Source of the DNA: Puteibacter caeruleilacunae
GTDB lineage: Bacteria > Bacteroidota > Bacteroidia > Bacteroidales > Prolixibacteraceae
Assembly (NCBI GenBank): GCA_005217565.1
Contig: SJCO01000007.1
Coordinates: 248,001 to 312,000, forward strand
Direction of reading: 5' to 3'
DNA length: 64,000 nucleotides
Positions 1 through 64,000 of this stretch are shown piece after piece (the stretch's first letter is position 1; each line of letters begins with the position of its first letter). Both the position numbers and the translations under genes were made by a program. The notes under the pieces were generated by a model. It was not told where the DNA came from and ran no database searches. It saw only the letters and a program-made list of their open reading frames with translations.

Positions 1-344
1 CAGATAAAAATGCTGTAAAGGGACAAACAAAAGATATGTGGTTTAAACCAGGTGATGAAAATAAGATTTATCACACAGTGAATGTACCAGCTTCGGCATA
101 TACCATTTTAGACTATCCTTCAACAAAAACCACTTATAAAACCGACTATATTAAGCTAAGTAATTTATGTATTAATTATAAACTACCCAAGGCCATAATA
201 GATAAGACCAATGGCGTAATTCGATATGCCAGTCTTTCAATTCAAGGGCAGAATATTTGGAAATTTCAAAGAGAACGGGATAAAGCTTCGTTAAGAGGAG
301 TTGAACAACCAATAATAACAATGGGAGCAAATGTTACCTTTTAA
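1..344 (+). CDS. SusC/RagA-type TonB-dependent receptor, C-terminal end (partial)
   Basis: The frame is open from the first bases of the window, so this is the 3' end of a longer gene. The visible ~114 residues carry the pattern of the last beta-strands of SusC/RagA outer-membrane receptors: a DYIKLSNLCINYKLP segment (the usual R/DYIRLKNVSLSYNLP strand), an LSIQGQNIWKF strand, and a terminal strand ending in Phe. SusC proteins are TonB-energised barrels that import ligands captured by the partner SusD lipoprotein. The next gene is a SusD homologue 7 nt downstream, which supports the assignment. Substrate cannot be read from this fragment, but the downstream peptidase, ChaN and PepSY genes point to an iron- or haem-related ligand rather than a glycan. 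Confidence 0.85.
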   Translation, partial: DKNAVKGQTKDMWFKPGDENKIYHTVNVPASAYTILDYPSTKTTYKTDYIKLSNLCINYKLPKAIIDKTNGVIRYASLSIQGQNIWKFQRERDKASLRGVEQPIITMGANVTF

Positions 345-351
345 ATCTGCA

Positions 352-1743
352 ATGATGATTAATCGAATTACACAATTTATAATACTTGCATTATTAACAA
401 GCTGCAGTCTTGATATCCCTCTTGAAGATCAGGTATCAGGAGATGACGCTATTGACACACCCGAAGCAGCACGCGAAGCTCTAAATGCGGCCTACAATTC
501 ATTGAACTTTGATCCAGTGAATTTCTCATTATTAGCCGATGATTTTATGCCAACATATCTGATTAGTAGGGATCAGTCGACCAAGAAATTCTATAACTGG
601 GATGCCATAGAATTAGCCCGGTTCGCTGATAATTTATGGAGCGATCATTATCACACGATAGCCCAAATTAATACAGTGCTGGAATCAAAACAATATATGA
701 TACTTGATAATGAACAGGATGTTGCAAAATGGGAAAAAGTTGAAGGGGAAGCCTACGCATTGAAAGCTATGATCTATCAAGAATTATTAGATCTTTTCGC
801 AGATAATGTGGCAGATAAAGGAATAATCCTAAAGGATAAAGTTGAACTTGAATTTTTGAAACGTTCATCAATTGCAGCATGTGAAGAAAAGATCCTTGAT
901 TTGTTAACGAAAGCTAAGAAGCTGTTAAAGTCAAAAGAGATAAATAAGAATTACCTTAGCTATGATGCATGTCTGGTTTTACAGGCAAGATATTTACTTA
1001 CTCATGAAAAATTTAGCGATGTAATCACCACTCTTGAAGAGATAACCAAAAATAGAGGCTACGATGGTGGGAAAGATTCAAAAAATTATCAGTCACTATG
1101 GACAGATAAGGATAGTGAAGAGAAAGTGTTTACCAAGAGTAATGATTTTCTATTTCCATTAACAAAATTAATCGATACTCCCACAAATGGAGATTATGTT
1201 GTGGTGTCTTCATCAGTTAATTTCGAGGAAGGTGATATTAGAAATGATATTACTATTATACCCTTTCTTATGAAAAAGAATGGAAGCGATAAGCTCATCA
1301 GATCACTTATTGGCAAATATCGTTCTTCAGTAAACGATTATGAGCCTAAAGACATTAATTGCATACGATTGGCCGAAGTATATTTCATTATGGCAGAAAG
1401 CTATGCTCGCTTGAATAATGTTGCAAAGGGTGTGGCAATAATGAATGTATTGCTGGAAAATAGAGGAGCACAATTGCTTGATTCAAACATGAAATCACAA
1501 CAGTTACTATCAAAGATTATTGAAGAGAAACAAAAAGAGTTTGTTGGGGAAGGCATTCGTTTTTATGACATAAAAAGGTGGGGAATGAGTTTAGACCGTT
1601 ATAATGTTGATTCGAAAAATATCAGCAGAACAATCCAGTCAAACGATTTTCGCTGGGTATTACCAATACCTATATCAGAGATAAAACAAAATAAAGAGAT
1701 AAAACAAAATCCAGGATGGGAATCCGTGTTGGGTAATTACTAA
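352..1743 (+). CDS. SusD/RagB-family outer-membrane lipoprotein
   Basis: Partner of the SusC-type receptor; SusD lids capture ligand at the cell surface. I prefer the start at 352, giving 463 residues. It begins directly with a lipoprotein signal (MMINRITQFIILALLTSCS, lipobox LLTSC) and avoids overlap with susC, whereas the upstream in-frame ATG at 331 lies inside susC and adds seven unneeded residues. The body shows SusD features: an early ALNAAYNSL helix, TPR-like helices, and a C-terminal EKQKEFVGEGIRFYDIKRWG segment followed by WVLPIPISEI, close to the RagB C-terminal signature (EERRRELAFEG.R..DLRRW ... LPIP..E). No glycoside hydrolase or transglutaminase-type sugar gene is nearby, so the usual polysaccharide reading is not supported. 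Confidence 0.9.
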   Translation: MMINRITQFIILALLTSCSLDIPLEDQVSGDDAIDTPEAAREALNAAYNSLNFDPVNFSLLADDFMPTYLISRDQSTKKFYNWDAIELARFADNLWSDHYHTIAQINTVLESKQYMILDNEQDVAKWEKVEGEAYALKAMIYQELLDLFADNVADKGIILKDKVELEFLKRSSIAACEEKILDLLTKAKKLLKSKEINKNYLSYDACLVLQARYLLTHEKFSDVITTLEEITKNRGYDGGKDSKNYQSLWTDKDSEEKVFTKSNDFLFPLTKLIDTPTNGDYVVVSSSVNFEEGDIRNDITIIPFLMKKNGSDKLIRSLIGKYRSSVNDYEPKDINCIRLAEVYFIMAESYARLNNVAKGVAIMNVLLENRGAQLLDSNMKSQQLLSKIIEEKQKEFVGEGIRFYDIKRWGMSLDRYNVDSKNISRTIQSNDFRWVLPIPISEIKQNKEIKQNPGWESVLGNY

Positions 1744-1768
1744 TTATTATAAATTTCAATATAAAATT

Positions 1769-2959
1769 ATGAAACATTTAAAGTGCATAATAATGTTGAG
1801 CATTGTATTAGGGGCTTTTGCTTCCTGTAGTGATAACAATGATGATTATGAAGGGATTAATGAAGTCTTTCTGCTTGCTGACGGTGAAAAGACATTAATT
1901 GAATCGGAGGAGAAGATAATTGATATTACTGTGCAACTAACCAGAAGCATGAAAGAAGATATTAGTTTAACATTCGAGTTCGTAAATAAAACTTCTGACA
2001 TTCAAAATATTCTTGAATTAGAGAATAATCCAGTGTTAGTTAAGGCGGGAGAAAATACTGCCAAACTAAAGGTTAAGTCGCAATTGAAAGAGGTGTTAGC
2101 ACAAAACACTGTGTTTGCAATACAATTGGCTTCAAGTTCTAACCAAGATATTATTTTGAATACTCCACTGGAATTAACGGTTAAGCCTGATCCTAAATTT
2201 ACAGCGCTAACAGAAGACCAAGTGAATTTGCTAAATACATATAAGAACAATGGTTTGGACCTGAATCCCTGGATTGGAATTATTCCGGTTGAAGTGAAAA
2301 TCACGTTCCCTGGAGGAGGATATTTAGGTCCCTTCACTGAAAAATATGAAAGAGTGATTAATGGAAAAACGATTATTACTCTGAGTGAACATGCAACAGC
2401 CAATACACCAGCTCTGGTTATGACTGAAAATGCGATGGGATTGGAAGAATACATTTATGAAATATTAAAGCAGGAAACCATTTTAGACACGGAATTCTGG
2501 ACAGAACAGCCAATGCCACAACAAACAATGCAACTTATTAATTTAAGTTCCAGTAGTGAAGAAACCTTCAAATTAGCTTTGGATAGCTTGGTATTCGATA
2601 AAGATAAAAAGTCAATAAATTTTGTTCGTTCTGACAAAGCAAAAGATAGCTATGGAGATCATATTGCTGCTGTAGGTTTCGATTATCAATATTCAGCATG
2701 GGATAGAATGAAAAAGCTAATTGATGAGGGCAATCAAGATGCTATTGATGCTGACGAGCAAGGTGGATCTGTAAATCCTGACAACTATATTAATATTACA
2801 GCTATAGACGAAGATGGCTGGTATGAGTCAAATTGGATTGAGACAAGCTCTTCATTCAATAATGAAACAGGAGAAATGAAATTTGTTTTCAATTTTGATC
2901 ACGCAAATGCAGGTGATTACATCAAGGCTGAGGTTACTTTTACCTCTCCACTGAAATAA
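1769..2959 (+). CDS. Exported lipoprotein of the SusCD locus (possibly DUF4929-like)
   Basis: A 396-residue protein with a lipoprotein signal (MKHLKCIIMLSIVLGAFASCSD, lipobox AFASC). It starts 25 nt after susD and so is probably co-transcribed. The N-terminal ~100 residues look like a beta-sandwich (alternating strands such as IIDITVQLTRSM and SLTFEFVN) of the kind found in accessory surface lipoproteins of SusCD loci. The rest has long beta strands and acidic loops. I do not recognise a firm family; size and position fit the DUF4929-type lipoproteins of Bacteroidota. A role as a surface ligand-binding accessory is inference from position only. A strong terminator follows it. Confidence 0.6.
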   Translation: MKHLKCIIMLSIVLGAFASCSDNNDDYEGINEVFLLADGEKTLIESEEKIIDITVQLTRSMKEDISLTFEFVNKTSDIQNILELENNPVLVKAGENTAKLKVKSQLKEVLAQNTVFAIQLASSSNQDIILNTPLELTVKPDPKFTALTEDQVNLLNTYKNNGLDLNPWIGIIPVEVKITFPGGGYLGPFTEKYERVINGKTIITLSEHATANTPALVMTENAMGLEEYIYEILKQETILDTEFWTEQPMPQQTMQLINLSSSSEETFKLALDSLVFDKDKKSINFVRSDKAKDSYGDHIAAVGFDYQYSAWDRMKKLIDEGNQDAIDADEQGGSVNPDNYINITAIDEDGWYESNWIETSSSFNNETGEMKFVFNFDHANAGDYIKAEVTFTSPLK

Positions 2960-2994
2960 CCTGTTTAACAGATTTACTAAACAAATCTAATTTC

Positions 2995-3025
2995 AACATT
3001 CCCTTATTATTAAGGGAATGTTTTT
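2995..3025 (+). terminator. Intrinsic terminator after the SusCD-lipoprotein genes
   Basis: Perfect 12-bp stem (2995-3006 with 3011-3022) with a TTAT loop, ending in a T5 run. It separates the surface-binding genes from the M16 peptidase gene, which begins 30 nt later, so the peptidase either depends on partial read-through or has its own promoter. Confidence 0.85.
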
Positions 3026-3054
3026 GCATTTATTAATGGTATTAAAAAGATAGA

Positions 3055-5871
3055 ATGATCGTGAAATCAATTATTAGATATTTTCTTCTACTACTGCTTA
3101 TTGCAACTTTTCGTATCACTTATGCTCAACAATTGAATGATAGCATACCATTACCTACACACGTGGTTTCGGGGAAATTACCTACCGGATTGAAATACAT
3201 AATTCATCCTAATAAGAATTCATCACAAAAGGTAGAGCTCAGAATGGTTGTTGGCATTGGATCTATTGTTGAAAATGCAGATGAAAGGGGAATGGCACAC
3301 CTACTGGAACATATGGCTTTTAAAGGCAGCAAGAATTTTCCTGGAGACTCCATTGTGGAATCATTAAGAAGTTTGGGGATAAAATATGGATTTGACTTGA
3401 ATGCATATACTGGCTATGATAAAACAGTCTTCATTTTGCCTATACCTACTGACCAACCTGATAATGTCGATTTAGGACTCAAAATTATCTATGATTGGGC
3501 AAACAACCTATCCCTACTACCTGCGGCGATTAGGGATGAAAAGAAAGTTGTTTATCAGGAAATAAAAGATCATGTCCCGATAGATGATTTTGCAGAATTT
3601 AAACTGGAAGATAGTCGATATGCCAATATGATCGCTATCGGAAATGGGGAACAGGTAAAAAGAATAACTCCAGACAAGTTAAAAGAATTTTACAACTGTT
3701 GGTATCGACCTGACTTAATAACTCTAATTGCTGTAGGTGACTTAAATCCGATAGAATTAGAGAAGAAAATAATAGAGCAATTTGCAGATTTTAAGTCTAG
3801 AGGGAAAGCTCATAAACGAGTAAATTATGAGCTGCCAACCAAAGGAAAAACACTCTTAAAAACAGTAGAGGATACAACAATTTATAATGATAAAATTGAG
3901 CTCATTTTCCCTGTAAAAGATCAAGCAATTGAAACATTCAGTAATTTAAAGAATAAACTGGTTACTAAAGTATTTACTCATTTAGTAAACGAAAGACTTA
4001 AGGCAGATTCATGCATCGATTGTAGCTTTACAAACTCTTGGTATCTGAGCAATAATGCCCACGCTGTATTTTCATTAGATGGAGACAACGGAGCAGAATT
4101 ACTTCGCGGGATTTATAAAATTGGAGAACATCTGGCCCGCATTCGTGAGTATGGTTTTGGTGAAAAAGAGTTAGACGCAGCCTATCAGAATTATCGAGGA
4201 AGACTTTCAGATGATAACCTGCAATTCTCTTCAGGCTACTGGTGTGATAATTATATCGATATGGCTATAACCGGAGATCGATACGTAAGTAATCAAGTAA
4301 AAAAAACATTCTTTGAAAAGCATTTACCCTCTATTGGAAATGATGAATTGAGTAAAGAGATAACTCACTTTATAAACAAAACCAGCAAACTGTTTGTATG
4401 TGCAAGGTTCAATCCTAATAAAACGGAGGGATATACTCTTGAGGAGATCATTCAAGCATGGAAAAAAGGTTTGAAAAGCAGAACATCTCCCTATATTTTC
4501 AAAGAAAAAGATACAGGAACAAATGAGGTGAAAAAGATATCAGATTTTGTTGTAGTACCGTCGCAAGAAGGAAAAATTGCCCAAGAAAAGTTTCTCTCTA
4601 ATCTTGGAGTGAAAGAATTAATTCTGGATAATGGAATAAAAGTTGCTTTTAAAGTGACAAATTCACAAGATAAGAACATTGAAATGTCGATGTTTTCCAG
4701 GGGAGGATTATCAACTTTACCAGATAGTTTATACCATTATTATGAAGGAACCGCTGCTTATGTTGATATGGGAGGAGCAGGAGAGTATACAGCTTCGCAA
4801 TTAAGCGATATAATGTATGATCTTGATATTTCTATTTCTACATTGATTGCAGATTATTATCACATGCTTTATGGAAGTTCTTCATCTGGAAATCTGGAGG
4901 ATCTTTTAAAGTTATTTTATCTCAAAATAACAGCACCGGGTAAAGATTATGAGGATTTTGAAGAAGTTATAACTTCAGAGGCTGAAGATTATGGAAGTCC
5001 AAATCCTTTGTTAGCAGCCTTAAACAGATCTCCTGGTAGGATTCTGCAAAAGAAAATATCAACATATTCGGGAGCCATTCCTGTTAATACACGTCAATTC
5101 AAATCGGGATCGGATATCAAACAAATGAACCTTGATAGTATAACTTCCTTTTATTCCTCATTATTTACAAAAACAAAAGGAACAACATTGCTTATATGTG
5201 GCAATTTAGATGAAGCAAATGCTATAAAACTTGTTAAAAAGTATATTGGAACATTACCTAAAACGGATATTAAAAACAGATGTCGGTTTATGGGAGGATG
5301 TTTTCCGTCGGGTATACATCGAGATACAATTATTGATCCGGATAATACCAGACCACAAATGACTTATCTTATTCATGGAGATTACACCCACTCATTAAAG
5401 GAGACTTTGATCTTTAAGATTATGAGAGATATAATACAGAATAGATTGGTTAAAAGGTTACGTGAAGAAAATGGATTGGTTTATTCCCCATACGTGACGG
5501 TTAATTATACTTCATATCCAAGAGAATACTATTGTTTTCAAATAGATTATTCATGTGATAAAAGCAATATTACACATTTGGAAGATCTGCTTTTTTCTGA
5601 GTTAACCGACTTAGCCGAACATGCAGTATCAGCGACAGAATTGGCAAAGATTACTCAGTCATTCTTGGTTACGAAACGAGATGTGCTAACATTAGATAAT
5701 TATTCAGCTTGGAGGAAGAAACTACAAGAGATCTATCTTGAGGAAAATAGCATTAATAGTTTTGACAAATATGATCAAATTATTCGATCAATTACTCCTT
5801 TAGATTTAAAGGAGGCATTTAATCGCTACACTAATAATAAAAGATATACTGTCTTAGGTATTTCAAATTAG
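3055..5871 (+). CDS. M16 family (pitrilysin/PqqL-type) zinc peptidase, two-lobed
   Basis: 938 residues with a signal peptide (MIVKSIIRYFLLLLLIATFRITYA). The inverted zinc motif HxxEH is intact as H82-L-L-E85-H86, inside GMAHLLEHMAFKGS, and the third ligand is expected ~76 residues on, at E162 or E169 in DEKKVVYQEI. The chain contains the full set of four M16 repeats: an active N-terminal half and a second half (from about residue 510, VKELILDNGIKVAFK) that lacks the zinc site, ending with the LREENGLVYSPYV substrate-binding type motif near residue 805. Length matches E. coli PqqL and Pectobacterium FusC, periplasmic proteases linked to iron acquisition. Position between a SusCD system and chaN/PepSY genes suggests it cuts an imported protein or peptide. 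Confidence 0.9.
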   Translation: MIVKSIIRYFLLLLLIATFRITYAQQLNDSIPLPTHVVSGKLPTGLKYIIHPNKNSSQKVELRMVVGIGSIVENADERGMAHLLEHMAFKGSKNFPGDSIVESLRSLGIKYGFDLNAYTGYDKTVFILPIPTDQPDNVDLGLKIIYDWANNLSLLPAAIRDEKKVVYQEIKDHVPIDDFAEFKLEDSRYANMIAIGNGEQVKRITPDKLKEFYNCWYRPDLITLIAVGDLNPIELEKKIIEQFADFKSRGKAHKRVNYELPTKGKTLLKTVEDTTIYNDKIELIFPVKDQAIETFSNLKNKLVTKVFTHLVNERLKADSCIDCSFTNSWYLSNNAHAVFSLDGDNGAELLRGIYKIGEHLARIREYGFGEKELDAAYQNYRGRLSDDNLQFSSGYWCDNYIDMAITGDRYVSNQVKKTFFEKHLPSIGNDELSKEITHFINKTSKLFVCARFNPNKTEGYTLEEIIQAWKKGLKSRTSPYIFKEKDTGTNEVKKISDFVVVPSQEGKIAQEKFLSNLGVKELILDNGIKVAFKVTNSQDKNIEMSMFSRGGLSTLPDSLYHYYEGTAAYVDMGGAGEYTASQLSDIMYDLDISISTLIADYYHMLYGSSSSGNLEDLLKLFYLKITAPGKDYEDFEEVITSEAEDYGSPNPLLAALNRSPGRILQKKISTYSGAIPVNTRQFKSGSDIKQMNLDSITSFYSSLFTKTKGTTLLICGNLDEANAIKLVKKYIGTLPKTDIKNRCRFMGGCFPSGIHRDTIIDPDNTRPQMTYLIHGDYTHSLKETLIFKIMRDIIQNRLVKRLREENGLVYSPYVTVNYTSYPREYYCFQIDYSCDKSNITHLEDLLFSELTDLAEHAVSATELAKITQSFLVTKRDVLTLDNYSAWRKKLQEIYLEENSINSFDKYDQIIRSITPLDLKEAFNRYTNNKRYTVLGISN

Positions 5872-5922
5872 TCTATCGCCTAGATTGAGATAATAAAGAA
5901 CATGACATATAAAAAAAATAAT

Positions 5923-6789
5923 ATGAATAAAGTTTTTACGAGATCACTAGTATGCATGGTGTTTGCGCTAGTGGCCTTTAAATCAGATAAACCTGCATAT
6001 TTACTTTATAATAGTAAAGGTAAAAACATCAAATATGAGCAAATGATTAATGAATTGGCCAACGCTGATGTCGTATTTTTTGGAGAATATCATAATAATC
6101 CAATTTCTCATTGGTTAGAATATGAAGTGACAAAATCATTGCACCAAATGAAAAAAGGTAATATTATTATGGGTGCAGAAATGTTTGAAACAGATAATCA
6201 GCTGATTTTAGATGAATATTTAATGGATCAAATATCAATGGGTAAGTTTGAAGAAGAGTGCAGACTATGGGGTAATTACAGTACTGATTATGATCCGTTG
6301 GTAACACTTGCCAAAGATTCCTCTATTCATTTAGTTGCAACCAATATTCCTCGTAGATATGCTGATATAGTTCATAAAAAAGGATTAGAACAGTTAAATG
6401 AGCTAAGCTCTACAGCGAAAGATTTTTTTGCTCCTCTACCAATTGAAATAGAGCCTGACTCTATTTTAAAAGATCAGTTAGGAATTATGAGTGCTTTGAG
6501 TAAAAATCCTGTGAACGTAGCTAAGGCTCAAGCAATAAAAGATGCTACCATGGCCTACTTTATATCTAAAAACCTAAAAAAAGATCAACTATTTATTCAT
6601 TATAATGGAAGTTTCCATTCAGACGGGAAAGAGGGAATAATAAAATATCTAAACAGATATAAAAAAGGTTTAAAAATAAAAAATATAACGACTGTGCAAC
6701 AGGAAGATATAAGTAGACTCGATAGTACTTACCATGATCAAGCTGATTATGTTATCTGTGTTACAGAATCAATGACAAGAACATATTAA
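5923..6789 (+). CDS. ChaN/Tiki-superfamily haem-binding-type protein
   Basis: A protein of about 288 residues. I prefer the ATG at 5923 over 5902 because it begins directly with a signal-like segment (MNKVFTRSLVCMVFALVAF). The ChaN (DUF399) domain is clear: a GEYH motif in VVFFGEYHNN, GAEMFE about 45 residues later, and a C-terminal HYNGSFHSDG with paired histidines. ChaN-family proteins bind haem and belong with iron-acquisition systems; the wider Tiki superfamily also includes proteases, so an enzymatic role is not excluded. It follows the M16 gene by about 50 nt and precedes the PepSY gene, fitting a shared role in handling an imported iron or haem ligand. Confidence 0.85.
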   Translation: MNKVFTRSLVCMVFALVAFKSDKPAYLLYNSKGKNIKYEQMINELANADVVFFGEYHNNPISHWLEYEVTKSLHQMKKGNIIMGAEMFETDNQLILDEYLMDQISMGKFEEECRLWGNYSTDYDPLVTLAKDSSIHLVATNIPRRYADIVHKKGLEQLNELSSTAKDFFAPLPIEIEPDSILKDQLGIMSALSKNPVNVAKAQAIKDATMAYFISKNLKKDQLFIHYNGSFHSDGKEGIIKYLNRYKKGLKIKNITTVQQEDISRLDSTYHDQADYVICVTESMTRTY

Positions 6790-6801
6790 ACTATAACGTG
6801 A

Positions 6802-6894
6802 TAAAACGAACATGAGTTTTGATCATTATTAAAATTCACACTTTATATCACTTTGTGAGAGTGATGAGGATGACTAGAATTTATGTTCGTTTTA
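6802..6894. promoter_or_regulatory. Widely spaced perfect 12-bp inverted repeat between chaN-like and PepSY genes
   Basis: TAAAACGAACAT at 6802-6813 is exactly repeated in inverse orientation (ATGTTCGTTTTA) at 6883-6894, 69 nt apart. A smaller hairpin, ATCACT/AGTGAT (6847-6852 with 6860-6865), sits between the arms. There is no T-tract, so it is not a typical terminator. It may be a regulator binding pair controlling the PepSY gene at 6944, or a long-range RNA stem. An iron-responsive role is inference from the neighbours. Confidence 0.5.
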
Positions 6895-6943
6895 GGTTAT
6901 ATTCAAATTTTTTGAAGATTTAGAAATCAAAAGACTTTAACAT

Positions 6944-8497
6944 ATGAAAAAGAGAATTTACAAAATCAGCCGATGGATTCATAAGTATTTTGGATTAATT
7001 GTTCTTCTCTTTATGAGCTGGATGAGTCTCACAGGGATTTTTTTAAATCATCCCGAACTCATTGAGAATGTTTCTGTAAAAAAATCTATGGTTCCTCTAC
7101 AATACAAACCAACAAACTGGAATCGTTCCAGTTTAAAAGGAATTGTATACATGGAGGAGTGTCTGTTGATTTATGGGAGACAAGGTGTTTTTCGGTCGAA
7201 AGATAATGCAAAGTCTCTAAAACCATTTATGAATGGTGAGTTTCCAAAATCAGCATATGGAAAACGTACAAATTATATGTTTTATTCTTCGCAAAGGAAA
7301 ACGCTACTTTGTGCAACTAATCAGGGGTGTTTGTTTTTTGATTTCAAACATGGTGTATGGAAAAAGGTGTTGATTCCCTCTGGAGATAGAGAAATAACTA
7401 AGATTCTGGAGACAGATCAACACCTCTTGCTAATTTCTAAATCGGAAGTCTTAAAATTGGAGCGAATTTCTGATGTATGGACAACAAAAAAGCTAAAATT
7501 AACAAGATTAGAGCCTAATACTCATATTAGTTTAATTCAAATGTTTTTTGAACTACATGATGGTTCTATTTGGGGATTAACAGGACGTTTGATTTGGGAT
7601 GTTGCAGCATTAATTCTCCTCTTTTTATGTATCTCAGCCTTTTATATATGGTATTTCCCTAAAAAATGGAAACGCCAATATAAAAGAAAAGGTATAAGAG
7701 CTTCCAAAAGGGAAAAAACCGTCCGGAGCTTCTATTTCAGACACCATAAGAAATTAGGATGGTATTTTGCTTTCTTATTAGTAATTATAACCATTACAGG
7801 GATGTTTTTAAATCCAATCTTAATGATGACATTACTAAATGGGAAAGTAAATTATAAATATTACCCTGCAACAAGAAATAAAAATCAATGGAACCATAAG
7901 ATTCGAAATGCTTTATATGATACGGAGAAAAAGCAACTCGTTCTGGATTGCACTGATGGTGTTTGGTCAGGCAACTATAATGTCAGTAAAGAGTTTAGTA
8001 AAATCAATATACCAGTAACAATCTTTGGTATGGGGACTACCGTTTTTCGTGAAGAAAAGCCAAATGTTTGGTTGGTTGGTTCATTTGGAGGATTGCACCG
8101 AGTTAATATGAAATTAAACAGTTGTGAAAAGGTATTATTAACAGATAAAGATGACTATTCAGGAAGGCCAGCATCAACGTTTGTAACTGCTTATGAAAAA
8201 CTTCCTGATGGAAATCATTATATTCTAGGACATTACAAGGGCATTTGCAACAAAGAAGGAGAGCAGCTCAATGATGTATTGAAAATGCCATCGTTTATTA
8301 GCCAAAAGAGTGAGTTACCTCTTTGGACGTTCATGTTTGAATTACATAATGCTCGATTATTTAGAGGAAACATAGGAGGTTTCTATATTTTAATCATTCC
8401 TCTTGCTGGATTACTTTCTGTTTTTATGTTACTCTCAGGAGTACTGGATTATTGGTTAACCAAACCGACCAAGAGCAAAAAGGTACTCAAACTTTAA
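6944..8497 (+). CDS. PepSY-associated transmembrane protein
   Basis: 517-residue inner-membrane protein of the PepSY_TM type. Four hydrophobic segments are visible: near residues 14-34 (YFGLIVLLFMSWMSLTGIFL), 210-230 (DVAALILLFLCISAFYIWYF), 270-292 (LGWYFAFLLVIITITGMFL) and 480-503 (ILIIPLAGLLSVFMLLSGVL). A soluble domain lies between each pair. The RWIHKYFGL and HHKKLGWY segments match the start of PepSY-associated helices, with histidines that in related proteins are linked to ferric-siderophore or haem reduction. It is the last gene of the presumed uptake locus. Reduction or release of iron at the inner membrane is the likely role, inferred from family and context. Confidence 0.8.
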   Translation: MKKRIYKISRWIHKYFGLIVLLFMSWMSLTGIFLNHPELIENVSVKKSMVPLQYKPTNWNRSSLKGIVYMEECLLIYGRQGVFRSKDNAKSLKPFMNGEFPKSAYGKRTNYMFYSSQRKTLLCATNQGCLFFDFKHGVWKKVLIPSGDREITKILETDQHLLLISKSEVLKLERISDVWTTKKLKLTRLEPNTHISLIQMFFELHDGSIWGLTGRLIWDVAALILLFLCISAFYIWYFPKKWKRQYKRKGIRASKREKTVRSFYFRHHKKLGWYFAFLLVIITITGMFLNPILMMTLLNGKVNYKYYPATRNKNQWNHKIRNALYDTEKKQLVLDCTDGVWSGNYNVSKEFSKINIPVTIFGMGTTVFREEKPNVWLVGSFGGLHRVNMKLNSCEKVLLTDKDDYSGRPASTFVTAYEKLPDGNHYILGHYKGICNKEGEQLNDVLKMPSFISQKSELPLWTFMFELHNARLFRGNIGGFYILIIPLAGLLSVFMLLSGVLDYWLTKPTKSKKVLKL

Positions 8498-8585
8498 AGA
8501 TTGTATAGTTAAGCAATATAATGCTAAAATCATCAGGAAAATATATGAATTAAAAGACTTGTTGTTGTATTGAATAATTACACTT

Positions 8586-8620
8586 AGACAGAGGCAACTC
8601 ACTGGAAATTGCCTCTGTCT
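8586..8620. terminator. Bidirectional hairpin between convergent PepSY gene and mnmE
   Basis: Perfect 12-bp stem AGACAGAGGCAA / TTGCCTCTGTCT (8586-8597 with 8609-8620), 11-nt loop. Located in the 144-nt gap between two convergent genes. T-tracts are weak on both sides, but the stem and placement fit a shared terminator. Confidence 0.75.
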
Positions 8621-8641
8621 ATATGCTGATAAATGTTTTAT

Positions 8642-10039
8642 TTACTTACCGATACAGAAATTCTTGAAAATATTACCAAGAACCTCATCAGTGGAGATAT
8701 CTCCGGTAATTTCACCTAGATAGTGCAGACACTCACGAATATCTTGTGATAAGAAATCACCACTAATCTGCATCTCTAAGCCATCTTTTACTCTTACGAT
8801 GGATGTTAATGCTTTTGTTAATACCTCATAATGACGGGCATTGGTTACAATAACATCATTGGTATCTATTTGTGAAATATTAATAGTTTCAACCAAAAGT
8901 TTTCTTAGGTGGTCAACATTTAAACCTTCTTTAGCTGATAGGAAAACAATGTTTTCATTCTCATCAAGATTAATTTCAGTAAGAATCATGGTCATTACTC
9001 CTTTATCAACGATGTCGGCTTTATTTCCAACGATGATAAGTTCCTGATCAGTAATCCTTTCTCTAATTTCATCAATCTGTTTTAGATTTTGATCCTGCTC
9101 CTGATTTAAATCCAGCAATAAAAGTACAATTTGTGCCTGATCAATTTTCTGGAACGTTCTTTCAATTCCCAGGTTTTCAATTGTATCATCTGTACTTCTA
9201 ATACCTGCAGTATCGATAAAACGGAAGCTAATTCCATCTATATTTACAACATCTTCAATAACATCACGTGTTGTTCCCGCGATATCAGAAACAATTGCTC
9301 GGTCCTCATTAAGCAAAGCATTAAGAAGGGTAGATTTACCAACATTTGTCTCACCGGCAATAGTTACAGGGATACCATTTTTAATGGCATTACCTAACTG
9401 GAATGATTCAGTAAGCTTAGTAATTACACTTTCAATCTTTGTTACTAACTCTGTAAGTTGAGTACGATCAGCAAACTCAACATCTTCTTCACTGAAGTCA
9501 AGCTCTAACTCTACTAATGAGGTAAATGTGAGTAATTCACTTCTTAAATTTGCAATCTCAGTAGAGAAACCTCCACGTATTTGATTAATTGCAACCTTGT
9601 GTGAAGCTCTGGAATTAGAGGCAATTAAATCAGCAACTGCTTCTGCCTGTGATAAATCCATCTTCCCATTTAAGAAGGCCCGTTGTGTAAACTCTCCTGG
9701 TTTTGCCAATCGAGCTCCAGCGTTGATTAGTAACTGCAATATTTCCTGCTGAATATACTGAGAACCATGACAAGAAAATTCAATAACATCTTCTCCGGTA
9801 TAGGAGCGGGGAGCCTTGAATATACTTGTTACTACCTCGTCTAATACCTCGTCTGCTTTCATGATATGACCAAAATGGAGGGTATTTGCCTCTTGATCTA
9901 TCAATTGTTTGTTATTTTTAGGAAACTTAAATACATTATTGGCAATTTCAATTGCTTTTTCGCCCGATAATCGTATCATCGAAACTGCACCACCACCTTG
10001 TCCGGTAGTGATTGCACATATGGTTGATTGGTCGATCAT
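8642..10039 (-). CDS. mnmE: tRNA modification GTPase MnmE
   Basis: 465 residues, usual length for MnmE (TrmE). With MnmG it makes the aminomethyl-type modification of wobble uridine in tRNAs. All parts are visible: an N-terminal formyl-THF-binding domain (TICAITTGQGGGAVSMIRLSG), a G domain with G1 GETNVGKST (229-237), G2 TTRD (256-259), G3 DTAG (276-279) and G4 NKAD, and the C-terminal FCIGK with the conserved Cys462. It is divergently transcribed from the DUF134 gene, with about 140 nt between starts. Confidence 0.97.
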   Translation of the reverse strand: MIDQSTICAITTGQGGGAVSMIRLSGEKAIEIANNVFKFPKNNKQLIDQEANTLHFGHIMKADEVLDEVVTSIFKAPRSYTGEDVIEFSCHGSQYIQQEILQLLINAGARLAKPGEFTQRAFLNGKMDLSQAEAVADLIASNSRASHKVAINQIRGGFSTEIANLRSELLTFTSLVELELDFSEEDVEFADRTQLTELVTKIESVITKLTESFQLGNAIKNGIPVTIAGETNVGKSTLLNALLNEDRAIVSDIAGTTRDVIEDVVNIDGISFRFIDTAGIRSTDDTIENLGIERTFQKIDQAQIVLLLLDLNQEQDQNLKQIDEIRERITDQELIIVGNKADIVDKGVMTMILTEINLDENENIVFLSAKEGLNVDHLRKLLVETINISQIDTNDVIVTNARHYEVLTKALTSIVRVKDGLEMQISGDFLSQDIRECLHYLGEITGDISTDEVLGNIFKNFCIGK

Positions 10040-10140
10040 AATTTCATTCTTTTATCACAAAGATAGTGTTTTCACTAGTATACTGAAGATACTTCTGATA
10101 AGATGCAAAATGAATTATTTTAAAAAACATGTTTTACCTT

Positions 10141-10162
10141 GAGAATATTCTCACTATATTTG
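10141..10162 (+). promoter_or_regulatory. Promoter -7 box with adjacent 12-bp palindrome before the DUF134 gene
   Basis: TATATTTG at 10155-10162 is an exact Bacteroidota -7 box (TAnnTTTG) 16 nt before the DUF134 ATG. The perfect palindrome GAGAATATTCTC occupies 10141-10152, directly upstream of the box in the -33/-7 spacer, where a bound regulator would block sigma factor. DUF134 proteins carry a helix-turn-helix, so autoregulation is a reasonable guess. Confidence 0.6.
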
Positions 10163-10178
10163 TAAAAAATTTAAAAGT

Positions 10179-10592
10179 ATGCCACGTAGAAGAAGACTTA
10201 GAAAAATTGTAGCTCCACCAAGTTTCAAAGGTTATAAGCCCTATGGACATCGTAGAAGAAATACAGATTCAATAGAACTTAACTACGAAGAGTATGAGGC
10301 TATTAAACTGGCAGATTATGATTTAATGAATCACGCTGAAGCTTCAGTATTAATGGGAGTTTCACGTGCTACTTTTGCACGTATATACGAAACAGCGAGA
10401 AGAAAGATCGCAGCTGCTTTCGTAGAGTGTAAAGAAATTAAAACGGTATTTGGAAATGCAACATTACAAGGAAATTGGTATCACTGTGTTGCTTGTAATG
10501 CACGATTTACCATTCCAAATATGACTGATAAGGCAGAGTGTCCAATGTGCAAGAAAGACAAAATTGAGCCTATCAAAACAGCTGAAGAATAA
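10179..10592 (+). CDS. DUF134 family HTH protein with C-terminal zinc ribbon
   Basis: 137 residues. The N-terminal half is the DUF134 domain: a basic start (MPRRRRLRKIVAPP), an LNYEEYEAIKLADYDLMNHAEAS segment and a sigma-region-4-like helix-turn-helix (SVLMGVSRATFARIYETARRKIAAAF). The C-terminal 35 residues form a separate zinc-ribbon-like module with two CxxC pairs (CVAC and CPMC). DUF134 genes commonly sit next to NifX-like and ferredoxin-MinD genes in anaerobes, as here, and are presumed to be local regulators. This is the first gene of the cluster running to 14.2 kb. Confidence 0.85.
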   Translation: MPRRRRLRKIVAPPSFKGYKPYGHRRRNTDSIELNYEEYEAIKLADYDLMNHAEASVLMGVSRATFARIYETARRKIAAAFVECKEIKTVFGNATLQGNWYHCVACNARFTIPNMTDKAECPMCKKDKIEPIKTAEE

Positions 10593-10597
10593 AGTAG

Positions 10598-10625
10598 GAT
10601 GACTGTCTTATCATGATTAGTCATC
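10598..10625 (+). repeat. Short intergenic hairpin between DUF134 and first NifX-like gene
   Basis: GATGACT (10598-10604) pairs with AGTCATC (10619-10625) over a 14-nt loop. No T-tract follows. It could be an mRNA processing or stability element within the operon; function unknown. Confidence 0.35.
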
Positions 10626-10651
10626 ATAATTGAATCTTAAATAGATAAAAA

Positions 10652-10969
10652 ATGAAGATAATTATTACATCAACAGGCAACACCTTAGATGCCGAATTTG
10701 ATCAACGTTTCGGTCGTGCAGGCTGGTATTGTGTTTTTAATACAGAAGATGGTACGACAGAATTCATTGAGAATGAAAATAAAGACAGACAAGGTGGTGC
10801 TGGAACCAAAGCTGCTGAACAAGTAGCTGCTCTTGGAGTTGAGAAGGTTATTTCAGGACATTTTGGTCCAAAGGCTGAAGATCTTCTGAATAAACTTTCT
10901 GTCCAAATGGTTATTCTGCATGAGCAGAATCCAACTGTACAAGAAGTAATTGATCAAATCAAAAACTAG
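10652..10969 (+). CDS. NifX/NafY-like dinitrogenase-cofactor-family protein (first copy)
   Basis: 105 residues, a stand-alone domain of the NifB/NifX/NafY family that carries iron-molybdenum-type clusters. Typical marks are the start MKIIITSTGNTLDAEFDQRFGRAGWY (family pattern: variable loop, F..RFGR..YF) and the VISGHFGPKAEDLL segment (family pattern: GG.G..A...L). No nitrogenase genes are visible, so the protein more likely handles another metal-sulfur cluster, as the orange protein of Desulfovibrio does with a Mo-Cu cluster. Its stop codon overlaps the Shine-Dalgarno sequence of the next gene. Confidence 0.85.
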   Translation: MKIIITSTGNTLDAEFDQRFGRAGWYCVFNTEDGTTEFIENENKDRQGGAGTKAAEQVAALGVEKVISGHFGPKAEDLLNKLSVQMVILHEQNPTVQEVIDQIKN

Positions 10970-10974
10970 GAGGT
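10968..10974 (+). promoter_or_regulatory. Strong Shine-Dalgarno sequence before the DUF5320 gene
   Basis: AGGAGGT lies 4 nt before the ATG at 10979 and overlaps the preceding stop codon. Strong SD sequences are unusual in Bacteroidota and I see none as clear before other genes in this window. It fixes the start of the small gene and may be a trace of transfer from a Firmicutes- or Deltaproteobacteria-like donor. Confidence 0.7.
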
Positions 10975-10978
10975 ATTT

Positions 10979-11173
10979 ATGCCACGTTTTGATAGAACAG
11001 GACCAAAAGGAGAGGGTTGTAAAACCGGAAGAGGTTTAGGACGCTGCTCTGGTAACGTTCAAAAAAACATTGATGAAAATAACGACGTTCCAATGGGAAT
11101 GGGACGTGGTAAAAGACGACAAGGCTACGGAAAAGGTTTGGGACGTGGCTTTGGTCGCGGAAAAGCAAATTAA
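10979..11173 (+). CDS. Small Gly/Arg-rich DUF5320 family protein
   Basis: 64 residues. The start MPRFDRTGPKGEGCKTGRGLGRC matches the DUF5320 signature (MPGFDGTGPMG.GPMTGRG.G.C). The remainder is a low-complexity Gly/Arg/Lys tail (GRGKRRQGYGKGLGRGFGRGK). Two cysteines, in GCKTG and GRCSG, could bind a metal. DUF5320 genes recur next to NifX-like genes in anaerobes, but no function is known. It sits between the two NifX-like genes and has the window's best ribosome-binding site, so it is probably made in quantity. Confidence 0.8.
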   Translation: MPRFDRTGPKGEGCKTGRGLGRCSGNVQKNIDENNDVPMGMGRGKRRQGYGKGLGRGFGRGKAN

Positions 11174-11186
11174 GGGTAATTTGTGT

Positions 11187-11223
11187 AGAGCCTGAAAGCT
11201 TCTTTATCTTTCAGGCTCTTTTG
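11187..11223 (+). terminator. Intrinsic terminator inside the NifX/MinD cluster
   Basis: Perfect 12-bp stem AGAGCCTGAAAG / CTTTCAGGCTCT (11187-11198 with 11208-11219), followed by a T-run. It splits the cluster into DUF134-NifX-DUF5320 and NifX-DUF89-MinD-MinD units and rules out a start at 11221 for the next gene. Confidence 0.85.
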
Positions 11224-11283
11224 ATTATTCCTCCGATAACGATATTGACACACAGAATTATAAATACTACACAACAAGAAAAC

Positions 11284-11625
11284 ATGAAACAAGTTATTGC
11301 TGTACCAGTAGATGAAAATGATATGTTAGCCCCACACATGGGCCACAGTAAAGTGTTCGACTTTTATGAAGTTAATGATGGCGAGATTGTATCTGCTGTT
11401 CAGTTAAAAGCACCTCCTCATCAGCCTGGAGTATTGCCAAAATGGCTAATTGAAAACAACGTTACTGATCTTTTAACTGGCGGTGCCGGACAAAAGGCTG
11501 TTGATTTATTGAATGAAGGAGGAGTTAAGGTTCATGTAGGTTCTCCTAAAAAGACTAGTCATGAGCTAGCAACTTTATTCCTAAACGGAGAGTTGGAGTT
11601 CTCTGGTAATGCATGTGATCACTAA
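11284..11625 (+). CDS. NifX/NafY-like dinitrogenase-cofactor-family protein (second copy)
   Basis: 113 residues from the ATG at 11284 (MKQVIAVPVDENDMLAPHMGHSK). An in-frame ATG at 11221 is rejected because it lies in the terminator tail. Family marks are the APHMGHSKVFDFYEV segment with paired histidines, GGAGQKAVDLL, and a terminal GNACDH that could bind metal, as in many NifX-like proteins of MinD-linked clusters. It is clearly different from the first copy, so the two may form a heterodimer or act in sequence; this is inference. Confidence 0.85.
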   Translation: MKQVIAVPVDENDMLAPHMGHSKVFDFYEVNDGEIVSAVQLKAPPHQPGVLPKWLIENNVTDLLTGGAGQKAVDLLNEGGVKVHVGSPKKTSHELATLFLNGELEFSGNACDH

Positions 11626-11646
11626 TCAAAATAGACTGGTGATTAT

Positions 11647-12492
11647 ATGGATATGAAACAATGTAGGGTTTGTCAACAAAAGACTATCAACCATTTTATC
11701 GAACGCTTCAAACCAGATGCTAAGGTTGAAAAGGAATTTGTTACAAAGGCCAATACAATAATCGATAATCATCTTCTGAATAATGCGCCTGAAATGGCAA
11801 CTCAACTGCATCGGTTGGGTAAAGAGATGTTCCATTGTGAACATCTCTATTATTCGGAAAAAATGTTTGCAAACGATTTATTGCTCCAACATTACGATTA
11901 TTGGAAAGAACAGGTAAATAAAAGTAGTGATCCTTTTTTTGCGGCTGCTAAGTTGGCTGTTTCTGGTAATATTATTGATTACGGTGCACATAGTGTACCT
12001 GATGATATTATTAAAGAAGTACACACTTTGCAGCAAAAAACACTCGGTATTGATCAGACAAGTCTTTTAGCTGAACGTATCAATAAAGCCGACAATATAT
12101 TGTATTTAGGTGATAACGCTGGAGAGATTGTTTTTGATAAATTATTCATCGAAACAATAAATCATCCTGGTGTAACCTTTGTTGTACGGGGAAAGCCAAT
12201 TATTAATGATGTGGTGAAAGCAGATGCTATGCATGTTGAAATGCACAATGTATGTCAGGTTATGGATAATGGGTATGATGCTCCATCTACAATAATTGAT
12301 AAGTGTTCTCCTGAGTTCCGCCATGCTTTTGATACTGCTGATTTAATCATTTCTAAAGGACAAGGAAATTTGGAAGGGCTAATGGACCTGAAAAACGATA
12401 AAATATTCTTTATGCTGATGGCTAAATGTGAACCTATTGCTGAAAAATTAGGTGTGCATAAAGGAGATTTGGTTGTTACGACTATTAAATAG
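11647..12492 (+). CDS. DUF89/ARMT1-like metal-dependent phosphatase domain protein
   Basis: 281 residues of the DUF89 (damage-control phosphatase, ARMT1-like) family. An N-terminal CRVC pair (Cys6, Cys9) is typical of the microbial subfamily. The active-site block GDNAGE (155-160) contains the Asp/Asn that hold the divalent metal, and RGKPIINDV (181-189) and ISKGQGNLEGL (near 236-246) are the other conserved loops. Characterised relatives dephosphorylate damaged sugar phosphates or phosphorylated cofactors. The true substrate here is unknown. Co-occurrence with NifX-like and ferredoxin-MinD genes suggests a role in cofactor assembly or repair. Confidence 0.85.
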   Translation: MDMKQCRVCQQKTINHFIERFKPDAKVEKEFVTKANTIIDNHLLNNAPEMATQLHRLGKEMFHCEHLYYSEKMFANDLLLQHYDYWKEQVNKSSDPFFAAAKLAVSGNIIDYGAHSVPDDIIKEVHTLQQKTLGIDQTSLLAERINKADNILYLGDNAGEIVFDKLFIETINHPGVTFVVRGKPIINDVVKADAMHVEMHNVCQVMDNGYDAPSTIIDKCSPEFRHAFDTADLIISKGQGNLEGLMDLKNDKIFFMLMAKCEPIAEKLGVHKGDLVVTTIK

Positions 12493-12502
12493 GGATTTGT
12501 TT

Positions 12503-13372
12503 ATGAATTTTAAAATAACTGTTGCTAGTGGAAAGGGAGGCACAGGAAAAACAACTGTTTCGGTTAACCTTGCTTATCTACTAAGTAAAGAATTGGATTT
12601 AGATATTCAGTTGGTTGATTGTGACGTAGAGGAGCCTAATAGTACGATTTTCTTTCCCAAAAAATGTATAAAAGAGACAGAGACGTGCTTTAAGCAAGTT
12701 CCTGAAATCGATATTGAAAAGTGTACTTTTTGTGGTAAATGTGCTGAATACTGCGAGTTTAGCGCAATTACGATTATTCAGAAATTAGAGTTTCAGGAGA
12801 TTCATTCCGATCTTTGCCATTCCTGTGGTGCTTGTTTTATTGCTTGTCCGAACAATGCAATAATCGAAAAACAAAAAAGTATTGGTGTTATTCAAAACTA
12901 CAAAATAAGGGAGAATCTGAATTTGGTTGAAGGTCGTTTAGAGATTGGATCTCCTATGCAAACAATGTTAATTAGTCAACTGAAGGATTATGTAGATGGA
13001 GACGCTCATATTACTGTATTTGATTCTCCACCTGGAACAAGTTGTCCGATGGTTGAAACAGTTTCTGATGCAGATTTTGTGATCTTGGTCACTGAACCAA
13101 CTCCGTTTGGATTGTATGATCTGAAACTAGCTATTGATGTTTTAAAAGAGATTAATATTCCTTTTGGTGTATTCATTAACAAAGCAGGATTGGGAGATAC
13201 CTTGTTATATGACTATTTGAATCAAGAGAAAATAGCAATTCTTGGTGAAGTCCCTTTTGATCGTTCTTACGCATCGAAATACGCAGAAGGGAATCTACTT
13301 GATACAACATTGGAAAAGGTAAAGCCTCATTATCAAAATTTGATGAGGACACTAATCAATAAATTGGATTAA
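12503..13372 (+). CDS. Ferredoxin-containing MinD/Mrp-type ATPase (first copy)
   Basis: 289 residues from the ATG at 12503; an in-frame ATG at 12452 lies inside the DUF89 gene and adds non-homologous residues. The N-terminus holds the deviant Walker A of the MinD/Mrp class (ASGKGGTGKTTVSVNLAYLL). Inserted after it is a two-cluster ferredoxin domain: CTFCGKCAEYC and CHSCGACFIAC. The DSPPGTSCP segment is the switch II/Walker B region. Such proteins are thought to load or transfer Fe-S or mixed-metal clusters using ATP. The next gene starts right after its stop codon, so the two ATPases are almost certainly partners. Confidence 0.9.
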   Translation: MNFKITVASGKGGTGKTTVSVNLAYLLSKELDLDIQLVDCDVEEPNSTIFFPKKCIKETETCFKQVPEIDIEKCTFCGKCAEYCEFSAITIIQKLEFQEIHSDLCHSCGACFIACPNNAIIEKQKSIGVIQNYKIRENLNLVEGRLEIGSPMQTMLISQLKDYVDGDAHITVFDSPPGTSCPMVETVSDADFVILVTEPTPFGLYDLKLAIDVLKEINIPFGVFINKAGLGDTLLYDYLNQEKIAILGEVPFDRSYASKYAEGNLLDTTLEKVKPHYQNLMRTLINKLD

Positions 13373-14236
13373 ATGCAGGAAATTACGATACTTAGCGGAA
13401 AAGGAGGTACTGGCAAAACAAGTATTTCAGCAGCCTTAGCCTCTGTCGCGCAAAATAAGATACTCTGCGATAATGATGTTGATGCGGCAGACTTACACCT
13501 TATATTGAAGCCTGAAATTGAACAGAAAGAGGTATTTGCGGGTGCATGGATTCCTCATATTGATGATGAAACTTGTATTTCCTGTGGTAAATGTAAGGAT
13601 CTTTGTCGATATGGTGCAATTCATCAGCATGACGATAAATTTAGCGTAAATCGGTTTCAATGTGAAGGTTGCAGGTTATGTGAGCGGGAGTGCCCAGTTA
13701 ACGCAATTACCTCTGAGCGCAGTACTAATAATAATTGGTACATCTCAAATACCAGAATGGGTAAGATGGTCCATGCTAAAATGGGGCCAGGAGAGGAAAA
13801 TTCTGGAAAATTGGTTTCTTTAATTCGTTCAAAGGCTAAGGAGCTAGCTAAAAAGAACAATAACCAATTCATTATTAACGATGGCCCTCCAGGAATAGGC
13901 TGTACAGCTATATCATCTTTAACAGGAACAGATAAAGTATTGTTGGTTATTGAACCTACACGTTCAGGATTGCATGATGCAGGACGTATTGTTGAGCTTA
14001 TTGAACGTTTTAATATTCCTTGCTTCGCTTTGATTAATAAATATGATATCAATCAGACTGTTACTCATGAAATTGAGCTTTATCTTGAGGAGAGGGGAAT
14101 TGACCTGTTAGCTAAAATACCATTCGATAAAACTTTTGTTGAAGCTATGATCAAAGAACAAACGATTGTAGAGTATGCACCAAAAAGCAATATTTCCAAA
14201 GAAATTGAGACTGTTTGGAATCAGTTAATTCAATAA
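13373..14236 (+). CDS. Ferredoxin-containing MinD/Mrp-type ATPase (second copy)
   Basis: 287 residues, start codon abutting the previous stop (zero spacing). Walker A is LSGKGGTGKTSISAALA; the ferredoxin insert has CISCGKCKDLC and CEGCRLCEREC; the switch region is NDGPPGIGCTA. It is a diverged paralogue of the upstream gene. Tandem ferredoxin-MinD ATPases next to NifX-like proteins are the arrangement of the orange-protein (ORP) complex loci in Desulfovibrio, where these proteins associate physically. A heterodimeric cluster-assembly ATPase is the likely product. Confidence 0.9.
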   Translation: MQEITILSGKGGTGKTSISAALASVAQNKILCDNDVDAADLHLILKPEIEQKEVFAGAWIPHIDDETCISCGKCKDLCRYGAIHQHDDKFSVNRFQCEGCRLCERECPVNAITSERSTNNNWYISNTRMGKMVHAKMGPGEENSGKLVSLIRSKAKELAKKNNNQFIINDGPPGIGCTAISSLTGTDKVLLVIEPTRSGLHDAGRIVELIERFNIPCFALINKYDINQTVTHEIELYLEERGIDLLAKIPFDKTFVEAMIKEQTIVEYAPKSNISKEIETVWNQLIQ

Positions 14237-14281
14237 ATAAAGCCATTTTAATTTTCAACAACTATTTTCTTAGTTGATCTA

Positions 14282-14318
14282 AGGGGTTGATTCATTTTAT
14301 TGAGTCAACCCTTATTTT
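14282..14318 (+). terminator. Terminator-like hairpin after the ferredoxin-MinD genes
   Basis: GGGTTGA (14284-14290) pairs with TCAACCC (14305-14311), extended by flanking AAG/CTT with a one-base bulge, followed by TTATTTT. Marks the end of the cluster. Confidence 0.65.
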
Positions 14319-14647
14319 CGTTGAGCTTTGTAGGGGACACCGCGTTAATATTTAGTCTTAGATTTAAGTGATTCTCCATAGGTTTGTGTGCTATAGGATG
14401 TTATTGCATTATATCACTTTTTATTACGGCTAGAAACAGTTTTCGAATGTTTAATAGTTTTGTTCGAATAATTCGACGATTACTTCTATTCCTAAAAATT
14501 CGTTCGTCAGATACGATGAATTCTTCATTTTGACACCTCGACTTTACAGATTATTTCTAAATTTGCTAGACGAAAATCAAAAAACGAGTTTAAACATTTG
14601 GGAATGAAGAATACTAATAATCTTCTTCCAAATATAATCTTAAACAA
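14319..14647. other. Intergenic region upstream of fabG with TTCGA-rich inverted repeats and a -7 box
   Basis: No gene. It holds the 13-nt inverted repeat TCGAATAATTCGA (14464-14476) and another TTCGAA at 14442-14447, both possible operators. An exact -7 box TAAATTTG at 14558-14565 is the probable fabG promoter; it would give a leader of about 75 nt. I see no -33 element at the right spacing. Confidence 0.5.
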
Positions 14648-15394
14648 ATGAAGCTATTAGAAGGAAAAACTGCATTAATTACCGGTGCTTCTCGAGGTAT
14701 TGGTAAGGCAATTGCACTTAAATTTGCTGAAGAAGGTTGTAATGTTGCATTTACTGACCTTGTTTATGATGATGTTGCTAAAGAAACTGAAAAAGAGATA
14801 GCCGCACTAGGTGTAAAAGTTAAAGCTTACGCATCGAATGCAGCGAAAATGGAAGAAGCTGTTGAAGTTGTAGAGGATGTTGTAAAAGAATTCGGATCAT
14901 TAGATGCATTAGTAAATAATGCGGGTATCACTAAAGATACTTTGATGATGCGTATGACTGAAGAACAATGGGATGCTGTAATTGCAGTAAACCTTAAGTC
15001 TGTATTTAATTACACTAAGGCATCTTTACGTACAATGATGAAGCAACGTAGTGGTTCTATCATTAACATGAGCTCTGTTGTTGGTGTTAGTGGTAATGCT
15101 GGACAAGCAAACTACTCTGCATCAAAAGCTGGTATAATTGGTTTCACAAAATCTGTTGCTAAAGAACTTGGTTCAAGAGGTGTACGTTCTAACGCTATTG
15201 CTCCTGGTTTTATTGTAACTGAAATGACAGGTCAGATTCCTGAGGAAGCACGTAAAGCATGGGAAGCTAGTATTCCTATGAAACGTGGTGGTACTCCTGA
15301 GGAAGTAGCTAAAACTGCATTGTACTTAGCTTCTGATTTATCATCATACGTTAGTGGTCAGGTGATCAACGTATGTGGTGCTATGAACACCTAA
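14648..15394 (+). CDS. fabG: 3-oxoacyl-[ACP] reductase FabG
   Basis: 248 residues, normal for FabG. Short-chain dehydrogenase features are intact: the NADPH-binding TGASRGIG (residues 14-21), NNAG, and the catalytic Ser-Tyr-Lys set in MSSVVG and YSASKAG. The C-terminus (YVSGQVINVCGAM) fits FabG, where the usual end is SYVTGQTLHVNGGMYM. It reduces 3-oxoacyl-ACP in fatty-acid elongation. It stands alone between two terminators rather than in a fab operon. Confidence 0.93.
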   Translation: MKLLEGKTALITGASRGIGKAIALKFAEEGCNVAFTDLVYDDVAKETEKEIAALGVKVKAYASNAAKMEEAVEVVEDVVKEFGSLDALVNNAGITKDTLMMRMTEEQWDAVIAVNLKSVFNYTKASLRTMMKQRSGSIINMSSVVGVSGNAGQANYSASKAGIIGFTKSVAKELGSRGVRSNAIAPGFIVTEMTGQIPEEARKAWEASIPMKRGGTPEEVAKTALYLASDLSSYVSGQVINVCGAMNT

Positions 15395-15422
15395 TCAAAA
15401 ATCCTACATAAGTATAATTTAG

Positions 15423-15447
15423 GGGTGACTACGGTCACCCTTTTTTT
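15423..15447 (+). terminator. Intrinsic terminator after fabG
   Basis: GGGTGAC-TACG-GTCACCC stem-loop (15423-15440) with a T7 tail. Confidence 0.9.
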
Positions 15448-15461
15448 AGTTCATATCGGAT

Positions 15462-16346
15462 ATGTGTAAAGTATTATTTGTTGGCTTAACTACCATTGAT
15501 ATTCAGTATTTTATTGATTCATTCCCTGCTTCAAATGTAAAAGTAAAATCTGCAGCTCCAAGCATAATACCTGGAGGTCCCGCAACTAATGCAGCTGTAG
15601 CTTTTTCATTTCTTGGAGGTAATGCTACACTTGTTTCTACTGTAGGCTGTTCAGAATGGGGGAGTCTTATTCAAAAAGACTTCAGTAAATATCAAATTAG
15701 CCATATCGATATGAATCCCAACAATGAAATGCCTGTACTTGCAACTGTTGTTACTTCCCAAAACAACGGAGATCGTAATATATTTACCTTTAATCCATCT
15801 GATTATAATTGCAATCTTCAAATAGAGGATATATTCAAACAAGAATCATTTGATTTGGTTTTAACTGATGGTTTCTACCCTCAAATCACCAGTATGGTTT
15901 TGAAGCATGCGAGAAAACACAATATTCCTACGATATTAGATGGTGGTAGTTGGAAACCTCAGTTAGAAAATCTACTTTCATTAATAGATATTGCCATTTG
16001 TTCAGAAACTTTTGCTGCTCCAGACTGTGCTTCTCAATCGGACACTGCAAATTATATGAGACAAAAAGGTGTAGAGTATGTTGCTTTTTCAATGGGAGAG
16101 AAGCCCATCAGAGTTTTTTCAAAGAATTCTTCTCAATTCAATGAAATTCCTGTACGTTCAGTGAATGCTGTGGATACATTGGGAGCCGGTGATTTTCTTC
16201 ATGGAGCGTTTGCTTATTACTTAGCGGAAGGATACGATTTTTCAAAAGCATTAAAGCTTGGAGCTGACTTTTCATCAGAAACATGCAAGTATCAAGGGTC
16301 AAGAAAATACTTTGAGATTAAACTGGAAGAAGCTGCATTAGGGTAG
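15462..16346 (+). CDS. PfkB-family carbohydrate/nucleoside kinase
   Basis: 294 residues of the ribokinase fold. The N-terminal FVGLTTIDIQYFIDSFP and GGPATNAAVAFSFLGG match PfkB signature 1, and NAVDTLGAGDFLHGAFAYYL is signature 2 with the anion-hole GAGD and catalytic Asp. Substrate cannot be assigned from sequence; the family includes ribokinase, ketohexokinase and adenosine kinase. It starts only 15 nt after the fabG terminator and has no co-oriented partner downstream, so the gene context gives no hint. Confidence 0.85.
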   Translation: MCKVLFVGLTTIDIQYFIDSFPASNVKVKSAAPSIIPGGPATNAAVAFSFLGGNATLVSTVGCSEWGSLIQKDFSKYQISHIDMNPNNEMPVLATVVTSQNNGDRNIFTFNPSDYNCNLQIEDIFKQESFDLVLTDGFYPQITSMVLKHARKHNIPTILDGGSWKPQLENLLSLIDIAICSETFAAPDCASQSDTANYMRQKGVEYVAFSMGEKPIRVFSKNSSQFNEIPVRSVNAVDTLGAGDFLHGAFAYYLAEGYDFSKALKLGADFSSETCKYQGSRKYFEIKLEEAALG

Positions 16347-16380
16347 ATTATCGCCGCCCCCAAAAAAAAGGCATAAAAAA

Positions 16381-16400
16381 AGGTGCCTAAATCGGCACCT
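16381..16400. terminator. Bidirectional terminator between pfkB-family gene and clpC
   Basis: AGGTGCC (16381-16387) pairs with GGCACCT (16394-16400). On the plus strand CTTTTC follows; on the minus strand a run of seven T follows, which makes it a strong clpC terminator. Confidence 0.88.
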
Positions 16401-16406
16401 CTTTTC

Positions 16407-18932
16407 TTACTCTTTTTCTTCTTCCTTGGTTGTCAATATTTTAAATGTGAGTTTCTCACTTTTCTTATCAAATCCAACCGATATTGTATCTCCTTCTGAG
16501 ATGGAGGCCTTAATGATTGTTTCAGCCATATCATCTTCCAGATATTTTTGAATTGCTCTCTTCAAAGGACGTGCTCCATATTGAATATCAAATCCTTTAG
16601 ATGCAATAAACTTCTTCGCAGCTGGAGAAATCTTCAATTTATAGTTTAATGCTTCTACACGCTCATATAGACCTCGAAGCTCGATATCGATAATTAAATT
16701 GATATCCTTTTCAGTCAGTGTATTAAACATTACTACATCATCAATTCTATTTAGGAATTCAGGAGCAAAAGCTTTCTTCAAAGCCTTCTGTACGATGTAC
16801 TTAGCATGCTCATTTTCTTCCTCTTCAGTTTTAGTAGTTGAGAATCCAACACCTCTACCAAAATCTTTCAGTTGACGTGACCCAACATTTGAGGTCATAA
16901 TGATGATGGTATTTTTGAAATCGACATTTCGTCCCAAACTGTCTGTCAATCTTCCTTCATCTAATACTTGAAGTAATAAATGGAACACATCAGGATGCGC
17001 TTTTTCTATTTCATCAAGTAAAACTACAGAATATGGTTTTCTTCTTACTTTCTCTGTTAATTGTCCACCTTCTTCATATCCTACATATCCTGGAGGCGCT
17101 CCAACTAATCGAGATACTGAGAATTTTTCCATATACTCACTCATATCGATACGTACTAAAGCGTCTGTACTATCGAATAAGTGTTTTGCAAGGATCTTAG
17201 CTAACTGGGTTTTACCAACACCTGTTGGTCCAAGAAAGATGAATGATCCAATTGGTTTATTAGGATCCTTCAATCCTGCACGATTACGCTGAATAGCTCT
17301 CACGATCTTTGTAATGGCCTCATCCTGACCGATGATACTCTTTTGCAGATCAGCCTTCATATTGATTAATCGCCTGCCTTCAGCCTGTGCTACACGCTGA
17401 ACAGGAATTCCAGACATCATTGCAACTACTTCTGCAACTTTCTCTTCACTAACTGTTTCACGATGTTGAATAAGCTCTTTTTCCCATTCTTCTTTTTCGT
17501 GATCCAATTGGGCTAGTAGTCCTTTTTCCTTATCTCTGAAGTTAGCAGCTAATTCAAAGTTTTGACTTTTAACAGCTTTGATCTTTTCTTCACGTGCATC
17601 TTCAATACGTTCCTCAAGTTTTACAATGCGATCAGGAACATTGATATTAGAAATATGAACACGCGATCCAGCTTCATCTAACGCATCAATTGCTTTATCA
17701 GGTAGGTGACGATCTGTAATATAACGTGCCGTCAATTTAACACATGAGTCAATTGCTTCTGGTGTATAGAATACATTGTGATGATCCTCGTATCTCTCTT
17801 TGATATTATTCAATATCACAACAGTTTCGTCAACTGTTGTAGGATCTACCATAACCTTCTGAAAACGACGCTCTAAAGCTCCATCTTTCTCTATATGTTG
17901 ACGATATTCGTCTAGAGTAGTGGCCCCAATACATTGAATATCACCACGGGCTAACGCTGGTTTAAGCATATTCGCAGCATCTAATGAACCTGTTGCACCA
18001 CCTGCACCGACAATAGTATGTATCTCATCAATGAATAAAATAACATTATCTACCTTCGACAACTCATTAAGGATCGCTTTCATACGCTCCTCAAACTGTC
18101 CGCGATACTTGGTCCCAGCAACGATTGATGCTAAATCAAGACTCACCACTCGCTTCTCGAATAATACTCTTGATACCTTCTTTTGTACAATTCTTAATGC
18201 AAGTCCCTCGGCAATAGCTGATTTTCCAACACCTGGTTCACCAATAAGTATTGGATTGTTTTTCTTTCTACGACTTAAGATCTGAGCAATTCGCTCAATT
18301 TCTTTTTCTCTACCAACGATAGGGTCGAGGTTATTATCCTCAGCTGCCTTAGTGATGTCTATACCAAAGTTATCTAATACTGGCGTATCAGACTTTGGCG
18401 TTCCTGCTGGTTTTGAAGAAGATGAACCACTACTACCACTTCTCATGAATGGATCATCAGGATCATCACCCGAGTCTGAGAAGTCAGATTTAGCTTGCAC
18501 ATCATTTGTTTCTTCCAGCTGCGACTTAATGATATAATAATTTATATCAAACTTATTTAAAGCCCTGGCTACCAGTCCTTCTTTGTCTTTACTAAGAGCT
18601 AATAACAGGTGTCCTGTATTAATTGTCTTACTCTTAAATGCTCTTGCTTCCAGATATACTAGTTTTAGCACTTTTTCGGTTGATTTCAGCAATTGAACAG
18701 ATTCTTGTGGGGTAATGATTTTATCTGTACTTACTTCCCGTTCAATGCTCATCTTTAATTCTAAAAGATCAACATCTAATTCCGTCAATATGTCAATTGC
18801 CAAACCTTCACCATCGCGTAGTATACCAAGAAGCACATGCTCCGTACCTATGTGTTCATTCCCGAGACGAATGGCTTCCTCCCGGCTATAAGACAACACA
18901 TCTTTTATTCTTGGTGAAAATTTAGAATCCAT
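16407..18932 (-). CDS. clpC: ATP-dependent Clp protease ATPase subunit ClpC
   Basis: 841 residues, a class I Hsp100 unfoldase that feeds ClpP. Order: Clp N-domain with two repeats (about 1-145), a Ser/Gly-rich linker (150-180), AAA1 with Walker A GEPGVGKS (231-238), a middle region containing a UVR motif (KAVKSQNFELAANFRDKEK) that separates ClpC from ClpA and ClpB, AAA2 with GPTGVGKT, and a C-terminal D2-small domain. It is divergent from gyrA. No mcsA/mcsB or ctsR gene is nearby, unlike Firmicutes. Confidence 0.95.
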   Translation of the reverse strand: MDSKFSPRIKDVLSYSREEAIRLGNEHIGTEHVLLGILRDGEGLAIDILTELDVDLLELKMSIEREVSTDKIITPQESVQLLKSTEKVLKLVYLEARAFKSKTINTGHLLLALSKDKEGLVARALNKFDINYYIIKSQLEETNDVQAKSDFSDSGDDPDDPFMRSGSSGSSSSKPAGTPKSDTPVLDNFGIDITKAAEDNNLDPIVGREKEIERIAQILSRRKKNNPILIGEPGVGKSAIAEGLALRIVQKKVSRVLFEKRVVSLDLASIVAGTKYRGQFEERMKAILNELSKVDNVILFIDEIHTIVGAGGATGSLDAANMLKPALARGDIQCIGATTLDEYRQHIEKDGALERRFQKVMVDPTTVDETVVILNNIKERYEDHHNVFYTPEAIDSCVKLTARYITDRHLPDKAIDALDEAGSRVHISNINVPDRIVKLEERIEDAREEKIKAVKSQNFELAANFRDKEKGLLAQLDHEKEEWEKELIQHRETVSEEKVAEVVAMMSGIPVQRVAQAEGRRLINMKADLQKSIIGQDEAITKIVRAIQRNRAGLKDPNKPIGSFIFLGPTGVGKTQLAKILAKHLFDSTDALVRIDMSEYMEKFSVSRLVGAPPGYVGYEEGGQLTEKVRRKPYSVVLLDEIEKAHPDVFHLLLQVLDEGRLTDSLGRNVDFKNTIIIMTSNVGSRQLKDFGRGVGFSTTKTEEEENEHAKYIVQKALKKAFAPEFLNRIDDVVMFNTLTEKDINLIIDIELRGLYERVEALNYKLKISPAAKKFIASKGFDIQYGARPLKRAIQKYLEDDMAETIIKASISEGDTISVGFDKKSEKLTFKILTTKEEEKE

Positions 18933-19071
18933 ATCTTATAATTTTATATAATCTTATACTTTTTTAGTTGTTTTGAACATTCTTTACTAATATAAACAAA
19001 TTTCAAGAGGGAAGTTCAAATTTAACTGAATTAATCTAGGTTTTGTGATATTTTAAGATAATTCTGATAAG

Positions 19072-19088
19072 TTCGCAAGAAGTGCGAA
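19072..19088. promoter_or_regulatory. Inverted repeat in the clpC-gyrA divergent region
   Basis: TTCGCA-AGAAG-TGCGAA, a 6-5-6 dyad, about 40 nt upstream of the gyrA -7 box and 140 nt upstream of clpC. Possible operator for either gene; it is not a CtsR or HrcA-type CIRCE box. Confidence 0.4.
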
Positions 19089-19128
19089 TATTTCCGCCAT
19101 TTCATTAAGCATAACATGAGAATTTTCG

Positions 19129-19136
19129 TATTTTTG
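19129..19136 (+). promoter_or_regulatory. gyrA promoter -7 box
   Basis: TATTTTTG, exact match to TAnnTTTG, 42 nt upstream of the gyrA start. No convincing -33 TTG at the expected distance. Confidence 0.5.
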
Positions 19137-19178
19137 TACGTCTTTATTCAGAAGTAAAAATTTATAAAGAAATAATAC

Positions 19179-21683
19179 ATGTCAGAAGGCGAAAAAATAA
19201 TTAAGATTAACATTGAAGAGCAGATGAAGTCTGCTTATATCGATTATTCAATGTCAGTTATTGTATCGCGTGCTCTACCTGATGTAAGAGACGGATTGAA
19301 ACCGGTTCACCGACGCGTACTGTTTGGTATGAATGAATTGGGAATTCTTTCTAATCGTCCTTACAAGAAATCAGCGAGGATTGTAGGAGAGGTACTGGGT
19401 AAGTATCACCCTCATGGTGATTCTTCAGTATACTTTACTATGGTTCGTATGGCTCAGGAATGGTCAATGCGTTACCCTTTAATTGACGGTCAAGGTAACT
19501 TTGGATCTGTCGATGGTGATAGTCCTGCAGCAATGCGTTATACAGAAGCACGCTTAGCCAAAATTGCGGAAGAAACATTATCAGATTTAGATAAAAATAC
19601 TGTTGATTTTCAACCCAACTTTGATGAGTCATTAAAGGAGCCTACCGTACTACCTACAAGGATACCTAATCTTTTAGTTAATGGTGGTGCAGGTATTGCT
19701 GTTGGTATGGCTACAAATATGCCTCCTCACAATTTAACTGATACTATTGATGCAACAATTGCATATATCGAAGATAACGAAATCGAGATCTCTGAACTAA
19801 CTAAAATAATTCAGGCTCCAGATTTTCCTACCGGCGGTATCATCTATGGTTATCAAGGTGTTAAAGATGCCTACGAGACTGGTCGAGGAAGAGTCGTAGT
19901 TCGTGGTAAAGCACATGTCGAGACAACTGATAACGGAAGAGAAAAAATCATCGTTACAGAGATTCCTTACTTGGTTAATAAGGCAGAGCTTATCATGAAG
20001 ACTGCTGAGTTAATCAATGAGAAGAAGATTGACGGAATATCTAATGTAAATGATGAGTCAGACCGTACAGGAATGCGCATCGTTTTCGATATTAAACGTG
20101 ATGCAATTTCAAATGTTGTTCTTAATAAACTGTATAAGTTTACTCAGCTACAAACAAGTTTTAGTGTCAATAACATTGCATTGGTAAATGGTCGTCCAAA
20201 GCTTCTTAACTTAAAAGAGTTAATCAAGTATTTTGTTGAGCACCGTCACGATGTAGTAACTCGAAGAACTAAATATGAGTTAGACCAAGCTGAGAAAAGA
20301 GCTCACATTCTTGAAGGATTAATCATTGCAAGTGATAATATTGATGAGGTAATTTCTATTATCCGCTCTTCAAAAACTCCTGATGAGGCTAGAGAACGCT
20401 TAATTGCAACATTCTCACTTACAGAGATTCAAGCAAGAGCAATTGTTGAGATGAGATTGCGTCAGTTGACCGGTCTTGAGCAAGATAAATTGCACGCGGA
20501 ATATGAAGAGTTAATGAAGACCATTGAGAACCTTAAAGCTATTCTAGCAGATGTAAATCTTAGAATGAACATCATTAAAGATGAGCTTCAAGAGGTGAAA
20601 GCCAAGTTTGGTGACGAGCGTCGTTCTGAAATTATTCCTAATGCAGAAGAATTCAATCCTGAAGATTTCTATGCTGATGATGAAATGGTTATTACTATTT
20701 CACATTTAGGATATATTAAAAGAACTCCTCTAAGTGAATTCAAAACACAAGGTCGTGGAGGTGTTGGATCAAAGGGTAGCAAGACAAGGGATGAGGACTT
20801 CCTTGAGCATATGTTTATTGCCACTATGCACAACACATTGCTTTTATTCACAGAAAAGGGTAGATGTTTCTGGTTAAAAGTTTATGAGATCCCAGAAGGA
20901 ACAAAAACATCTAAAGGACGTGCAATTCAGAATCTTCTGAACATTGAACAGGATGACAAAGTGAAAGCCTACATCAATGTGAAGAATCTAAAAGATCAAG
21001 AGTATATTAATAATAACTTTATCATCCTTTGTACTAAGAAAGGTGTAATTAAAAAGACTTCACTTGAGGCATATTCTCGTCCTCGTTCAAACGGAGTTAA
21101 TGCAATTACAATTCGCGAAGGAGATAATCTATTAGAGGCAAGATTAACTAGTGGAAATCACGAAATTATGCTTGCAGCCAAGGAAGGTAAAGCTATTAGA
21201 TTCCACGAAAGTATCGTTCGAGCAATCGGAAGAACTGCATCTGGAGTTAAAGGTATTACCTTGAATGGAGACCAGGATGAGGTAGTTGGTATGGTTTGTG
21301 TAGAAGAACAAGCAGAAGACATCATGGTGGTTTCTGAAAATGGTTATGGAAAACGCTCTAAAATTGAAGACTACCGAGTTACAAACAGAGGTGGTAAGGG
21401 TGTTAAAACCATTAATATTACAGAAAAAACTGGAAAACTGATTGCAATCAAGAGCGTTGTTGATCAAAACGACTTAATGATTATCACGCTTAACGGTATT
21501 ACAATTCGTCTTCCAATTAGTCAAGTTCGCTTGATGGGAAGAGCTGCTCAAGGTGTTAGATTGATCAATTTGAGAGATAATGATTCAATTGCATCTGTAG
21601 CACGTGTTCCAAATAATGAGGATGAAAACAACTCTGAAGAGGTAAATACTGAAAATAATAACACAGAAGAGGCCTCAGAATAG
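19179..21683 (+). CDS. gyrA: DNA gyrase subunit A
   Basis: 834 residues. Catalytic tyrosine is Y121 in [10 protein letters not shown]. The breakage-reunion domain is followed by six beta-pinwheel blades in the C-terminal domain, where a gyrase box-like [10 protein letters not shown] near residue 525 distinguishes GyrA from ParC. The last ~20 residues are an acidic Glu/Asn tail, common in GyrA. In the quinolone-resistance region, Ser82 (E. coli Ser83) is kept, but the position equal to E. coli Asp87 is Phe86 ([10 protein letters not shown]). gyrB is not adjacent. Confidence 0.95.
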
Positions 21684-21725
21684 TTGGATATTCCAACATT
21701 TATTTGGAGTATATATTAAAAGATT

Positions 21726-21733
21726 TAAATTTG
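21726..21733 (+). promoter_or_regulatory. Promoter -7 box before the TPR gene
   Basis: TAAATTTG, exact TAnnTTTG, 24 nt before the ATG at 21758. It implies that the TPR gene has its own promoter even though it follows gyrA by only 74 nt. Confidence 0.6.
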
Positions 21734-21757
21734 CGATGTAACCATAAAAAGTAGAAA

Positions 21758-22936
21758 ATGAAAAGAACAGTTTTATTTTTGGCTTTAGCTTTTGCAACTA
21801 GTGGCGTTTTTGCCCAGAAAGGAAAAGTAGCCAGTGCTCAAAGTTTTAAAGACGGTGGAAAATTAGACAAAGCTTTAGAGGCAATCAACACAGCAATTGA
21901 TTCTTCTAATCCTAAAGCTGAAAAATCGATCATTTGGCCTAGAACATGGGAGGTTAGAGGTGAAATTTATCAAGCAATTTTCAGTAGTAAGGATGCAAAT
22001 TACAAAAAGCTTGACAGTGATCCATTGACTAAAGCTCTTGAGTCTTATAAGAAAGCTCTAGAGATTGATGAGAAAAATAAGTATGGTAAGAGTGTTAAAA
22101 TCAAACTTACTCTACTTAATAACGATTTCACCAACATGGCAATCGAAGCTTTCAATGAGAAGGACTTTGAAAAAGCTCTTGTTGCATTTGAGAGCATTCT
22201 AAGCATTGAAGAACTTCCTGTATTTCAGGAGGATAACGCTGCTGCAGATACTGTAATTATTTACAACGCAGGTCTTTCAGCTTACAATGCTAAAAACTGG
22301 GATAAAGCAGTTAAATACTATACTAAAGCTGCAGAACTAGGCTATAATGGTGCTAGAACATGGGAGCTAATTGCTGAAACTCAGCAAAATAAAGGTGATA
22401 CAGTTGCTTTAGGTGAGGCTTTAAACCAAGGTTTCCTTAACTATCCTGAAGATAAGAACTTATTGTTCAAATTAATCAATTACTACCTACTTACAGTTAA
22501 AGATGCTGAAAAAGCTTTGAAATTCTGTAATATGGCAATTGAGAAGGATCAGAATAATGCTAGCATTCATTTTGCAAAAGGAACTCTATATGATGCAATG
22601 GATAAGCCTGCGGAGGCTATTGGTTGTTATCAAAAATCAGTAGAGATTGATCCTACGTACTTTGATGCTCATTACAACTTAGGAGCTGTTTATTTCAACA
22701 AAGGTGTAAAACAATTGGATATAGCTAATGCTGTTCCAACTGATAAGCCTGAGCAGTATGAAGAAGAAAAAGCTAAAGCTGATGTTGAGTTTAAGAAAGC
22801 TATTCCTCACTTAGAAAAAGCGATGGAAATCAAACCAGAAGACAAAACAACACTTGAGACATTGAAAAACTTGTACTATCGTCTTAAAATGATGGACAAA
22901 TTCAATAAGGTTCAAGATACGTTGAATAGCTTATAA
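21758..22936 (+). CDS. Exported tetratricopeptide-repeat protein
   Basis: 392 residues with a Sec signal peptide (MKRTVLFLALAFATSGVFAQ). At least five TPR units are visible, for example ALESYKKALEIDEKN, AVKYYTKAAELGYN, ALKFCNMAIEKDQNN and AIGCYQKSVEIDPTYFDAHYNLGAVYF. Likely a periplasmic or outer-membrane-associated scaffold. A similar signal-peptide TPR protein follows gyrA in many Bacteroidota (known from memory, not checked). Partner unknown. Confidence 0.8.
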   Translation: MKRTVLFLALAFATSGVFAQKGKVASAQSFKDGGKLDKALEAINTAIDSSNPKAEKSIIWPRTWEVRGEIYQAIFSSKDANYKKLDSDPLTKALESYKKALEIDEKNKYGKSVKIKLTLLNNDFTNMAIEAFNEKDFEKALVAFESILSIEELPVFQEDNAAADTVIIYNAGLSAYNAKNWDKAVKYYTKAAELGYNGARTWELIAETQQNKGDTVALGEALNQGFLNYPEDKNLLFKLINYYLLTVKDAEKALKFCNMAIEKDQNNASIHFAKGTLYDAMDKPAEAIGCYQKSVEIDPTYFDAHYNLGAVYFNKGVKQLDIANAVPTDKPEQYEEEKAKADVEFKKAIPHLEKAMEIKPEDKTTLETLKNLYYRLKMMDKFNKVQDTLNSL

Positions 22937-22940
22937 TATT

Positions 22941-22967
22941 AAAGGAGGGCATTAGCTCTCCTTTTTT
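22941..22967 (+). terminator. Intrinsic terminator after the TPR gene
   Basis: AAAGGAG (22941-22947) pairs with CTCCTTT (22958-22964), followed by more T. Confidence 0.85.
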
Positions 22968-23420
22968 AATATATATCTTATTTAACTTAATATGAGTTAT
23001 CGGACTGAGATAATTATCTAGAAAGCACCATCTGATTAGTATAAACTATCTATTTAGTTGATGCCATGTTTTTTTTATTGCACACCACTAATTCTATTGA
23101 ATCAACTTCTTATTTTTTAATAGACTCTTTCTCTATTATACTTTGTCCAATATGCCAATTAAAAAAGATTCTAACATTGCAAGCTGTTTTGTATTCGCAA
23201 GAATTGTATGATGAAATTGATAAGCATGTAGAAACAATTATAATATCGTACTCTTAGCTCATCTTATTCTAGCTAGCTTCAGATTCAGATAGTTTTGAAT
23301 GGATTTTAGCTCTTCCTGGAATAGTTGAAATCAAATGCAGTATTCCTCTATCAAATTTTGTTCGTTTTATTACTCTTGATCAGATTTCAAGTATTCGATA
23401 TTATTACTTCGTGAAAATAA
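22968..23420. other. Gene-free stretch
   Basis: AT-rich DNA. A 63-codon ORF at 23066-23257 has no recognisable domain, no signal or membrane pattern of note, and no promoter box, so I do not call it. Nothing else is seen. Confidence 0.5.
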
Positions 23421-23453
23421 AAATGTCCAGCACGATTTACATGCTGGACATTT
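23421..23453. terminator. Terminator for the LRR gene (minus strand)
   Basis: Perfect 12-bp stem AAATGTCCAGCA / TGCTGGACATTT (23421-23432 with 23442-23453). T-rich sequence follows on the minus strand. Confidence 0.8.
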
Positions 23454-23505
23454 ATTTGTTCTGTATAATTACAGGAGCAATTCTGAATATTCGATTCTCG
23501 TGAAG

Positions 23506-24909
23506 TTAGATATCTAATTTAAGGCCCTTTTTAGCCTTCTTAATCTGCTTTATATGCCACGAATACATCTTATTACCATCAAGGTATAGTTCTTTCAATT
23601 TTGGCAGCCTTACGATCTCCATTGGAATAAGTAAAATCTTATTATTTGCTAAACTTAGGATTTCTAATTCTACGAGCTTTCCTACGTTTCTGCTTATTTG
23701 TCCGATATGGTTATCTGAAGCATTTAACTCTTTCAAGGCTTTAAAATTACTTATATTTTGTTCTATCGAATTAATTTCATTTTGAGCTAGATTCAGAGTC
23801 TTCAATTCTAGTAATACAGTTGAACTACTAGGAAAACTCTTTAATTTATTCATTTCTAGGTCTAAAAATTCAATATTTCTAATACTTTCACCTGCAATTT
23901 CAACCTTTACTATCTTATTAATACTTAAATCTGCTGATTTAAGATTATTCATCCCTTCAAACTTAACATCCACTAATGAGTTTGAGCTTAGATTAAGCTC
24001 TTCCAGGCTACTTAAGTCTTTAAGGAGGGGAAATATGGCTAATTTATTATTAGAGACATTTAATTGTCTTAAATCAGCTAATTGAGATATTGTTATTGGT
24101 AGTTCTGTTAGTTTATTCTTTTCGAGATTAAGATTTGTTATCAATTTCAGTTTGCCAAAGCTTTCGGGTAGTTTAGTTAGATTATTGTTTTGTAATTTAA
24201 TTTGCGACAACATTTGTAAATCACCTATAGCTCTAGGTAATACAGATAGATTGTTCTTTTCTAGACGCAATTCTCTTAACTTTTGTAATCTGCATATTGA
24301 TGCTGGTAATTCTATTATTTTATTCCAATCTAGATCTAAATATTCAAGTTTACTACAATTACCTATCCCATCCGGAATTATCTCTATATTGTTAGAAAAA
24401 GCATCTAAATTAACTAAGTTTTTTAACTCTCCAATACCTTCCGGAAGCCTAGATATCTGATTTTCTGCCAATTTTAATTCCTTTATATTGACACATTTAG
24501 CTATACCATCCGGCAGTGTTGTTAGATTGTTCTGTACGCAATCAAGAAGTTCGAGATTAACTAATTTGCCTATATCTTCAGGTATAGACTTTATTCTATT
24601 ATTCTTAATTATTAACTTCTGTAAATTTGTTAAGTTAAAAATCTCAGGAGGCAATGATTCAATATCGTTATATGCAATAGTTAACTCTTGTAAATTCTTT
24701 AGTTTAGCAATTTTACTACTTATTTCAGTCAATTTCTGGCTTTCAAGATTCAGTTTATATACTGATCGTTTATACTGTAATGCCTCTTTAAGATCATAGT
24801 ACGTTTTTGCTTTGCTTAAATACTCTTTTGACTTTATCTTCCCCTGTCCTACTGCATTAATGGCAATAATAATCCCCACAATAAATAGTGCTATTTTTCT
24901 TATCATCAT
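23506..24909 (-). CDS. Exported leucine-rich-repeat protein
   Basis: 467 residues. A signal peptide (MMIRKIALFIVGIIIAINAVGQG) is followed by about 16-17 tandem LRRs of 23 residues in the pattern L..L.L..N.I..LP..I..L, running from about residue 50 almost to the end. The consensus (LP.GIGELKNLVNLDAFSNNIE) is that of the plant/Shoc2-like class common in bacteria. There is no kinase, ROC or sorting domain, so it is a pure secreted or periplasmic LRR solenoid, probably a protein-binding scaffold. Role unknown. Confidence 0.88.
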   Translation of the reverse strand: MMIRKIALFIVGIIIAINAVGQGKIKSKEYLSKAKTYYDLKEALQYKRSVYKLNLESQKLTEISSKIAKLKNLQELTIAYNDIESLPPEIFNLTNLQKLIIKNNRIKSIPEDIGKLVNLELLDCVQNNLTTLPDGIAKCVNIKELKLAENQISRLPEGIGELKNLVNLDAFSNNIEIIPDGIGNCSKLEYLDLDWNKIIELPASICRLQKLRELRLEKNNLSVLPRAIGDLQMLSQIKLQNNNLTKLPESFGKLKLITNLNLEKNKLTELPITISQLADLRQLNVSNNKLAIFPLLKDLSSLEELNLSSNSLVDVKFEGMNNLKSADLSINKIVKVEIAGESIRNIEFLDLEMNKLKSFPSSSTVLLELKTLNLAQNEINSIEQNISNFKALKELNASDNHIGQISRNVGKLVELEILSLANNKILLIPMEIVRLPKLKELYLDGNKMYSWHIKQIKKAKKGLKLDI

Positions 24910-25320
24910 CTTATATTAATATCTCTGTTTAGGTTAATATTGATCACAAAGAAAAGCAATTTTATTGAGTATCCTCTTCAATGTTATACTCTCAACCTGT
25001 TAAGATTGATTTACAATATGAAATTACTACAAATATTAGCATTTATTGAATACTATAAATTTTAGTAATAATCCATTCCCCTCTTATAAAGAGCAGTTTG
25101 ACTATAAATAACTAAGAATTTCATAGATTGTGTAAAACAAGATATTGAACTCCATTAGTGTCTTTCGTAATGTATTTACTTCAGAAGGAGATAAAAGTTA
25201 GGTAGATACGCTAGGATTCTCACCATATAAACATATCTATTAGTACTTAACGTGAATACAATAATAGATCTTAAATTGGCTGCAATTACTATAGAAAAGT
25301 ATAATTAAAAGACAGAAATA
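24910..25320. other. Gene-free stretch
   Basis: About 410 nt of AT-rich DNA between the LRR start and the end of the small zinc-ribbon gene, both on the minus strand. No ORF, hairpin or -7 box stands out. Confidence 0.5.
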
Positions 25321-25554
25321 CTAAAAGCGAATGCTCCTGAATTCTTCTTTACTCAATTTAATTGAGTACCTGCAGATTGGGCAGCTTTTATAGTATTCTG
25401 TTTTAAGCGGAATAATAGGAATAAAAAATAAACTAAACCATGTTGTTTCCTTAAAGGCTATCCACATGTTTATATTGTTACAATGTGGACACACTGAGAC
25501 GGTTGTATTTGTTTCTTCTGAAACTTTAGTATCAAATCCTATTAATACAAACAT
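25321..25554 (-). CDS. Small zinc-ribbon protein
   Basis: 77 residues. It begins MFVLIGFDTKVSEE and has two cysteine pairs (VCPHCNN and SCPICRY) separated by an aromatic, hydrophobic stretch (WFSLFFIPIIPLKTEYY). This is the layout of the zinc_ribbon_15-type family of short Bacteroidota proteins, in which FFIPIIP and TEYY are hallmark residues. Possibly membrane-associated. Function unknown. It lies 10 nt after a 59-codon ORF on the same strand, so the two are likely co-transcribed. Confidence 0.75.
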   Translation of the reverse strand: MFVLIGFDTKVSEETNTTVSVCPHCNNINMWIAFKETTWFSLFFIPIIPLKTEYYKSCPICRYSIKLSKEEFRSIRF

Positions 25555-25564
25555 CGGTAAGTTA

Positions 25565-25744
25565 TTAAACCATTCTCATTGAATAAAACTTCTGTAGAGA
25601 CAAATCAATAATATTTTCCATCCACCTCAATTTCTTTTCTTTTGTTGTGTATCTGAAATATCTATCATTTGCTTCTTTTGCCTGGATTGCATTTTGCATC
25701 CGGTACATTTTCTTAATAAATCTTTTTAATCTTTCCTGTTTCAT
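25565..25744 (-). CDS. Small basic hypothetical protein (59 aa)
   Basis: Open frame on the minus strand from the ATG at 25744 to a TAA ending at 25565, encoding a 59-residue, Lys/Arg- and aromatic-rich protein (start MKQERLKRFIKKMYRMQNAI). It has no cysteines and no signal peptide. Most of it is predicted helical by eye. I do not recognise a family. Support is its direct position 10 nt upstream of the zinc-ribbon gene and its balanced composition compared with the AT-rich flanks. A plausible small nucleic-acid-binding protein, but this is a guess. Confidence 0.5.
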   Translation of the reverse strand: MKQERLKRFIKKMYRMQNAIQAKEANDRYFRYTTKEKKLRWMENIIDLSLQKFYSMRMV

Positions 25745-25847
25745 AGTGTTATAAGTTTAAGTTTTCAAATTACGACATAAATCTAAAACAAACAGGAAAG
25801 ATTAAAGCAAACTAAAAGTTATTAGAATATTAAAAAAATTATAACTC

Positions 25848-26321
25848 TTAGTCCATATCTACAGATCTGGCAATATAGGTAGAATAATCTTTCACCTGAG
25901 GCTCATAATCTCTATGAAATAAATCAGACGAGACCATGAAATCAGCAGTAGATCTATTAGAAGCCATCGGGATATTGTACAATGCTGCAATTCTCATAAG
26001 TGCCTTTACGTCTACATCATGAGGTTGTGGCTGCATTGGATCCCATAAGAAAAACAGCATGTCAACTTTACCTTCACAGATATATGCACCCAATTGCTGA
26101 TCTCCTCCTAGTGGTCCTGATTTAAAACGAATTACTTCTGGAGGGACAATATCATTCTCTTCACATTTCTTCACTAATGTTTCTTGCACAAGCTTACCTG
26201 TAGTACCAGTGCAAACCAAACTATGTGATGCAAGTTCTTTCCAGTTATATGCAACCCACTCCACTAAATCCTTCTTCCTATTATCGTGGGCTACAAGGGC
26301 GATTAATTTTTTCTTCTTCAT
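25848..26321 (-). CDS. mgsA: Methylglyoxal synthase
   Basis: 157 residues. Converts dihydroxyacetone phosphate to methylglyoxal and phosphate, an overflow valve for glycolysis under phosphate limitation. Family residues are in place: VAHDNRK with His12/Asp13, the phosphate loop CTGTTGK (37-43), SGPLGGDQQ with catalytic Asp74 (E. coli Asp71), and LWDPMQPQPHDVDVKAL with His101 (E. coli His98). Monocistronic; no glyoxalase gene is nearby. Confidence 0.95.
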   Translation of the reverse strand: MKKKKLIALVAHDNRKKDLVEWVAYNWKELASHSLVCTGTTGKLVQETLVKKCEENDIVPPEVIRFKSGPLGGDQQLGAYICEGKVDMLFFLWDPMQPQPHDVDVKALMRIAALYNIPMASNRSTADFMVSSDLFHRDYEPQVKDYSTYIARSVDMD

Positions 26322-26525
26322 TTTTAATTTTTTCTATAAAATACTCAGAAACATACACCATTCATTATCTAACAGATCATAACTAGTTGTTCGTTTTGAT
26401 TACTGGAAATAAAACTTGTGTTTGCTTCATCTATTAATAATCTAAATCATCAATATAACTACATTGAGTTATTAGATAAAAATAGTACTATTTTGGCTTT
26501 CTCCAATAATAAATTAATCTATTGA

Positions 26526-27356
26526 TTATTTCATAACAATGGATTCATTTACCAATTCAAAGCAATCGAATCGAGTAAGATCATTTTTATCGATAATATT
26601 TCTAAGTGTAGTCTTGTATTTATTTCTACATTCAGAATATGAATCCAAATATTCAATTAATACCATCGGATTGGCCATATCAAATCTTTTCTCTCTAAAT
26701 TTCTGATAAGGCTTTGCTCTTCCAAGCGTTAGATAATAATGTTCGATTGAATGCTTTATGTCATCATAAGATCGAACATAAATATCCTGATCTCCTCTTT
26801 TGAAAGCTGCTTTAAAACTGTTTTTACCTTTATTGAATGACCAAACACCAAATAAATTGTTTGCTTCAATACAAAAACGTGACGTTCCCCAACCTGATTC
26901 CACGATGGCCTGGGCAATGGTTAAACTAATTGGATGTGGTTTAAGTCTCTTTTTTAAATCATCTATATCAATCGCATGATATTTTTTCATTTCAGTCTGC
27001 ATGAAAGTACGATCTTCAGGTAGAATTTCCTTTCCTTGTTTTAGTCTATTATGAAGAAAAGTTATCTTCTCCAATTTTTGGTACAATTCAAACTGAACAG
27101 CCATAGCTGCAGGAACTACCATTTGCAGAAAATGATCTTTGCGTTCTTGCACAGTCAAATTCTCTAATGGTACGATATTCTTATAGATAATTGGTTTGAC
27201 ATAAACCGAATCGAAGCTGTTTGCAATTTCCAGATAAGAACCTATCTCTCGATAGTCATAGATAATCTCTTTCTCGGGGAATTTTACATTTTCGCATCCA
27301 ATAAGAAAACCAAGGAATAAAATTCCTATTAAATGTAGTTTCATTTTCTTAATCAT
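26526..27356 (-). CDS. Bax-like glucosaminidase-domain lipoprotein
   Basis: About 276 residues from the ATG at 27356 (an upstream in-frame ATG at 27398 adds residues before the signal). Lipoprotein signal MIKKMKLHLIGILFLGFLIGCE, lipobox FLIGC. The C-terminal half is a Bax/FlgJ-type glucosaminidase domain: LTIAQAIVESGWGTSRFCIEANNLFGVWSF, with the likely catalytic Glu in VESGWG, and YDDIKHSIEHYYLTLGRA further on. Such enzymes cut the glycan strands of peptidoglycan. Probably a membrane-anchored cell-wall hydrolase. Confidence 0.88.
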   Translation of the reverse strand: MIKKMKLHLIGILFLGFLIGCENVKFPEKEIIYDYREIGSYLEIANSFDSVYVKPIIYKNIVPLENLTVQERKDHFLQMVVPAAMAVQFELYQKLEKITFLHNRLKQGKEILPEDRTFMQTEMKKYHAIDIDDLKKRLKPHPISLTIAQAIVESGWGTSRFCIEANNLFGVWSFNKGKNSFKAAFKRGDQDIYVRSYDDIKHSIEHYYLTLGRAKPYQKFREKRFDMANPMVLIEYLDSYSECRNKYKTTLRNIIDKNDLTRFDCFELVNESIVMK

Positions 27357-27428
27357 ATACATAATGTATTCGTGGCAAAGATATGAATCCTTTCTCATTT
27401 ACCAATTTAAATATTGTTAAGAACATAA

Positions 27429-27462
27429 AAAAGGAGCTGAATATTAAGATTCCGCTCCTTTT
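27429..27462 (-). terminator. Terminator of the E2-E1-flavodoxin operon
   Basis: AAAAGGAGC / GCTCCTTTT (27429-27437 with 27454-27462), with T-rich sequence following on the minus strand. It lies about 200 nt after the flavodoxin stop and just before the Bax-like gene. Confidence 0.75.
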
Positions 27463-27662
27463 CTCACCTCCATGTTTTATATTCCTAATTGTTTCTTTTC
27501 GCAAGAATAACTTAGCAAAGTTTGCTGTATCCATGCTTAAGAGCCAATTACGTTTAGCATTTTTCCTATATGAAATACATCTGATTAAGTTAATTGTTCA
27601 TTAATTGGAATAAAATTTTCCCTCTCTCTTATATATCACAATTTAATAATCAGTTGATTATT

Positions 27663-28169
27663 CTATCGAAAATATCCTTTGATCTCTGTAACCCATTCTG
27701 TTACACGCTGATTCGTTAAACGTCCTTGATTTTCTTGATCTAAAACTAACCCACAAAACTGATCACCTCGGACAGCCTGAGAATTTTCAAATTTGTAGCC
27801 TTTTATGCTTGTAAATCCAACAACAGTAGCACCTCTTTTTTCCAATAAAGAAGCCATAATACCTATGGCATCTCCGAAATTCTCAGGATAACCTTTTTGA
27901 TCACCTAAACCATAAATAGCTATTATCTTATCTGTTAGATCTAATTCTTCTATTGTAGGAAGAAACTCATCCCAATAATTTGGAAGTTCACCATCAAACC
28001 AAGTTGGTACTCCCAAGATATAATTATCAAATGATATAAAAATATCTTCTGTAGTTATTTCAATATCAATTATTTCGACATCTCCATCGTTAAACTCCTT
28101 GACAATTTTCTCTGCAACTTTAGCTGTTTTATTGGATCTGAAACTGTAAAATAGTCCTATCTTTTTCAT
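27663..28169 (-). CDS. Flavodoxin
   Basis: 168 residues from the ATG at 28169; two further in-frame codons upstream would need a TTG start. FMN-phosphate loop: GLFYSFRSNKTAKVAEKI, in which the usual S/T-G-N-T is S-N-K-T. The second FMN loop is GVPTWFDGELPNYWDEF, with Trp stacking on the flavin, and the third is YGLGDQKGYPENFGDA. The insert of long-chain flavodoxins is present. It begins 11 nt after the E1 gene, so it belongs to the 2-oxoacid dehydrogenase operon. Low-potential electron carrier. Confidence 0.9.
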   Translation of the reverse strand: MKKIGLFYSFRSNKTAKVAEKIVKEFNDGDVEIIDIEITTEDIFISFDNYILGVPTWFDGELPNYWDEFLPTIEELDLTDKIIAIYGLGDQKGYPENFGDAIGIMASLLEKRGATVVGFTSIKGYKFENSQAVRGDQFCGLVLDQENQGRLTNQRVTEWVTEIKGYFR

Positions 28170-28180
28170 AATCAATCTAA

Positions 28181-30223
28181 TTAGTATGCTATAAGCTTCT
28201 TAACTTCTTCGTAAATCTTATCTGTATTAGGCAATGTGGCTTTTTCTAGAATTCGATTAAATCCGATTGGTGTGAATGGTGCTCCTAGTCTTCTAACAGG
28301 ACCATCAAGATATTCAAAGCCATCCTCCATTATTGTGGCCGATAATTCAGCACCGAAACCACTAAACACATTGTCCTCATGAACAATCAACACTTTTCCT
28401 GTCTTCTTAACAGATTTTAGGATCGTTCCCCGATCAAGAGGAATCAATGATCGTAAGTCTATAACTTCAATACTGACTGAAGCTTCCTCCTCTAGTTTTA
28501 AAGCCACGTCGACACACATATGTGTTGTATTACCATACGTAAGAATTGTCAGATCATTCCCTGATTTTCTAATTCTCGCCTTACCAAATGGAACTTCAAA
28601 ATCATCTGGAATTGAGGTTGCGGCAACAGGAGCATTATATAAAGCCTTTGGCTCAAGAAATAGAGTAAGTCCTTTTGAACGCATTGAAGTACGAAGTAAT
28701 CCTGCAGCGTCATCGGCATATGAAGGATAAACTATCCTCACACCTGGTAAAGCTGTTAAAGCCCCTTCGATATTCTGCGAATGGTACATTCCTCCTCCAA
28801 TATATCCCCCTGAGGCAAGTCTTATGGTGATATTTGGTGAAAATTTACCATTTGAACGCCAGAAGTCATGACTGGTATCCACGTATTGTTCCATTGCTGG
28901 CCAGAAATAATCGGCAAATTCTGCTCCTTCAACAACGATTCTAATCTTATCATCGTATCGACTCATTCCATTTGCGGTACCAAGAATATAATCCTCTGCG
29001 ATTGGTGCATTAAATACTCGTTCTTCCCCAAATTCCTGCTGCATACCTTTGGATACATTAAAGATTCCCCCCTTATCTTTATTTGCCATATCTTGTCCCC
29101 AAATAAAAGTATCAGGATTATCGCGAAATTCTTCCTTTAGAGTTTTATTTAAAGCTTCAACCAGTTTAAACTTTTCACCCTTATGGTCATGCAAGCCATC
29201 AATAAATACTTTTGGCGTATGTTCTTCAGCAAATACAAAGTTTGTAATTGATTTAGGATCGGGATCTGCAGCTGATATTGCTTTTTTATGTGCTCGTTTT
29301 ACAACCCCTTTAACTTTATCATCGATTACATCTAATTCTTCCGCTGTCAAGCGTTTATAACGAATCAGCATTCTTCGAAACTTATTAAGAGGATCATACT
29401 CTGACACATAGCCCAATTCACTTTCATTGCGATAAAGTTCATGACGGTCAGAATTTGAATGAGAATGCATTCTAACACAGTTGGCTTGAACAATTACCGG
29501 TTCACCATTCTCTAGTACATGTCGTTTAGCCTCGAGCATCGCATTCATTGATTCAAAGACATCCTTACCATTACAGTGAATGATTCGCAAATTCTTAAAT
29601 CCTTTGAAATTATTAGCCACTTTCCGATTAGCTGTCTGGTCTTTCTTTGGCACTGATATTCCATAACCATTATCCTGAATTACAAATATTACAGGCAATT
29701 TTTCTCGCGAAGCGCCATTGATTGCTTCGTATACATATCCTTCGGAAACTGAAGACTCCCCTTGAGAACTAATCGCTACACCTTTTGCTCTATAATATTT
29801 GATAGCCCTGGCCACTCCGGCTGCATGTAAAGTATGATTACCTGTTGCAGATGATACATTATGAATATTGAATTCCGGTTTTCCAAAATGATTTGACATA
29901 TGTCGGCCACCACTCGCAACATCATCAGCTTTTGAGATACCATTAAGAATTAATTCTTCAGCTGTCAATCCTGCTGATAAATTTGTTAGCATATCTCGAT
30001 AATATGGAAAAAGATGGTCATGCTTTTTATCAAAAACCTGTCCAATGGCCAATTGAATTCCATCATGACCTGCGTATGGAGCATGATAAGACCATCCAAT
30101 TGCTTGCTTTAAATAATTGGGAGCTTTGTCATCAATTGTACGTCCCAACTTTAACAGATGATACCACTTCTCTAGAATTTTTTTGTCAGTGGTTTTTATG
30201 CTATGTTTTTTAGGTATTACCAT
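28181..30223 (-). CDS. 2-oxoacid dehydrogenase E1 component, fused alpha-beta (pyruvate or branched-chain type)
   Basis: 680 residues. Residues 1 to about 340 are E1-alpha: GHDGIQLAIG and the thiamine diphosphate motif QGESSVSEG ... QDNGYGIS (GES in place of the usual GDG, as in related fused proteins). Residues from about 345 are E1-beta: VEALNKTLKEEF, FNAPIAEDYILG, GGYIGGGMYHSQNIEG and VIDLRSLIPLD. The fused E1 is the standard Bacteroidota form. It decarboxylates a 2-oxoacid and acetylates the lipoyl arm of E2. Whether the substrate is pyruvate or branched-chain 2-oxoacids cannot be told with confidence. E3 is not in the window. Confidence 0.9.
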   Translation of the reverse strand: MVIPKKHSIKTTDKKILEKWYHLLKLGRTIDDKAPNYLKQAIGWSYHAPYAGHDGIQLAIGQVFDKKHDHLFPYYRDMLTNLSAGLTAEELILNGISKADDVASGGRHMSNHFGKPEFNIHNVSSATGNHTLHAAGVARAIKYYRAKGVAISSQGESSVSEGYVYEAINGASREKLPVIFVIQDNGYGISVPKKDQTANRKVANNFKGFKNLRIIHCNGKDVFESMNAMLEAKRHVLENGEPVIVQANCVRMHSHSNSDRHELYRNESELGYVSEYDPLNKFRRMLIRYKRLTAEELDVIDDKVKGVVKRAHKKAISAADPDPKSITNFVFAEEHTPKVFIDGLHDHKGEKFKLVEALNKTLKEEFRDNPDTFIWGQDMANKDKGGIFNVSKGMQQEFGEERVFNAPIAEDYILGTANGMSRYDDKIRIVVEGAEFADYFWPAMEQYVDTSHDFWRSNGKFSPNITIRLASGGYIGGGMYHSQNIEGALTALPGVRIVYPSYADDAAGLLRTSMRSKGLTLFLEPKALYNAPVAATSIPDDFEVPFGKARIRKSGNDLTILTYGNTTHMCVDVALKLEEEASVSIEVIDLRSLIPLDRGTILKSVKKTGKVLIVHEDNVFSGFGAELSATIMEDGFEYLDGPVRRLGAPFTPIGFNRILEKATLPNTDKIYEEVKKLIAY

Positions 30224-30271
30224 TTTATTAAATATTTATTGAAATCAGTTTCTACAATACTTTTTCACCTC

Positions 30272-31564
30272 TCACACTACCCTATCGACATTAAACTCTT
30301 CAAGAATATCTGCTACTCTCCTTAAGAAAGCACCACCAAGAACTCCATCAACTATTCGGTGATCATAGGATAATGAAAGAAACATTTTATGTCGAACTAC
30401 TATTGCATCACCTGTTGGAGTCTCCATTACAGCAGGCTTCTTTTCAATACTACCAGTAGCCATTACAGCTACTTGAGGCTGATTTATAATAGGAGTCCCC
30501 ATCAGATTTCTAAAAGTGCCAAAATTGGTAATAGTAAAAGTGCCTTCCTGATATTCATCTGGAGATAGTTTATTTTCCCTTGCTCCTTCGGCCAATCGAT
30601 TCATTTCCGAAGTTAAACCTGTCAAATTCTTCATGTTAGCCTGCTTAATTACAGGAACAACAAGATTTCCATCAGGTTTAGCTACAGCAATCGCAATATT
30701 TTTATCTTTCTTTATGATTACCTTATCATCATCAACAGATGAATTTACCAATGGATACTCTATCAATGCTTTAGCAACAGCTTCAACAAATACAGGCATA
30801 TACGTTATCTTTTCTCCATATTTTTCCTGGAAGGCATCCTTGTTCTTTGTTCGCCACAAAACAAGGTTCGTAACATCAACTTCTACCATAGTCGTTACAT
30901 GAGGAGCTACTTTCTTAGAATACACCATGTGCTCTGCAATCATCTTACGCACACGATCCATTTCCATTATCGTATCCTCAGCACCAATCGAATAACTTAC
31001 ACTTACTTTTGTTTTCTCTTCTTTAATCAATACTGTTTCCTCCACTGGCTCTTTCCGATTTTTCAGATAATCTAGAAGATCCTTTTTTTGTACACGTCCA
31101 TTTAAGCCACTTCCTTTTACTTGCTCAAGTTCATCAATTGATATATCCTCACGTTGAGCAATACTCTTAACCAATGGAGAGTAAAAGCGATTACTTAACG
31201 AACCAAAGTCTTTCTTTGCTATAGTTTTACTAGAATCTTCAACATTAACCTGGTCATCTGTAATTGATTCATTATCTAGTTGATCAAGTTCTGTTCCATT
31301 ATCTTCATCTGATGAATTTTCTTCTTCAGTGTCAACTAATAGTACCAATTTACCCACAGGCACTAAATCATCAACATTAAAAAATATTTTCTTCACTACA
31401 CCGTCGACTGGAGACGGTATTTCAGAATCGACTTTATCGGTGGCTATCTCGAAAAGCACATCATCTTCCTCAATTCGATCACCTTCTTTTACAAACCATT
31501 TGGTAATGGTTGCTTCCTGAACACTTTCACCCATCTTGGGCATAACGATCTTAAAATCAGACAT
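30272..31564 (-). CDS. 2-oxoacid dehydrogenase E2 component (dihydrolipoyl acyltransferase)
   Basis: 430 residues. A single lipoyl domain at the N-terminus with the lipoylated Lys44 in FEIATDKVDSE, an acidic linker (95-115), the E3/E1-binding domain (about 128-165, SPLVKSIAQREDISIDELEQV) and the catalytic acyltransferase domain with the active-site segment SYDHRIVDG near the C-terminus. First gene of the E2-E1-flavodoxin operon, 48 nt before E1. The upstream 570 nt contain no gene. Confidence 0.92.
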   Translation of the reverse strand: MSDFKIVMPKMGESVQEATITKWFVKEGDRIEEDDVLFEIATDKVDSEIPSPVDGVVKKIFFNVDDLVPVGKLVLLVDTEEENSSDEDNGTELDQLDNESITDDQVNVEDSSKTIAKKDFGSLSNRFYSPLVKSIAQREDISIDELEQVKGSGLNGRVQKKDLLDYLKNRKEPVEETVLIKEEKTKVSVSYSIGAEDTIMEMDRVRKMIAEHMVYSKKVAPHVTTMVEVDVTNLVLWRTKNKDAFQEKYGEKITYMPVFVEAVAKALIEYPLVNSSVDDDKVIIKKDKNIAIAVAKPDGNLVVPVIKQANMKNLTGLTSEMNRLAEGARENKLSPDEYQEGTFTITNFGTFRNLMGTPIINQPQVAVMATGSIEKKPAVMETPTGDAIVVRHKMFLSLSYDHRIVDGVLGGAFLRRVADILEEFNVDRVV

Positions 31565-32137
31565 TATATTATTCGATATTATGTTGTTATTTTATCCTTT
31601 ATCTGTACTAATAACAACCCCGTTTTCTAAATGTTCAGGAAATGCCTTTCTCAAGGCTGGTATAGCACATAGCTATTCAAATCGACAACATAATGATTTT
31701 AAGTATGTTATATGTGTTAGAAATAGAATAATATGCCATAAATGAATACAATCTCGATTATACTAAGTAAAATGCAGGCATGTATCCTTTTCAAAAGGAG
31801 GATTTATTAATATTGCTAGTAATATCGATGTTTTCAAGAAGGTAAATCACTCGGATAAAACAAGGTGAATTTCTATCCATATTAATCTAATTACATTATG
31901 ACATGCGCCTTGAAATTACTGGTCTATCAAAGCTCCTAGTTGGTTGTCTTATCCCATAAAAGTGTGATAACTAGTCATATTGTGGTGTTTATCGATTTAA
32001 AGATTGCATTTCTATAGGAATGTATATGACGTACTGGTCGACACATTGGTTAAATATAAAGATAGATTGTTCTATTTATTTAAATTAAGTTGACCGTCTC
32101 AGTAATAAACTATCAATTTAGATAAACTCTGTATTTT
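31565..32137. other. Gene-free stretch
   Basis: About 570 nt between the E2 start and the end of the S9 peptidase gene (both minus). I see no ORF with family features, no tRNA arms, and no strong hairpin. It must contain the operon promoter, but no clean TAnnTTTG box is visible on the minus strand near 31564. Confidence 0.5.
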
Positions 32138-34012
32138 TCAATATTTCAAGTACTTATCTAAAAACTTCAAAATACGATCATAAGCCTTAATTTCATTCTC
32201 CTTCTTTCTAAAGCCATGTCCTTCATCCTCAAATAGTAAATATTCTACTGCTATACCATTTTCACGAACTTCATTGACAATATCATCCGATTCTGCTCGT
32301 AATACTCGGGGATCGTTAGCTCCCTGCGCAACAAATAATGGTTTATTGATCTTATCTGCGGAAAACAACGGAGACATCTTCTTTAACCTAATAGAATCGA
32401 CAGTGAATGGATTACCCATCTCCGCATAAAGTGCTTTCCTATATGCTTCCCAATACGGAGGAATTGACTTTAATGTACGCATCAGATTAGTGATTCCGAA
32501 CAAATTAACACCTATTTTAAACTCCTCTGGATGAAGAGATAAAGCAGCCATGGTTATATATCCACCATATGAACTACCTATGATTCCAATGTTATCAGCA
32601 TCGACATAATCAAGCTGAGCTAGATATGACTTTGCGTCAATACAATCTCTTAAATCCACATCTCCGTGCTTAAGATCATCCATTCGAGCAAAACTCTTCC
32701 CATATCCACTACTTCCACGATTATTTACCGCTAATATCGCATAACCATGATTACTTAAAAACTGGATCAGGGGATTGTAAGTTAGACGTGATTGTCCTCC
32801 AGGTCCGCCATGTACCCATATTAATGCAGGTACCTTATTAGTACTATTTGCCAATTTAGGTTTATACAGTATAGCCGGAATATCTAAATCATCGGAAGCT
32901 TTATACCTAACATTGATACCATCTACTAAATCCTGACGATTAATTTCTGGATTCATTGATTCTGTAAGACGTTGAAGTTGCTCATTTTTCAGATCATATA
33001 TGAAGATATTATTGGGCGAAGTGCTACTCCCAACAGAAAAACGCAAGAGCTTCTCACTCTTTGAGACATACACCTTATTAATACTACTTCCATCAATTGT
33101 AGGTATCATTACTTCCCTTGAAGACTCTGTATCAATAACTTTTATCTTTGTTTGACCATCCTCATTGATCCCAATTACATGATATTTACCGAAATAACTT
33201 TCATAAGCATACCAAATATCCCAATTAGTGCGCCAAACAACTTCTCTCTCCTCTGATTTTAAATTATAGCGAATCAAATAAGTAAACTCACTATTCTCAT
33301 CAGTAAGATAGTAGAGATAATTAGTGTGTAAATCAAAAAACTGAGCTTCATAGTCTGCATTATCTGAACGAGATAACTCTTTGATATTTCCATTTACTCT
33401 ATCAATAAGATATAGTTTACTTGAACTTGTTGTTACAGCTTTTGTTACCGTTAAATATCTATAATCCTTAGAGATTTTATTTAGGTTTAAGCCTTTTTTA
33501 TTCTCATATAACAACTTTAATTCAAAGTTCTCAATATCCATTTCATATAGATCAAAAAACCTCCTGTCTCTCTTATTAGAAACAACAAAAAACGATTTCT
33601 CCTCTCTTTTCCATCCTCCAAATTTAGATGTTGCTCCTTTCCAGGGTGTAACATCGGTGATATGCCCTTCCAGATCTTTGATATAAATATGGTATACCTC
33701 GTTACCTCCTTCATCTGATTTAAGAATTATGCGATCATCTTTAGGAAAATAGCTTTCCGCAAAATATGATTTGTCCTCAGAGAAAGTTAATTGTTTTTTA
33801 CTATTATCCTTTAAGTTTACCTCCCAAGCATTAATAACACCTGATCTATTACTGGAATAGAGCATTTTCGATTCATCATGATTAAAGGTACCTCCTAATA
33901 TCATATCGTTCTTTAGAAAATCCTCAATGTCGTATCGATATGTTTTATCCTGTTTGCTTAGCTGACAGGAATAAAACAATAACAAGGCAAATATGTATAA
34001 ATAAGACTTCAT
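32138..34012 (-). CDS. S9 family prolyl-oligopeptidase-type peptidase, lipoprotein
   Basis: 624 residues. Lipoprotein signal MKSYLYIFALLLFYSCQ with the lipid-bearing Cys16. An N-terminal WD/PD40-like seven-bladed propeller is followed by an alpha/beta-hydrolase domain. The catalytic Ser481 is in GIIGSSYGGY, the Asp is in AQGANDPRV, and the His is in DEGHGFRKKEN. The oxyanion-hole segment WVHGGPGGQ is intact. It probably trims peptides in the periplasm. Monocistronic. Confidence 0.92.
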   Translation of the reverse strand: MKSYLYIFALLLFYSCQLSKQDKTYRYDIEDFLKNDMILGGTFNHDESKMLYSSNRSGVINAWEVNLKDNSKKQLTFSEDKSYFAESYFPKDDRIILKSDEGGNEVYHIYIKDLEGHITDVTPWKGATSKFGGWKREEKSFFVVSNKRDRRFFDLYEMDIENFELKLLYENKKGLNLNKISKDYRYLTVTKAVTTSSSKLYLIDRVNGNIKELSRSDNADYEAQFFDLHTNYLYYLTDENSEFTYLIRYNLKSEEREVVWRTNWDIWYAYESYFGKYHVIGINEDGQTKIKVIDTESSREVMIPTIDGSSINKVYVSKSEKLLRFSVGSSTSPNNIFIYDLKNEQLQRLTESMNPEINRQDLVDGINVRYKASDDLDIPAILYKPKLANSTNKVPALIWVHGGPGGQSRLTYNPLIQFLSNHGYAILAVNNRGSSGYGKSFARMDDLKHGDVDLRDCIDAKSYLAQLDYVDADNIGIIGSSYGGYITMAALSLHPEEFKIGVNLFGITNLMRTLKSIPPYWEAYRKALYAEMGNPFTVDSIRLKKMSPLFSADKINKPLFVAQGANDPRVLRAESDDIVNEVRENGIAVEYLLFEDEGHGFRKKENEIKAYDRILKFLDKYLKY

Positions 34013-34375
34013 AAACTCTATTTTCAGGACTAGTCGTTAGTTTTTATCGTTATATCACAAGTTACACAATCTTTTCTCAGTAGAAAAGATCAAATGTAAA
34101 AAATGTTAAAAGAATTCAAAGATAGCATGTGCAATATGTAGCTTTAATAGTGCTATCTATTATAATCAGCGTTAGGTAAAACTATTGAGTAGTGTTAGCT
34201 AGTATAAAAATAGCAGAAGTATGATTTAGCACAAAAAGAAAGAACACTATAACCAACTGTATCCCTATCATATAAAAGAATTATCCAATATAGGATAGGC
34301 AGAATTGCTACAATGTTCTTTCTGAAAACAATAAGCTTGTTATTGCTTATATTGATCTGTGATTAACTCCGATAT
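34013..34375. other. Gene-free stretch
   Basis: About 360 nt between the S9 peptidase start and the trpB stop, both on the minus strand. AT-rich; I see no ORF, no trpA remnant, and no strong terminator. Confidence 0.5.
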
Positions 34376-35614
34376 TTATTCAATACCATATTTCTTTCCA
34401 TAGTTCTCTACAACGAAATCAATATCCTTATCTCCTCTTCCAGATAGATTTATAAGAATAGTCTGATCTCTATCAAGTGTTGCAGCAAGTTTCATTGCAT
34501 AAGCAACAGCATGAGAACTCTCTATAGCAGGAATAATACCTTCTTCACGCGACAATCTAAAGAAAGCATCAATAGCCTCATCATTGTTGATTACCTCATA
34601 ATTAACTCTCTCTACATCTTTCAAATAACTATGTTGAGGACCAACACCAGGATAATCCAAACCACTCGCAATAGTATTTACTGGTGCAGGATTACCTTCA
34701 TCGTCTTGAAGAACATAGGATTTAAATCCATGGATTAATCCAGGAGTACCTAAACTTAAGGTTGCTGCATGTTCTCCATAGTTCAAACTAGATCCTGAAG
34801 GTTCAACCCCATAAATATTAACATCCTCGTCTTGTAAGAATGCAGAAAACAAACCTATAGCATTAGACCCTCCACCAACGCAAGCCACTAAATTATCAGG
34901 CAGCTTACCAGTCATTTCCTGAATTTGTTCTCTAGCTTCTCTTCCGATAATGGATTGGAAATCACGCACCATCATTGGAAATGGATGAGGTCCCACAACA
35001 GAACCAATTGCATATAGTTGAGTTACAGGATCTGCTAAATAAGCCTCAAAAGCAGCATCCACAGCCTCCTTAAGCGTTTTCAAGCCGTGACCAACAGGAA
35101 CTACCTTGGCTCCAAGAATTTGCATTCTTACTACATTAGGATATTCCTTAGCAATATCAACTTCTCCCATGTAAATATCACATTCCAATCCAACTAAAGC
35201 AGCAGCTGTAGCAAGAGCTACTCCATGCTGACCTGCACCGGTCTCAGCAATAATTTTTTTCTTCCCAAGACGTTTAGCAAGTAGTGCCTCTCCTAAGCAG
35301 TGGTTGATTTTATGAGCACCTGTGTGATTTAAGTCTTCTCTTTTCAAATAAATCTGACCTCCTCCAATTGCTTCACTTAATGCCTTACAATGATATACAG
35401 GTGAAGGGCGGCCAGTAAAGTGTTTGTTTAATACAGCCAACTCTTCAATAAAAGCAGGATCCTTTCGGATTTCAAGATAAGCCTGTTCAATCTCTTCCAT
35501 TATTGATTCAAGTGCAGGAGGAATGAATCGTCCACCATATTCACCAAAAAATCCATTCTCATCAGGCATGTTTTCAACCGCAAGAGCAGTTAATTTATCT
35601 TCTTTAACAGTCAT
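34376..35614 (-). CDS. trpB: Tryptophan synthase beta chain
   Basis: 412 residues of the TrpB1 type. N-terminal [22 protein letters not shown]-binding Lys102 in [12 protein letters not shown]; phosphate loop [15 protein letters not shown]-terminal NLSGRGDKD. It condenses indole and serine to tryptophan, normally with TrpA. It is alone here: no trpA or other trp gene lies within the window. Its leader carries a tryptophan-codon attenuator, so it answers to tryptophan supply on its own. It may be an orphan copy besides a complete trp operon elsewhere. Confidence 0.95.
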
Positions 35615-35654
35615 CTTTATATTTATTTATGTTTTCGGTTACTAAATTGTTTCT

Positions 35655-35689
35655 AAAAAAAAAGCCGAAGAAAATTAATCCTTCGGCTT
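35655..35689 (-). terminator. trpB attenuator (intrinsic terminator in leader)
   Basis: On the minus strand AAGCCGAAG (35689-35681) pairs with CTTCGGCTT (35670-35662) over a 10-nt loop, followed by a run of nine T (35663-35655). It lies between the Trp-rich leader peptide and trpB. The loop and first bases of the right arm (35680-35668) are also perfectly complementary over 13 nt to 35730-35718, giving a competing antiterminator. Confidence 0.9.
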
Positions 35690-35717
35690 ACAATATCTTG
35701 TACGACAACTCAGTCCA

Positions 35718-35730
35718 GATTAATTTTCTT
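35718..35730 (-). promoter_or_regulatory. Antiterminator strand of the trp leader
   Basis: These 13 nt (minus AAGAAAATTAATC) overlap the last codons and stop of the leader peptide and pair perfectly with 35680-35668, inside the terminator hairpin. A ribosome stalled at the Trp codons (35758-35750) would leave this strand free, favouring read-through; a ribosome reaching the stop codon would cover it, favouring termination. Confidence 0.8.
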
Positions 35731-35803
35731 TTATCCGAATAAAGCTACGCCACCACCAATTGTGTCGTCTTACTGAACTGATATGTACTATTAAATTCGT
35801 CAT
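35720..35803 (-). CDS. trpL: trp operon leader peptide with three tandem Trp codons
   Basis: A 27-codon ORF on the minus strand, ATG at 35803, TAA at 35720. Residues 16-18 are WWW (minus TGGTGGTGG, 35758-35750), inside RRHNWWWRSF. Trp is otherwise rare, so three in a row in a 27-residue peptide just upstream of trpB is the classic mark of ribosome-stalling control. The start is 7 nt after an exact -7 promoter box, so the transcript is almost leaderless. A short helix (35768-35763 with 35707-35702) encloses the Trp codons and could act as a pause structure. The symbol is used by analogy with enterobacterial trpL. Confidence 0.88.
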   Translation of the reverse strand: MTNLIVHISSVRRHNWWWRSFIRIKEN

Positions 35804-35810
35804 TGCGCTG

Positions 35811-35818
35811 CAAATATA
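35811..35818 (-). promoter_or_regulatory. -7 box of the trp leader transcript
   Basis: TATATTTG on the minus strand, an exact TAnnTTTG, ending 7 nt before the leader ATG. The expected start of transcription is within 0-3 nt of that ATG. Confidence 0.7.
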
Positions 35819-35858
35819 ATTAAAAATTGATATCTAATGCTCGAAAAAACTTAAAATT

Positions 35859-37163
35859 CTAATTTAGTGCTAAAATTTCATGATGATTAGCATATTCAAA
35901 TAAGTTCCTTTCAGGCCATTGCTTTATTCTTGAATTAATTTTTTGCATTAAATAATTAATCTCCTTTGGGAATTTTGATCCTTTCCAACTACTTGTATTA
36001 ATCAAAACAACCCAAATTGTTCCATCAGGCATACGTTTTGACATAGCTGATGTACCAGCCATACTTCCAGTACGCCACCAATAACCATTATTCGTCGTTG
36101 CCATCCATCCATATGGCCCCCAACCTTCTCTAGGATCAACCATTTCCTTGATTAAATCCCCTGGCAATACATCCTTTACTGATTCGAAACCATCAACAGC
36201 AACCAACAATTTACTAAGTTCAACAGAAGATCCGATCCAACCTCCAGCAGCCCCTAATAACTCAATATTGTTTCCTCCATATGATTTTGCAACATACTCA
36301 CCGCTTCCATAGGATGAAAGTACCATAGGAGAACCTTTCTGTTCATAATATTTCACCTCATTTTCTCGCCTATCATCTAACAGACTTTTTCCAAGATGCA
36401 TATCATAAATACCTAATGGATATAGAATTTTGAAGTTCACATATTCTTCATATGGCATTTCAGATACTTTCTCAATAACTTTTCCAAGAATAACATATCC
36501 CATGTTAGAATATGACTTACGTGTTCCTGGAGTAAAATGAAGGCGTCGTGAAACAACAAACTTTAAATACGTATCGGGAGTTGCAGGATTTTCATCTCCT
36601 ACTTTACGAGCAATATCAAGAGGATGAAATGCTGGATCACCATAACGTTGGCTCCAGCCACCAGAATGACTTAAAAGATGTCGTATTTTAATTTTACCTA
36701 TACGTTTATCCTTATAACTCAAATATTCTGGCTCATTAAAAATTCCAGCTTCACCAAACACATAACTATCAAGAGATAGCTTGTTTTCATCTACAAGCTT
36801 CATAATGGCAATAGCAGTGATTAATTTAGAAACGCTCGCCATTCGAAAGAGGTGAGCTGGCGTAACAGGTAAATTGGTTTCTGCATCAGCTAATCCATAA
36901 CCTTTTGCAAAAACCAATTTGCCATCTTTAACAACAGACATCGATAAACCTTTGAGTTCCCATCGGCGCAAAAATCGATTCGCTGCTCCATCTATATAAT
37001 CTGAATATTGGAAATCTGATAAATGATTTTCTAATTCTTGATTAATTGATTTTTTATCAATAGGACGGATACGTCGCGGATATAAGTTTTTCTCCGGAAA
37101 AACAAGATGTATCCCGTTGAAAAACAATATAATAAACAATACTATTTTAATTCCAATCCTCAA
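35859..37163 (-). CDS. Serine beta-lactamase-like hydrolase (class C fold)
   Basis: 434 residues. The start is TTG at 37163: a TAG lies two codons upstream in frame, and no other Met precedes the fold. An N-terminal signal-like segment is MRIGIKIVLFIILFFNGIHL. Catalytic S110-x-x-K113 lies in MASVSKL and the YxN motif is in SYSNMGY. This is the beta-lactamase/D-aminopeptidase/esterase family; true beta-lactam hydrolysis is unlikely to be the main role for a chromosomal member of this type. It has its own -7 box at 37186-37193, though it also follows pyrD by 44 nt. Confidence 0.85.
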   Translation of the reverse strand: MRIGIKIVLFIILFFNGIHLVFPEKNLYPRRIRPIDKKSINQELENHLSDFQYSDYIDGAANRFLRRWELKGLSMSVVKDGKLVFAKGYGLADAETNLPVTPAHLFRMASVSKLITAIAIMKLVDENKLSLDSYVFGEAGIFNEPEYLSYKDKRIGKIKIRHLLSHSGGWSQRYGDPAFHPLDIARKVGDENPATPDTYLKFVVSRRLHFTPGTRKSYSNMGYVILGKVIEKVSEMPYEEYVNFKILYPLGIYDMHLGKSLLDDRRENEVKYYEQKGSPMVLSSYGSGEYVAKSYGGNNIELLGAAGGWIGSSVELSKLLVAVDGFESVKDVLPGDLIKEMVDPREGWGPYGWMATTNNGYWWRTGSMAGTSAMSKRMPDGTIWVVLINTSSWKGSKFPKEINYLMQKINSRIKQWPERNLFEYANHHEILALN

Positions 37164-37185
37164 TTCCTAATGGAGTTTGTTTGTA

Positions 37186-37193
37186 CAAATATA
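37186..37193 (-). promoter_or_regulatory. -7 box before the serine hydrolase gene
   Basis: TATATTTG on the minus strand in the 44-nt gap after pyrD. It supports a short leader and the TTG start at 37163. Confidence 0.55.
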
Positions 37194-37207
37194 ATAAAAT
37201 CAATTAA

Positions 37208-38119
37208 TTACACTTCTAATGCACCAATTAAATCATTTACATCGTCGATGCTATGACGTTTCATGTAATCCTCAATACCTTCAACAACTTTAACAGTTAC
37301 AGCTGGATCAATGAAATTTGCAGTACCTAATTCAACGGCAGTTGCTCCTGCAAGCATAAACTCAATAGCATCAGTTGCATTCATTATTCCGCCGATACCG
37401 ATAACAGGCACTTTTACTGCATTAAATACCTGCCATACCATGCGAAGAGCAACAGGTTTTACTGCTGGGCCTGATAGTCCTCCAGTAACAGTTGAAAGAA
37501 TAGGTTTACGTTTCTCTGCATCCACAGCCATTCCGAGCAAGGTGTTAATTAGAGAAACACTATCAGCTCCAGCTGCCTCTACTGCCCTTGCTATTTCAGT
37601 AACGTCTGTAACATTAGGAGAAAGTTTAACGATTAAGGTTTTTTTGTAAACCTCACGCACAGCCTTAACAACACTTTCGGCACCTGCACATGATACACCA
37701 AAGGCCATTCCTCCCTCTTTAACATTAGGACACGAAATATTTAACTCAATGGCAGGCATATGTTCCAGCTCATTCAGTTTTTCTGCAGCAATAACATAGT
37801 CCTCTACAGTAGATCCTGATAAGTTAACAATCATATGACTGTTGTACTTTGTTAACTCTGGATATATTGAATCAATAAAGTAATCAACTCCTTTATTTTG
37901 AAGACCAACAGCATTAAGCATGCCTGCAGGTGTTTCTGCCATTCGAGGATAATCATTCCCTTGACGTGGATGTAAGGTAGTTCCCTTAACAATGTAGCCT
38001 CCAAGTCTATCTAAATCGATGAAATCTTCAAATTCTTTACCATAACCAAATGTCCCAGATGCAGTTAGTACTGGGTTTTTTAGTTGTATCTTGTCAATGT
38101 TTACTGCTAACTTTACCAT
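37208..38119 (-). CDS. pyrD: Dihydroorotate dehydrogenase B, catalytic subunit
   Basis: 303 residues of the class 1B type. FMN and substrate segments: [19 protein letters not shown], the [16 protein letters not shown] block, and [28 protein letters not shown] at the C-terminal phosphate site. Oxidises dihydroorotate to orotate in UMP synthesis, passing electrons through PyrK to NAD. Its start overlaps the pyrK stop by 7 nt. Confidence 0.95.
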
Positions 38120-38883
38120 TTTAATTCATTAATGTTAAATACAGGACCATCAGTACAAACACACTTATTACCTTCCTGTGTTGGAGTCACACAGCAAAGA
38201 CAAACACCAAATCCACATCCCATTGTATTTTCCAATGAAACTTCGCAGAAAATATTATTATCCTTGGCAATTTTACCAATTGCTTCCATCATTGGATTAG
38301 GTCCACAAGTATAAATCTTGTCAAATGAACTTATTTCCTTAAAAATCGAATGATTAGTTACATATCCTTTTTCACCAATACTTCCATCCTCAGTTGTTAG
38401 TAATAGGTTACCTACTTTTTCGAACTCATCAAGAACAATGTGGTCCTTTTGACTACGAGCTCCCAATAGGATATGAATATTACTTGTCTGCGGGGCAAAC
38501 TTCTTTGCCATTAACATCATTGGAGCAATTCCTGAACCTCCACCAATTAATAACACCTTCTCATCCTTCTCTGGAGTAGTAAAACCACTTCCCAGCGGGT
38601 AAATAACACTCAATTCTTCTCCTGGTCTAACAGAACATAGTTTCCGTGTTCCATCACCTACTTTTTTAATAATTAATGAGAAAGACTTTTCGTCTACATC
38701 AACATCATAAAATGAAAATGGTCGACGCAGGAATGTCGTTTGAGAGTCCTTTACTAAAACATTTGCAAATTGTCCGGGTAAGATATCACTATCAACATCT
38801 GGAGCCTGAAATACAATCTTATGACTATCGTCATTTAAGCATTCATTCTCCAGAATGATTAAGTCTTTAACGCTTTTTTTCAT
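38113..38883 (-). CDS. pyrK: Dihydroorotate dehydrogenase B, electron-transfer subunit
   Basis: 256 residues. FAD-binding [13 protein letters not shown]-binding [28 protein letters not shown], then the [2Fe-2S] cysteine set near residues 223-243 ([11 protein letters not shown] ... CVCTDGPVF). It forms the heterotetramer with PyrD. A clear promoter lies in the 45-nt gap behind it, so pyrKD is its own transcription unit even though the XRE gene is close. Confidence 0.95.
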
Positions 38884-38896
38884 TACTTGTAAGAGA

Positions 38897-38913
38897 TTTT
38901 GCGCGCAAAGATA
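38897..38913 (-). promoter_or_regulatory. pyrK promoter with GC-rich palindrome at the start site
   Basis: TATCTTTG on the minus strand (38913-38906) is an exact TAnnTTTG box. Overlapping it and the expected start is the perfect palindrome TTTGCGCGCAAA (38898-38909), conspicuous in AT-rich DNA. Likely operator; the neighbouring XRE protein is one candidate ligand. Confidence 0.6.
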
Positions 38914-38928
38914 ATTTAAAATTTGATA

Positions 38929-39339
38929 TTATCTGGGCTTAAATTCCTCAAATGTATTGTCTGTATAGAACACTAATATCTTCTCAATCTCTTTACTGCG
39001 GCCATTTTTAGTCATTTTTTCTTGACCGATTTTATCACTTGCTGTATCTGTAATAGAATGTTGTTCAGCAACTTTTACTGGTTGCCTATTCTCTTGTGGA
39101 GTGAATAAATCTGTCGGTTCTGATCCTTGCTCCATATACATAGGTTCCTCTCCTAACATTAACCATCTAGAATTTAGTTGAGGGAACCTAGCAAGGATCT
39201 TCTGAATGAAAATAAAACTTGGCTTGTTTCTTCCGCTTAAAACATGTGATACACTTGGACGCTGTACATCTATGTAATCTGCAAACTCAGCTGCGGTTAA
39301 CTTTTCTTTATCTAATAAGATTTTTATACGCTCTTCCAT
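38929..39339 (-). CDS. XRE-family transcriptional regulator
   Basis: 136 residues. The N-terminal 60 residues are a lambda-repressor-like HTH (KEKLTAAEFADYIDVQRPSVSHVLSGRNKPSFIFIQKIL) followed by LNSRWLMLGEEPMY, a form widespread in Bacteroidota. The C-terminal half is polar and looks disordered. No partner toxin or phage gene is nearby. It could regulate itself, through repeats upstream, and possibly pyrKD, which begins 46 nt downstream. Confidence 0.85.
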   Translation of the reverse strand: MEERIKILLDKEKLTAAEFADYIDVQRPSVSHVLSGRNKPSFIFIQKILARFPQLNSRWLMLGEEPMYMEQGSEPTDLFTPQENRQPVKVAEQHSITDTASDKIGQEKMTKNGRSKEIEKILVFYTDNTFEEFKPR

Positions 39340-39362
39340 AACATAAGTAATTTGGTTTCTAT

Positions 39363-39376
39363 ATTACAAAAGTAAT
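39363..39376 (-). promoter_or_regulatory. XRE gene promoter with overlapping dyad
   Basis: TACTTTTG on the minus strand (39374-39367) is an exact TAnnTTTG box. It is embedded in the dyad ATTAC-AAAA-GTAAT (39363-39376), a natural site for autorepression. Confidence 0.55.
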
Positions 39377-40056
39377 GCAATTTACAATTTAGCCAAATCT
39401 AACATCGCTCTTTTGTTACTAGTGATTACACTTCCTAACTTTACATCTATTTACACTTGTATTTTATTCTAAATTACAAACATCTCTAAAAATTACCTAT
39501 TGTTATTCCGTTTTAACAAAAACAATTTTGGCCTAAAATAGCTAGATTGACTTGAGTTAAATCAGGAAATTTACCCGGAAATGATCAATAAATCAACTCA
39601 CCTAATGCTTTCATTCAGCTAATCATCATAAGTGTCTGATATTTAAGCTGTATCAAAAATAGATCCACCTACTAAATTACAAATGAAAATCAAAGAGACT
39701 TCATACTTATACTATTGCTAAACTTTTACTTTACACACAGATACGTAACTATCTGTTATACTGAACTTATAGCCGACACTATCAAGCTATGATAGCTCTG
39801 ATTACATCATTATGTAGACTATTTTCATATGTGCACAACAAGGCGAAAAAAGAAGACACAAAAATTGATACTAGCATATATTAACAATATTAGTTGTTTC
39901 ATAATTGTATATCTATGCGTTACACATGTATATAATCATACAATTGACTCCTTCTCTTCTGTTAGTTTTTGTAATCAGATATGTTATTAAACAATTTCTT
40001 TCTATACAATTCTTGATGTAGATATGTGTATTTTTAGGAATAAATGTGATTTACAA
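39377..40056. other. Long intergenic region between the XRE gene and metallophosphoesterase gene
   Basis: About 680 nt without a gene. The first 115 nt upstream of the XRE gene hold six copies of TTACA (39364, 39382, 39426, 39441, 39451, 39474). The rest is AT-rich DNA with no recognisable element. Confidence 0.5.
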
Positions 40057-41253
40057 ATGAGAGGAATACCTTTTGAAATATTTATATTGATCTTAGTCGC
40101 CCTACTTTTTATAGAATCTTTATTTTATAAAAGACTAAGATCTAATCAGTATCAAATCCAGCCAATAGTTCGCTATATAATTTTGGGTATTACTATTTGC
40201 ACTTATTTTGTATTCATAGTTATGTATTTCAATCCCGATCGGATTAAACATGTACAAGATTACAGATCCTATCTCACCTTTAATACTCTCTTTACTTGTT
40301 ACCTAGCTTTAAAATTACCACTGATGATTTTTTATCTCTGTTCTCCTGCTAAATTAACATGTAATAGCTCTAGGTCCATATTACTAGCAATTTACAGTGT
40401 TACCATTCTTCTCTCTATTTGTCTCGGTGCTTTTATAGGATCACGAAAAATTCATACAGAATATGTTACTGTAGTAACCAAAGAGTTGCCTAAAGGTATT
40501 GATAGCTTAAGAATCGCCCAAATCTCAGATTTACATGCAGGAAATTTCTATTTTACCGACAAGTACGGACTTAATTTAGCAACTAAGATAAATAACGAAA
40601 AGCCTGATATAATTGTATTTACAGGTGATCTAATTAATAATTTTGCCCATGAATACAGCAGTTTTATTAATGTATTCGACTCAATGTACGCACCTCTTGG
40701 TAAATATGCGATTCTCGGGAACCATGACTATGGTGATTATTCTATATGGAAGGATTCAACTCTTAAGCAAAGTAATTTTGATAAGACAATTTCCTTCTAT
40801 CGAAAAACAAATTTTACAATACTAAGAAATGAGACTATTCAACTCAAAATAAATAAATGCAAACTAAATATTATAGGTGTTGAAAATTGGGGAAATCCTC
40901 CCTTTCATAAATATGGAGATCTAAGAAAGTCACTATGTAATGTCCCATCATCCGACTACCAAATCCTATTAACACATGATCCTGGACACTGGGCTAAAGA
41001 GGTTTTGCGAAAAGAAGATATCAATCTAACATTATCGGGACATACTCATGGAAGTCAAATAGGGATCGTCATTGCAGGTATTAAATTTAGTCCATATGCA
41101 TTACTAAATCCTTATTGGGGAGGCTTGTATAAGCAAAATAACCAATGGATTTCAACTAATATAGGATTAGGAAATGTTGGTATAGCATCACGTATTAACA
41201 TGCCTCCTACATTAACGATTATTACACTAAAGCGAATCGAAGTTAATCAATAG
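40057..41253 (+). CDS. Membrane-anchored metallophosphoesterase (YkuE/YaeI-like)
   Basis: 398 residues from the ATG at 40057, which leads straight into the first membrane segment (MRGIPFEIFILILVALLFIE); the ATG at 40024 adds a polar stretch. Three to four N-terminal TM helices precede a calcineurin-like domain with all metal motifs: ISDLHAG, GDLINN, LGNHDYGDY, LTHDPGH and SGHTHGSQIG. Members of this group act at the membrane surface on lipid or nucleotide phosphates; the substrate is unknown. The last 27 nt overlap the convergent gene. Confidence 0.88.
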   Translation: MRGIPFEIFILILVALLFIESLFYKRLRSNQYQIQPIVRYIILGITICTYFVFIVMYFNPDRIKHVQDYRSYLTFNTLFTCYLALKLPLMIFYLCSPAKLTCNSSRSILLAIYSVTILLSICLGAFIGSRKIHTEYVTVVTKELPKGIDSLRIAQISDLHAGNFYFTDKYGLNLATKINNEKPDIIVFTGDLINNFAHEYSSFINVFDSMYAPLGKYAILGNHDYGDYSIWKDSTLKQSNFDKTISFYRKTNFTILRNETIQLKINKCKLNIIGVENWGNPPFHKYGDLRKSLCNVPSSDYQILLTHDPGHWAKEVLRKEDINLTLSGHTHGSQIGIVIAGIKFSPYALLNPYWGGLYKQNNQWISTNIGLGNVGIASRINMPPTLTIITLKRIEVNQ

Positions 41254-44115
41254 CATGAAACCTACCTTTAGGTCTTCTTCCTCAGGCGAATATGCAAATC
41301 GGACTCCTAAATCTATTGGTGCAGCAAAGCCAAATAAATGCATATCAGTACTGATTTCGGCACCGTAACTCTTTAAACTTCCTTCCACATAAAAAGGATT
41401 ACTATTTACATCAACAAGGTTAGCTTCCATATATGAATAATCGAAAAACAATGAAGTTTTAAACCTTTTAAAATATGCTAGTTTTCCAATATTCCAATCA
41501 GGATAAGCAATTGGCAACTTGTAATCAGCTCCCAAAGTATACATGAAGTCATTATATCTGTCTGATAATCCTCTAGGAAAACGAATTACATCATCCAAAG
41601 CTCCCTGTGCCTGCTCTTTTTCCTGTATACCTCCATAGAGCTTTATTCCATGAGTTTTAGCTAACCCAGGGACATACAGCACTGTTTGAGCTCCCCAAAT
41701 ATCACCATATTGTAAGTCACCAAAAGGCGTATGCTTATAAGTAAAATCAAATATTTGCCCCCAATTAGGGTACATATCTTTATAGGCCTTAAACTGACTA
41801 TTTTGGAAATATAATCGATATTTTAGAATATTAACATCTCCGCCAAGAGGTTTAAATATAGCATTTTGATAATCGAAGTTAACTCTTTCTATTCCAACTT
41901 GCGGCATTATAAATTGATTCCAGCTATGTCTTGCAAAAGATAATGGAAGAGTAACATCAAACTTTATATTTGTTTCATCCCAGATAAGTTTCTTATAAGT
42001 ATCGGTCTTAACAATATTTCCTTGATTATCACGATAGTTTACAGTGAAAGGACCTTCAACTCCTCCTTCACCTTTCTCTAGTTCAAGACTAAATTGAGGA
42101 TACCATCCTTTATAAACCACCTTGCCATAATACTTACCAGTGTTTACTCCGGTATCATAGCGATAGCCTAATATAACATCTGTGTTACTAAGCTTATTTT
42201 GAGATAGAAATGCAATTCCAGGCTCAATCCCCATGTCATCGACATCGATAAATACAGGTGCCCAACTATGGAAATATAATGAATTTCCAAATTTAGAATA
42301 AGATTGCGTGCCCACAGGTTTATCTTTTACACGAGAAAAATCTAATGGAGCTCCTTCTTGTCGAGATAATTTATCTGCTATTGCATAGTTATACTCAGCA
42401 TTCTGGGTTACACTTGCTTTTAAATTATCAAGCTTAAGCTCTGTCAAATAATATCCATCAGAAGAATAAGCACTAATAACCATCTTCTTTCCATCTTTAT
42501 TTATATTAAAACCTCCTACACCATATTTACTGGTATATATCTTGGTAAGTTCATTATTTTGTCGATTGAGACAATATACATCATTCTTACCATCGTATGT
42601 TCCAATAAAATATAGGTTATTATCAACTTGAAGAGGTTTTGCTATTTCCGTGAACGAGAATGAAGTCAATTGAGTTAAAGATTGATCATTTAAGTTAATC
42701 TCAACAATCGCTTTTCCTTTTTCTCCTAAAGCAATAGCTGTTAACCTATTATCATCAATCCAAGATGGTGTCATTAAAAAGAGATTCTCTTTAGTATTAA
42801 ACTCATTAATAATCTCATGAGTAATAGGATCTACTATTAAAATTCTGAAAATATTACGTTCATCTACTTCTACTACACACAATTGCTTAAGGTTTGGGGA
42901 TAATTGAGGAGCATAAACTTTCCGATTAAGTTTAATTTGCTGCAACTGCTTGTTGTCGATGTTATATACATTAATAACTGATCGATCTCGGTGAGTCCAT
43001 CTTGCATCAGGTCGACGTTCACTCCAGACAATGAAGTTATCACGAGAGGAAACAGATTCTTTAAATACAATACCTGGTTTTAGTATTCCTATTTCTATGT
43101 TCTTTGTCTTATCAATCATGACAAACTCATCTAATGCATCCAACGAACTTCTTTGAGCAAGAACTATATTGTCATCAATATACGCTGGATATCGAAAACT
43201 TGTATAAACATTTCCTCCTGCAGTAAGCCTCTTAGTGTTGTTATTTTCGATACCTCTCGTTGCTTCTAATGCTTGCTTCTCCAGGTCGTTATATATTTCT
43301 TTATATAAATCAACTTTCCTTTTTCCGGTCTTTTTCTTCAATGCTCGATCAAATCCCCATAAGTCAAAAGGTTTATTGCCAACATGATTCAGAACATCAG
43401 CCCATACGTCCTTCCCATATTTTGCACGAGTACCAGCAACCATGTTATATCCCATTTTGTAATGATCTGGAACAAAATCCTTATATGATCCCAAATATGC
43501 TTTATAGTAACTGTACAATCCTTTTTCAGCTAATTGTGCATTAGTTTCCATTAGAAATTTAGGTAATCTTCCACGACCACTATTAGTTAAGGCGGTTTCG
43601 GTAGCAACTGCATCACCCTCTAGAAACCAAAAAGGAACATAGGCTCCAATAGTTAGAGCGGCAGCATGTTGCCCTAATAACGCTTTTAATATTCCCGGTA
43701 ATTCCTGATTTATTTTATCGATCTGAACGACATGTCTAAACTCGTGAATAGCCAATTGCTCCAACCAGTCCTGAGCATATATTCCCTGATGAGGCGTTGT
43801 AAACAATTCCATTCTTTTGGGAGCCCATGCAACTAGACCATTAGATCTTACCGTTTGATTATGAAGAATAACAGAAATTTTTCCTGGCTCATGTTCTAAT
43901 GTCTCTCCTGCTCGCAGATAAACTTCTCGAAGAACATTTGCTAAATACTTTGCTTTCTGTTCAAACTTGTTAGGATAGATTATTTGAAAATTTAATGTGT
44001 TGATTTGCTTCCATTTAACAGACGCTGGATCCTGCCCAGTCTCATAATACTGTGCTGAAACTGAGTATACTATCGAAAACAATAAACCAACTAGAATTCC
44101 AATCCCCCTATTCAT
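41227..44115 (-). CDS. Large exported protein with HExxH gluzincin-like domain, beta-propeller and C-terminal beta-strand domain
   Basis: 962 residues with a signal peptide (MNRGIGILVGLLFSIVYSVSA). Residues 30-270 form a metallopeptidase-like domain: H124-E-F-R-H128 followed 38 residues later by E166 in FWFLEGDAVATE, the HExxH + E set of gluzincins. Residues about 290-590 have TolB/PD40 propeller repeats (for example DGKKMVISAYSSDGYYLTELKL). The C-terminal ~370 residues are rich in alternating aromatic strands and end in GFMLLINF, as expected of an outer-membrane barrel. Likely a cell-surface peptidase or scaffold; I know of no characterised homologue. Confidence 0.75.
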   Translation of the reverse strand: MNRGIGILVGLLFSIVYSVSAQYYETGQDPASVKWKQINTLNFQIIYPNKFEQKAKYLANVLREVYLRAGETLEHEPGKISVILHNQTVRSNGLVAWAPKRMELFTTPHQGIYAQDWLEQLAIHEFRHVVQIDKINQELPGILKALLGQHAAALTIGAYVPFWFLEGDAVATETALTNSGRGRLPKFLMETNAQLAEKGLYSYYKAYLGSYKDFVPDHYKMGYNMVAGTRAKYGKDVWADVLNHVGNKPFDLWGFDRALKKKTGKRKVDLYKEIYNDLEKQALEATRGIENNNTKRLTAGGNVYTSFRYPAYIDDNIVLAQRSSLDALDEFVMIDKTKNIEIGILKPGIVFKESVSSRDNFIVWSERRPDARWTHRDRSVINVYNIDNKQLQQIKLNRKVYAPQLSPNLKQLCVVEVDERNIFRILIVDPITHEIINEFNTKENLFLMTPSWIDDNRLTAIALGEKGKAIVEINLNDQSLTQLTSFSFTEIAKPLQVDNNLYFIGTYDGKNDVYCLNRQNNELTKIYTSKYGVGGFNINKDGKKMVISAYSSDGYYLTELKLDNLKASVTQNAEYNYAIADKLSRQEGAPLDFSRVKDKPVGTQSYSKFGNSLYFHSWAPVFIDVDDMGIEPGIAFLSQNKLSNTDVILGYRYDTGVNTGKYYGKVVYKGWYPQFSLELEKGEGGVEGPFTVNYRDNQGNIVKTDTYKKLIWDETNIKFDVTLPLSFARHSWNQFIMPQVGIERVNFDYQNAIFKPLGGDVNILKYRLYFQNSQFKAYKDMYPNWGQIFDFTYKHTPFGDLQYGDIWGAQTVLYVPGLAKTHGIKLYGGIQEKEQAQGALDDVIRFPRGLSDRYNDFMYTLGADYKLPIAYPDWNIGKLAYFKRFKTSLFFDYSYMEANLVDVNSNPFYVEGSLKSYGAEISTDMHLFGFAAPIDLGVRFAYSPEEEDLKVGFMLLINFDSL

Positions 44116-44260
44116 ACCGTAATTTTGTAATTGCTAACACTAAATATCCTAAAAAAACTTTCATGATCAAAGGGGTAAACGATAATTTACGATATATTTT
44201 AACATTTTTTAGCTAAAATTAGCAAAGGATGGCAAACATTGATAGCTATTGGAAATAAAA

Positions 44261-44287
44261 AAAGTCACCTAGTTAATAAGTGACTTT
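44261..44287 (-). terminator. Terminator of the EEP-family gene
   Basis: AAAGTCAC / GTGACTTT stem (44261-44268 with 44280-44287), with seven T following on the minus strand. Confidence 0.85.
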
Positions 44288-44305
44288 CATATAAATATTT
44301 AGCAA

Positions 44306-45088
44306 TTACTTTTTTCCTATGTATTCTACAACTGCACAAACAGCTAAGTGATCTGATGCCTTTGAGTCTTGTATCACCTTTGTCTCAATAACACGCCAAG
44401 CATCTTTCGGCTTAAATAAAATATAATCGATTTTCCCTTTAGGATCTTTTGATGGATATGTATTTTTCAGATCTTTTTCGAAAGCAAGTTTCCAATAATC
44501 TCTTAAAATATTAATTGGTTCGCTCGAAGGAAGAGCGTTCATATCACCAGCTAAAATTACTGGAAGTTCTGAATTACCAAACATATCATTTATATGTCTA
44601 ACTTGCTTTTTTCTATTCTCCTCATTGGCGTGACATAAATGGGTTGATAAAAACTTAAATTCCAATCCGTCTTTTGTGCGGATTTTTGCTTCTAGTAAAG
44701 CTCTGGTTTCATAGTTAGCAATACTTTCTAGACGATGATTCTTGAACTCCTTATACCCATATTTTGATAATATACCATTACCAAACTCTCCTGTATCAAA
44801 ACTAATTGTTTTTCCAAAAAGTGAAGCTAAATATGTCCGAGCTCCAAGTTCATAAATCTGATCTATTTTCTTTGATCGAGTTGTTTTATTATCAACTTCC
44901 TGTAATGCAACAACATCTGGATCAAAATCCGCAATAATCTGTGCAATATGGTCTAAATCATATGATCCATCCATATTCTCACAGTGATACAAATTAAAAG
45001 TCATAATTCTAATTTGCACTGGATTATTCTGTGCAACTACAGGCATAAACCACAGAAATATGCACACAATAGCAAATAAATTCTTCAT
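44306..45088 (-). CDS. Exported endonuclease/exonuclease/phosphatase-family hydrolase
   Basis: 260 residues with a signal peptide (MKNLFAIVCIFLWFMPVVAQ). EEP-fold motifs are in order: RIMTFNLYHCEN, VVALQEVDNKT with the metal Glu, STHLCHANEENRKKQV, LAGDMNALPSSEP and KASDHLAVCAVV with the catalytic Asp-His. Relatives include sphingomyelinases, inositol phosphatases and DNases. Being secreted and alone, it may act on phosphodiesters in the periplasm or outside. Confidence 0.9.
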   Translation of the reverse strand: MKNLFAIVCIFLWFMPVVAQNNPVQIRIMTFNLYHCENMDGSYDLDHIAQIIADFDPDVVALQEVDNKTTRSKKIDQIYELGARTYLASLFGKTISFDTGEFGNGILSKYGYKEFKNHRLESIANYETRALLEAKIRTKDGLEFKFLSTHLCHANEENRKKQVRHINDMFGNSELPVILAGDMNALPSSEPINILRDYWKLAFEKDLKNTYPSKDPKGKIDYILFKPKDAWRVIETKVIQDSKASDHLAVCAVVEYIGKK

Positions 45089-45172
45089 AATAAAATAGGT
45101 TTAATTTTATGATATACCAATTTATTCTAGGCATATTTATTATCATCTGAAATATACCAACAATAATATTGT

Positions 45173-47323
45173 TTAATGTATAATAATCAACTTACCTACG
45201 TCATAACTTTCATTACCATAAACATTTACAAAATAAGTGCCACTTTTAAGTTTTGAGCAATTTATGGAGAATTGGTTATTCCCTAGATAGTTTATACGAA
45301 CATTCACCTTTTTCCCAACAAGATCAAAAACATCCACCTTATTAATCATATCTTGTTTACTATTGCCAAATATAATATCTCTTGCCGGATTTGGCGATAA
45401 AATCAGCTCATTATTTGTTTTTATTTTGTCAAGACGAGTTACCGGAGTGTTATTGCAGCTCTGCACTTCTATTACAGCACTTACATTGAATGTTTCATCA
45501 AACAATTCAGTTGGAGTAGTCCACTGATCATTAACTAACAGTTGTACATTATTATCTTTTGTATTATCCGAAGGTGATGTATGATATATCGAAATACTAT
45601 CTGTAGTTTCATAGTTAATCTGGATACCAATAAAGTAGTCATCACTGACTTCTAAAGCATCCGTATTCTCCAGCGGAATATAATTCACAGCTCCTTCATA
45701 CATATCACTAAACTTTACTACTTGTTGGTGTAGAATCACTCCTGGTTCTTCTCCTCCAGCTCTGATAACCAAATTATACACTCCCATATCTGTATTAAAC
45801 ATATGACCAATGCCAATACCAACAGTATGAAGTTCTGTATTTGAGGTGTGCGTAAAATGTTCCATTATTTCTGTTACATTATACGAATTGTGACCAAGAT
45901 AATATCCTTCATCACTACCTAATTCCTTATTTTCCACATTTTGATCACCATCAATATTAATGAATGCGGAGCAGGCAGAAGAATCCTTAAAAGGATCTAG
46001 TCCATCTATAGTTAATGCATTGGTGTTGGCAGGATCAAGCCACTTCTTCAATTGTTTACCAGGCTCAGAATAGTAATCCCAACTTTCTCCGAAAATGGAG
46101 AAGAAATCTTCAATCGGGCTAGCACATGTAGCCTTGCCTCCTGACAGATTTCCAATTAATCTCCGATTTTCATCAAACAAGGGAGCCCCAGATGATCCCC
46201 CCTCTGTTGTCCCTGCATCCCACCTTAATACTTTCCAAAAATGATTCTTAATAAACTTACTCTTAAAGGTTGCTTTCTGAGGGCTGTCACTGTCATAGGC
46301 CAATTTTTTATTATCACCAATAGGGTGATGGAGGGCAACCGTTGAATCTGGAATATTTGCAGAACGATCCCAACCACAATAATATGGACGAAAAGAATCA
46401 GGTGGAGCAACACTTAACTCAACTAATGTAAACTCTAAACTATCAGATGAAGATAATATTGTTGTTCCTGAAATACTATGCGAAGGATCACCATCTATTC
46501 CTGAACATACAGGATTCTCATAGTTGAAATAAGCGATAGTCAAATCTGCATCATCTACATCCGCAATACAGTGATTGGCTGTAAGTAAGTATGGGCTTCC
46601 ATTGTTCGCTGTATTATTCAGCAAAATACCAGTACATAAGTCTATTCCATTTATAAACAACCGAACTATTCCATTTTTTTCAATTTGCCAATTTTTTCCT
46701 TCAGGACAATTAATCCCAATATTACAAGATGCAGACTCTCCTAGTGGTCTTCTACCTGTGCCTGCTAAAATTCCCTTATAATCATGACAGACGTAGTTAA
46801 TCTCAAGTTCTCCCCTGAACATCACATTTTCTGGCTCTTCATATAATACAATTAACTCATCTCCGGGCAAAGGAGTTATAGCAAGTTTGCCTGACTCCTT
46901 ATTATTTATTGCCGTATAGGCTCCTCTAATAAACTGCTCATCTGGAGTAAAAACATATAATCGTCCTCCTTGTGGAAGCTTGAACTTTGAGAATATTAGA
47001 TTCAACGACTTCGCATGTTCCGATCGCACCCCTACAAGCCAGTATTTCATCTTGTCTCGCGAAAATGAAATGCCGCTATTTTCAGGAGTAAGCGTAACTG
47101 CGATTTTTTCTGCGAACCTCATCTTCTTCAAAAAGCCATTTTCATCATCCTCCCATTGCCTTAAGCCGTTAGCAAACTCACATTCCAATTCAACAAATGG
47201 TATTACAATTTCTTCCTTCAAATCACTTTCAAACAAAATAGGCTTTGTCTTTAGACTGAGTTGTGCATTAGAATATACGATTCCAAAGAATAAAAATATA
47301 AATGTTAGTAAGGATCTTTTCAT
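45173..47323 (-). CDS. Trypsin-like serine endopeptidase with type IX secretion C-terminal domain
   Basis: 716 residues from the ATG at 47323 (MKRSLLTFIFLFFGIVYSNAQ, signal peptide); upstream in-frame codons to 47425 lack signal character. The protease domain resembles lysyl endopeptidase: His in LLTANHCIAD, Ser in TTEGGSSGAPLFD, several Cys pairs. In the usual catalytic-Asp segment (D-F-T-L-L-E-L) this protein has L-E-F-T-L-V-E-L. A beta-rich domain follows, then a sorting domain (ILSPNPARDIIF ... LKSGTYFVNVYG ... GKLIIIH) for type IX export. A secreted or surface-attached protease. Confidence 0.88.
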   Translation of the reverse strand: MKRSLLTFIFLFFGIVYSNAQLSLKTKPILFESDLKEEIVIPFVELECEFANGLRQWEDDENGFLKKMRFAEKIAVTLTPENSGISFSRDKMKYWLVGVRSEHAKSLNLIFSKFKLPQGGRLYVFTPDEQFIRGAYTAINNKESGKLAITPLPGDELIVLYEEPENVMFRGELEINYVCHDYKGILAGTGRRPLGESASCNIGINCPEGKNWQIEKNGIVRLFINGIDLCTGILLNNTANNGSPYLLTANHCIADVDDADLTIAYFNYENPVCSGIDGDPSHSISGTTILSSSDSLEFTLVELSVAPPDSFRPYYCGWDRSANIPDSTVALHHPIGDNKKLAYDSDSPQKATFKSKFIKNHFWKVLRWDAGTTEGGSSGAPLFDENRRLIGNLSGGKATCASPIEDFFSIFGESWDYYSEPGKQLKKWLDPANTNALTIDGLDPFKDSSACSAFINIDGDQNVENKELGSDEGYYLGHNSYNVTEIMEHFTHTSNTELHTVGIGIGHMFNTDMGVYNLVIRAGGEEPGVILHQQVVKFSDMYEGAVNYIPLENTDALEVSDDYFIGIQINYETTDSISIYHTSPSDNTKDNNVQLLVNDQWTTPTELFDETFNVSAVIEVQSCNNTPVTRLDKIKTNNELILSPNPARDIIFGNSKQDMINKVDVFDLVGKKVNVRINYLGNNQFSINCSKLKSGTYFVNVYGNESYDVGKLIIIH

Positions 47324-47377
47324 GTAATTCAGAGCTAAAACAATATTGATACAATGCAATGGTACTACTTTATTTTT

Positions 47378-47385
47378 TAAATTTG
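47378..47385 (+). promoter_or_regulatory. -7 box of the ThrRS-editing-domain gene
   Basis: TAAATTTG, exact TAnnTTTG. It lies downstream of the in-frame ATG at 47346, so that ATG cannot be the start of a transcript made from here; the TTG at 47409 fits. Confidence 0.65.
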
Positions 47386-47408
47386 ACGTCTCACATAACA
47401 AAATTGTT

Positions 47409-47822
47409 TTGAAAGTACTAGCCATTTATTGTAACAAGTTCGGTTATACTCCGAAAATTAAGAATTTAGAGTCGGTTCCTGAAATTTCTGAAGGAAAATC
47501 GTATACAGAATGCCTTGTTGCGTTCATCCAAGTGGAAGAAAGTGATGAAGAAAAAGAGGTAAAGAGCCGCGCTAAAAAATTAGTAAACCACTTAAAATGG
47601 GTTTTGAGGAAAAATAAATGCAAATCAGTAATTCTACATTCATTTGCTCATTTATCCGAATCCAAAGCCTCCATTCCGTTTGCCCAAGAGTTATTTGATA
47701 TTGCTGAAAGAAAATTCAATAATGTTGAGATAAAAACGGCACAAACTCCTTTTGGTTATTTTCTGGATCTAGACATTCAAGCACCTGGCTTTTCATTAGC
47801 CAGAGTATGGACTAGCCTTTAA
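47409..47822 (+). CDS. Free-standing archaeal-type threonyl-tRNA synthetase editing domain
   Basis: 137 residues from the TTG at 47409 (LKVLAIYCNKFGYTPK). This start matches the family's first beta-strand and lies 24 nt after a -7 box; the ATG at 47346 would lie upstream of the promoter. The protein matches the N-terminal editing domain of archaeal ThrRS (a D-aminoacyl-tRNA deacylase-like fold): ESVPEISEGKSYTECLVAFIQVE, SVILHSFAHLSESKASIPFAQELF and TAQTPFGYFLDLDIQ. That domain removes mischarged L-serine from tRNA-Thr. Here it is a separate small protein, likely a trans-editing factor. Confidence 0.8.
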   Translation: MKVLAIYCNKFGYTPKIKNLESVPEISEGKSYTECLVAFIQVEESDEEKEVKSRAKKLVNHLKWVLRKNKCKSVILHSFAHLSESKASIPFAQELFDIAERKFNNVEIKTAQTPFGYFLDLDIQAPGFSLARVWTSL

Positions 47823-47869
47823 TAAAATCGATATCGGGTATTAATTAACTCATGTGAAATCCATACTAC

Positions 47870-47928
47870 CCCTATACATTCCCTATCCTTTCCCTATGTA
47901 TTCCCTATTAAAAGGATAGGGAATACAT
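47870..47928. repeat. Four CCCTAT repeats with exact 11-bp period plus inverted copy, forming alternative hairpins
   Basis: CCCTAT occurs at 47870, 47881, 47892 and 47903, spacing exactly 11 bp, then ATAGGG at 47916. A 13-bp perfect stem forms between 47896-47908 and 47916-47928. A second perfect 13-bp stem, 47879-47891 with 47911-47923, excludes the first. It lies between convergent genes. May serve as terminator or protein-binding array. Confidence 0.7.
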
Positions 47929-47956
47929 GGAGTTGGTATAGATTTGATACGGAGAA

Positions 47957-47978
47957 GGAGTAATTCAAGTATTACTCC
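47957..47978. terminator. Hairpin between convergent editing-domain and antiporter genes
   Basis: GGAGTAAT-TCAAGT-ATTACTCC, 8-bp perfect stem, 30 nt before the antiporter stop codon. Weak T-tracts on both sides; probable terminator element together with the CCCTAT hairpins. Confidence 0.5.
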
Positions 47979-48008
47979 ATCCCTTATTTATAATGCTTAA
48001 TTTAGGTT

Positions 48009-49217
48009 TTATTCTTTTATGGTAATCTTACTTTTATCGCTCCCATTAAAACGATTGTCGATTAGAGACCAAGCCATTATGATGCTTGTAAATAAAATTA
48101 CAACGAAAAGGATTCCACTTTCAAACTCAACTACATGAAAGTCTTCAGGAATGGCAAAGAATAATAGTACTGATATTAATCCTCTTGGTGCAATTAAGGC
48201 TTCCGGGAACATATTGTTACGCTTTACTCCCTTAAATAACAAGTATCTAACCCCGTATACAGCAATAAGGAACAATAGACTGATAATCCACACTGTGCTA
48301 CTCAATAAACTCGATAATACCAAAGACATTCCAAAAACAACAAAGAATAGGGTTCGAAGCAAGAACGATGACTCAGCCGTTATTACTCTAAAGTGGATAT
48401 ACAAATCATCAATAGCCTGATAGTTAATCCACTCTTTCAATTTCGCTTGTATAAACAATTCCTTGTTTCGCATGATCAATCCAAATACAAGGATAATCAG
48501 TAGCGATGAAAGATGTAATAGTTTTCCTATTGAGAAAAGTAGCACAAGTATTGCAATAAATAAAAAGATTTTGGCTTCAGCCTCAATAAACTGAAATAAC
48601 CATAGTAACAAGTAACTTACCACAACAGACAATAATACAGTAGCAATAATGTTACCACTAATAGATAAGCCAATCTCACCAAATCCCGATGCATTCACAT
48701 TTTGTAATAACAAGTAAAAGAACATTATTCCCATGATATCGGAGAATGTACTCTCGTACACCATAAATTCTTTCTTTTCCTTTGTCAAACCATTTACACT
48801 CGGAATAACAATTGCACTACTCATAATAGTTAGCGGGATTGCATATATCAAACCAGTAATAAAATCAATGTTTTGAATAAATAGCTTCAAGATATAGGAA
48901 AAGAAACATGAAGTAACAAACAAGCTTAGAAATGCAATTACGAAAGATTTCCAAATTATCGGCCATCTATTACGAGAAAGTTTCAAATCTAAAGCAGCTT
49001 CAAGTACAATCATTATTAATCCAACAATACCCAAAATCTCTAGAATCGGAAAGTAATTGTATTTAATACCTAACGAATCAAGTCCCTGTTGAATCCCAAT
49101 TCCTAATCCAATTAGAAGTAATACACTTGGGATTCTTGTCTTTTCTGAAAGTTTGCCAAAGAAAAAAGATGCGATAACAACAACACATATGGCAATGATA
49201 AAAATATAAGCACTCAT
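48009..49217 (-). CDS. Cation:proton antiporter (CPA family)
   Basis: 402 residues with about 11-12 hydrophobic segments and almost no soluble tail. The N-terminal FFFGKLSEKTRIPSVLLLIGLGIGI is the first-helix signature of CPA sodium/proton exchangers, and LIMIVLEAALDLKL and FEALIAPRGLISVLLFFAI-like segments mark the transport core. No TrkA-N/TrkA-C regulatory domain is present. Likely function is Na+ or K+ for H+ exchange for pH or salt balance. A -7 box (TATATTTG, minus, 49244-49237) lies 20 nt before its start. Confidence 0.88.
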   Translation of the reverse strand: MSAYIFIIAICVVVIASFFFGKLSEKTRIPSVLLLIGLGIGIQQGLDSLGIKYNYFPILEILGIVGLIMIVLEAALDLKLSRNRWPIIWKSFVIAFLSLFVTSCFFSYILKLFIQNIDFITGLIYAIPLTIMSSAIVIPSVNGLTKEKKEFMVYESTFSDIMGIMFFYLLLQNVNASGFGEIGLSISGNIIATVLLSVVVSYLLLWLFQFIEAEAKIFLFIAILVLLFSIGKLLHLSSLLIILVFGLIMRNKELFIQAKLKEWINYQAIDDLYIHFRVITAESSFLLRTLFFVVFGMSLVLSSLLSSTVWIISLLFLIAVYGVRYLLFKGVKRNNMFPEALIAPRGLISVLLFFAIPEDFHVVEFESGILFVVILFTSIIMAWSLIDNRFNGSDKSKITIKE

Positions 49218-49236
49218 ATAATAGAATTTAAAACAT

Positions 49237-49244
49237 CAAATATA
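49237..49244 (-). promoter_or_regulatory. -7 box of the antiporter gene
   Basis: TATATTTG on the minus strand, exact TAnnTTTG, 19 nt upstream of the ATG at 49217 and downstream of the ridA terminator. Confidence 0.6.
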
Positions 49245-49261
49245 TAAACTTATAAACAATA

Positions 49262-49291
49262 AACCCGTTTCTAAATACATAGAAACGGGTT
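49262..49291 (-). terminator. Terminator after ridA
   Basis: AACCCGTTTCTA / TAGAAACGGGTT, perfect 12-bp stem (49262-49273 with 49280-49291) with a 6-nt loop; moderately T-rich on the minus strand. Confidence 0.75.
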
Positions 49292-49414
49292 ATTGTAATA
49301 AATTCTTTTCCTCAGTAAAGCTGATACCTGCCGTTATATTTAAACCTTTAGTCGTATAATATCCATAAAAGATAAAAAGAATGAATATTATAGGCTTAAA
49401 ATGGCATTCTGAAA

Positions 49415-49789
49415 TTACTTTACAGCAATAGTTTCAATTTCTACTAATACACCTAATGGAAGCTCTCTTACGGCAAATGCAGCTCTTGCTGGCTGGTCCT
49501 CGGTATAATACTTACCATAAACCTCGTTCATTGCCTTAAAGTTTACCATGTCACTCAATAAACAAGTCGACTTAACAACATCTGCAAAAGTATAACCTGC
49601 TTCTTCTAGAATTGCTGCAATGTTCTTCATCACTTGCTCCGTTTGAGCAGTAATACCTTCAGGAATGTTTCCGGTTGCAGGATCAACTGGAACTTGTCCA
49701 GAAATATACAATGTTCCGTTTGTTTCAATTGCCTGACTGTAAGGACCAATTGCTTGTGGTGCATTCTGAGTGTTAATTACTTTTTTCAT
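49415..49789 (-). CDS. ridA: RidA family enamine/imine deaminase
   Basis: 124 residues, normal RidA length. NTQNAPQAIGPYSQAIETNGTLYISGQVP is the YjgF/RidA start; the catalytic arginine is in DQPARAAFAVRELPLG, and the terminal VEIETIAVK is typical. Hydrolyses reactive 2-aminoacrylate from serine/threonine dehydratase reactions, protecting PLP enzymes. It follows lptD by 38 nt on the same strand. Confidence 0.95.
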   Translation of the reverse strand: MKKVINTQNAPQAIGPYSQAIETNGTLYISGQVPVDPATGNIPEGITAQTEQVMKNIAAILEEAGYTFADVVKSTCLLSDMVNFKAMNEVYGKYYTEDQPARAAFAVRELPLGVLVEIETIAVK

Positions 49790-49827
49790 AGTCTCAATTT
49801 TTTGTTTGCAGAATTTCTGCCTATAAA

Positions 49828-52578
49828 TTAGAAGTTATCTCGAAAACTCTTGTTTTTGTCTAATTTCAAATCACCCAATAGTGAAGAATTCACATTAATG
49901 GTAAACATGTAGGATCTACGAGCTCCAAATGGAGTTACATTAAAGCTCATCTGCCAGCAGTGTAGATCTCTTCTAATGGTGAAGTTAGTGTATGAAAGTT
50001 CACCTGCTTCGATATCATATCCAGAAGTAAATCCAACTTTCCACTTTGGTGTTAAGCTCAAGTTTCCTCTAAAATCAACCGATTGAGTAATTCTTGATTT
50101 ATTTGTTGGAAGTGCTCTTGAATATCTGAATGAATAATCTAAATTTAAATCCCAAGGGACACTAAAATCAGCATAACCAGTATAAGCTGTATTGTATCCA
50201 GGAATTGCATCCTGCATTATAGCTTTTCTTTCCAACTCTTCTTCTGCTTCAGCAATCGCCTCTTCTTCCTCTTTAGTCTTTTCTTTTTCTTCTTTTTTCG
50301 ATTTAAATGATAAACCAAAAGAAAGACTGGCACTTGTCAAACGACCAATTTTATGGTTTTCTTTCCATTCATACTTATCAACCTTTCGATACATAGTCTG
50401 TCCTTGTTCCGTTGTATAGGATTCTAATGCATATGGATCAAATATACCGCTAAAGTTGATATTAATATCTCGAATCTTAGTTCTACCGCTAAAATTAATG
50501 TTTGAAAGTTTAAATGAGTCAGCAACCAAGTTGTAAGATGTGCTGATATTTAAATTATCCAGAAGCTTAATTTTCTTATACTTTGTATCCTCAGTTATTG
50601 AATCACCTCGATTCAACATTTTCATTTCAACATTATTGTTTAAAGAAAAACTAATGGCTCCACTTTCTCCTGCTCCAGGACTTCCAAAAATACCTTTTTC
50701 GAAAATGGAATAACGAACCATTTCATTGGTTTCTTCGTTCAAAACAGTTCTATAAAATCCATATTTATCATCAGAAAAATCAGGACGGTATGAAAAAGAA
50801 ATAGAAGGTTTCATTACGTGCCGAATAGCTTGTACTCGGCTACCTTCCTTGAAAGTAAAGAAACCATAAATCTGGGTTGTAGCACTCAAGCCATATGAAT
50901 ATTCGTATGCACGCTTAAATCCATAATGTTTAGTATTAACCAATTCTCCCTTTTGAGTCTCAGTTTGCTCTGTAATAGGATCATAATAAGGTGCTTCTGC
51001 TCTCCACTCTTTTGTAATATAATCTGTATACCACCTTTCCTGATAACTAATAGATGGAGTAAAGTTGAAGAATTTAAGCAATTTAAACTGAGGCAATGTC
51101 AATGAAGTATTATGGCGTGCTCCGTTTTGCCATTTATCTGATCCCCAAATCTCACTCTCTTTCACACTAGGAACAGAATTACGATAGTTTCCGCTATAGC
51201 TAAGACCGAATTTCTCATAAAACTTAGCCTTTCCAACTCTGTTCTTGCGTTTAAAAGGATAAATCTTTCCCATTGTTAGCGTCATCTCAGGTAAAGTTAA
51301 ACTTATAGTTGTGTCAACAGCATTCTGCGAGTGACGCAGGTTAGCCGACATGCTAAAAGGAGAGTTCTCCCAGCGCTTAGAGTAAGAAATACTCGACGAT
51401 TTAGAGTTCGTTAAATAATTCGAAGGATTATATGAATTATTCTTATCGTATGTACTAGTCGAAAAGTTCACACTTGCCGAAAATGTTGAGCTTGGATTTG
51501 CCTTTGCATCTTGCGAATGTGACCAACGGATTGAAAAGTCTTTTCTTACCTTCTTTCCGGCAATAATCTCCTCTGCATTAGTTGGCTCAAAAACATTTCT
51601 AAAATACTTAAAGTCAAAATTACCTTTGAAACGATATCTAAGTTTATAGTTGGTGTTAAACTTTAATCCCCAAGAACCCTTCGAATAAATTTCTCCGCGT
51701 ATGGCTGCATCAAAATAATCATTCGCGGCCCAGTAGTAACCTCCATCACGAAGGAAGAATCCACGCTGATTTTCTTCACCATAACTAGGAATCAAGATTC
51801 CCGATGAATATTTTTTCGAATTTGGAAAATATCCAAATGGTAACGTAGGAAAATATAATGGAAAATCTTCCAGTACCATATAAGCTGGGCCTGTAATGAT
51901 TTTCTTGTTAGCAATTACTTTAGCTTTTGTAAGGTGTAAATAATAGTGAGGATGATCATGATCACACGTTGTATACTTACCAGTTACCATGCAGTATTCA
52001 TCTTCATCTGTTTTCTTTGCAGTCTTACTATGAACAAATCCACCGTTTTGCTCGGTTCTGATATCCGTAACAATAGCTTTCTTTGTTTCAAAGTTATAAC
52101 GCATTTTTTGCGCTTTAAACTCTTCATCCCCATCTTTAAATACCGGTGTCCCTTCAACAATTCCAGAAGTGTCATTCGGAAGTCCTTCTGCATATACTTC
52201 CTTATTCTCCATATCCAACTCGATATAATCCGCAGTAAGCTCGATGGATTGGTAATTAATCTTGGCACCCTTGTAAAGATACACACGCTTATTGTCTCGT
52301 GATAGTACGAATGAATCTACTGCACTATAGGTAATTTCAGACTCAAGCATTGGTTTTTTGATTGAATCTGTTTTAGCCTCGATATTTAAAGAATCACTTG
52401 GCTGAACAGCTAATGAATCCACTCGAAGAGAATCATTTCTCATCGGATCAACAGATGTCTCCAATAGTGTCTTACCTTTTTTTGACTCCTGCTTACCTTT
52501 CTCTGTCGTCTGTCCTTGTGCATTTATGCCTATTCCCAAGACTACAACAAGTACGATATAAAGTTTTATAAATTCCAA
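49828..52578 (-). CDS. lptD: LptD-like LPS-assembly outer-membrane protein
   Basis: 916 residues. The start appears to be TTG at 52578: a TAA precedes it three codons upstream in frame, and the signal peptide (MEFIKLYIVLVVVLGIGINAQG) follows at once. An OstA/LptA-like domain lies at about 75-190 (SRDNKRVYLYKGAKINYQSIELTADYIELD). Four cysteines are limited to that region (DEYCMVTGKYTTCDHDH). A large C-terminal barrel domain follows (ILIPSYGEENQRGFFLRDGGYYW). Inserts LPS into the outer leaflet. A charged EEKEKTKEEEEA loop near residue 770 is unusual. Confidence 0.9.
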   Translation of the reverse strand: MEFIKLYIVLVVVLGIGINAQGQTTEKGKQESKKGKTLLETSVDPMRNDSLRVDSLAVQPSDSLNIEAKTDSIKKPMLESEITYSAVDSFVLSRDNKRVYLYKGAKINYQSIELTADYIELDMENKEVYAEGLPNDTSGIVEGTPVFKDGDEEFKAQKMRYNFETKKAIVTDIRTEQNGGFVHSKTAKKTDEDEYCMVTGKYTTCDHDHPHYYLHLTKAKVIANKKIITGPAYMVLEDFPLYFPTLPFGYFPNSKKYSSGILIPSYGEENQRGFFLRDGGYYWAANDYFDAAIRGEIYSKGSWGLKFNTNYKLRYRFKGNFDFKYFRNVFEPTNAEEIIAGKKVRKDFSIRWSHSQDAKANPSSTFSASVNFSTSTYDKNNSYNPSNYLTNSKSSSISYSKRWENSPFSMSANLRHSQNAVDTTISLTLPEMTLTMGKIYPFKRKNRVGKAKFYEKFGLSYSGNYRNSVPSVKESEIWGSDKWQNGARHNTSLTLPQFKLLKFFNFTPSISYQERWYTDYITKEWRAEAPYYDPITEQTETQKGELVNTKHYGFKRAYEYSYGLSATTQIYGFFTFKEGSRVQAIRHVMKPSISFSYRPDFSDDKYGFYRTVLNEETNEMVRYSIFEKGIFGSPGAGESGAISFSLNNNVEMKMLNRGDSITEDTKYKKIKLLDNLNISTSYNLVADSFKLSNINFSGRTKIRDININFSGIFDPYALESYTTEQGQTMYRKVDKYEWKENHKIGRLTSASLSFGLSFKSKKEEKEKTKEEEEAIAEAEEELERKAIMQDAIPGYNTAYTGYADFSVPWDLNLDYSFRYSRALPTNKSRITQSVDFRGNLSLTPKWKVGFTSGYDIEAGELSYTNFTIRRDLHCWQMSFNVTPFGARRSYMFTINVNSSLLGDLKLDKNKSFRDNF

Positions 52579-52620
52579 AAGTTCGTTTTATGATAATTAC
52601 TACTAAAATCTAATCGTATG

Positions 52621-52628
52621 CAAAAATA
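52621..52628 (-). promoter_or_regulatory. -7 box of lptD
   Basis: TATTTTTG on the minus strand, exact TAnnTTTG, 42 nt upstream of the lptD start. It faces the amidase promoter at 52675. Confidence 0.55.
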
Positions 52629-52674
52629 TAAAAACAGTGCGTAGAAAAAATTCACTTGAGTAAAAATAATCTTT

Positions 52675-52682
52675 TATTTTTG
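52675..52682 (+). promoter_or_regulatory. -7 box of the amidase gene
   Basis: TATTTTTG on the plus strand, 51 nt before the amidase ATG. Confidence 0.55.
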
Positions 52683-52733
52683 GTTTAAGATTGCTTATTT
52701 TACAGGTGTTTCAACAACTTTTAACCTAATTGT

Positions 52734-53834
52734 ATGAGATTCACCATTATAAATAAATATATTTTTTTAACGCTAATTAACCTTATTGGTGCTAATATTT
52801 TTGCTTTTGCTCAAGATCAACAGCTAAAACCACTAAAAACAGTAGTTATTGACCCCGGTCACGGAGGAAAAGATCCTGGAGCTGTATACAAAGGAATAAA
52901 AGAAAAAGATATTGTCTTAAATATTGGACAAAAACTTGGTCAATATATTAATAAAAATATCCCAGAGATCAATGTTGTTTATACACGCGACAAGGATGTT
53001 TTTATTCCTTTACACAAAAGAGCATATATAGGGAACCAATGTCATGCCGACCTGTTCATTTCTTTACATGCAAATTATTGTGGAGCAACCTACGTTGCTG
53101 GCACGGAAACATTTGTCTTAGGGAATCATCGTTCCGAAGAGAACCTTGAGGTCGCCAAAAAAGAGAACTCTGTAATTCTACTCGAGGATGACTACTCAAT
53201 AACTTACGAGGGATTCGATCCCAATTCTCATGAGTCGTATATCATATTCGAGTTGATTCAGAATAACTTTAAAATCCAAAGTGTTCAATTTGCCGATTTA
53301 ACCCAAAATCAATTTGCACAACGAGTAGGTCGTAAAAATAGAGGAGTAAAAGAAGCTGGATTTCTGGTTCTTCGAAGAACTTCAATGCCTGGGGTACTTA
53401 TTGAAGTAGGCTTTTTAAGTAATCCTAATGAACGTCAATTTCTTGCCAGCGATAAAGGACAAACTTACATTGCTTCGGCAATATACCGAGCATTTAAATC
53501 ATATAAAGAAAAGATAGAAGCACAAACGGCATATAATATTCCTGTAACTCAGGAAGCAGAAACAACTACACCAACGAAATCTATCGAGCCAATTGTAAAA
53601 CGAACATATGGTATCCAACTTGCGGCCAGTAAAAAGAACATTCCTTTGGAAAAATCAAACTTTAAGGGATTAAGTGATGTTCAGAAAAAAAAGGTTGATA
53701 ATATCTATAAATATTTTATAGGCAACTTTGAGACTAAAGAACAGGCGAGCTTGTATCTCAAAAAGATACGTAAAAAATTTAGAGATGCATTTGTCATTTC
53801 TTTTGAAAACGGGCAGATACAAAGCGTTCCATAG
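52734..53834 (+). CDS. N-acetylmuramoyl-L-alanine amidase with SPOR-like C-terminus
   Basis: 366 residues with a signal peptide (to about ANIFAFAQ). The Amidase_3 domain (35-265) has the zinc ligands His in VVIDPGHGGKDPG, Glu in the EKD segment after it, and His in LFISLHANY, with catalytic Glu in VLIEVGFLSNP. A ~50-residue insert (NHRSEENLEVAKKENSVILLEDDY) is typical of Bacteroidota amidases. The C-terminal 75 residues (YGIQLAASKKNI ... YKYFIGNFETKEQASLYLKKIR) look like a SPOR fold, which binds denuded glycans at the septum. Role: splitting peptidoglycan during division. Confidence 0.92.
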   Translation: MRFTIINKYIFLTLINLIGANIFAFAQDQQLKPLKTVVIDPGHGGKDPGAVYKGIKEKDIVLNIGQKLGQYINKNIPEINVVYTRDKDVFIPLHKRAYIGNQCHADLFISLHANYCGATYVAGTETFVLGNHRSEENLEVAKKENSVILLEDDYSITYEGFDPNSHESYIIFELIQNNFKIQSVQFADLTQNQFAQRVGRKNRGVKEAGFLVLRRTSMPGVLIEVGFLSNPNERQFLASDKGQTYIASAIYRAFKSYKEKIEAQTAYNIPVTQEAETTTPTKSIEPIVKRTYGIQLAASKKNIPLEKSNFKGLSDVQKKKVDNIYKYFIGNFETKEQASLYLKKIRKKFRDAFVISFENGQIQSVP

Positions 53835-53868
53835 AATAAATAAAACCTGCAACACATAAATATTTTTT

Positions 53869-53876
53869 TACCTTTG
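53869..53876 (+). promoter_or_regulatory. -7 box of the MlaD-like gene
   Basis: TACCTTTG, exact TAnnTTTG, 28 nt before the ATG at 53905. Confidence 0.55.
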
Positions 53877-53904
53877 TATAAATTCGAGAACCAAAATAAT
53901 ATCG

Positions 53905-55155
53905 ATGAATACCAAACGACTTTCAAAAACAGGATTATTAATAGTAGTAAGTATTTTCGCTCTTTATTGGGGAGTTAATTATCTTAAAGGGAATGATGTA
54001 TTTAAATCTGTTGATACATATCATGTACGTTATCAGAAAGTTGATGGCTTAGTTGAATCCAGTGCAGTCATTCTAAATGGATATAAAATTGGTCAGGTCA
54101 ATGAGGTAAAATTTGCAGATGATGCATCGGGTGATCTTCTTGTTACATTTAACCTTCCTGAAGGATTTAAAGTTCCAAAGAATACCTTAGCTAAGATTAT
54201 CAGTACTGATTTAATGGGAACAAAGTCGATAAGTTTAATCCTTACCAATGAAAAAGAGTTTCATAAAAGTGGTGACACGTTAAAAAGTGATATCGAAGGA
54301 GACCTTAAGGAGCAGGTAAGTATGCAAATTGCACCTTTGAAAAATAAAGCAGAAGACTTATTATCGTCTCTTGATTCTGCTATTACAGTTGTAACTTATG
54401 TCTTTAATGAAAGTACCAGAGATAACCTCAAAGAAAGCTTTGAACACATAAACAATACAATTTATAATTTGGAAAAGACATCTCAGGACCTTAGTGAGAT
54501 GATTAAAATAAATAAACTTGCAATCACTTCTATTGTTGCTAATATGGATTCGATAACAACCACCATTAGCACTAATCGAGGGGATATTAAGGAGATTACG
54601 AATAATCTAGCCGCCTTTACCGATACTTTGGCCAATATGGAACTTGCCGGTCTTGTTAAAAAGACAAACAATACTATGGCAAATATTGACTCCATAGTTT
54701 ATAGTATCCAGAATCAGGAAGGAAGTTTAGGTCTGTTCTTAAAAGATCCTGCTCTATATGCAAACTTAACCGATGCATCGAAGGATTTAGACCGGTTACT
54801 GCGTGATTTTAGAGCGAATCCTGAAAGATATGTACATTTCTCGGCGATTGATCTAGGAAAAGATATATACATCTCTCCTTCTGAAAATGGCGGAAATTCT
54901 AAAATTACCTATAAAGTATTTCTATTGTCTTCTGATATTAAACTTGAAGTTAGCTCTGCTCTATTTGATGGTTATGAGGTAGAGGAACAAAAGGTAGTCG
55001 ATTCATTTAACTACTTTACAGGATCTACCAATAATTATCAGCAAGCATTGGAGACATATGAAACTGTTCGTTCAGACTTTCCAAATGCCGAAATAATCGC
55101 ATTTAAAAATGGAAGAAAAATAAAGCTTCAAAAAGCAGTTCGTAAATCAAAATAG
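53905..55155 (+). CDS. MlaD/MCE-domain phospholipid-transport protein
   Basis: 416 residues. One N-terminal TM helix (KTGLLIVVSIFALYWGVNYL) is followed by an MCE domain (about 38-120, DTYHVRYQKVDGLVESSAVILNGYKIGQV), a long coiled-coil region with heptads (150-270), and a C-terminal tail. The NQEGSLGLFLKDPALYANLTDASKDLDRLL segment is common to MCE proteins. It would form the periplasmic hexameric ring that carries lipid between membranes. MlaE/MlaF partners are not in the window; neighbouring lptD and amidase make this an envelope-biogenesis group. Confidence 0.9.
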   Translation: MNTKRLSKTGLLIVVSIFALYWGVNYLKGNDVFKSVDTYHVRYQKVDGLVESSAVILNGYKIGQVNEVKFADDASGDLLVTFNLPEGFKVPKNTLAKIISTDLMGTKSISLILTNEKEFHKSGDTLKSDIEGDLKEQVSMQIAPLKNKAEDLLSSLDSAITVVTYVFNESTRDNLKESFEHINNTIYNLEKTSQDLSEMIKINKLAITSIVANMDSITTTISTNRGDIKEITNNLAAFTDTLANMELAGLVKKTNNTMANIDSIVYSIQNQEGSLGLFLKDPALYANLTDASKDLDRLLRDFRANPERYVHFSAIDLGKDIYISPSENGGNSKITYKVFLLSSDIKLEVSSALFDGYEVEEQKVVDSFNYFTGSTNNYQQALETYETVRSDFPNAEIIAFKNGRKIKLQKAVRKSK

Positions 55156-55527
55156 TATATATAACTCTATCTCAATTTTAGATTAAATCTATATAGTAAT
55201 TTGTTGTCGATTTTTTCAAAAAAAATGAATCCTACATCAATAACACTAAAAGCCTTGCTCTAAAAGAGATAGACAAATATATTGCGTTTTTTTATTTGTA
55301 ATTTAGATTTCCAAATCAGCCCATATAGGCCTGACTATCATATACTTAAAACAAAAACACGCGAAGGTTTTCTTAAAATTCTGATAAATAAGACAATAGA
55401 CTATTTTCGAAAAAGTCAAGACTTATGCGAGTTTTTTTTCAACTTTTTTTTCACAATCTTTGTCATGGGAAACGATTCAGAGGTAGAAAAAAGTTGTCTA
55501 ATAATTAATTGTTGTTGTCCTTAAAAA
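55156..55527. other. Intergenic region upstream of dnaA
   Basis: About 370 nt. An 80-codon frame (55282-55524) begins with TTG, has no recognisable domain, and I do not call it a gene. Two T8 tracts lie at about 55432-55450; CAACTTTTTTTTC there can pair with GAAAAAAGTTG near 55490. No run of DnaA boxes (TTATNCACA) is visible, so I do not claim an origin. Confidence 0.45.
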
Positions 55528-56961
55528 ATGCTAAAAGATCACACCATAGTCTGGCATAATTGTTTGTCGGTCATAAAGGATAATGTTCCGCCAGTAAGTT
55601 TTAAAACCTGGTTTGAACCAATTGTCCCTGTTAAGATAGATGAAAATATTCTAACGATACAGGTACCAAGTCCGTTCTTCTACGAGTACTTAGAGGAACA
55701 GTACATTGATATATTACGTAAAACATTACGTAAGGAGATAGGTCCTGATGCTAAGTTGGAATATAATGTGGTGATGGGAAACAATAATGGTTTTGAAGGT
55801 CCGAAACCATTTACGGTAAAATACCCGACAAATAATAATGCTCCTCTGAAGAACAGACCAATGTCTGTTCCTATCAAGACTGAAGAAAAAGCGATTAGAA
55901 ATCCATTCATTATTCCTGGAATCCAGAAACTGAATGTGGACCCTCAGTTAAAACCTGATAATACATTTGATAATTTTATCGAAGGTAATTGTAATAGGCT
56001 AGCTAGAAGTGCAGGATTTGCTGTTGCTCAAAATCCAGGAGGAACAGCTTTCAACCCTCTACTAATTTATGGAAAATCAGGATTAGGAAAGACACACTTA
56101 GCTCAAGCTATTGGGATTGAAGTAAAGCGACGCTCTCCAGAGAAGGTAGTATTATATGTTAGTGCGAATAAGTTTATCACACAATTTACTGAAGCTACCA
56201 GAAACAACAATAGGAATGATTTTCTGCATTTCTACCAAATGATAGATGTTTTGATTCTTGATGATGTTCAAGAGTTTGCTGGAAAAGAAAAAACTCAGGA
56301 AACCTTCTTCCATATATTTAATCATTTACATCAAACAGGAAAGCAATTAATTCTTACATCAGATAAAGCGCCCATAGATTTGCAAGGAATGGAGCAACGT
56401 CTTCTTTCTCGCTTCAAATGGGGACTTATGGCAGATCTTCAGGTACCCGATTTCGAAACAAGAATTGCTATTCTAAAGAAGAAAATCTATAAAGACGGAC
56501 TTGAATTATCTCAAGAGGTAATAGAATACGTTGCTTCTCACATCAATAATAACGTACGAGAGTTAGAAGGTGCCCTTATTTCTCTATTGGCACAGTCGAT
56601 GTTAAACAAGAAAGAAATAACAATCGATTTGGCAGCAGAGATGATTAAGAAGCTCGTGAAGAGTACAGAGAAAGAGATTACAATTGATTTCATTGAGAAA
56701 GTTGTCTGCGAGTACTTCGGCCTACCTGCCGACTCTCTTCAAGCTAAAACTAGGAAAAGAGAAATCGTACAGGCTCGACAAATTGCAATGTATTTCTCAA
56801 AGAATATGACAAAAGCGTCACTTGCTTCAATTGGAGCTCAGATTGGGAAGAAGGATCACGCGACAGTATTGCATGCTTGCAAAACTGTTAGGAATTTAAA
56901 AGATACAGATAAATCTTTCCGTAACTATGTTGATGATATAGAAAAGAAACTTAGAATGTAA
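55528..56961 (+). CDS. dnaA: Chromosomal replication initiator DnaA
   Basis: 477 residues. Domain I (1-75) with the conserved VSFKTWFEPI; a short linker; AAA+ domain with Walker A GKSGLGKTHLAQAIG and Walker B LILDDVQEF; the sensor arginine region EQRLLSRFKWGL; and domain IV with the DNA-binding signature IGKKDHATVLHACKTV. Neither dnaN nor rpmH is adjacent, which is common in Bacteroidota. Followed by a strong terminator. Confidence 0.96.
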   Translation: MLKDHTIVWHNCLSVIKDNVPPVSFKTWFEPIVPVKIDENILTIQVPSPFFYEYLEEQYIDILRKTLRKEIGPDAKLEYNVVMGNNNGFEGPKPFTVKYPTNNNAPLKNRPMSVPIKTEEKAIRNPFIIPGIQKLNVDPQLKPDNTFDNFIEGNCNRLARSAGFAVAQNPGGTAFNPLLIYGKSGLGKTHLAQAIGIEVKRRSPEKVVLYVSANKFITQFTEATRNNNRNDFLHFYQMIDVLILDDVQEFAGKEKTQETFFHIFNHLHQTGKQLILTSDKAPIDLQGMEQRLLSRFKWGLMADLQVPDFETRIAILKKKIYKDGLELSQEVIEYVASHINNNVRELEGALISLLAQSMLNKKEITIDLAAEMIKKLVKSTEKEITIDFIEKVVCEYFGLPADSLQAKTRKREIVQARQIAMYFSKNMTKASLASIGAQIGKKDHATVLHACKTVRNLKDTDKSFRNYVDDIEKKLRM

Positions 56962-56969
56962 TAAGATAT

Positions 56970-56998
56970 GCAGGTTCATTTTGAACCTGCTTTTTTTT
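56970..56998 (+). terminator. Intrinsic terminator after dnaA
   Basis: GCAGGTTCA-TTT-TGAACCTGC (56970-56990) with a T8 tail. Confidence 0.92.
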
Positions 56999-57033
56999 AT
57001 TCTAAATTGCAACCACACTGAAAAAAAGAATCA

Positions 57034-57897
57034 ATGATATATCTGTGTTTAAGTATACTCTCATCAACATTCATTTTCCTTATATTTAAATACATTGAAC
57101 GTTTTAATCAACACCTACTCTACCCTATTATTATTAATTACCTTACAGCTTTCACGCTTGGTGTATCACTCCTATCTCCTAATGAAAAGTTATCATCAAT
57201 AACACAGGTACAATGGTTACCAATAGTAAGCATTATTGGTGTTGCTTTCATTGTAATGTTCATCTTAATTGGTAAATCAACACAACAAGCTGGCATTACA
57301 CCCACAACAATCGCCACAAAACTATCAATGGTGATTCCTATTTGTTATTCATTACTCTATTTTGATGAAACACTCCATCTAACAAAACTTGTTGGTATTA
57401 TTATGGCTTGTTTAGCGGTAATACTAACCATATATAAAAAAGAAAGGGTACGCTCTTTAATCTTGCTTCTATTTCCTCTAATTATATTTATAGGATCTGG
57501 CTCTGTGGATTCATTAATCAAATATGCACAACACTATTTCTTAAAAGATGGACAAGTAGAGATATTCTCAACTTTTACCTTTCTTGTTGCATTTATTTCT
57601 GGAATACTATTGATGTTAATATTACGTATGTCTGCACAGCCTCTTCTTAGAAGAAATACGATTACTTTCGGAATAGCATTAGGTATAGCGAATTTCGGAT
57701 CGCTATACTTCTTTTTAAAGACACTGAATACAGAAATTCTCGATAGTTCAGTTATATTTGGTGTAAACAATATGGGAATTGTAGTATTATCCGTTCTCTT
57801 TGCAAAAGGATTTTTCAAGGAAAAGTTAAACCTTTTGAATTGGATCGGTATAATTATCTCTTTGATCAGTATATTTTTATTAACAAAAGAATTATGA
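57034..57897 (+). CDS. EamA/DMT-family membrane transporter
   Basis: 287 residues with ten predicted TM helices in two EamA halves (5+5). The first half ends with the typical LVGIIMACLAVILTIYKKE, the second with LLNWIGIIISLISIFLLTKEL. No substrate can be read from the sequence. Its TGA stop overlaps the ATG of the next gene (ATGA), so the two are translationally coupled. Confidence 0.85.
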   Translation: MIYLCLSILSSTFIFLIFKYIERFNQHLLYPIIINYLTAFTLGVSLLSPNEKLSSITQVQWLPIVSIIGVAFIVMFILIGKSTQQAGITPTTIATKLSMVIPICYSLLYFDETLHLTKLVGIIMACLAVILTIYKKERVRSLILLLFPLIIFIGSGSVDSLIKYAQHYFLKDGQVEIFSTFTFLVAFISGILLMLILRMSAQPLLRRNTITFGIALGIANFGSLYFFLKTLNTEILDSSVIFGVNNMGIVVLSVLFAKGFFKEKLNLLNWIGIIISLISIFLLTKEL

Positions 57898-58502
57898 CCA
57901 CTCAATCTGACACTTATCTAACTATAGAAAATGCTTCTGAAGGGCTATTTAAGGACAAAGGAAGCAAGTTTATTGCATATGCTTATCCTGTATCAACCGA
58001 AGAAGAAATAAAGGATCATATTGCACGATTGAAAAAAGAACATCATAATGCACGACATCATTGTTATGCATGGCGATTAGGTGCCGAAAAGAAATTGTTT
58101 CGAGCCAATGATGATGGAGAGCCTTCAAGTACTGCAGGTAAACCAATACTTGGCCAGATTCAAGCGAATGATTTAACAAATATTCTAATCGTAGTTGTTC
58201 GTTACTTTGGAGGAACGTTACTTGGAGTTAGTGGCTTAATCAATGCATACCGGGAAGGAGCAGCAGAGGCAATTGAAAATGCTGTTATCGTAGAAAAAAT
58301 TGTTGAAGATATCATCAAAGTCGATTTCGATTATCTTAACATGAATAATGTGATGAAAGTAATAAAAGATGATAATCTAAATCAGGTTGAAACAAAGTTT
58401 GATTTAAACTGTACGATAAAACTAGCTGTAAGACAAAATGATACTGAAAGAATTTTAAATAAGTTTAATGATATTATAGGAGTGCAAACAGAAATATTGT
58501 AA
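57894..58502 (+). CDS. YigZ/IMPACT (UPF0029) family protein
   Basis: 202 residues from the ATG at 57894, which overlaps the upstream stop; an in-frame upstream start would lie within the transporter gene. N-terminal Impact domain: SKFIAYAYPVSTEEEIKDHIARLKKEHHNARHHCYAWRLG and DDGEPSSTAGKPILGQI, then YFGGTLLGVSGLINAYREGAAEAI. A DUF1949-type C-terminal domain follows. Eukaryotic IMPACT regulates Gcn2; the bacterial role is uncertain. Confidence 0.92.
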   Translation: MTTQSDTYLTIENASEGLFKDKGSKFIAYAYPVSTEEEIKDHIARLKKEHHNARHHCYAWRLGAEKKLFRANDDGEPSSTAGKPILGQIQANDLTNILIVVVRYFGGTLLGVSGLINAYREGAAEAIENAVIVEKIVEDIIKVDFDYLNMNNVMKVIKDDNLNQVETKFDLNCTIKLAVRQNDTERILNKFNDIIGVQTEIL

Positions 58503-58587
58503 AACATTATATTTTATAACATATCATTTTCCACAAAAATGTTGATTATTTTTTGGCAAAAGCTAATGAAAGATTCAAATAAAACTA

Positions 58588-58595
58588 TACTTTTG
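58588..58595 (+). promoter_or_regulatory. -7 box of the pyrB leader transcript
   Basis: TACTTTTG, exact TAnnTTTG, ending 7 nt before the leader ORF ATG at 58603. The same spacing as in the trp leader. Confidence 0.6.
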
Positions 58596-58602
58596 GATTT
58601 TA

Positions 58603-58848
58603 ATGAAGCATCTAATTAATACTTTAAATTTTATTGTTAGAAGAGTAATTACTCTTGCAGAGAATTTATTCAATTACTCTGGAGGGGTATCCATTCAGTT
58701 TAATCATTGTCTTCATTTTCGAATTAAGAACAATCATTTTTTCAATTTATATAGAAAGCCAACAGTTATTTTATTTCTGTTGGCTTTTTTTTATGTGATC
58801 AAAATTTGTTTAGATATACTAACCTTTAACGAGTATTTAGTAAGATGA
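58603..58848 (+). CDS. pyrBI leader ORF (attenuation leader)
   Basis: 81 codons. It begins 7 nt after a -7 box, reads in frame through a strong intrinsic terminator (58755-58792) and ends with TGA overlapping the pyrB ATG (ATGA). The peptide has no recognisable domain; its C-terminal part is hydrophobic because it is encoded by the terminator's T-rich DNA. A leader ORF that runs through an attenuator and stops beside pyrB is the layout of E. coli pyrBI, where low UTP makes polymerase pause in U-rich tracts and lets the ribosome catch up. U-rich tracts here include 58737-58742 just before the hairpin. Function as a cis-acting leader is inference. Confidence 0.7.
58641..58656 (+). repeat. Perfect 16-nt palindrome in the pyrB leader
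   Basis: AAGAGTAATTACTCTT. Its left half can alternatively pair with AATTACTCT at 58672-58680, making a 9-bp hairpin with a 21-nt loop. It could be a pause hairpin or an operator. Confidence 0.5.
58755..58792 (+). terminator. pyrB attenuator (intrinsic terminator in leader)
   Basis: AAAGCCAACAG (58755-58765) pairs with CTGTTGGCTTT (58777-58787), 11-bp perfect stem, 11-nt U-rich loop, T8 tail. It lies 52 nt before pyrB and inside the leader ORF. Confidence 0.9.
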
Positions 58849-59753
58849 AAAAGGATCTTATTTCTATTATGGACTTTAATCGCGATGAGTACATGCGCAT
58901 CATGGAACTCGCTGCGGATTTCGAGAAGAACCCGAATCAAAACCTGTTAGAAGGAAAAGTTGTGGCCTCACTATTCTTTGAACCTTCTACCAGAACGAGA
59001 TTAAGTTTCGAGACTGCCATTAGCAGAATGGGAGGAAGAATCGTCGGTTTTACAGATTCTTCATCTTCAAGTGTTACAAAAGGAGAAACCCTGCACGATA
59101 CAATTAGAATGGTTAATAACTATGCCGATTTAATCGTGATGCGTCATCCATTGGAAGGTAGTGCCCGCTACGCTTCTGAAGTCGCAGACATCCCTGTAAT
59201 TAATGCTGGTGATGGAGCAAATCAACATCCAACGCAAACATTACTTGATATGTATTCTATGCTTAAGACGCAAGGAACATTAGATAACCTGAATATATTC
59301 CTTGTTGGTGATCTTAAGTACGGTCGTACGGTACACTCTCTTTTGATGGCAATGTCACAATTTGAAAACCCTATTTTCAACTTCATTGCGCCTCCTGAGC
59401 TAGCGATGCCTATTGAATACAAGAAATATCTGGATTCAAAAGGGATTCGCTATTTTGAGCATACAGAGTTCACTGACATTATCTCTGAAGCTGATATCGT
59501 ATATATGACACGTGTTCAGAAGGAAAGATTTGCTGATCCAATTGAATATGAAAAAGTCAAAAACGTGTACATTCTTAGAAATTCAATGCTGAAGAATACA
59601 AAGGAAAACATGAAAATTCTTCATCCTCTTCCTAGAGTAAATGAAATCCATGTTGACGTTGATGCTAGTCCTAAAGCATATTATTTCACTCAAGCTCTAA
59701 ACGGAATGTATACTCGTGAAGCAATTATTGCTCATACGTTGGGTTTAAAATAA
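58845..59753 (+). CDS. pyrB: Aspartate carbamoyltransferase catalytic subunit
   Basis: 302 residues. Carbamoyl-phosphate motif [15 protein letters not shown] (44-58), the [13 protein letters not shown] loop with the catalytic Ser-Lys, and [12 protein letters not shown]-terminal [14 protein letters not shown]. Catalyses the first committed step of pyrimidine synthesis. Its start overlaps the leader ORF stop, and pyrI follows by 24 nt, so PyrB and PyrI should assemble into the regulated dodecamer. Confidence 0.97.
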
Positions 59754-59777
59754 TTGATAACAAAAAAACTTTGAATA

Positions 59778-60233
59778 ATGGCTAAGACAAAACTTAAAGT
59801 TAGTGCAATTAAAGATGGCACTGTAATCGACCATATACATACAGAAAATCTTTTTAAAGTAATCAATATTCTAGGTCTTGATAAGATAAAAAATCAAGTG
59901 ACCTTTGGAATGAATCTTGAGAGTAAAAAGATTGGTGGCAAAGCGATCATTAAGATCTCAAATAAGTTTTTTGAACAAGAAGAGATAAACAAAATCGCGA
60001 TGCTAGCTCCTAATGCTAACTTGAATGTTATACGAGACTATGAGGTAGTAGAGAAAAAGATTGTTGAAATTCCTGACCAGATTGTAGGGATTGCAAAATG
60101 CTTTAATCCAAAATGTATTAGTAACTTTGAACATATGGACTCGATGTTTACGGTAGTTTCCAAGAATCCGTTAGAAGTAAAATGTCACTATTGTGAGAAA
60201 ATAAATACCAAGGAACAACTGATAATAAAATAA
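59778..60233 (+). CDS. pyrI: Aspartate carbamoyltransferase regulatory subunit
   Basis: 151 residues. The N-terminal allosteric domain binds CTP/ATP (KDGTVIDHIHTENLFKVINILGL). The C-terminal zinc domain has Cys108-x4-Cys113 and Cys136-x2-Cys139. Gives nucleotide feedback control to PyrB. Last gene of the pyrBI unit. Confidence 0.96.
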   Translation: MAKTKLKVSAIKDGTVIDHIHTENLFKVINILGLDKIKNQVTFGMNLESKKIGGKAIIKISNKFFEQEEINKIAMLAPNANLNVIRDYEVVEKKIVEIPDQIVGIAKCFNPKCISNFEHMDSMFTVVSKNPLEVKCHYCEKINTKEQLIIK

Positions 60234-60235
60234 AT

Positions 60236-60260
60236 AAAAAGGCCTCAAATGAGGCCTTTT
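60236..60260. terminator. Bidirectional terminator after pyrI
   Basis: GGCCTCA-AA-TGAGGCC (60241-60256), flanked by A5 and T4. Shared by convergent pyrI and the DUF4293 gene. Confidence 0.9.
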
Positions 60261-60265
60261 ATTAT

Positions 60266-60730
60266 TTATCTGATTCGATCAATTGATCTTATTAATGCCT
60301 CATCCTTTCCAATGGCTCTAATTGCCAAGTAATCCAGTATAATTGCGATTAAAGGAAAAATGAAACTTACCTTGAAACTGTATGATCCTTCAATCAATCC
60401 AGCATACTTGGTAGCCAAATAAAAACTTAATCCAAAATAACCAAGTAACAACATAATTGAAAAGACAGTCATTCTCATTTGAAGGATTCTCTTCTTATAA
60501 AGGAATAGAATTGCAAGGTGCAAAACACAAATGATTCCAATAAGACTAGCTACTGGCCAACCACTGTAAAGCAATTCATTTCCAGATGATGCTACCTTAT
60601 AGAATCCTGCAAAATCAAGGAAGTAAATAACTCCGTCATTTCCCACAAAATCAATCAATGGAAAAGCGAATAATATCGCCACCAAAATTAGAGAGATCAG
60701 CAAATACGCTGATTGAATTCTTTGTATCAT
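60266..60730 (-). CDS. DUF4293 family four-helix membrane protein
   Basis: 154 residues. MIQRIQSAYLLISLILVAILFAFPL is the DUF4293 start, with three more hydrophobic segments following. Confined to Bacteroidota as far as I know; function unknown. It has the window's best promoter, with both elements at consensus spacing. Confidence 0.88.
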   Translation of the reverse strand: MIQRIQSAYLLISLILVAILFAFPLIDFVGNDGVIYFLDFAGFYKVASSGNELLYSGWPVASLIGIICVLHLAILFLYKKRILQMRMTVFSIMLLLGYFGLSFYLATKYAGLIEGSYSFKVSFIFPLIAIILDYLAIRAIGKDEALIRSIDRIR

Positions 60731-60744
60731 AAACTTTTTTTTCG

Positions 60745-60774
60745 CAAAGTTAATTTTTTCACTTCAACTATCAA
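60745..60774 (-). promoter_or_regulatory. Complete Bacteroidota promoter of the DUF4293 gene
   Basis: On the minus strand TTG (60774-60772), a 19-nt spacer, then TAACTTTG (60752-60745), matching TTG-N19-TAnnTTTG. The start codon lies 14 nt downstream. Confidence 0.7.
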
Positions 60775-60782
60775 CAAAAACA

Positions 60783-60803
60783 AAGGTCGACATTGCCGAC
60801 CTT
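60783..60803 (-). terminator. Terminator of the prohibitin-like gene
   Basis: AAGGTCG / CGACCTT stem (60783-60789 with 60797-60803) and T-rich DNA following on the minus strand. Confidence 0.8.
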
Positions 60804-60823
60804 CACCTTTCTATTTTATTTTT

Positions 60824-61636
60824 TTAGTTGCCCCCAAGAATCAATGGCAAGCCATCTTTACCTGAACCAACAACTACAACTTTTGCATTAGGTGATTTAG
60901 ACAACTCCATAGTAGCCTCAATACCTCTTTGTTTCAATATTCTATCTGTCAAACTAGCATTAATAATCTGATTATATCTTGCCAATCCTTCTGCCTCAAT
61001 TCTTCTCTTTTCTGCTTCTTTTTTTGCCTTTTCAAGCGTATACTGATATGTTAAGAATTTCTGCTCTTCCTCTAATTTTAACTCAATCGCCTGCTTTATT
61101 TTTTCTGGTAAATTAATAGAACGAATTAGTAAAGCTTGCATATCAATATTGTTCGCCTTAAGAATTTCCTGTGTTTCCGAAATGATAGCACCTTCAACCT
61201 CTGCCCTTTTTGTTGAGTAGATTTCTTCCATAGTATAACGACCAGCCACCTGTCGTACTGACGAACGTACTTCAGGAATAATCAATCGACTGATATAGTT
61301 CTTCCCAAAAATCTCGTGAAGATATCCAATACGATTGTACTGAGGATTAAAACGTACAGTAATGTCAACATTTAATGATAGTCCGTTTTTATCTAATACA
61401 TCCATTTTTTCTTCACTTTGCTGCTCTTTTACATCATAAACATGCATGTCATTCCATGGTGCAATGATGTGAAAACCTGGAGAATAAATGTTTTCCTTGT
61501 CTAATCCCGATGTGAATGGACGAAATAATACTCCTCTTTCTCCTGGTTGCAATGTTACAAACATGCTATTACCAAAAAGAAGAATGACGAAGACGACAAC
61601 TGCTCCGATAATTAACGACGGCTTATTAATATTCAT
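60824..61636 (-). CDS. Prohibitin-like SPFH/band 7 membrane protein
   Basis: 270 residues from the ATG at 61636, which leads straight into the TM helix (PSLIIGAVVVFVILLFG); a longer frame to 61738 adds a non-homologous 34-residue lead. The SPFH domain contains LQPGERGVLFRPFTSGLDKENIYSPGFHIIAPW and a coiled-coil with EEQKFLTYQYTLEKAKKEAEKRRIEAEGLARYNQII. Closest in style to mitochondrial and bacterial prohibitins, which form large membrane rings and interact with FtsH-type proteases. Confidence 0.9.
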   Translation of the reverse strand: MNINKPSLIIGAVVVFVILLFGNSMFVTLQPGERGVLFRPFTSGLDKENIYSPGFHIIAPWNDMHVYDVKEQQSEEKMDVLDKNGLSLNVDITVRFNPQYNRIGYLHEIFGKNYISRLIIPEVRSSVRQVAGRYTMEEIYSTKRAEVEGAIISETQEILKANNIDMQALLIRSINLPEKIKQAIELKLEEEQKFLTYQYTLEKAKKEAEKRRIEAEGLARYNQIINASLTDRILKQRGIEATMELSKSPNAKVVVVGSGKDGLPLILGGN

Positions 61637-61831
61637 AATACCAAAATTTAAGTTGCATAATTTTCTTTTAAAAATAATCAATTTTTGAAATCTACCCCCT
61701 ATTTTCCGCGATTCATCACAATTATTCTCATCTTGCAACTAACGTAATTATTATCCTTCTTCTTTATGAGTATATTATGAGGAAAATTCACCGTCATTTC
61801 ATATATTAGTTTCTACAAAAAAATAAAGCAC

Positions 61832-62701
61832 ATGATCAAACATTCAGAATTAATACTTAATACAGATGGAAGTATCTTTCATTTACACCTACAACCAGAA
61901 CAAATCGCTGATGATATTATATTAGTTGGTGACCCAGGTAGAGTGCATATGATTGGTGAGTTTCTATCTGATATCGAGTTTACCATATCTAGTCGTGAAT
62001 TTACGAGTTTAACTGGAAGATATAATAGTAAAAGAGTAACGGTAATTTCAACTGGAATTGGCACTGACAATATCGATATTGTTGTAAATGAACTAGATGC
62101 ATTAGCAAATATTGACCTAAAAAACAGAACCATTAAGCAAAATCATCGTATGCTTAATTTCATTAGGATAGGTACATCGGGAGGATTGCAAACATATTTA
62201 CCTGTAAATTCGTATGTAATATCAGAGAAATCAATTGGTTTCGATGGTCTATTGAATTTTTATGAAGGGAGAAATAGTATTTGTGATCTTGAATTTGAAG
62301 CAGCGTTCAAGGAGAATACAGGTTGGCTGAAGGAGTTAGCGTCTCCTTATGTGGTTAATTGTTCTGAAAAGCTCTTAAAACTAATAAGTAATGATAATAC
62401 TCACAATGGAGTTAACATTTCGGCTCCGGGGTTTTATGGCCCACAGGGACGAGTTTTAAGGCTTAAACTTTCTAATCCTGAATTGAATTCTAAAATAGAA
62501 AAGTTTGAATTCAAGGGACATAAAATCACAAATTTTGAAATGGAAAGCTCAGCCATTTATGGGCTCTCAAAATTACTTGGGCATAATGCATTAACCATAT
62601 GCTTAATAATTGCAAATAGGGTTACAAAACAGGCAAACGAGAACTATCATGATGAGATGAAAAAGCTCGTCAAGTTAGTATTAGATCGTTTGACACTATA
62701 G
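61832..62701 (+). CDS. Nucleoside phosphorylase (uridine phosphorylase-like)
   Basis: 289 residues. PNP_UDP_1 features: the DDIILVGDPGRVHMIGEFL start, SREFTSLTGRYNSKRVTVISTGIGTDNIDIVVNELDAL, FIRIGTSGGLQ and NFEMESSAIYGLSKLLGH with the ribose-binding Glu-Met-Glu. Likely salvage of uridine or a related nucleoside. The specificity is uncertain. Confidence 0.9.
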   Translation: MIKHSELILNTDGSIFHLHLQPEQIADDIILVGDPGRVHMIGEFLSDIEFTISSREFTSLTGRYNSKRVTVISTGIGTDNIDIVVNELDALANIDLKNRTIKQNHRMLNFIRIGTSGGLQTYLPVNSYVISEKSIGFDGLLNFYEGRNSICDLEFEAAFKENTGWLKELASPYVVNCSEKLLKLISNDNTHNGVNISAPGFYGPQGRVLRLKLSNPELNSKIEKFEFKGHKITNFEMESSAIYGLSKLLGHNALTICLIIANRVTKQANENYHDEMKKLVKLVLDRLTL

Positions 62702-62709
62702 CAAAGATT

Positions 62710-63567
62710 ATGGAATCACGAATCAATCATTTAATTGCTTTAATCGATGATCCTGATCCAAAGGTATTCGAAGCAGTATTGGAACAATTTAAGATGCTAG
62801 GACACGATGCCATCTCTGAATTGAGCAATTCTTCAGGTAACGTGTTATTTGAGATTCGAAAAGAGATGATACTTAGTAAGCTTCGTCATGATGCTGTATT
62901 TACACAAATTCAAAATTGGTTTGATGCACCAAATGATTTATTGGAGGTATTATTTGTTCTTGCCCAATTAGAGAATCCAGATATTGAGTTGGAGAAACTA
63001 AGAGAACATGTAAACTATATAATTCGTGATATTTGGCTTGAATTGAACGATAACTTAACAGCTCTGGAGAAGATCACCATTGTAAACCATATTCTTTTTC
63101 AGAACCGAGGATACAGCATTGTTCAATGGCTTGATAAAAGTCCTAATTCTTACATGATTGATCAGTTATTCATACAAAAAAAAGCGAGCCCTTTATTAAT
63201 GACAATCTTTTACTTGTATATAACCCGTGAATTAGGATTAGATGTATACGGTGTAAGTGTACCTGAAAGTCACTTTCTAGCTTATCTCGATAAAACAGGT
63301 ATAATACACAAGTTTACCGATATGAAACAACCAGCACTATTCTATATTAATCCTACCAATGAAGGTTCAGTATTAGGTAGAGCTGAAATAGAACACCTAT
63401 TAACCGAAAAGGGCTTTGACATAGACTATGAGTACTTTGAACCGGTAAGTGAGAAATATTACTTACAAAGATTAGTAGCGGAGTTGAAATTCTGCTATGA
63501 ATCAAGAAAAGAAAAATCTAAAGCTGCATCATTAAACGAGCTCTACCGTATCTTAAAAGACAGGTAA
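62710..63567 (+). CDS. SirB1-type transglutaminase-like protein
   Basis: 285 residues. It starts 8 nt after the phosphorylase stop. The SirB1_N (transglutaminase-like) domain covers about 90-230: IVNHILFQNRGY, KASPLLMTIFYLYITRELGLDVYGVSVPESHFLAYLD. A Cys-His-Asp catalytic triad is not evident (no Cys in the expected place), as in most SirB1 proteins, so it is probably not an active transglutaminase. Role unknown. Confidence 0.82.
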   Translation: MESRINHLIALIDDPDPKVFEAVLEQFKMLGHDAISELSNSSGNVLFEIRKEMILSKLRHDAVFTQIQNWFDAPNDLLEVLFVLAQLENPDIELEKLREHVNYIIRDIWLELNDNLTALEKITIVNHILFQNRGYSIVQWLDKSPNSYMIDQLFIQKKASPLLMTIFYLYITRELGLDVYGVSVPESHFLAYLDKTGIIHKFTDMKQPALFYINPTNEGSVLGRAEIEHLLTEKGFDIDYEYFEPVSEKYYLQRLVAELKFCYESRKEKSKAASLNELYRILKDR

Positions 63568-63606
63568 ATTCAATAAATTTTGTACAAAACCAACATAACA
63601 GCAATA

Positions 63607-63634
63607 AAAAAGGGGACTAAATAGTCCCCTTTTC
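63607..63634. terminator. Bidirectional terminator between SirB1-type gene and rny
   Basis: AGGGGACTA-AA-TAGTCCCCT (63611-63630), flanked by an A-run and a T-run. Confidence 0.9.
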
Positions 63635-63652
63635 TCATTATTGAGTGTACAA

Positions 63653-64000
63653 TTATTTTGCATAATTAACTGCTCTCGTTTCACGAATAACAGTAACCTT
63701 GATTTGACCAGGATAAGTCATCTCATCTTGAATTTGTTTCGCGATATCATACGATAACTGTTCAGCTTCTTTATCGTTGATTTTCTCACTTCCAACAATA
63801 ACTCTCAACTCACGTCCAGCTTGGATAGCATAAGTTTTAAGTACTCCAGGATGTGATAATGCCATTGATTCAAGTTCCTTTAATCTGTTGATATATGATT
63901 CAACCGCTTCTCTCCTTGCACCTGGACGTGCTCCAGAGATAGCATCACATACCTGAACGATAGGAGCAATTAAGCTAGTCATTTCAACTTCATCATGGTG
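63653..64000 (-). CDS. rny: Ribonuclease Y, C-terminal part (truncated by window edge)
   Basis: The minus-strand frame is open to the last base of the window and reads HHDEVE just before the first internal Met, matching the RNase Y segment after its HD domain. The remaining 109 residues are diagnostic: [42 protein letters not shown] and [20 protein letters not shown] at the C-terminus. RNase Y is a membrane-bound endoribonuclease that initiates mRNA decay. The N-terminal TM, KH domain and HD motif are outside the window. Confidence 0.95.

Follow-up and report, generated by a model that had tools for sequence, protein, structure and literature searches.

A leader region at positions 35655-35818 of the 64-kb stretch of DNA analysed here (the window) very probably acts as a ribosome-mediated, tryptophan-responsive transcription attenuator of a stand-alone ("solo") trpB gene. 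Support for its identification as a tryptophan attenuator, made from sequence analysis, is good and comes from comparison rather than experiment. In silico, the element combines the general features of attenuators, i.e. a leader ORF with Trp codons, a terminator before a trp gene and an overlapping antiterminator, and these parts are seen directly in the sequence (Table 1).

Table 1. Features of the leader region and its surroundings (window coordinates), with the tandem leaders of related genomes (locus coordinates)
Feature	Position	Strand	Details
-7-like box TATATTTG	35811..35818	minus	exact match to Bacteroidota-type TAnnTTTG; putative promoter
Leader ORF, peptide MTNLIVHISSVRRHNWWWRSFIRIKEN	35720..35803	minus	27 codons; ATG at 35803, stop ends 35720
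Three tandem Trp codons TGGTGGTGG	35750..35758	minus	leader codons 16-18
Antiterminator 5' strand AAGAAAATTAATC	35718..35730	minus	starts 19 nt past last TGG; overlaps leader stop codon
Antiterminator 3' strand GATTAATTTTCTT	35668..35680	minus	loop of the terminator plus the upper part of each arm
Intrinsic terminator hairpin	35662..35689	minus	-15.6 kcal/mol
Terminator T-run	35655..35663	minus	from sequence
Possible protector fold around WWW codons	35690..35803	minus	-22.1 kcal/mol; weak, no better than shuffles
Solo trpB, 412 aa	34376..35614	minus	TIGR00263, 546.6 bits (cut-off 392.45)
Upstream ORF	35859-37163	minus (same strand as leader)	ends 55 nt before leader ATG
Tandem attenuators	L148, L159, L161, L168, L170, L175, L177, L182-L184, L186, L190, L192-L194: about 1340-1640	trpE strand	before trpE

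Architecture and proposed mechanism

The TATATTTG box ends 7 nt before the leader ATG. Recomputed positions agree with an earlier note on this DNA for the box, the leader ORF with its WWW codons and the T-run, all upstream of trpB. They also bear out its 13-nt antiterminator match (35730-35718 with 35680-35668), since all 13 pairs form between AAGAAAATTAATC and GATTAATTTTCTT, with a duplex energy of -11.2 kcal/mol, and the 5' strand overlaps the leader stop codon as had been claimed. The terminator hairpin lies where it had been placed (35689-35662), with a fold of 11 stem pairs, one of them G-U, instead of the 9 bp first given. Compared to shuffled leader tails, the antiterminator helix has a p of about 0.005, and a looser duplex test gives p 0.086. 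Scanning the 64 kb for short ORFs with WW codons returned three on the minus strand and none on the plus strand, and a terminator follows this leader only; 60 dinucleotide shuffles contained 3.4 such ORFs per shuffle and none with a terminator.

We infer promoter use, translation, stalling, termination and a tryptophan response for this leader as follows. Transcription would start just upstream of the leader ORF. With ample charged tRNA-Trp, the ribosome would move past WWW and on to the stop codon inside the antiterminator 5' strand; with this strand covered, the terminator would fold and transcription would stop before trpB. Upon a shortage of Trp-tRNA, the ribosome would halt on a TGG codon, and the antiterminator strand, 19 nt beyond the last TGG, would stay uncovered and pair with the emerging terminator loop and 3' arm, so that trpB would be transcribed. 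In the in silico geometry, the antiterminator strand lies downstream of a ribosome held at the Trp codons and beneath a ribosome at the stop. As the ribosome footprint is reported to extend past a stop codon by as much as 12 nt (PMC4833913), a strand located about 19 nt downstream of the Trp codons would be free with a waiting ribosome and covered when the ribosome is at the stop.

Conservation before solo trpB genes

Conservation of the element in relatives is likewise seen directly. Nine loci share the plan before a solo trpB (L001, L004, L005, L033, L035, L036, L038, L045 and L054), L005 only weakly. Their leaders carry WWW (the window, G012 and L035), WCW (G019), WW (L033, L038 and L045) or a single W (L036 and L054). 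A uniform scan of 92 of the 96 solo-type loci, the other four being too short, gave nine positives, namely eight of the nine known loci and L104, and no positive among 276 shuffled controls. Mismatches in the antiterminator of L005 caused the scan to miss it, and the L104 hit is probably the end of an upstream gene. With L104 set aside, no homologue from outside Bacteroidota among these 92 loci was positive.

The earlier note had proposed covariation in relatives as a check. Of the 81 anchored antiterminator cells in the nine solo elements, 70 hold standard pairs, and several positions have changed on both sides; when whole 3' strands were re-dealt, 11 of 5000 trials reached this number; the anchoring was done by hand and the register of L033 is unsure, its removal giving 65/72 and 23/5000. 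Loss of the leader with trpB retained, which had been named as counter-evidence, is not seen in either of the two closest relatives: G012 has retained WWW, and G019 has WCW with a weaker antiterminator. It is seen in L034 and L164, two of the ten rows of the trpB clade described below.

Searching 140 family genomes with a covariance model of the nine solo elements (R1) gave scores above 80 bits for the training members G012, G019 and G000 (the window's genome) only, and in 295 class genomes the best other match reached 58.9 bits (G642). A further match in G000 itself (C194:316622-316735) was rejected as an intergenic terminator without a Trp leader. Among 59 R1 loci (L165-L223), the three training members are the only ones located before a solo trpB; where a gene could be read at the remaining loci, it was mostly trpE, as recognised by eye, and about a third have no gene assignment.

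A separate observation concerns Marinilabilia sp. Soudan_9 (L045:1993-2124), where a WW leader and terminator of the same type begin about 490 nt ahead of a trpB that belongs to another clade. The arrangement would fit a replacement of the gene downstream of the leader.

Pairing and spacing across trp leaders

Pairing was compared over 41 elements, comprising the nine solo elements, five found by a trpB-upstream or WWW pattern (L018, L114 and L126-L128), and 27 records from 24 loci of the RF01692 family. The starting set for these 24 loci was the 30 best-placed RF01692 loci; L140, L142 and L145 were removed as duplicates, leaving 27, and the RF01692 loci L134, L153 and L155 showed no leader plus terminator. 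Leaders pair with their own terminators at a mean of 17.3, whereas the mean never exceeded 15.0 in 2000 permutations. Taken singly, 16 of the 41 elements reach p < 0.05 in the duplex test and 17 in the helix test, and three solo elements do not support the pairing individually (L005, p 0.85; L038, p 0.31; L033, p 0.23). For L004, L152 and L158, the duplex test was measured from a later lone W, and the helix and permutation tests from the first W-run.

The best helix starts 12-24 nt past the Trp codons in 33/41 elements and in 32% of shuffles, this bracket having been chosen after the first cases were seen. For the 34 elements with an offset of 12-26 nt, the mean is 18.9 nt, with a standard deviation of 2.0 when measured from the Trp codons versus 6.3 from the stop codon; the value of 2.0 is conditional on that range, in which a flat spread would give about 4. 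When the helix search was restricted to 12-34 nt past the codons, the antiterminator mainly took the loop and 3' arm in 38 elements and the 5' arm in three, a count made without a control. This regular, ribosome-sized spacing between Trp codons and antiterminator is a new element of the finding.

Exact -7 boxes precede 15 of the 41 leaders, with the TTTG 7 nt before the ATG in L001 and L004 only and at 11-53 nt in the other 13. Leaderless mRNAs are reported to make up 5.5% of 890 in Flavobacterium psychrophilum (PMC9723704). A near-leaderless leader mRNA was considered as a general trait and rejected, as it applies to L001 and L004 only.

Alternative explanations

We consider it improbable that the leader is a TnaC-like arrest peptide sensing free tryptophan in the ribosome instead of the supply of charged tRNA-Trp. 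L036 and L054, in which the only Trp codon lies in an aromatic-W-R context and the antiterminator is paired, would fit such a peptide, as would the R or H that follows the Trp run in all nine solo leaders and in 29 of the 41 overall (four of the 41 having been chosen by a pattern requiring R/H). However, the peptide near the W-run is otherwise variable, and most of the 41 elements have two or three tandem Trp codons. Moreover, a biosynthetic gene is expected to be off in the presence of free tryptophan, which is opposite to TnaC.

Another tryptophan-sensing RNA device (T-box, TRAP-type or direct aptamer) or translational control is very improbable: a structured leader is present and nothing further was found in its favor, whereas in the window no Rfam family attains its gathering score, the weak E-value matches to the element are to unrelated families, the terminator and T-run lie ahead of the trpB start, and the spacing tracks the Trp codons. 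That the hairpin is a plain terminator of the upstream gene (35859-37163), with a coincidental WWW ORF, is scarcely credible despite the position of that gene on the same strand 55 nt before the leader ATG, given that none of the 60 shuffles produced a WW ORF with a terminator, that the arrangement recurs in nine loci, several of them highly divergent in sequence, and that own-terminator pairing beats foreign pairing in the 41 elements.

Folding of the nascent leader

For the attenuator, the antiterminator pairing was observed directly in simulated nascent RNA. With the transcript extended to the second antiterminator strand and a ribosome on a Trp codon, the probability of the antiterminator is 0.998; in the ribosome-at-stop case, the simulation by construction leaves the first strand unavailable. 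The antiterminator reaches the same probability (0.998) when no ribosome is placed on the nascent RNA. At equilibrium, the full-length RNA favors the terminator even with a Trp-stalled ribosome (P 0.999). The E. coli trpL control (L163) is alike in this test, its full-length RNA likewise preferring the terminator. Since equilibrium always favors the complete terminator, the switch must be kinetic, with the order of events deciding the outcome.

The antiterminator thus forms in the nascent stage without a ribosome, a pairing that a protector hairpin would prevent. The best fold of the window element has 22 pairs enclosing WWW, with a z of -0.84 relative to shuffles. Upstream hairpin stability against shuffles has a mean z of -0.86 in the solo elements (n=9) versus -2.79 in the other elements (n=32; Mann-Whitney p 8e-5), 27 of these 32 having been retrieved with the RF01692 model, which rewards that hairpin. 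The five elements found without Rfam range from z -4.41 to -1.56 (p 0.001 versus solo). The upstream hairpin is weaker in solo elements than in operon-type leaders, which is a new aspect.

Relation to known trp leaders

Vitreschak et al. (2004) reportedly also predicted attenuators in Bacteroidetes. The Rfam family RF01692 (Bacteroid-trp, Bacteroidete tryptophan peptide leader RNA) collects Bacteroidota trp leaders (Table 1 of PMC2864571); it represents the same kind of leader as the window element, so that the absence of a well-studied Bacteroidota case, as suggested in the earlier note, is outdated. An RF01692 leader is noted upstream of the F. psychrophilum trp operon, where it is likened to the E. 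coli leader (PMC6414381), and "strong clues" for leader-peptide attenuation are described in that species (PMC9723704). These leaders belong to the same phylum and concern amino-acid operons and the trp operon; the relevant passages of the two accounts mention neither a solo trpB nor the antiterminator anatomy (PMC9723704, PMC6414381). Among the papers listed in literature searches, which were directed at solo trpB only in small part and had thin coverage of subscription papers, none dealt with an attenuator of a solo trpB in Bacteroidota.

The window element resembles RF01692 in its short leader ORF with tandem TGG codons, its terminator and its position ahead of trp genes in Bacteroidota, the phylum being taken from tree neighbors. 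Most RF01692 members examined also have the same spacing and a loop/3'-arm antiterminator. However, the upstream hairpin of the Rfam model is weak in solo elements, and the model gives no match to the window element up to E 10 (gathering cut-off 49 bits) and none at gathering score to the nine solo elements. Above this cut-off, RF01692 is found in 12 of 100 relatives. As the family covers such leaders but not the window element, we regard the latter as a known kind of switch that is kept outside RF01692.

The E. coli-type model (RF00513, Trp_leader) gives no match to the window element. Both E. coli trpL (L163) and the window element have a tandem-Trp leader peptide and a competing antiterminator and terminator, with a similar spacing in E. 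coli (14 nt past the Trp codons, counted by eye). The Trp-attenuator mechanism put forward in the earlier note is supported by anatomy, conservation, compensatory changes and spacing, but to equate it fully with the enterobacterial trp model goes too far. In E. coli, the antiterminator takes the 5' arm of the terminator, whereas here it takes mainly the loop and 3' arm; the leader stop lies inside the antiterminator strand, unlike in trpL; and the upstream protecting hairpin is no stronger than in shuffles.

The solo trpB and its genome

The window maps to contig C194 of G000, a 7.97-Mb genome with two trpB genes. The other copy, 50% identical to that of the window, is part of a trp operon on contig C18 that is complete (E-G-D-C-F-B-A). 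Both the family model and solved relatives identify the window gene as an ordinary TrpB. Its subfamily spans Spirochaetota, Pseudomonadota, Campylobacterota, Myxococcota, Bacteroidota and others, with many MAGs. The closest named matches are Marinilabiliaceae and a Saccharicrinis MAG (76-80%), but identities of 76-77% are also seen with Vibrio and Grimontia. A quick maximum-likelihood tree of 111 rows places the window trpB within a ten-row clade (SH-aLRT 97); the attenuator is present in eight of these rows, and L034 and L164 show neither leader nor terminator. Family relatives cluster with Mariniphaga and Draconibacterium, which makes the Prolixibacteraceae the probable family of origin. At E up to 1e-200, a solo trpB occurs in two of 295 order genomes, G000 and G295, and the G295 copy (L164) has no attenuator.

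The trp operon of G000 has its own WWW leader (GTG start, VRNLTVHTWWWHCLIFQHREVS) and terminator before trpE (L003:12940-13080; G000:C18:40934-41097, minus strand), scoring 43.7 bits with RF01692, below the cut-off of 49. The solo and trpE leaders of G000 are identical at 15 of 16 aligned bases (p 0.007), and the solo leader of G000 also resembles the trpE leader of G019 (p 0.003). An origin of the solo leader as a copy of the trpE leader finds no clear support in G012 (p 0.04, TGG run only) or G019 (p 0.25).

Other Trp leaders in the family

In the window's family, tandem Trp attenuators occur before trpE, with a first leader, NTIWLPWWGL, and its terminator followed by a variable WWW leader and a second terminator (Table 1). 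Two leader-terminator units are present in 19 of 23 loci inspected, or 16 of 20 distinct places, including L157 with two WWW leaders. The NTIWLPWWGL (WLPWWG) peptide is near-invariant, with almost no silent changes (five distinct codon strings), which hints at a constraint on the RNA or the nascent peptide. When at most one mismatch is allowed, an 18-nt core of this leader occurs in 74 of 140 family genomes, from 10 of 23 genera (reversed control, 1), and one silent change occurs in five of the 74. The core was not seen in G000, and the matches listed for 395 class genomes contain no exact one. Trp-codon leaders also precede operon-type trpB (two loci) and trpD (one locus) in other Bacteroidia (L198, L213 and L214).

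Discussion

What is new relative to known Bacteroidota trp leaders is that the gene under predicted control is a second trpB and belongs to a cross-phylum subfamily. In E. coli, a leader left untranslated leads to termination. As a tentative reading, which we hold to be possible though rather unlikely as a whole, solo-trpB attenuators would form a stripped-down two-state class lacking a real protector, in which an untranslated leader reads through and the antiterminator strand is fixed at a ribosome length past the Trp codons. Such a class may have arisen when a Bacteroidota lineage acquired a trpB of the cross-phylum subfamily and this gene came under the Trp-starvation signal of its host, next to an operon that keeps an attenuator of its own.

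The spacing offers a simple rule for locating leaders of this type that escape the covariance model. It also yields a ribosome-footprint prediction that can be tested in a phylum reported to be without Shine-Dalgarno sequences (PMC9723704). For the organism, the predicted attenuator would tie a second, stand-alone trpB to tryptophan starvation, and such control argues that this gene encodes a working tryptophan enzyme.
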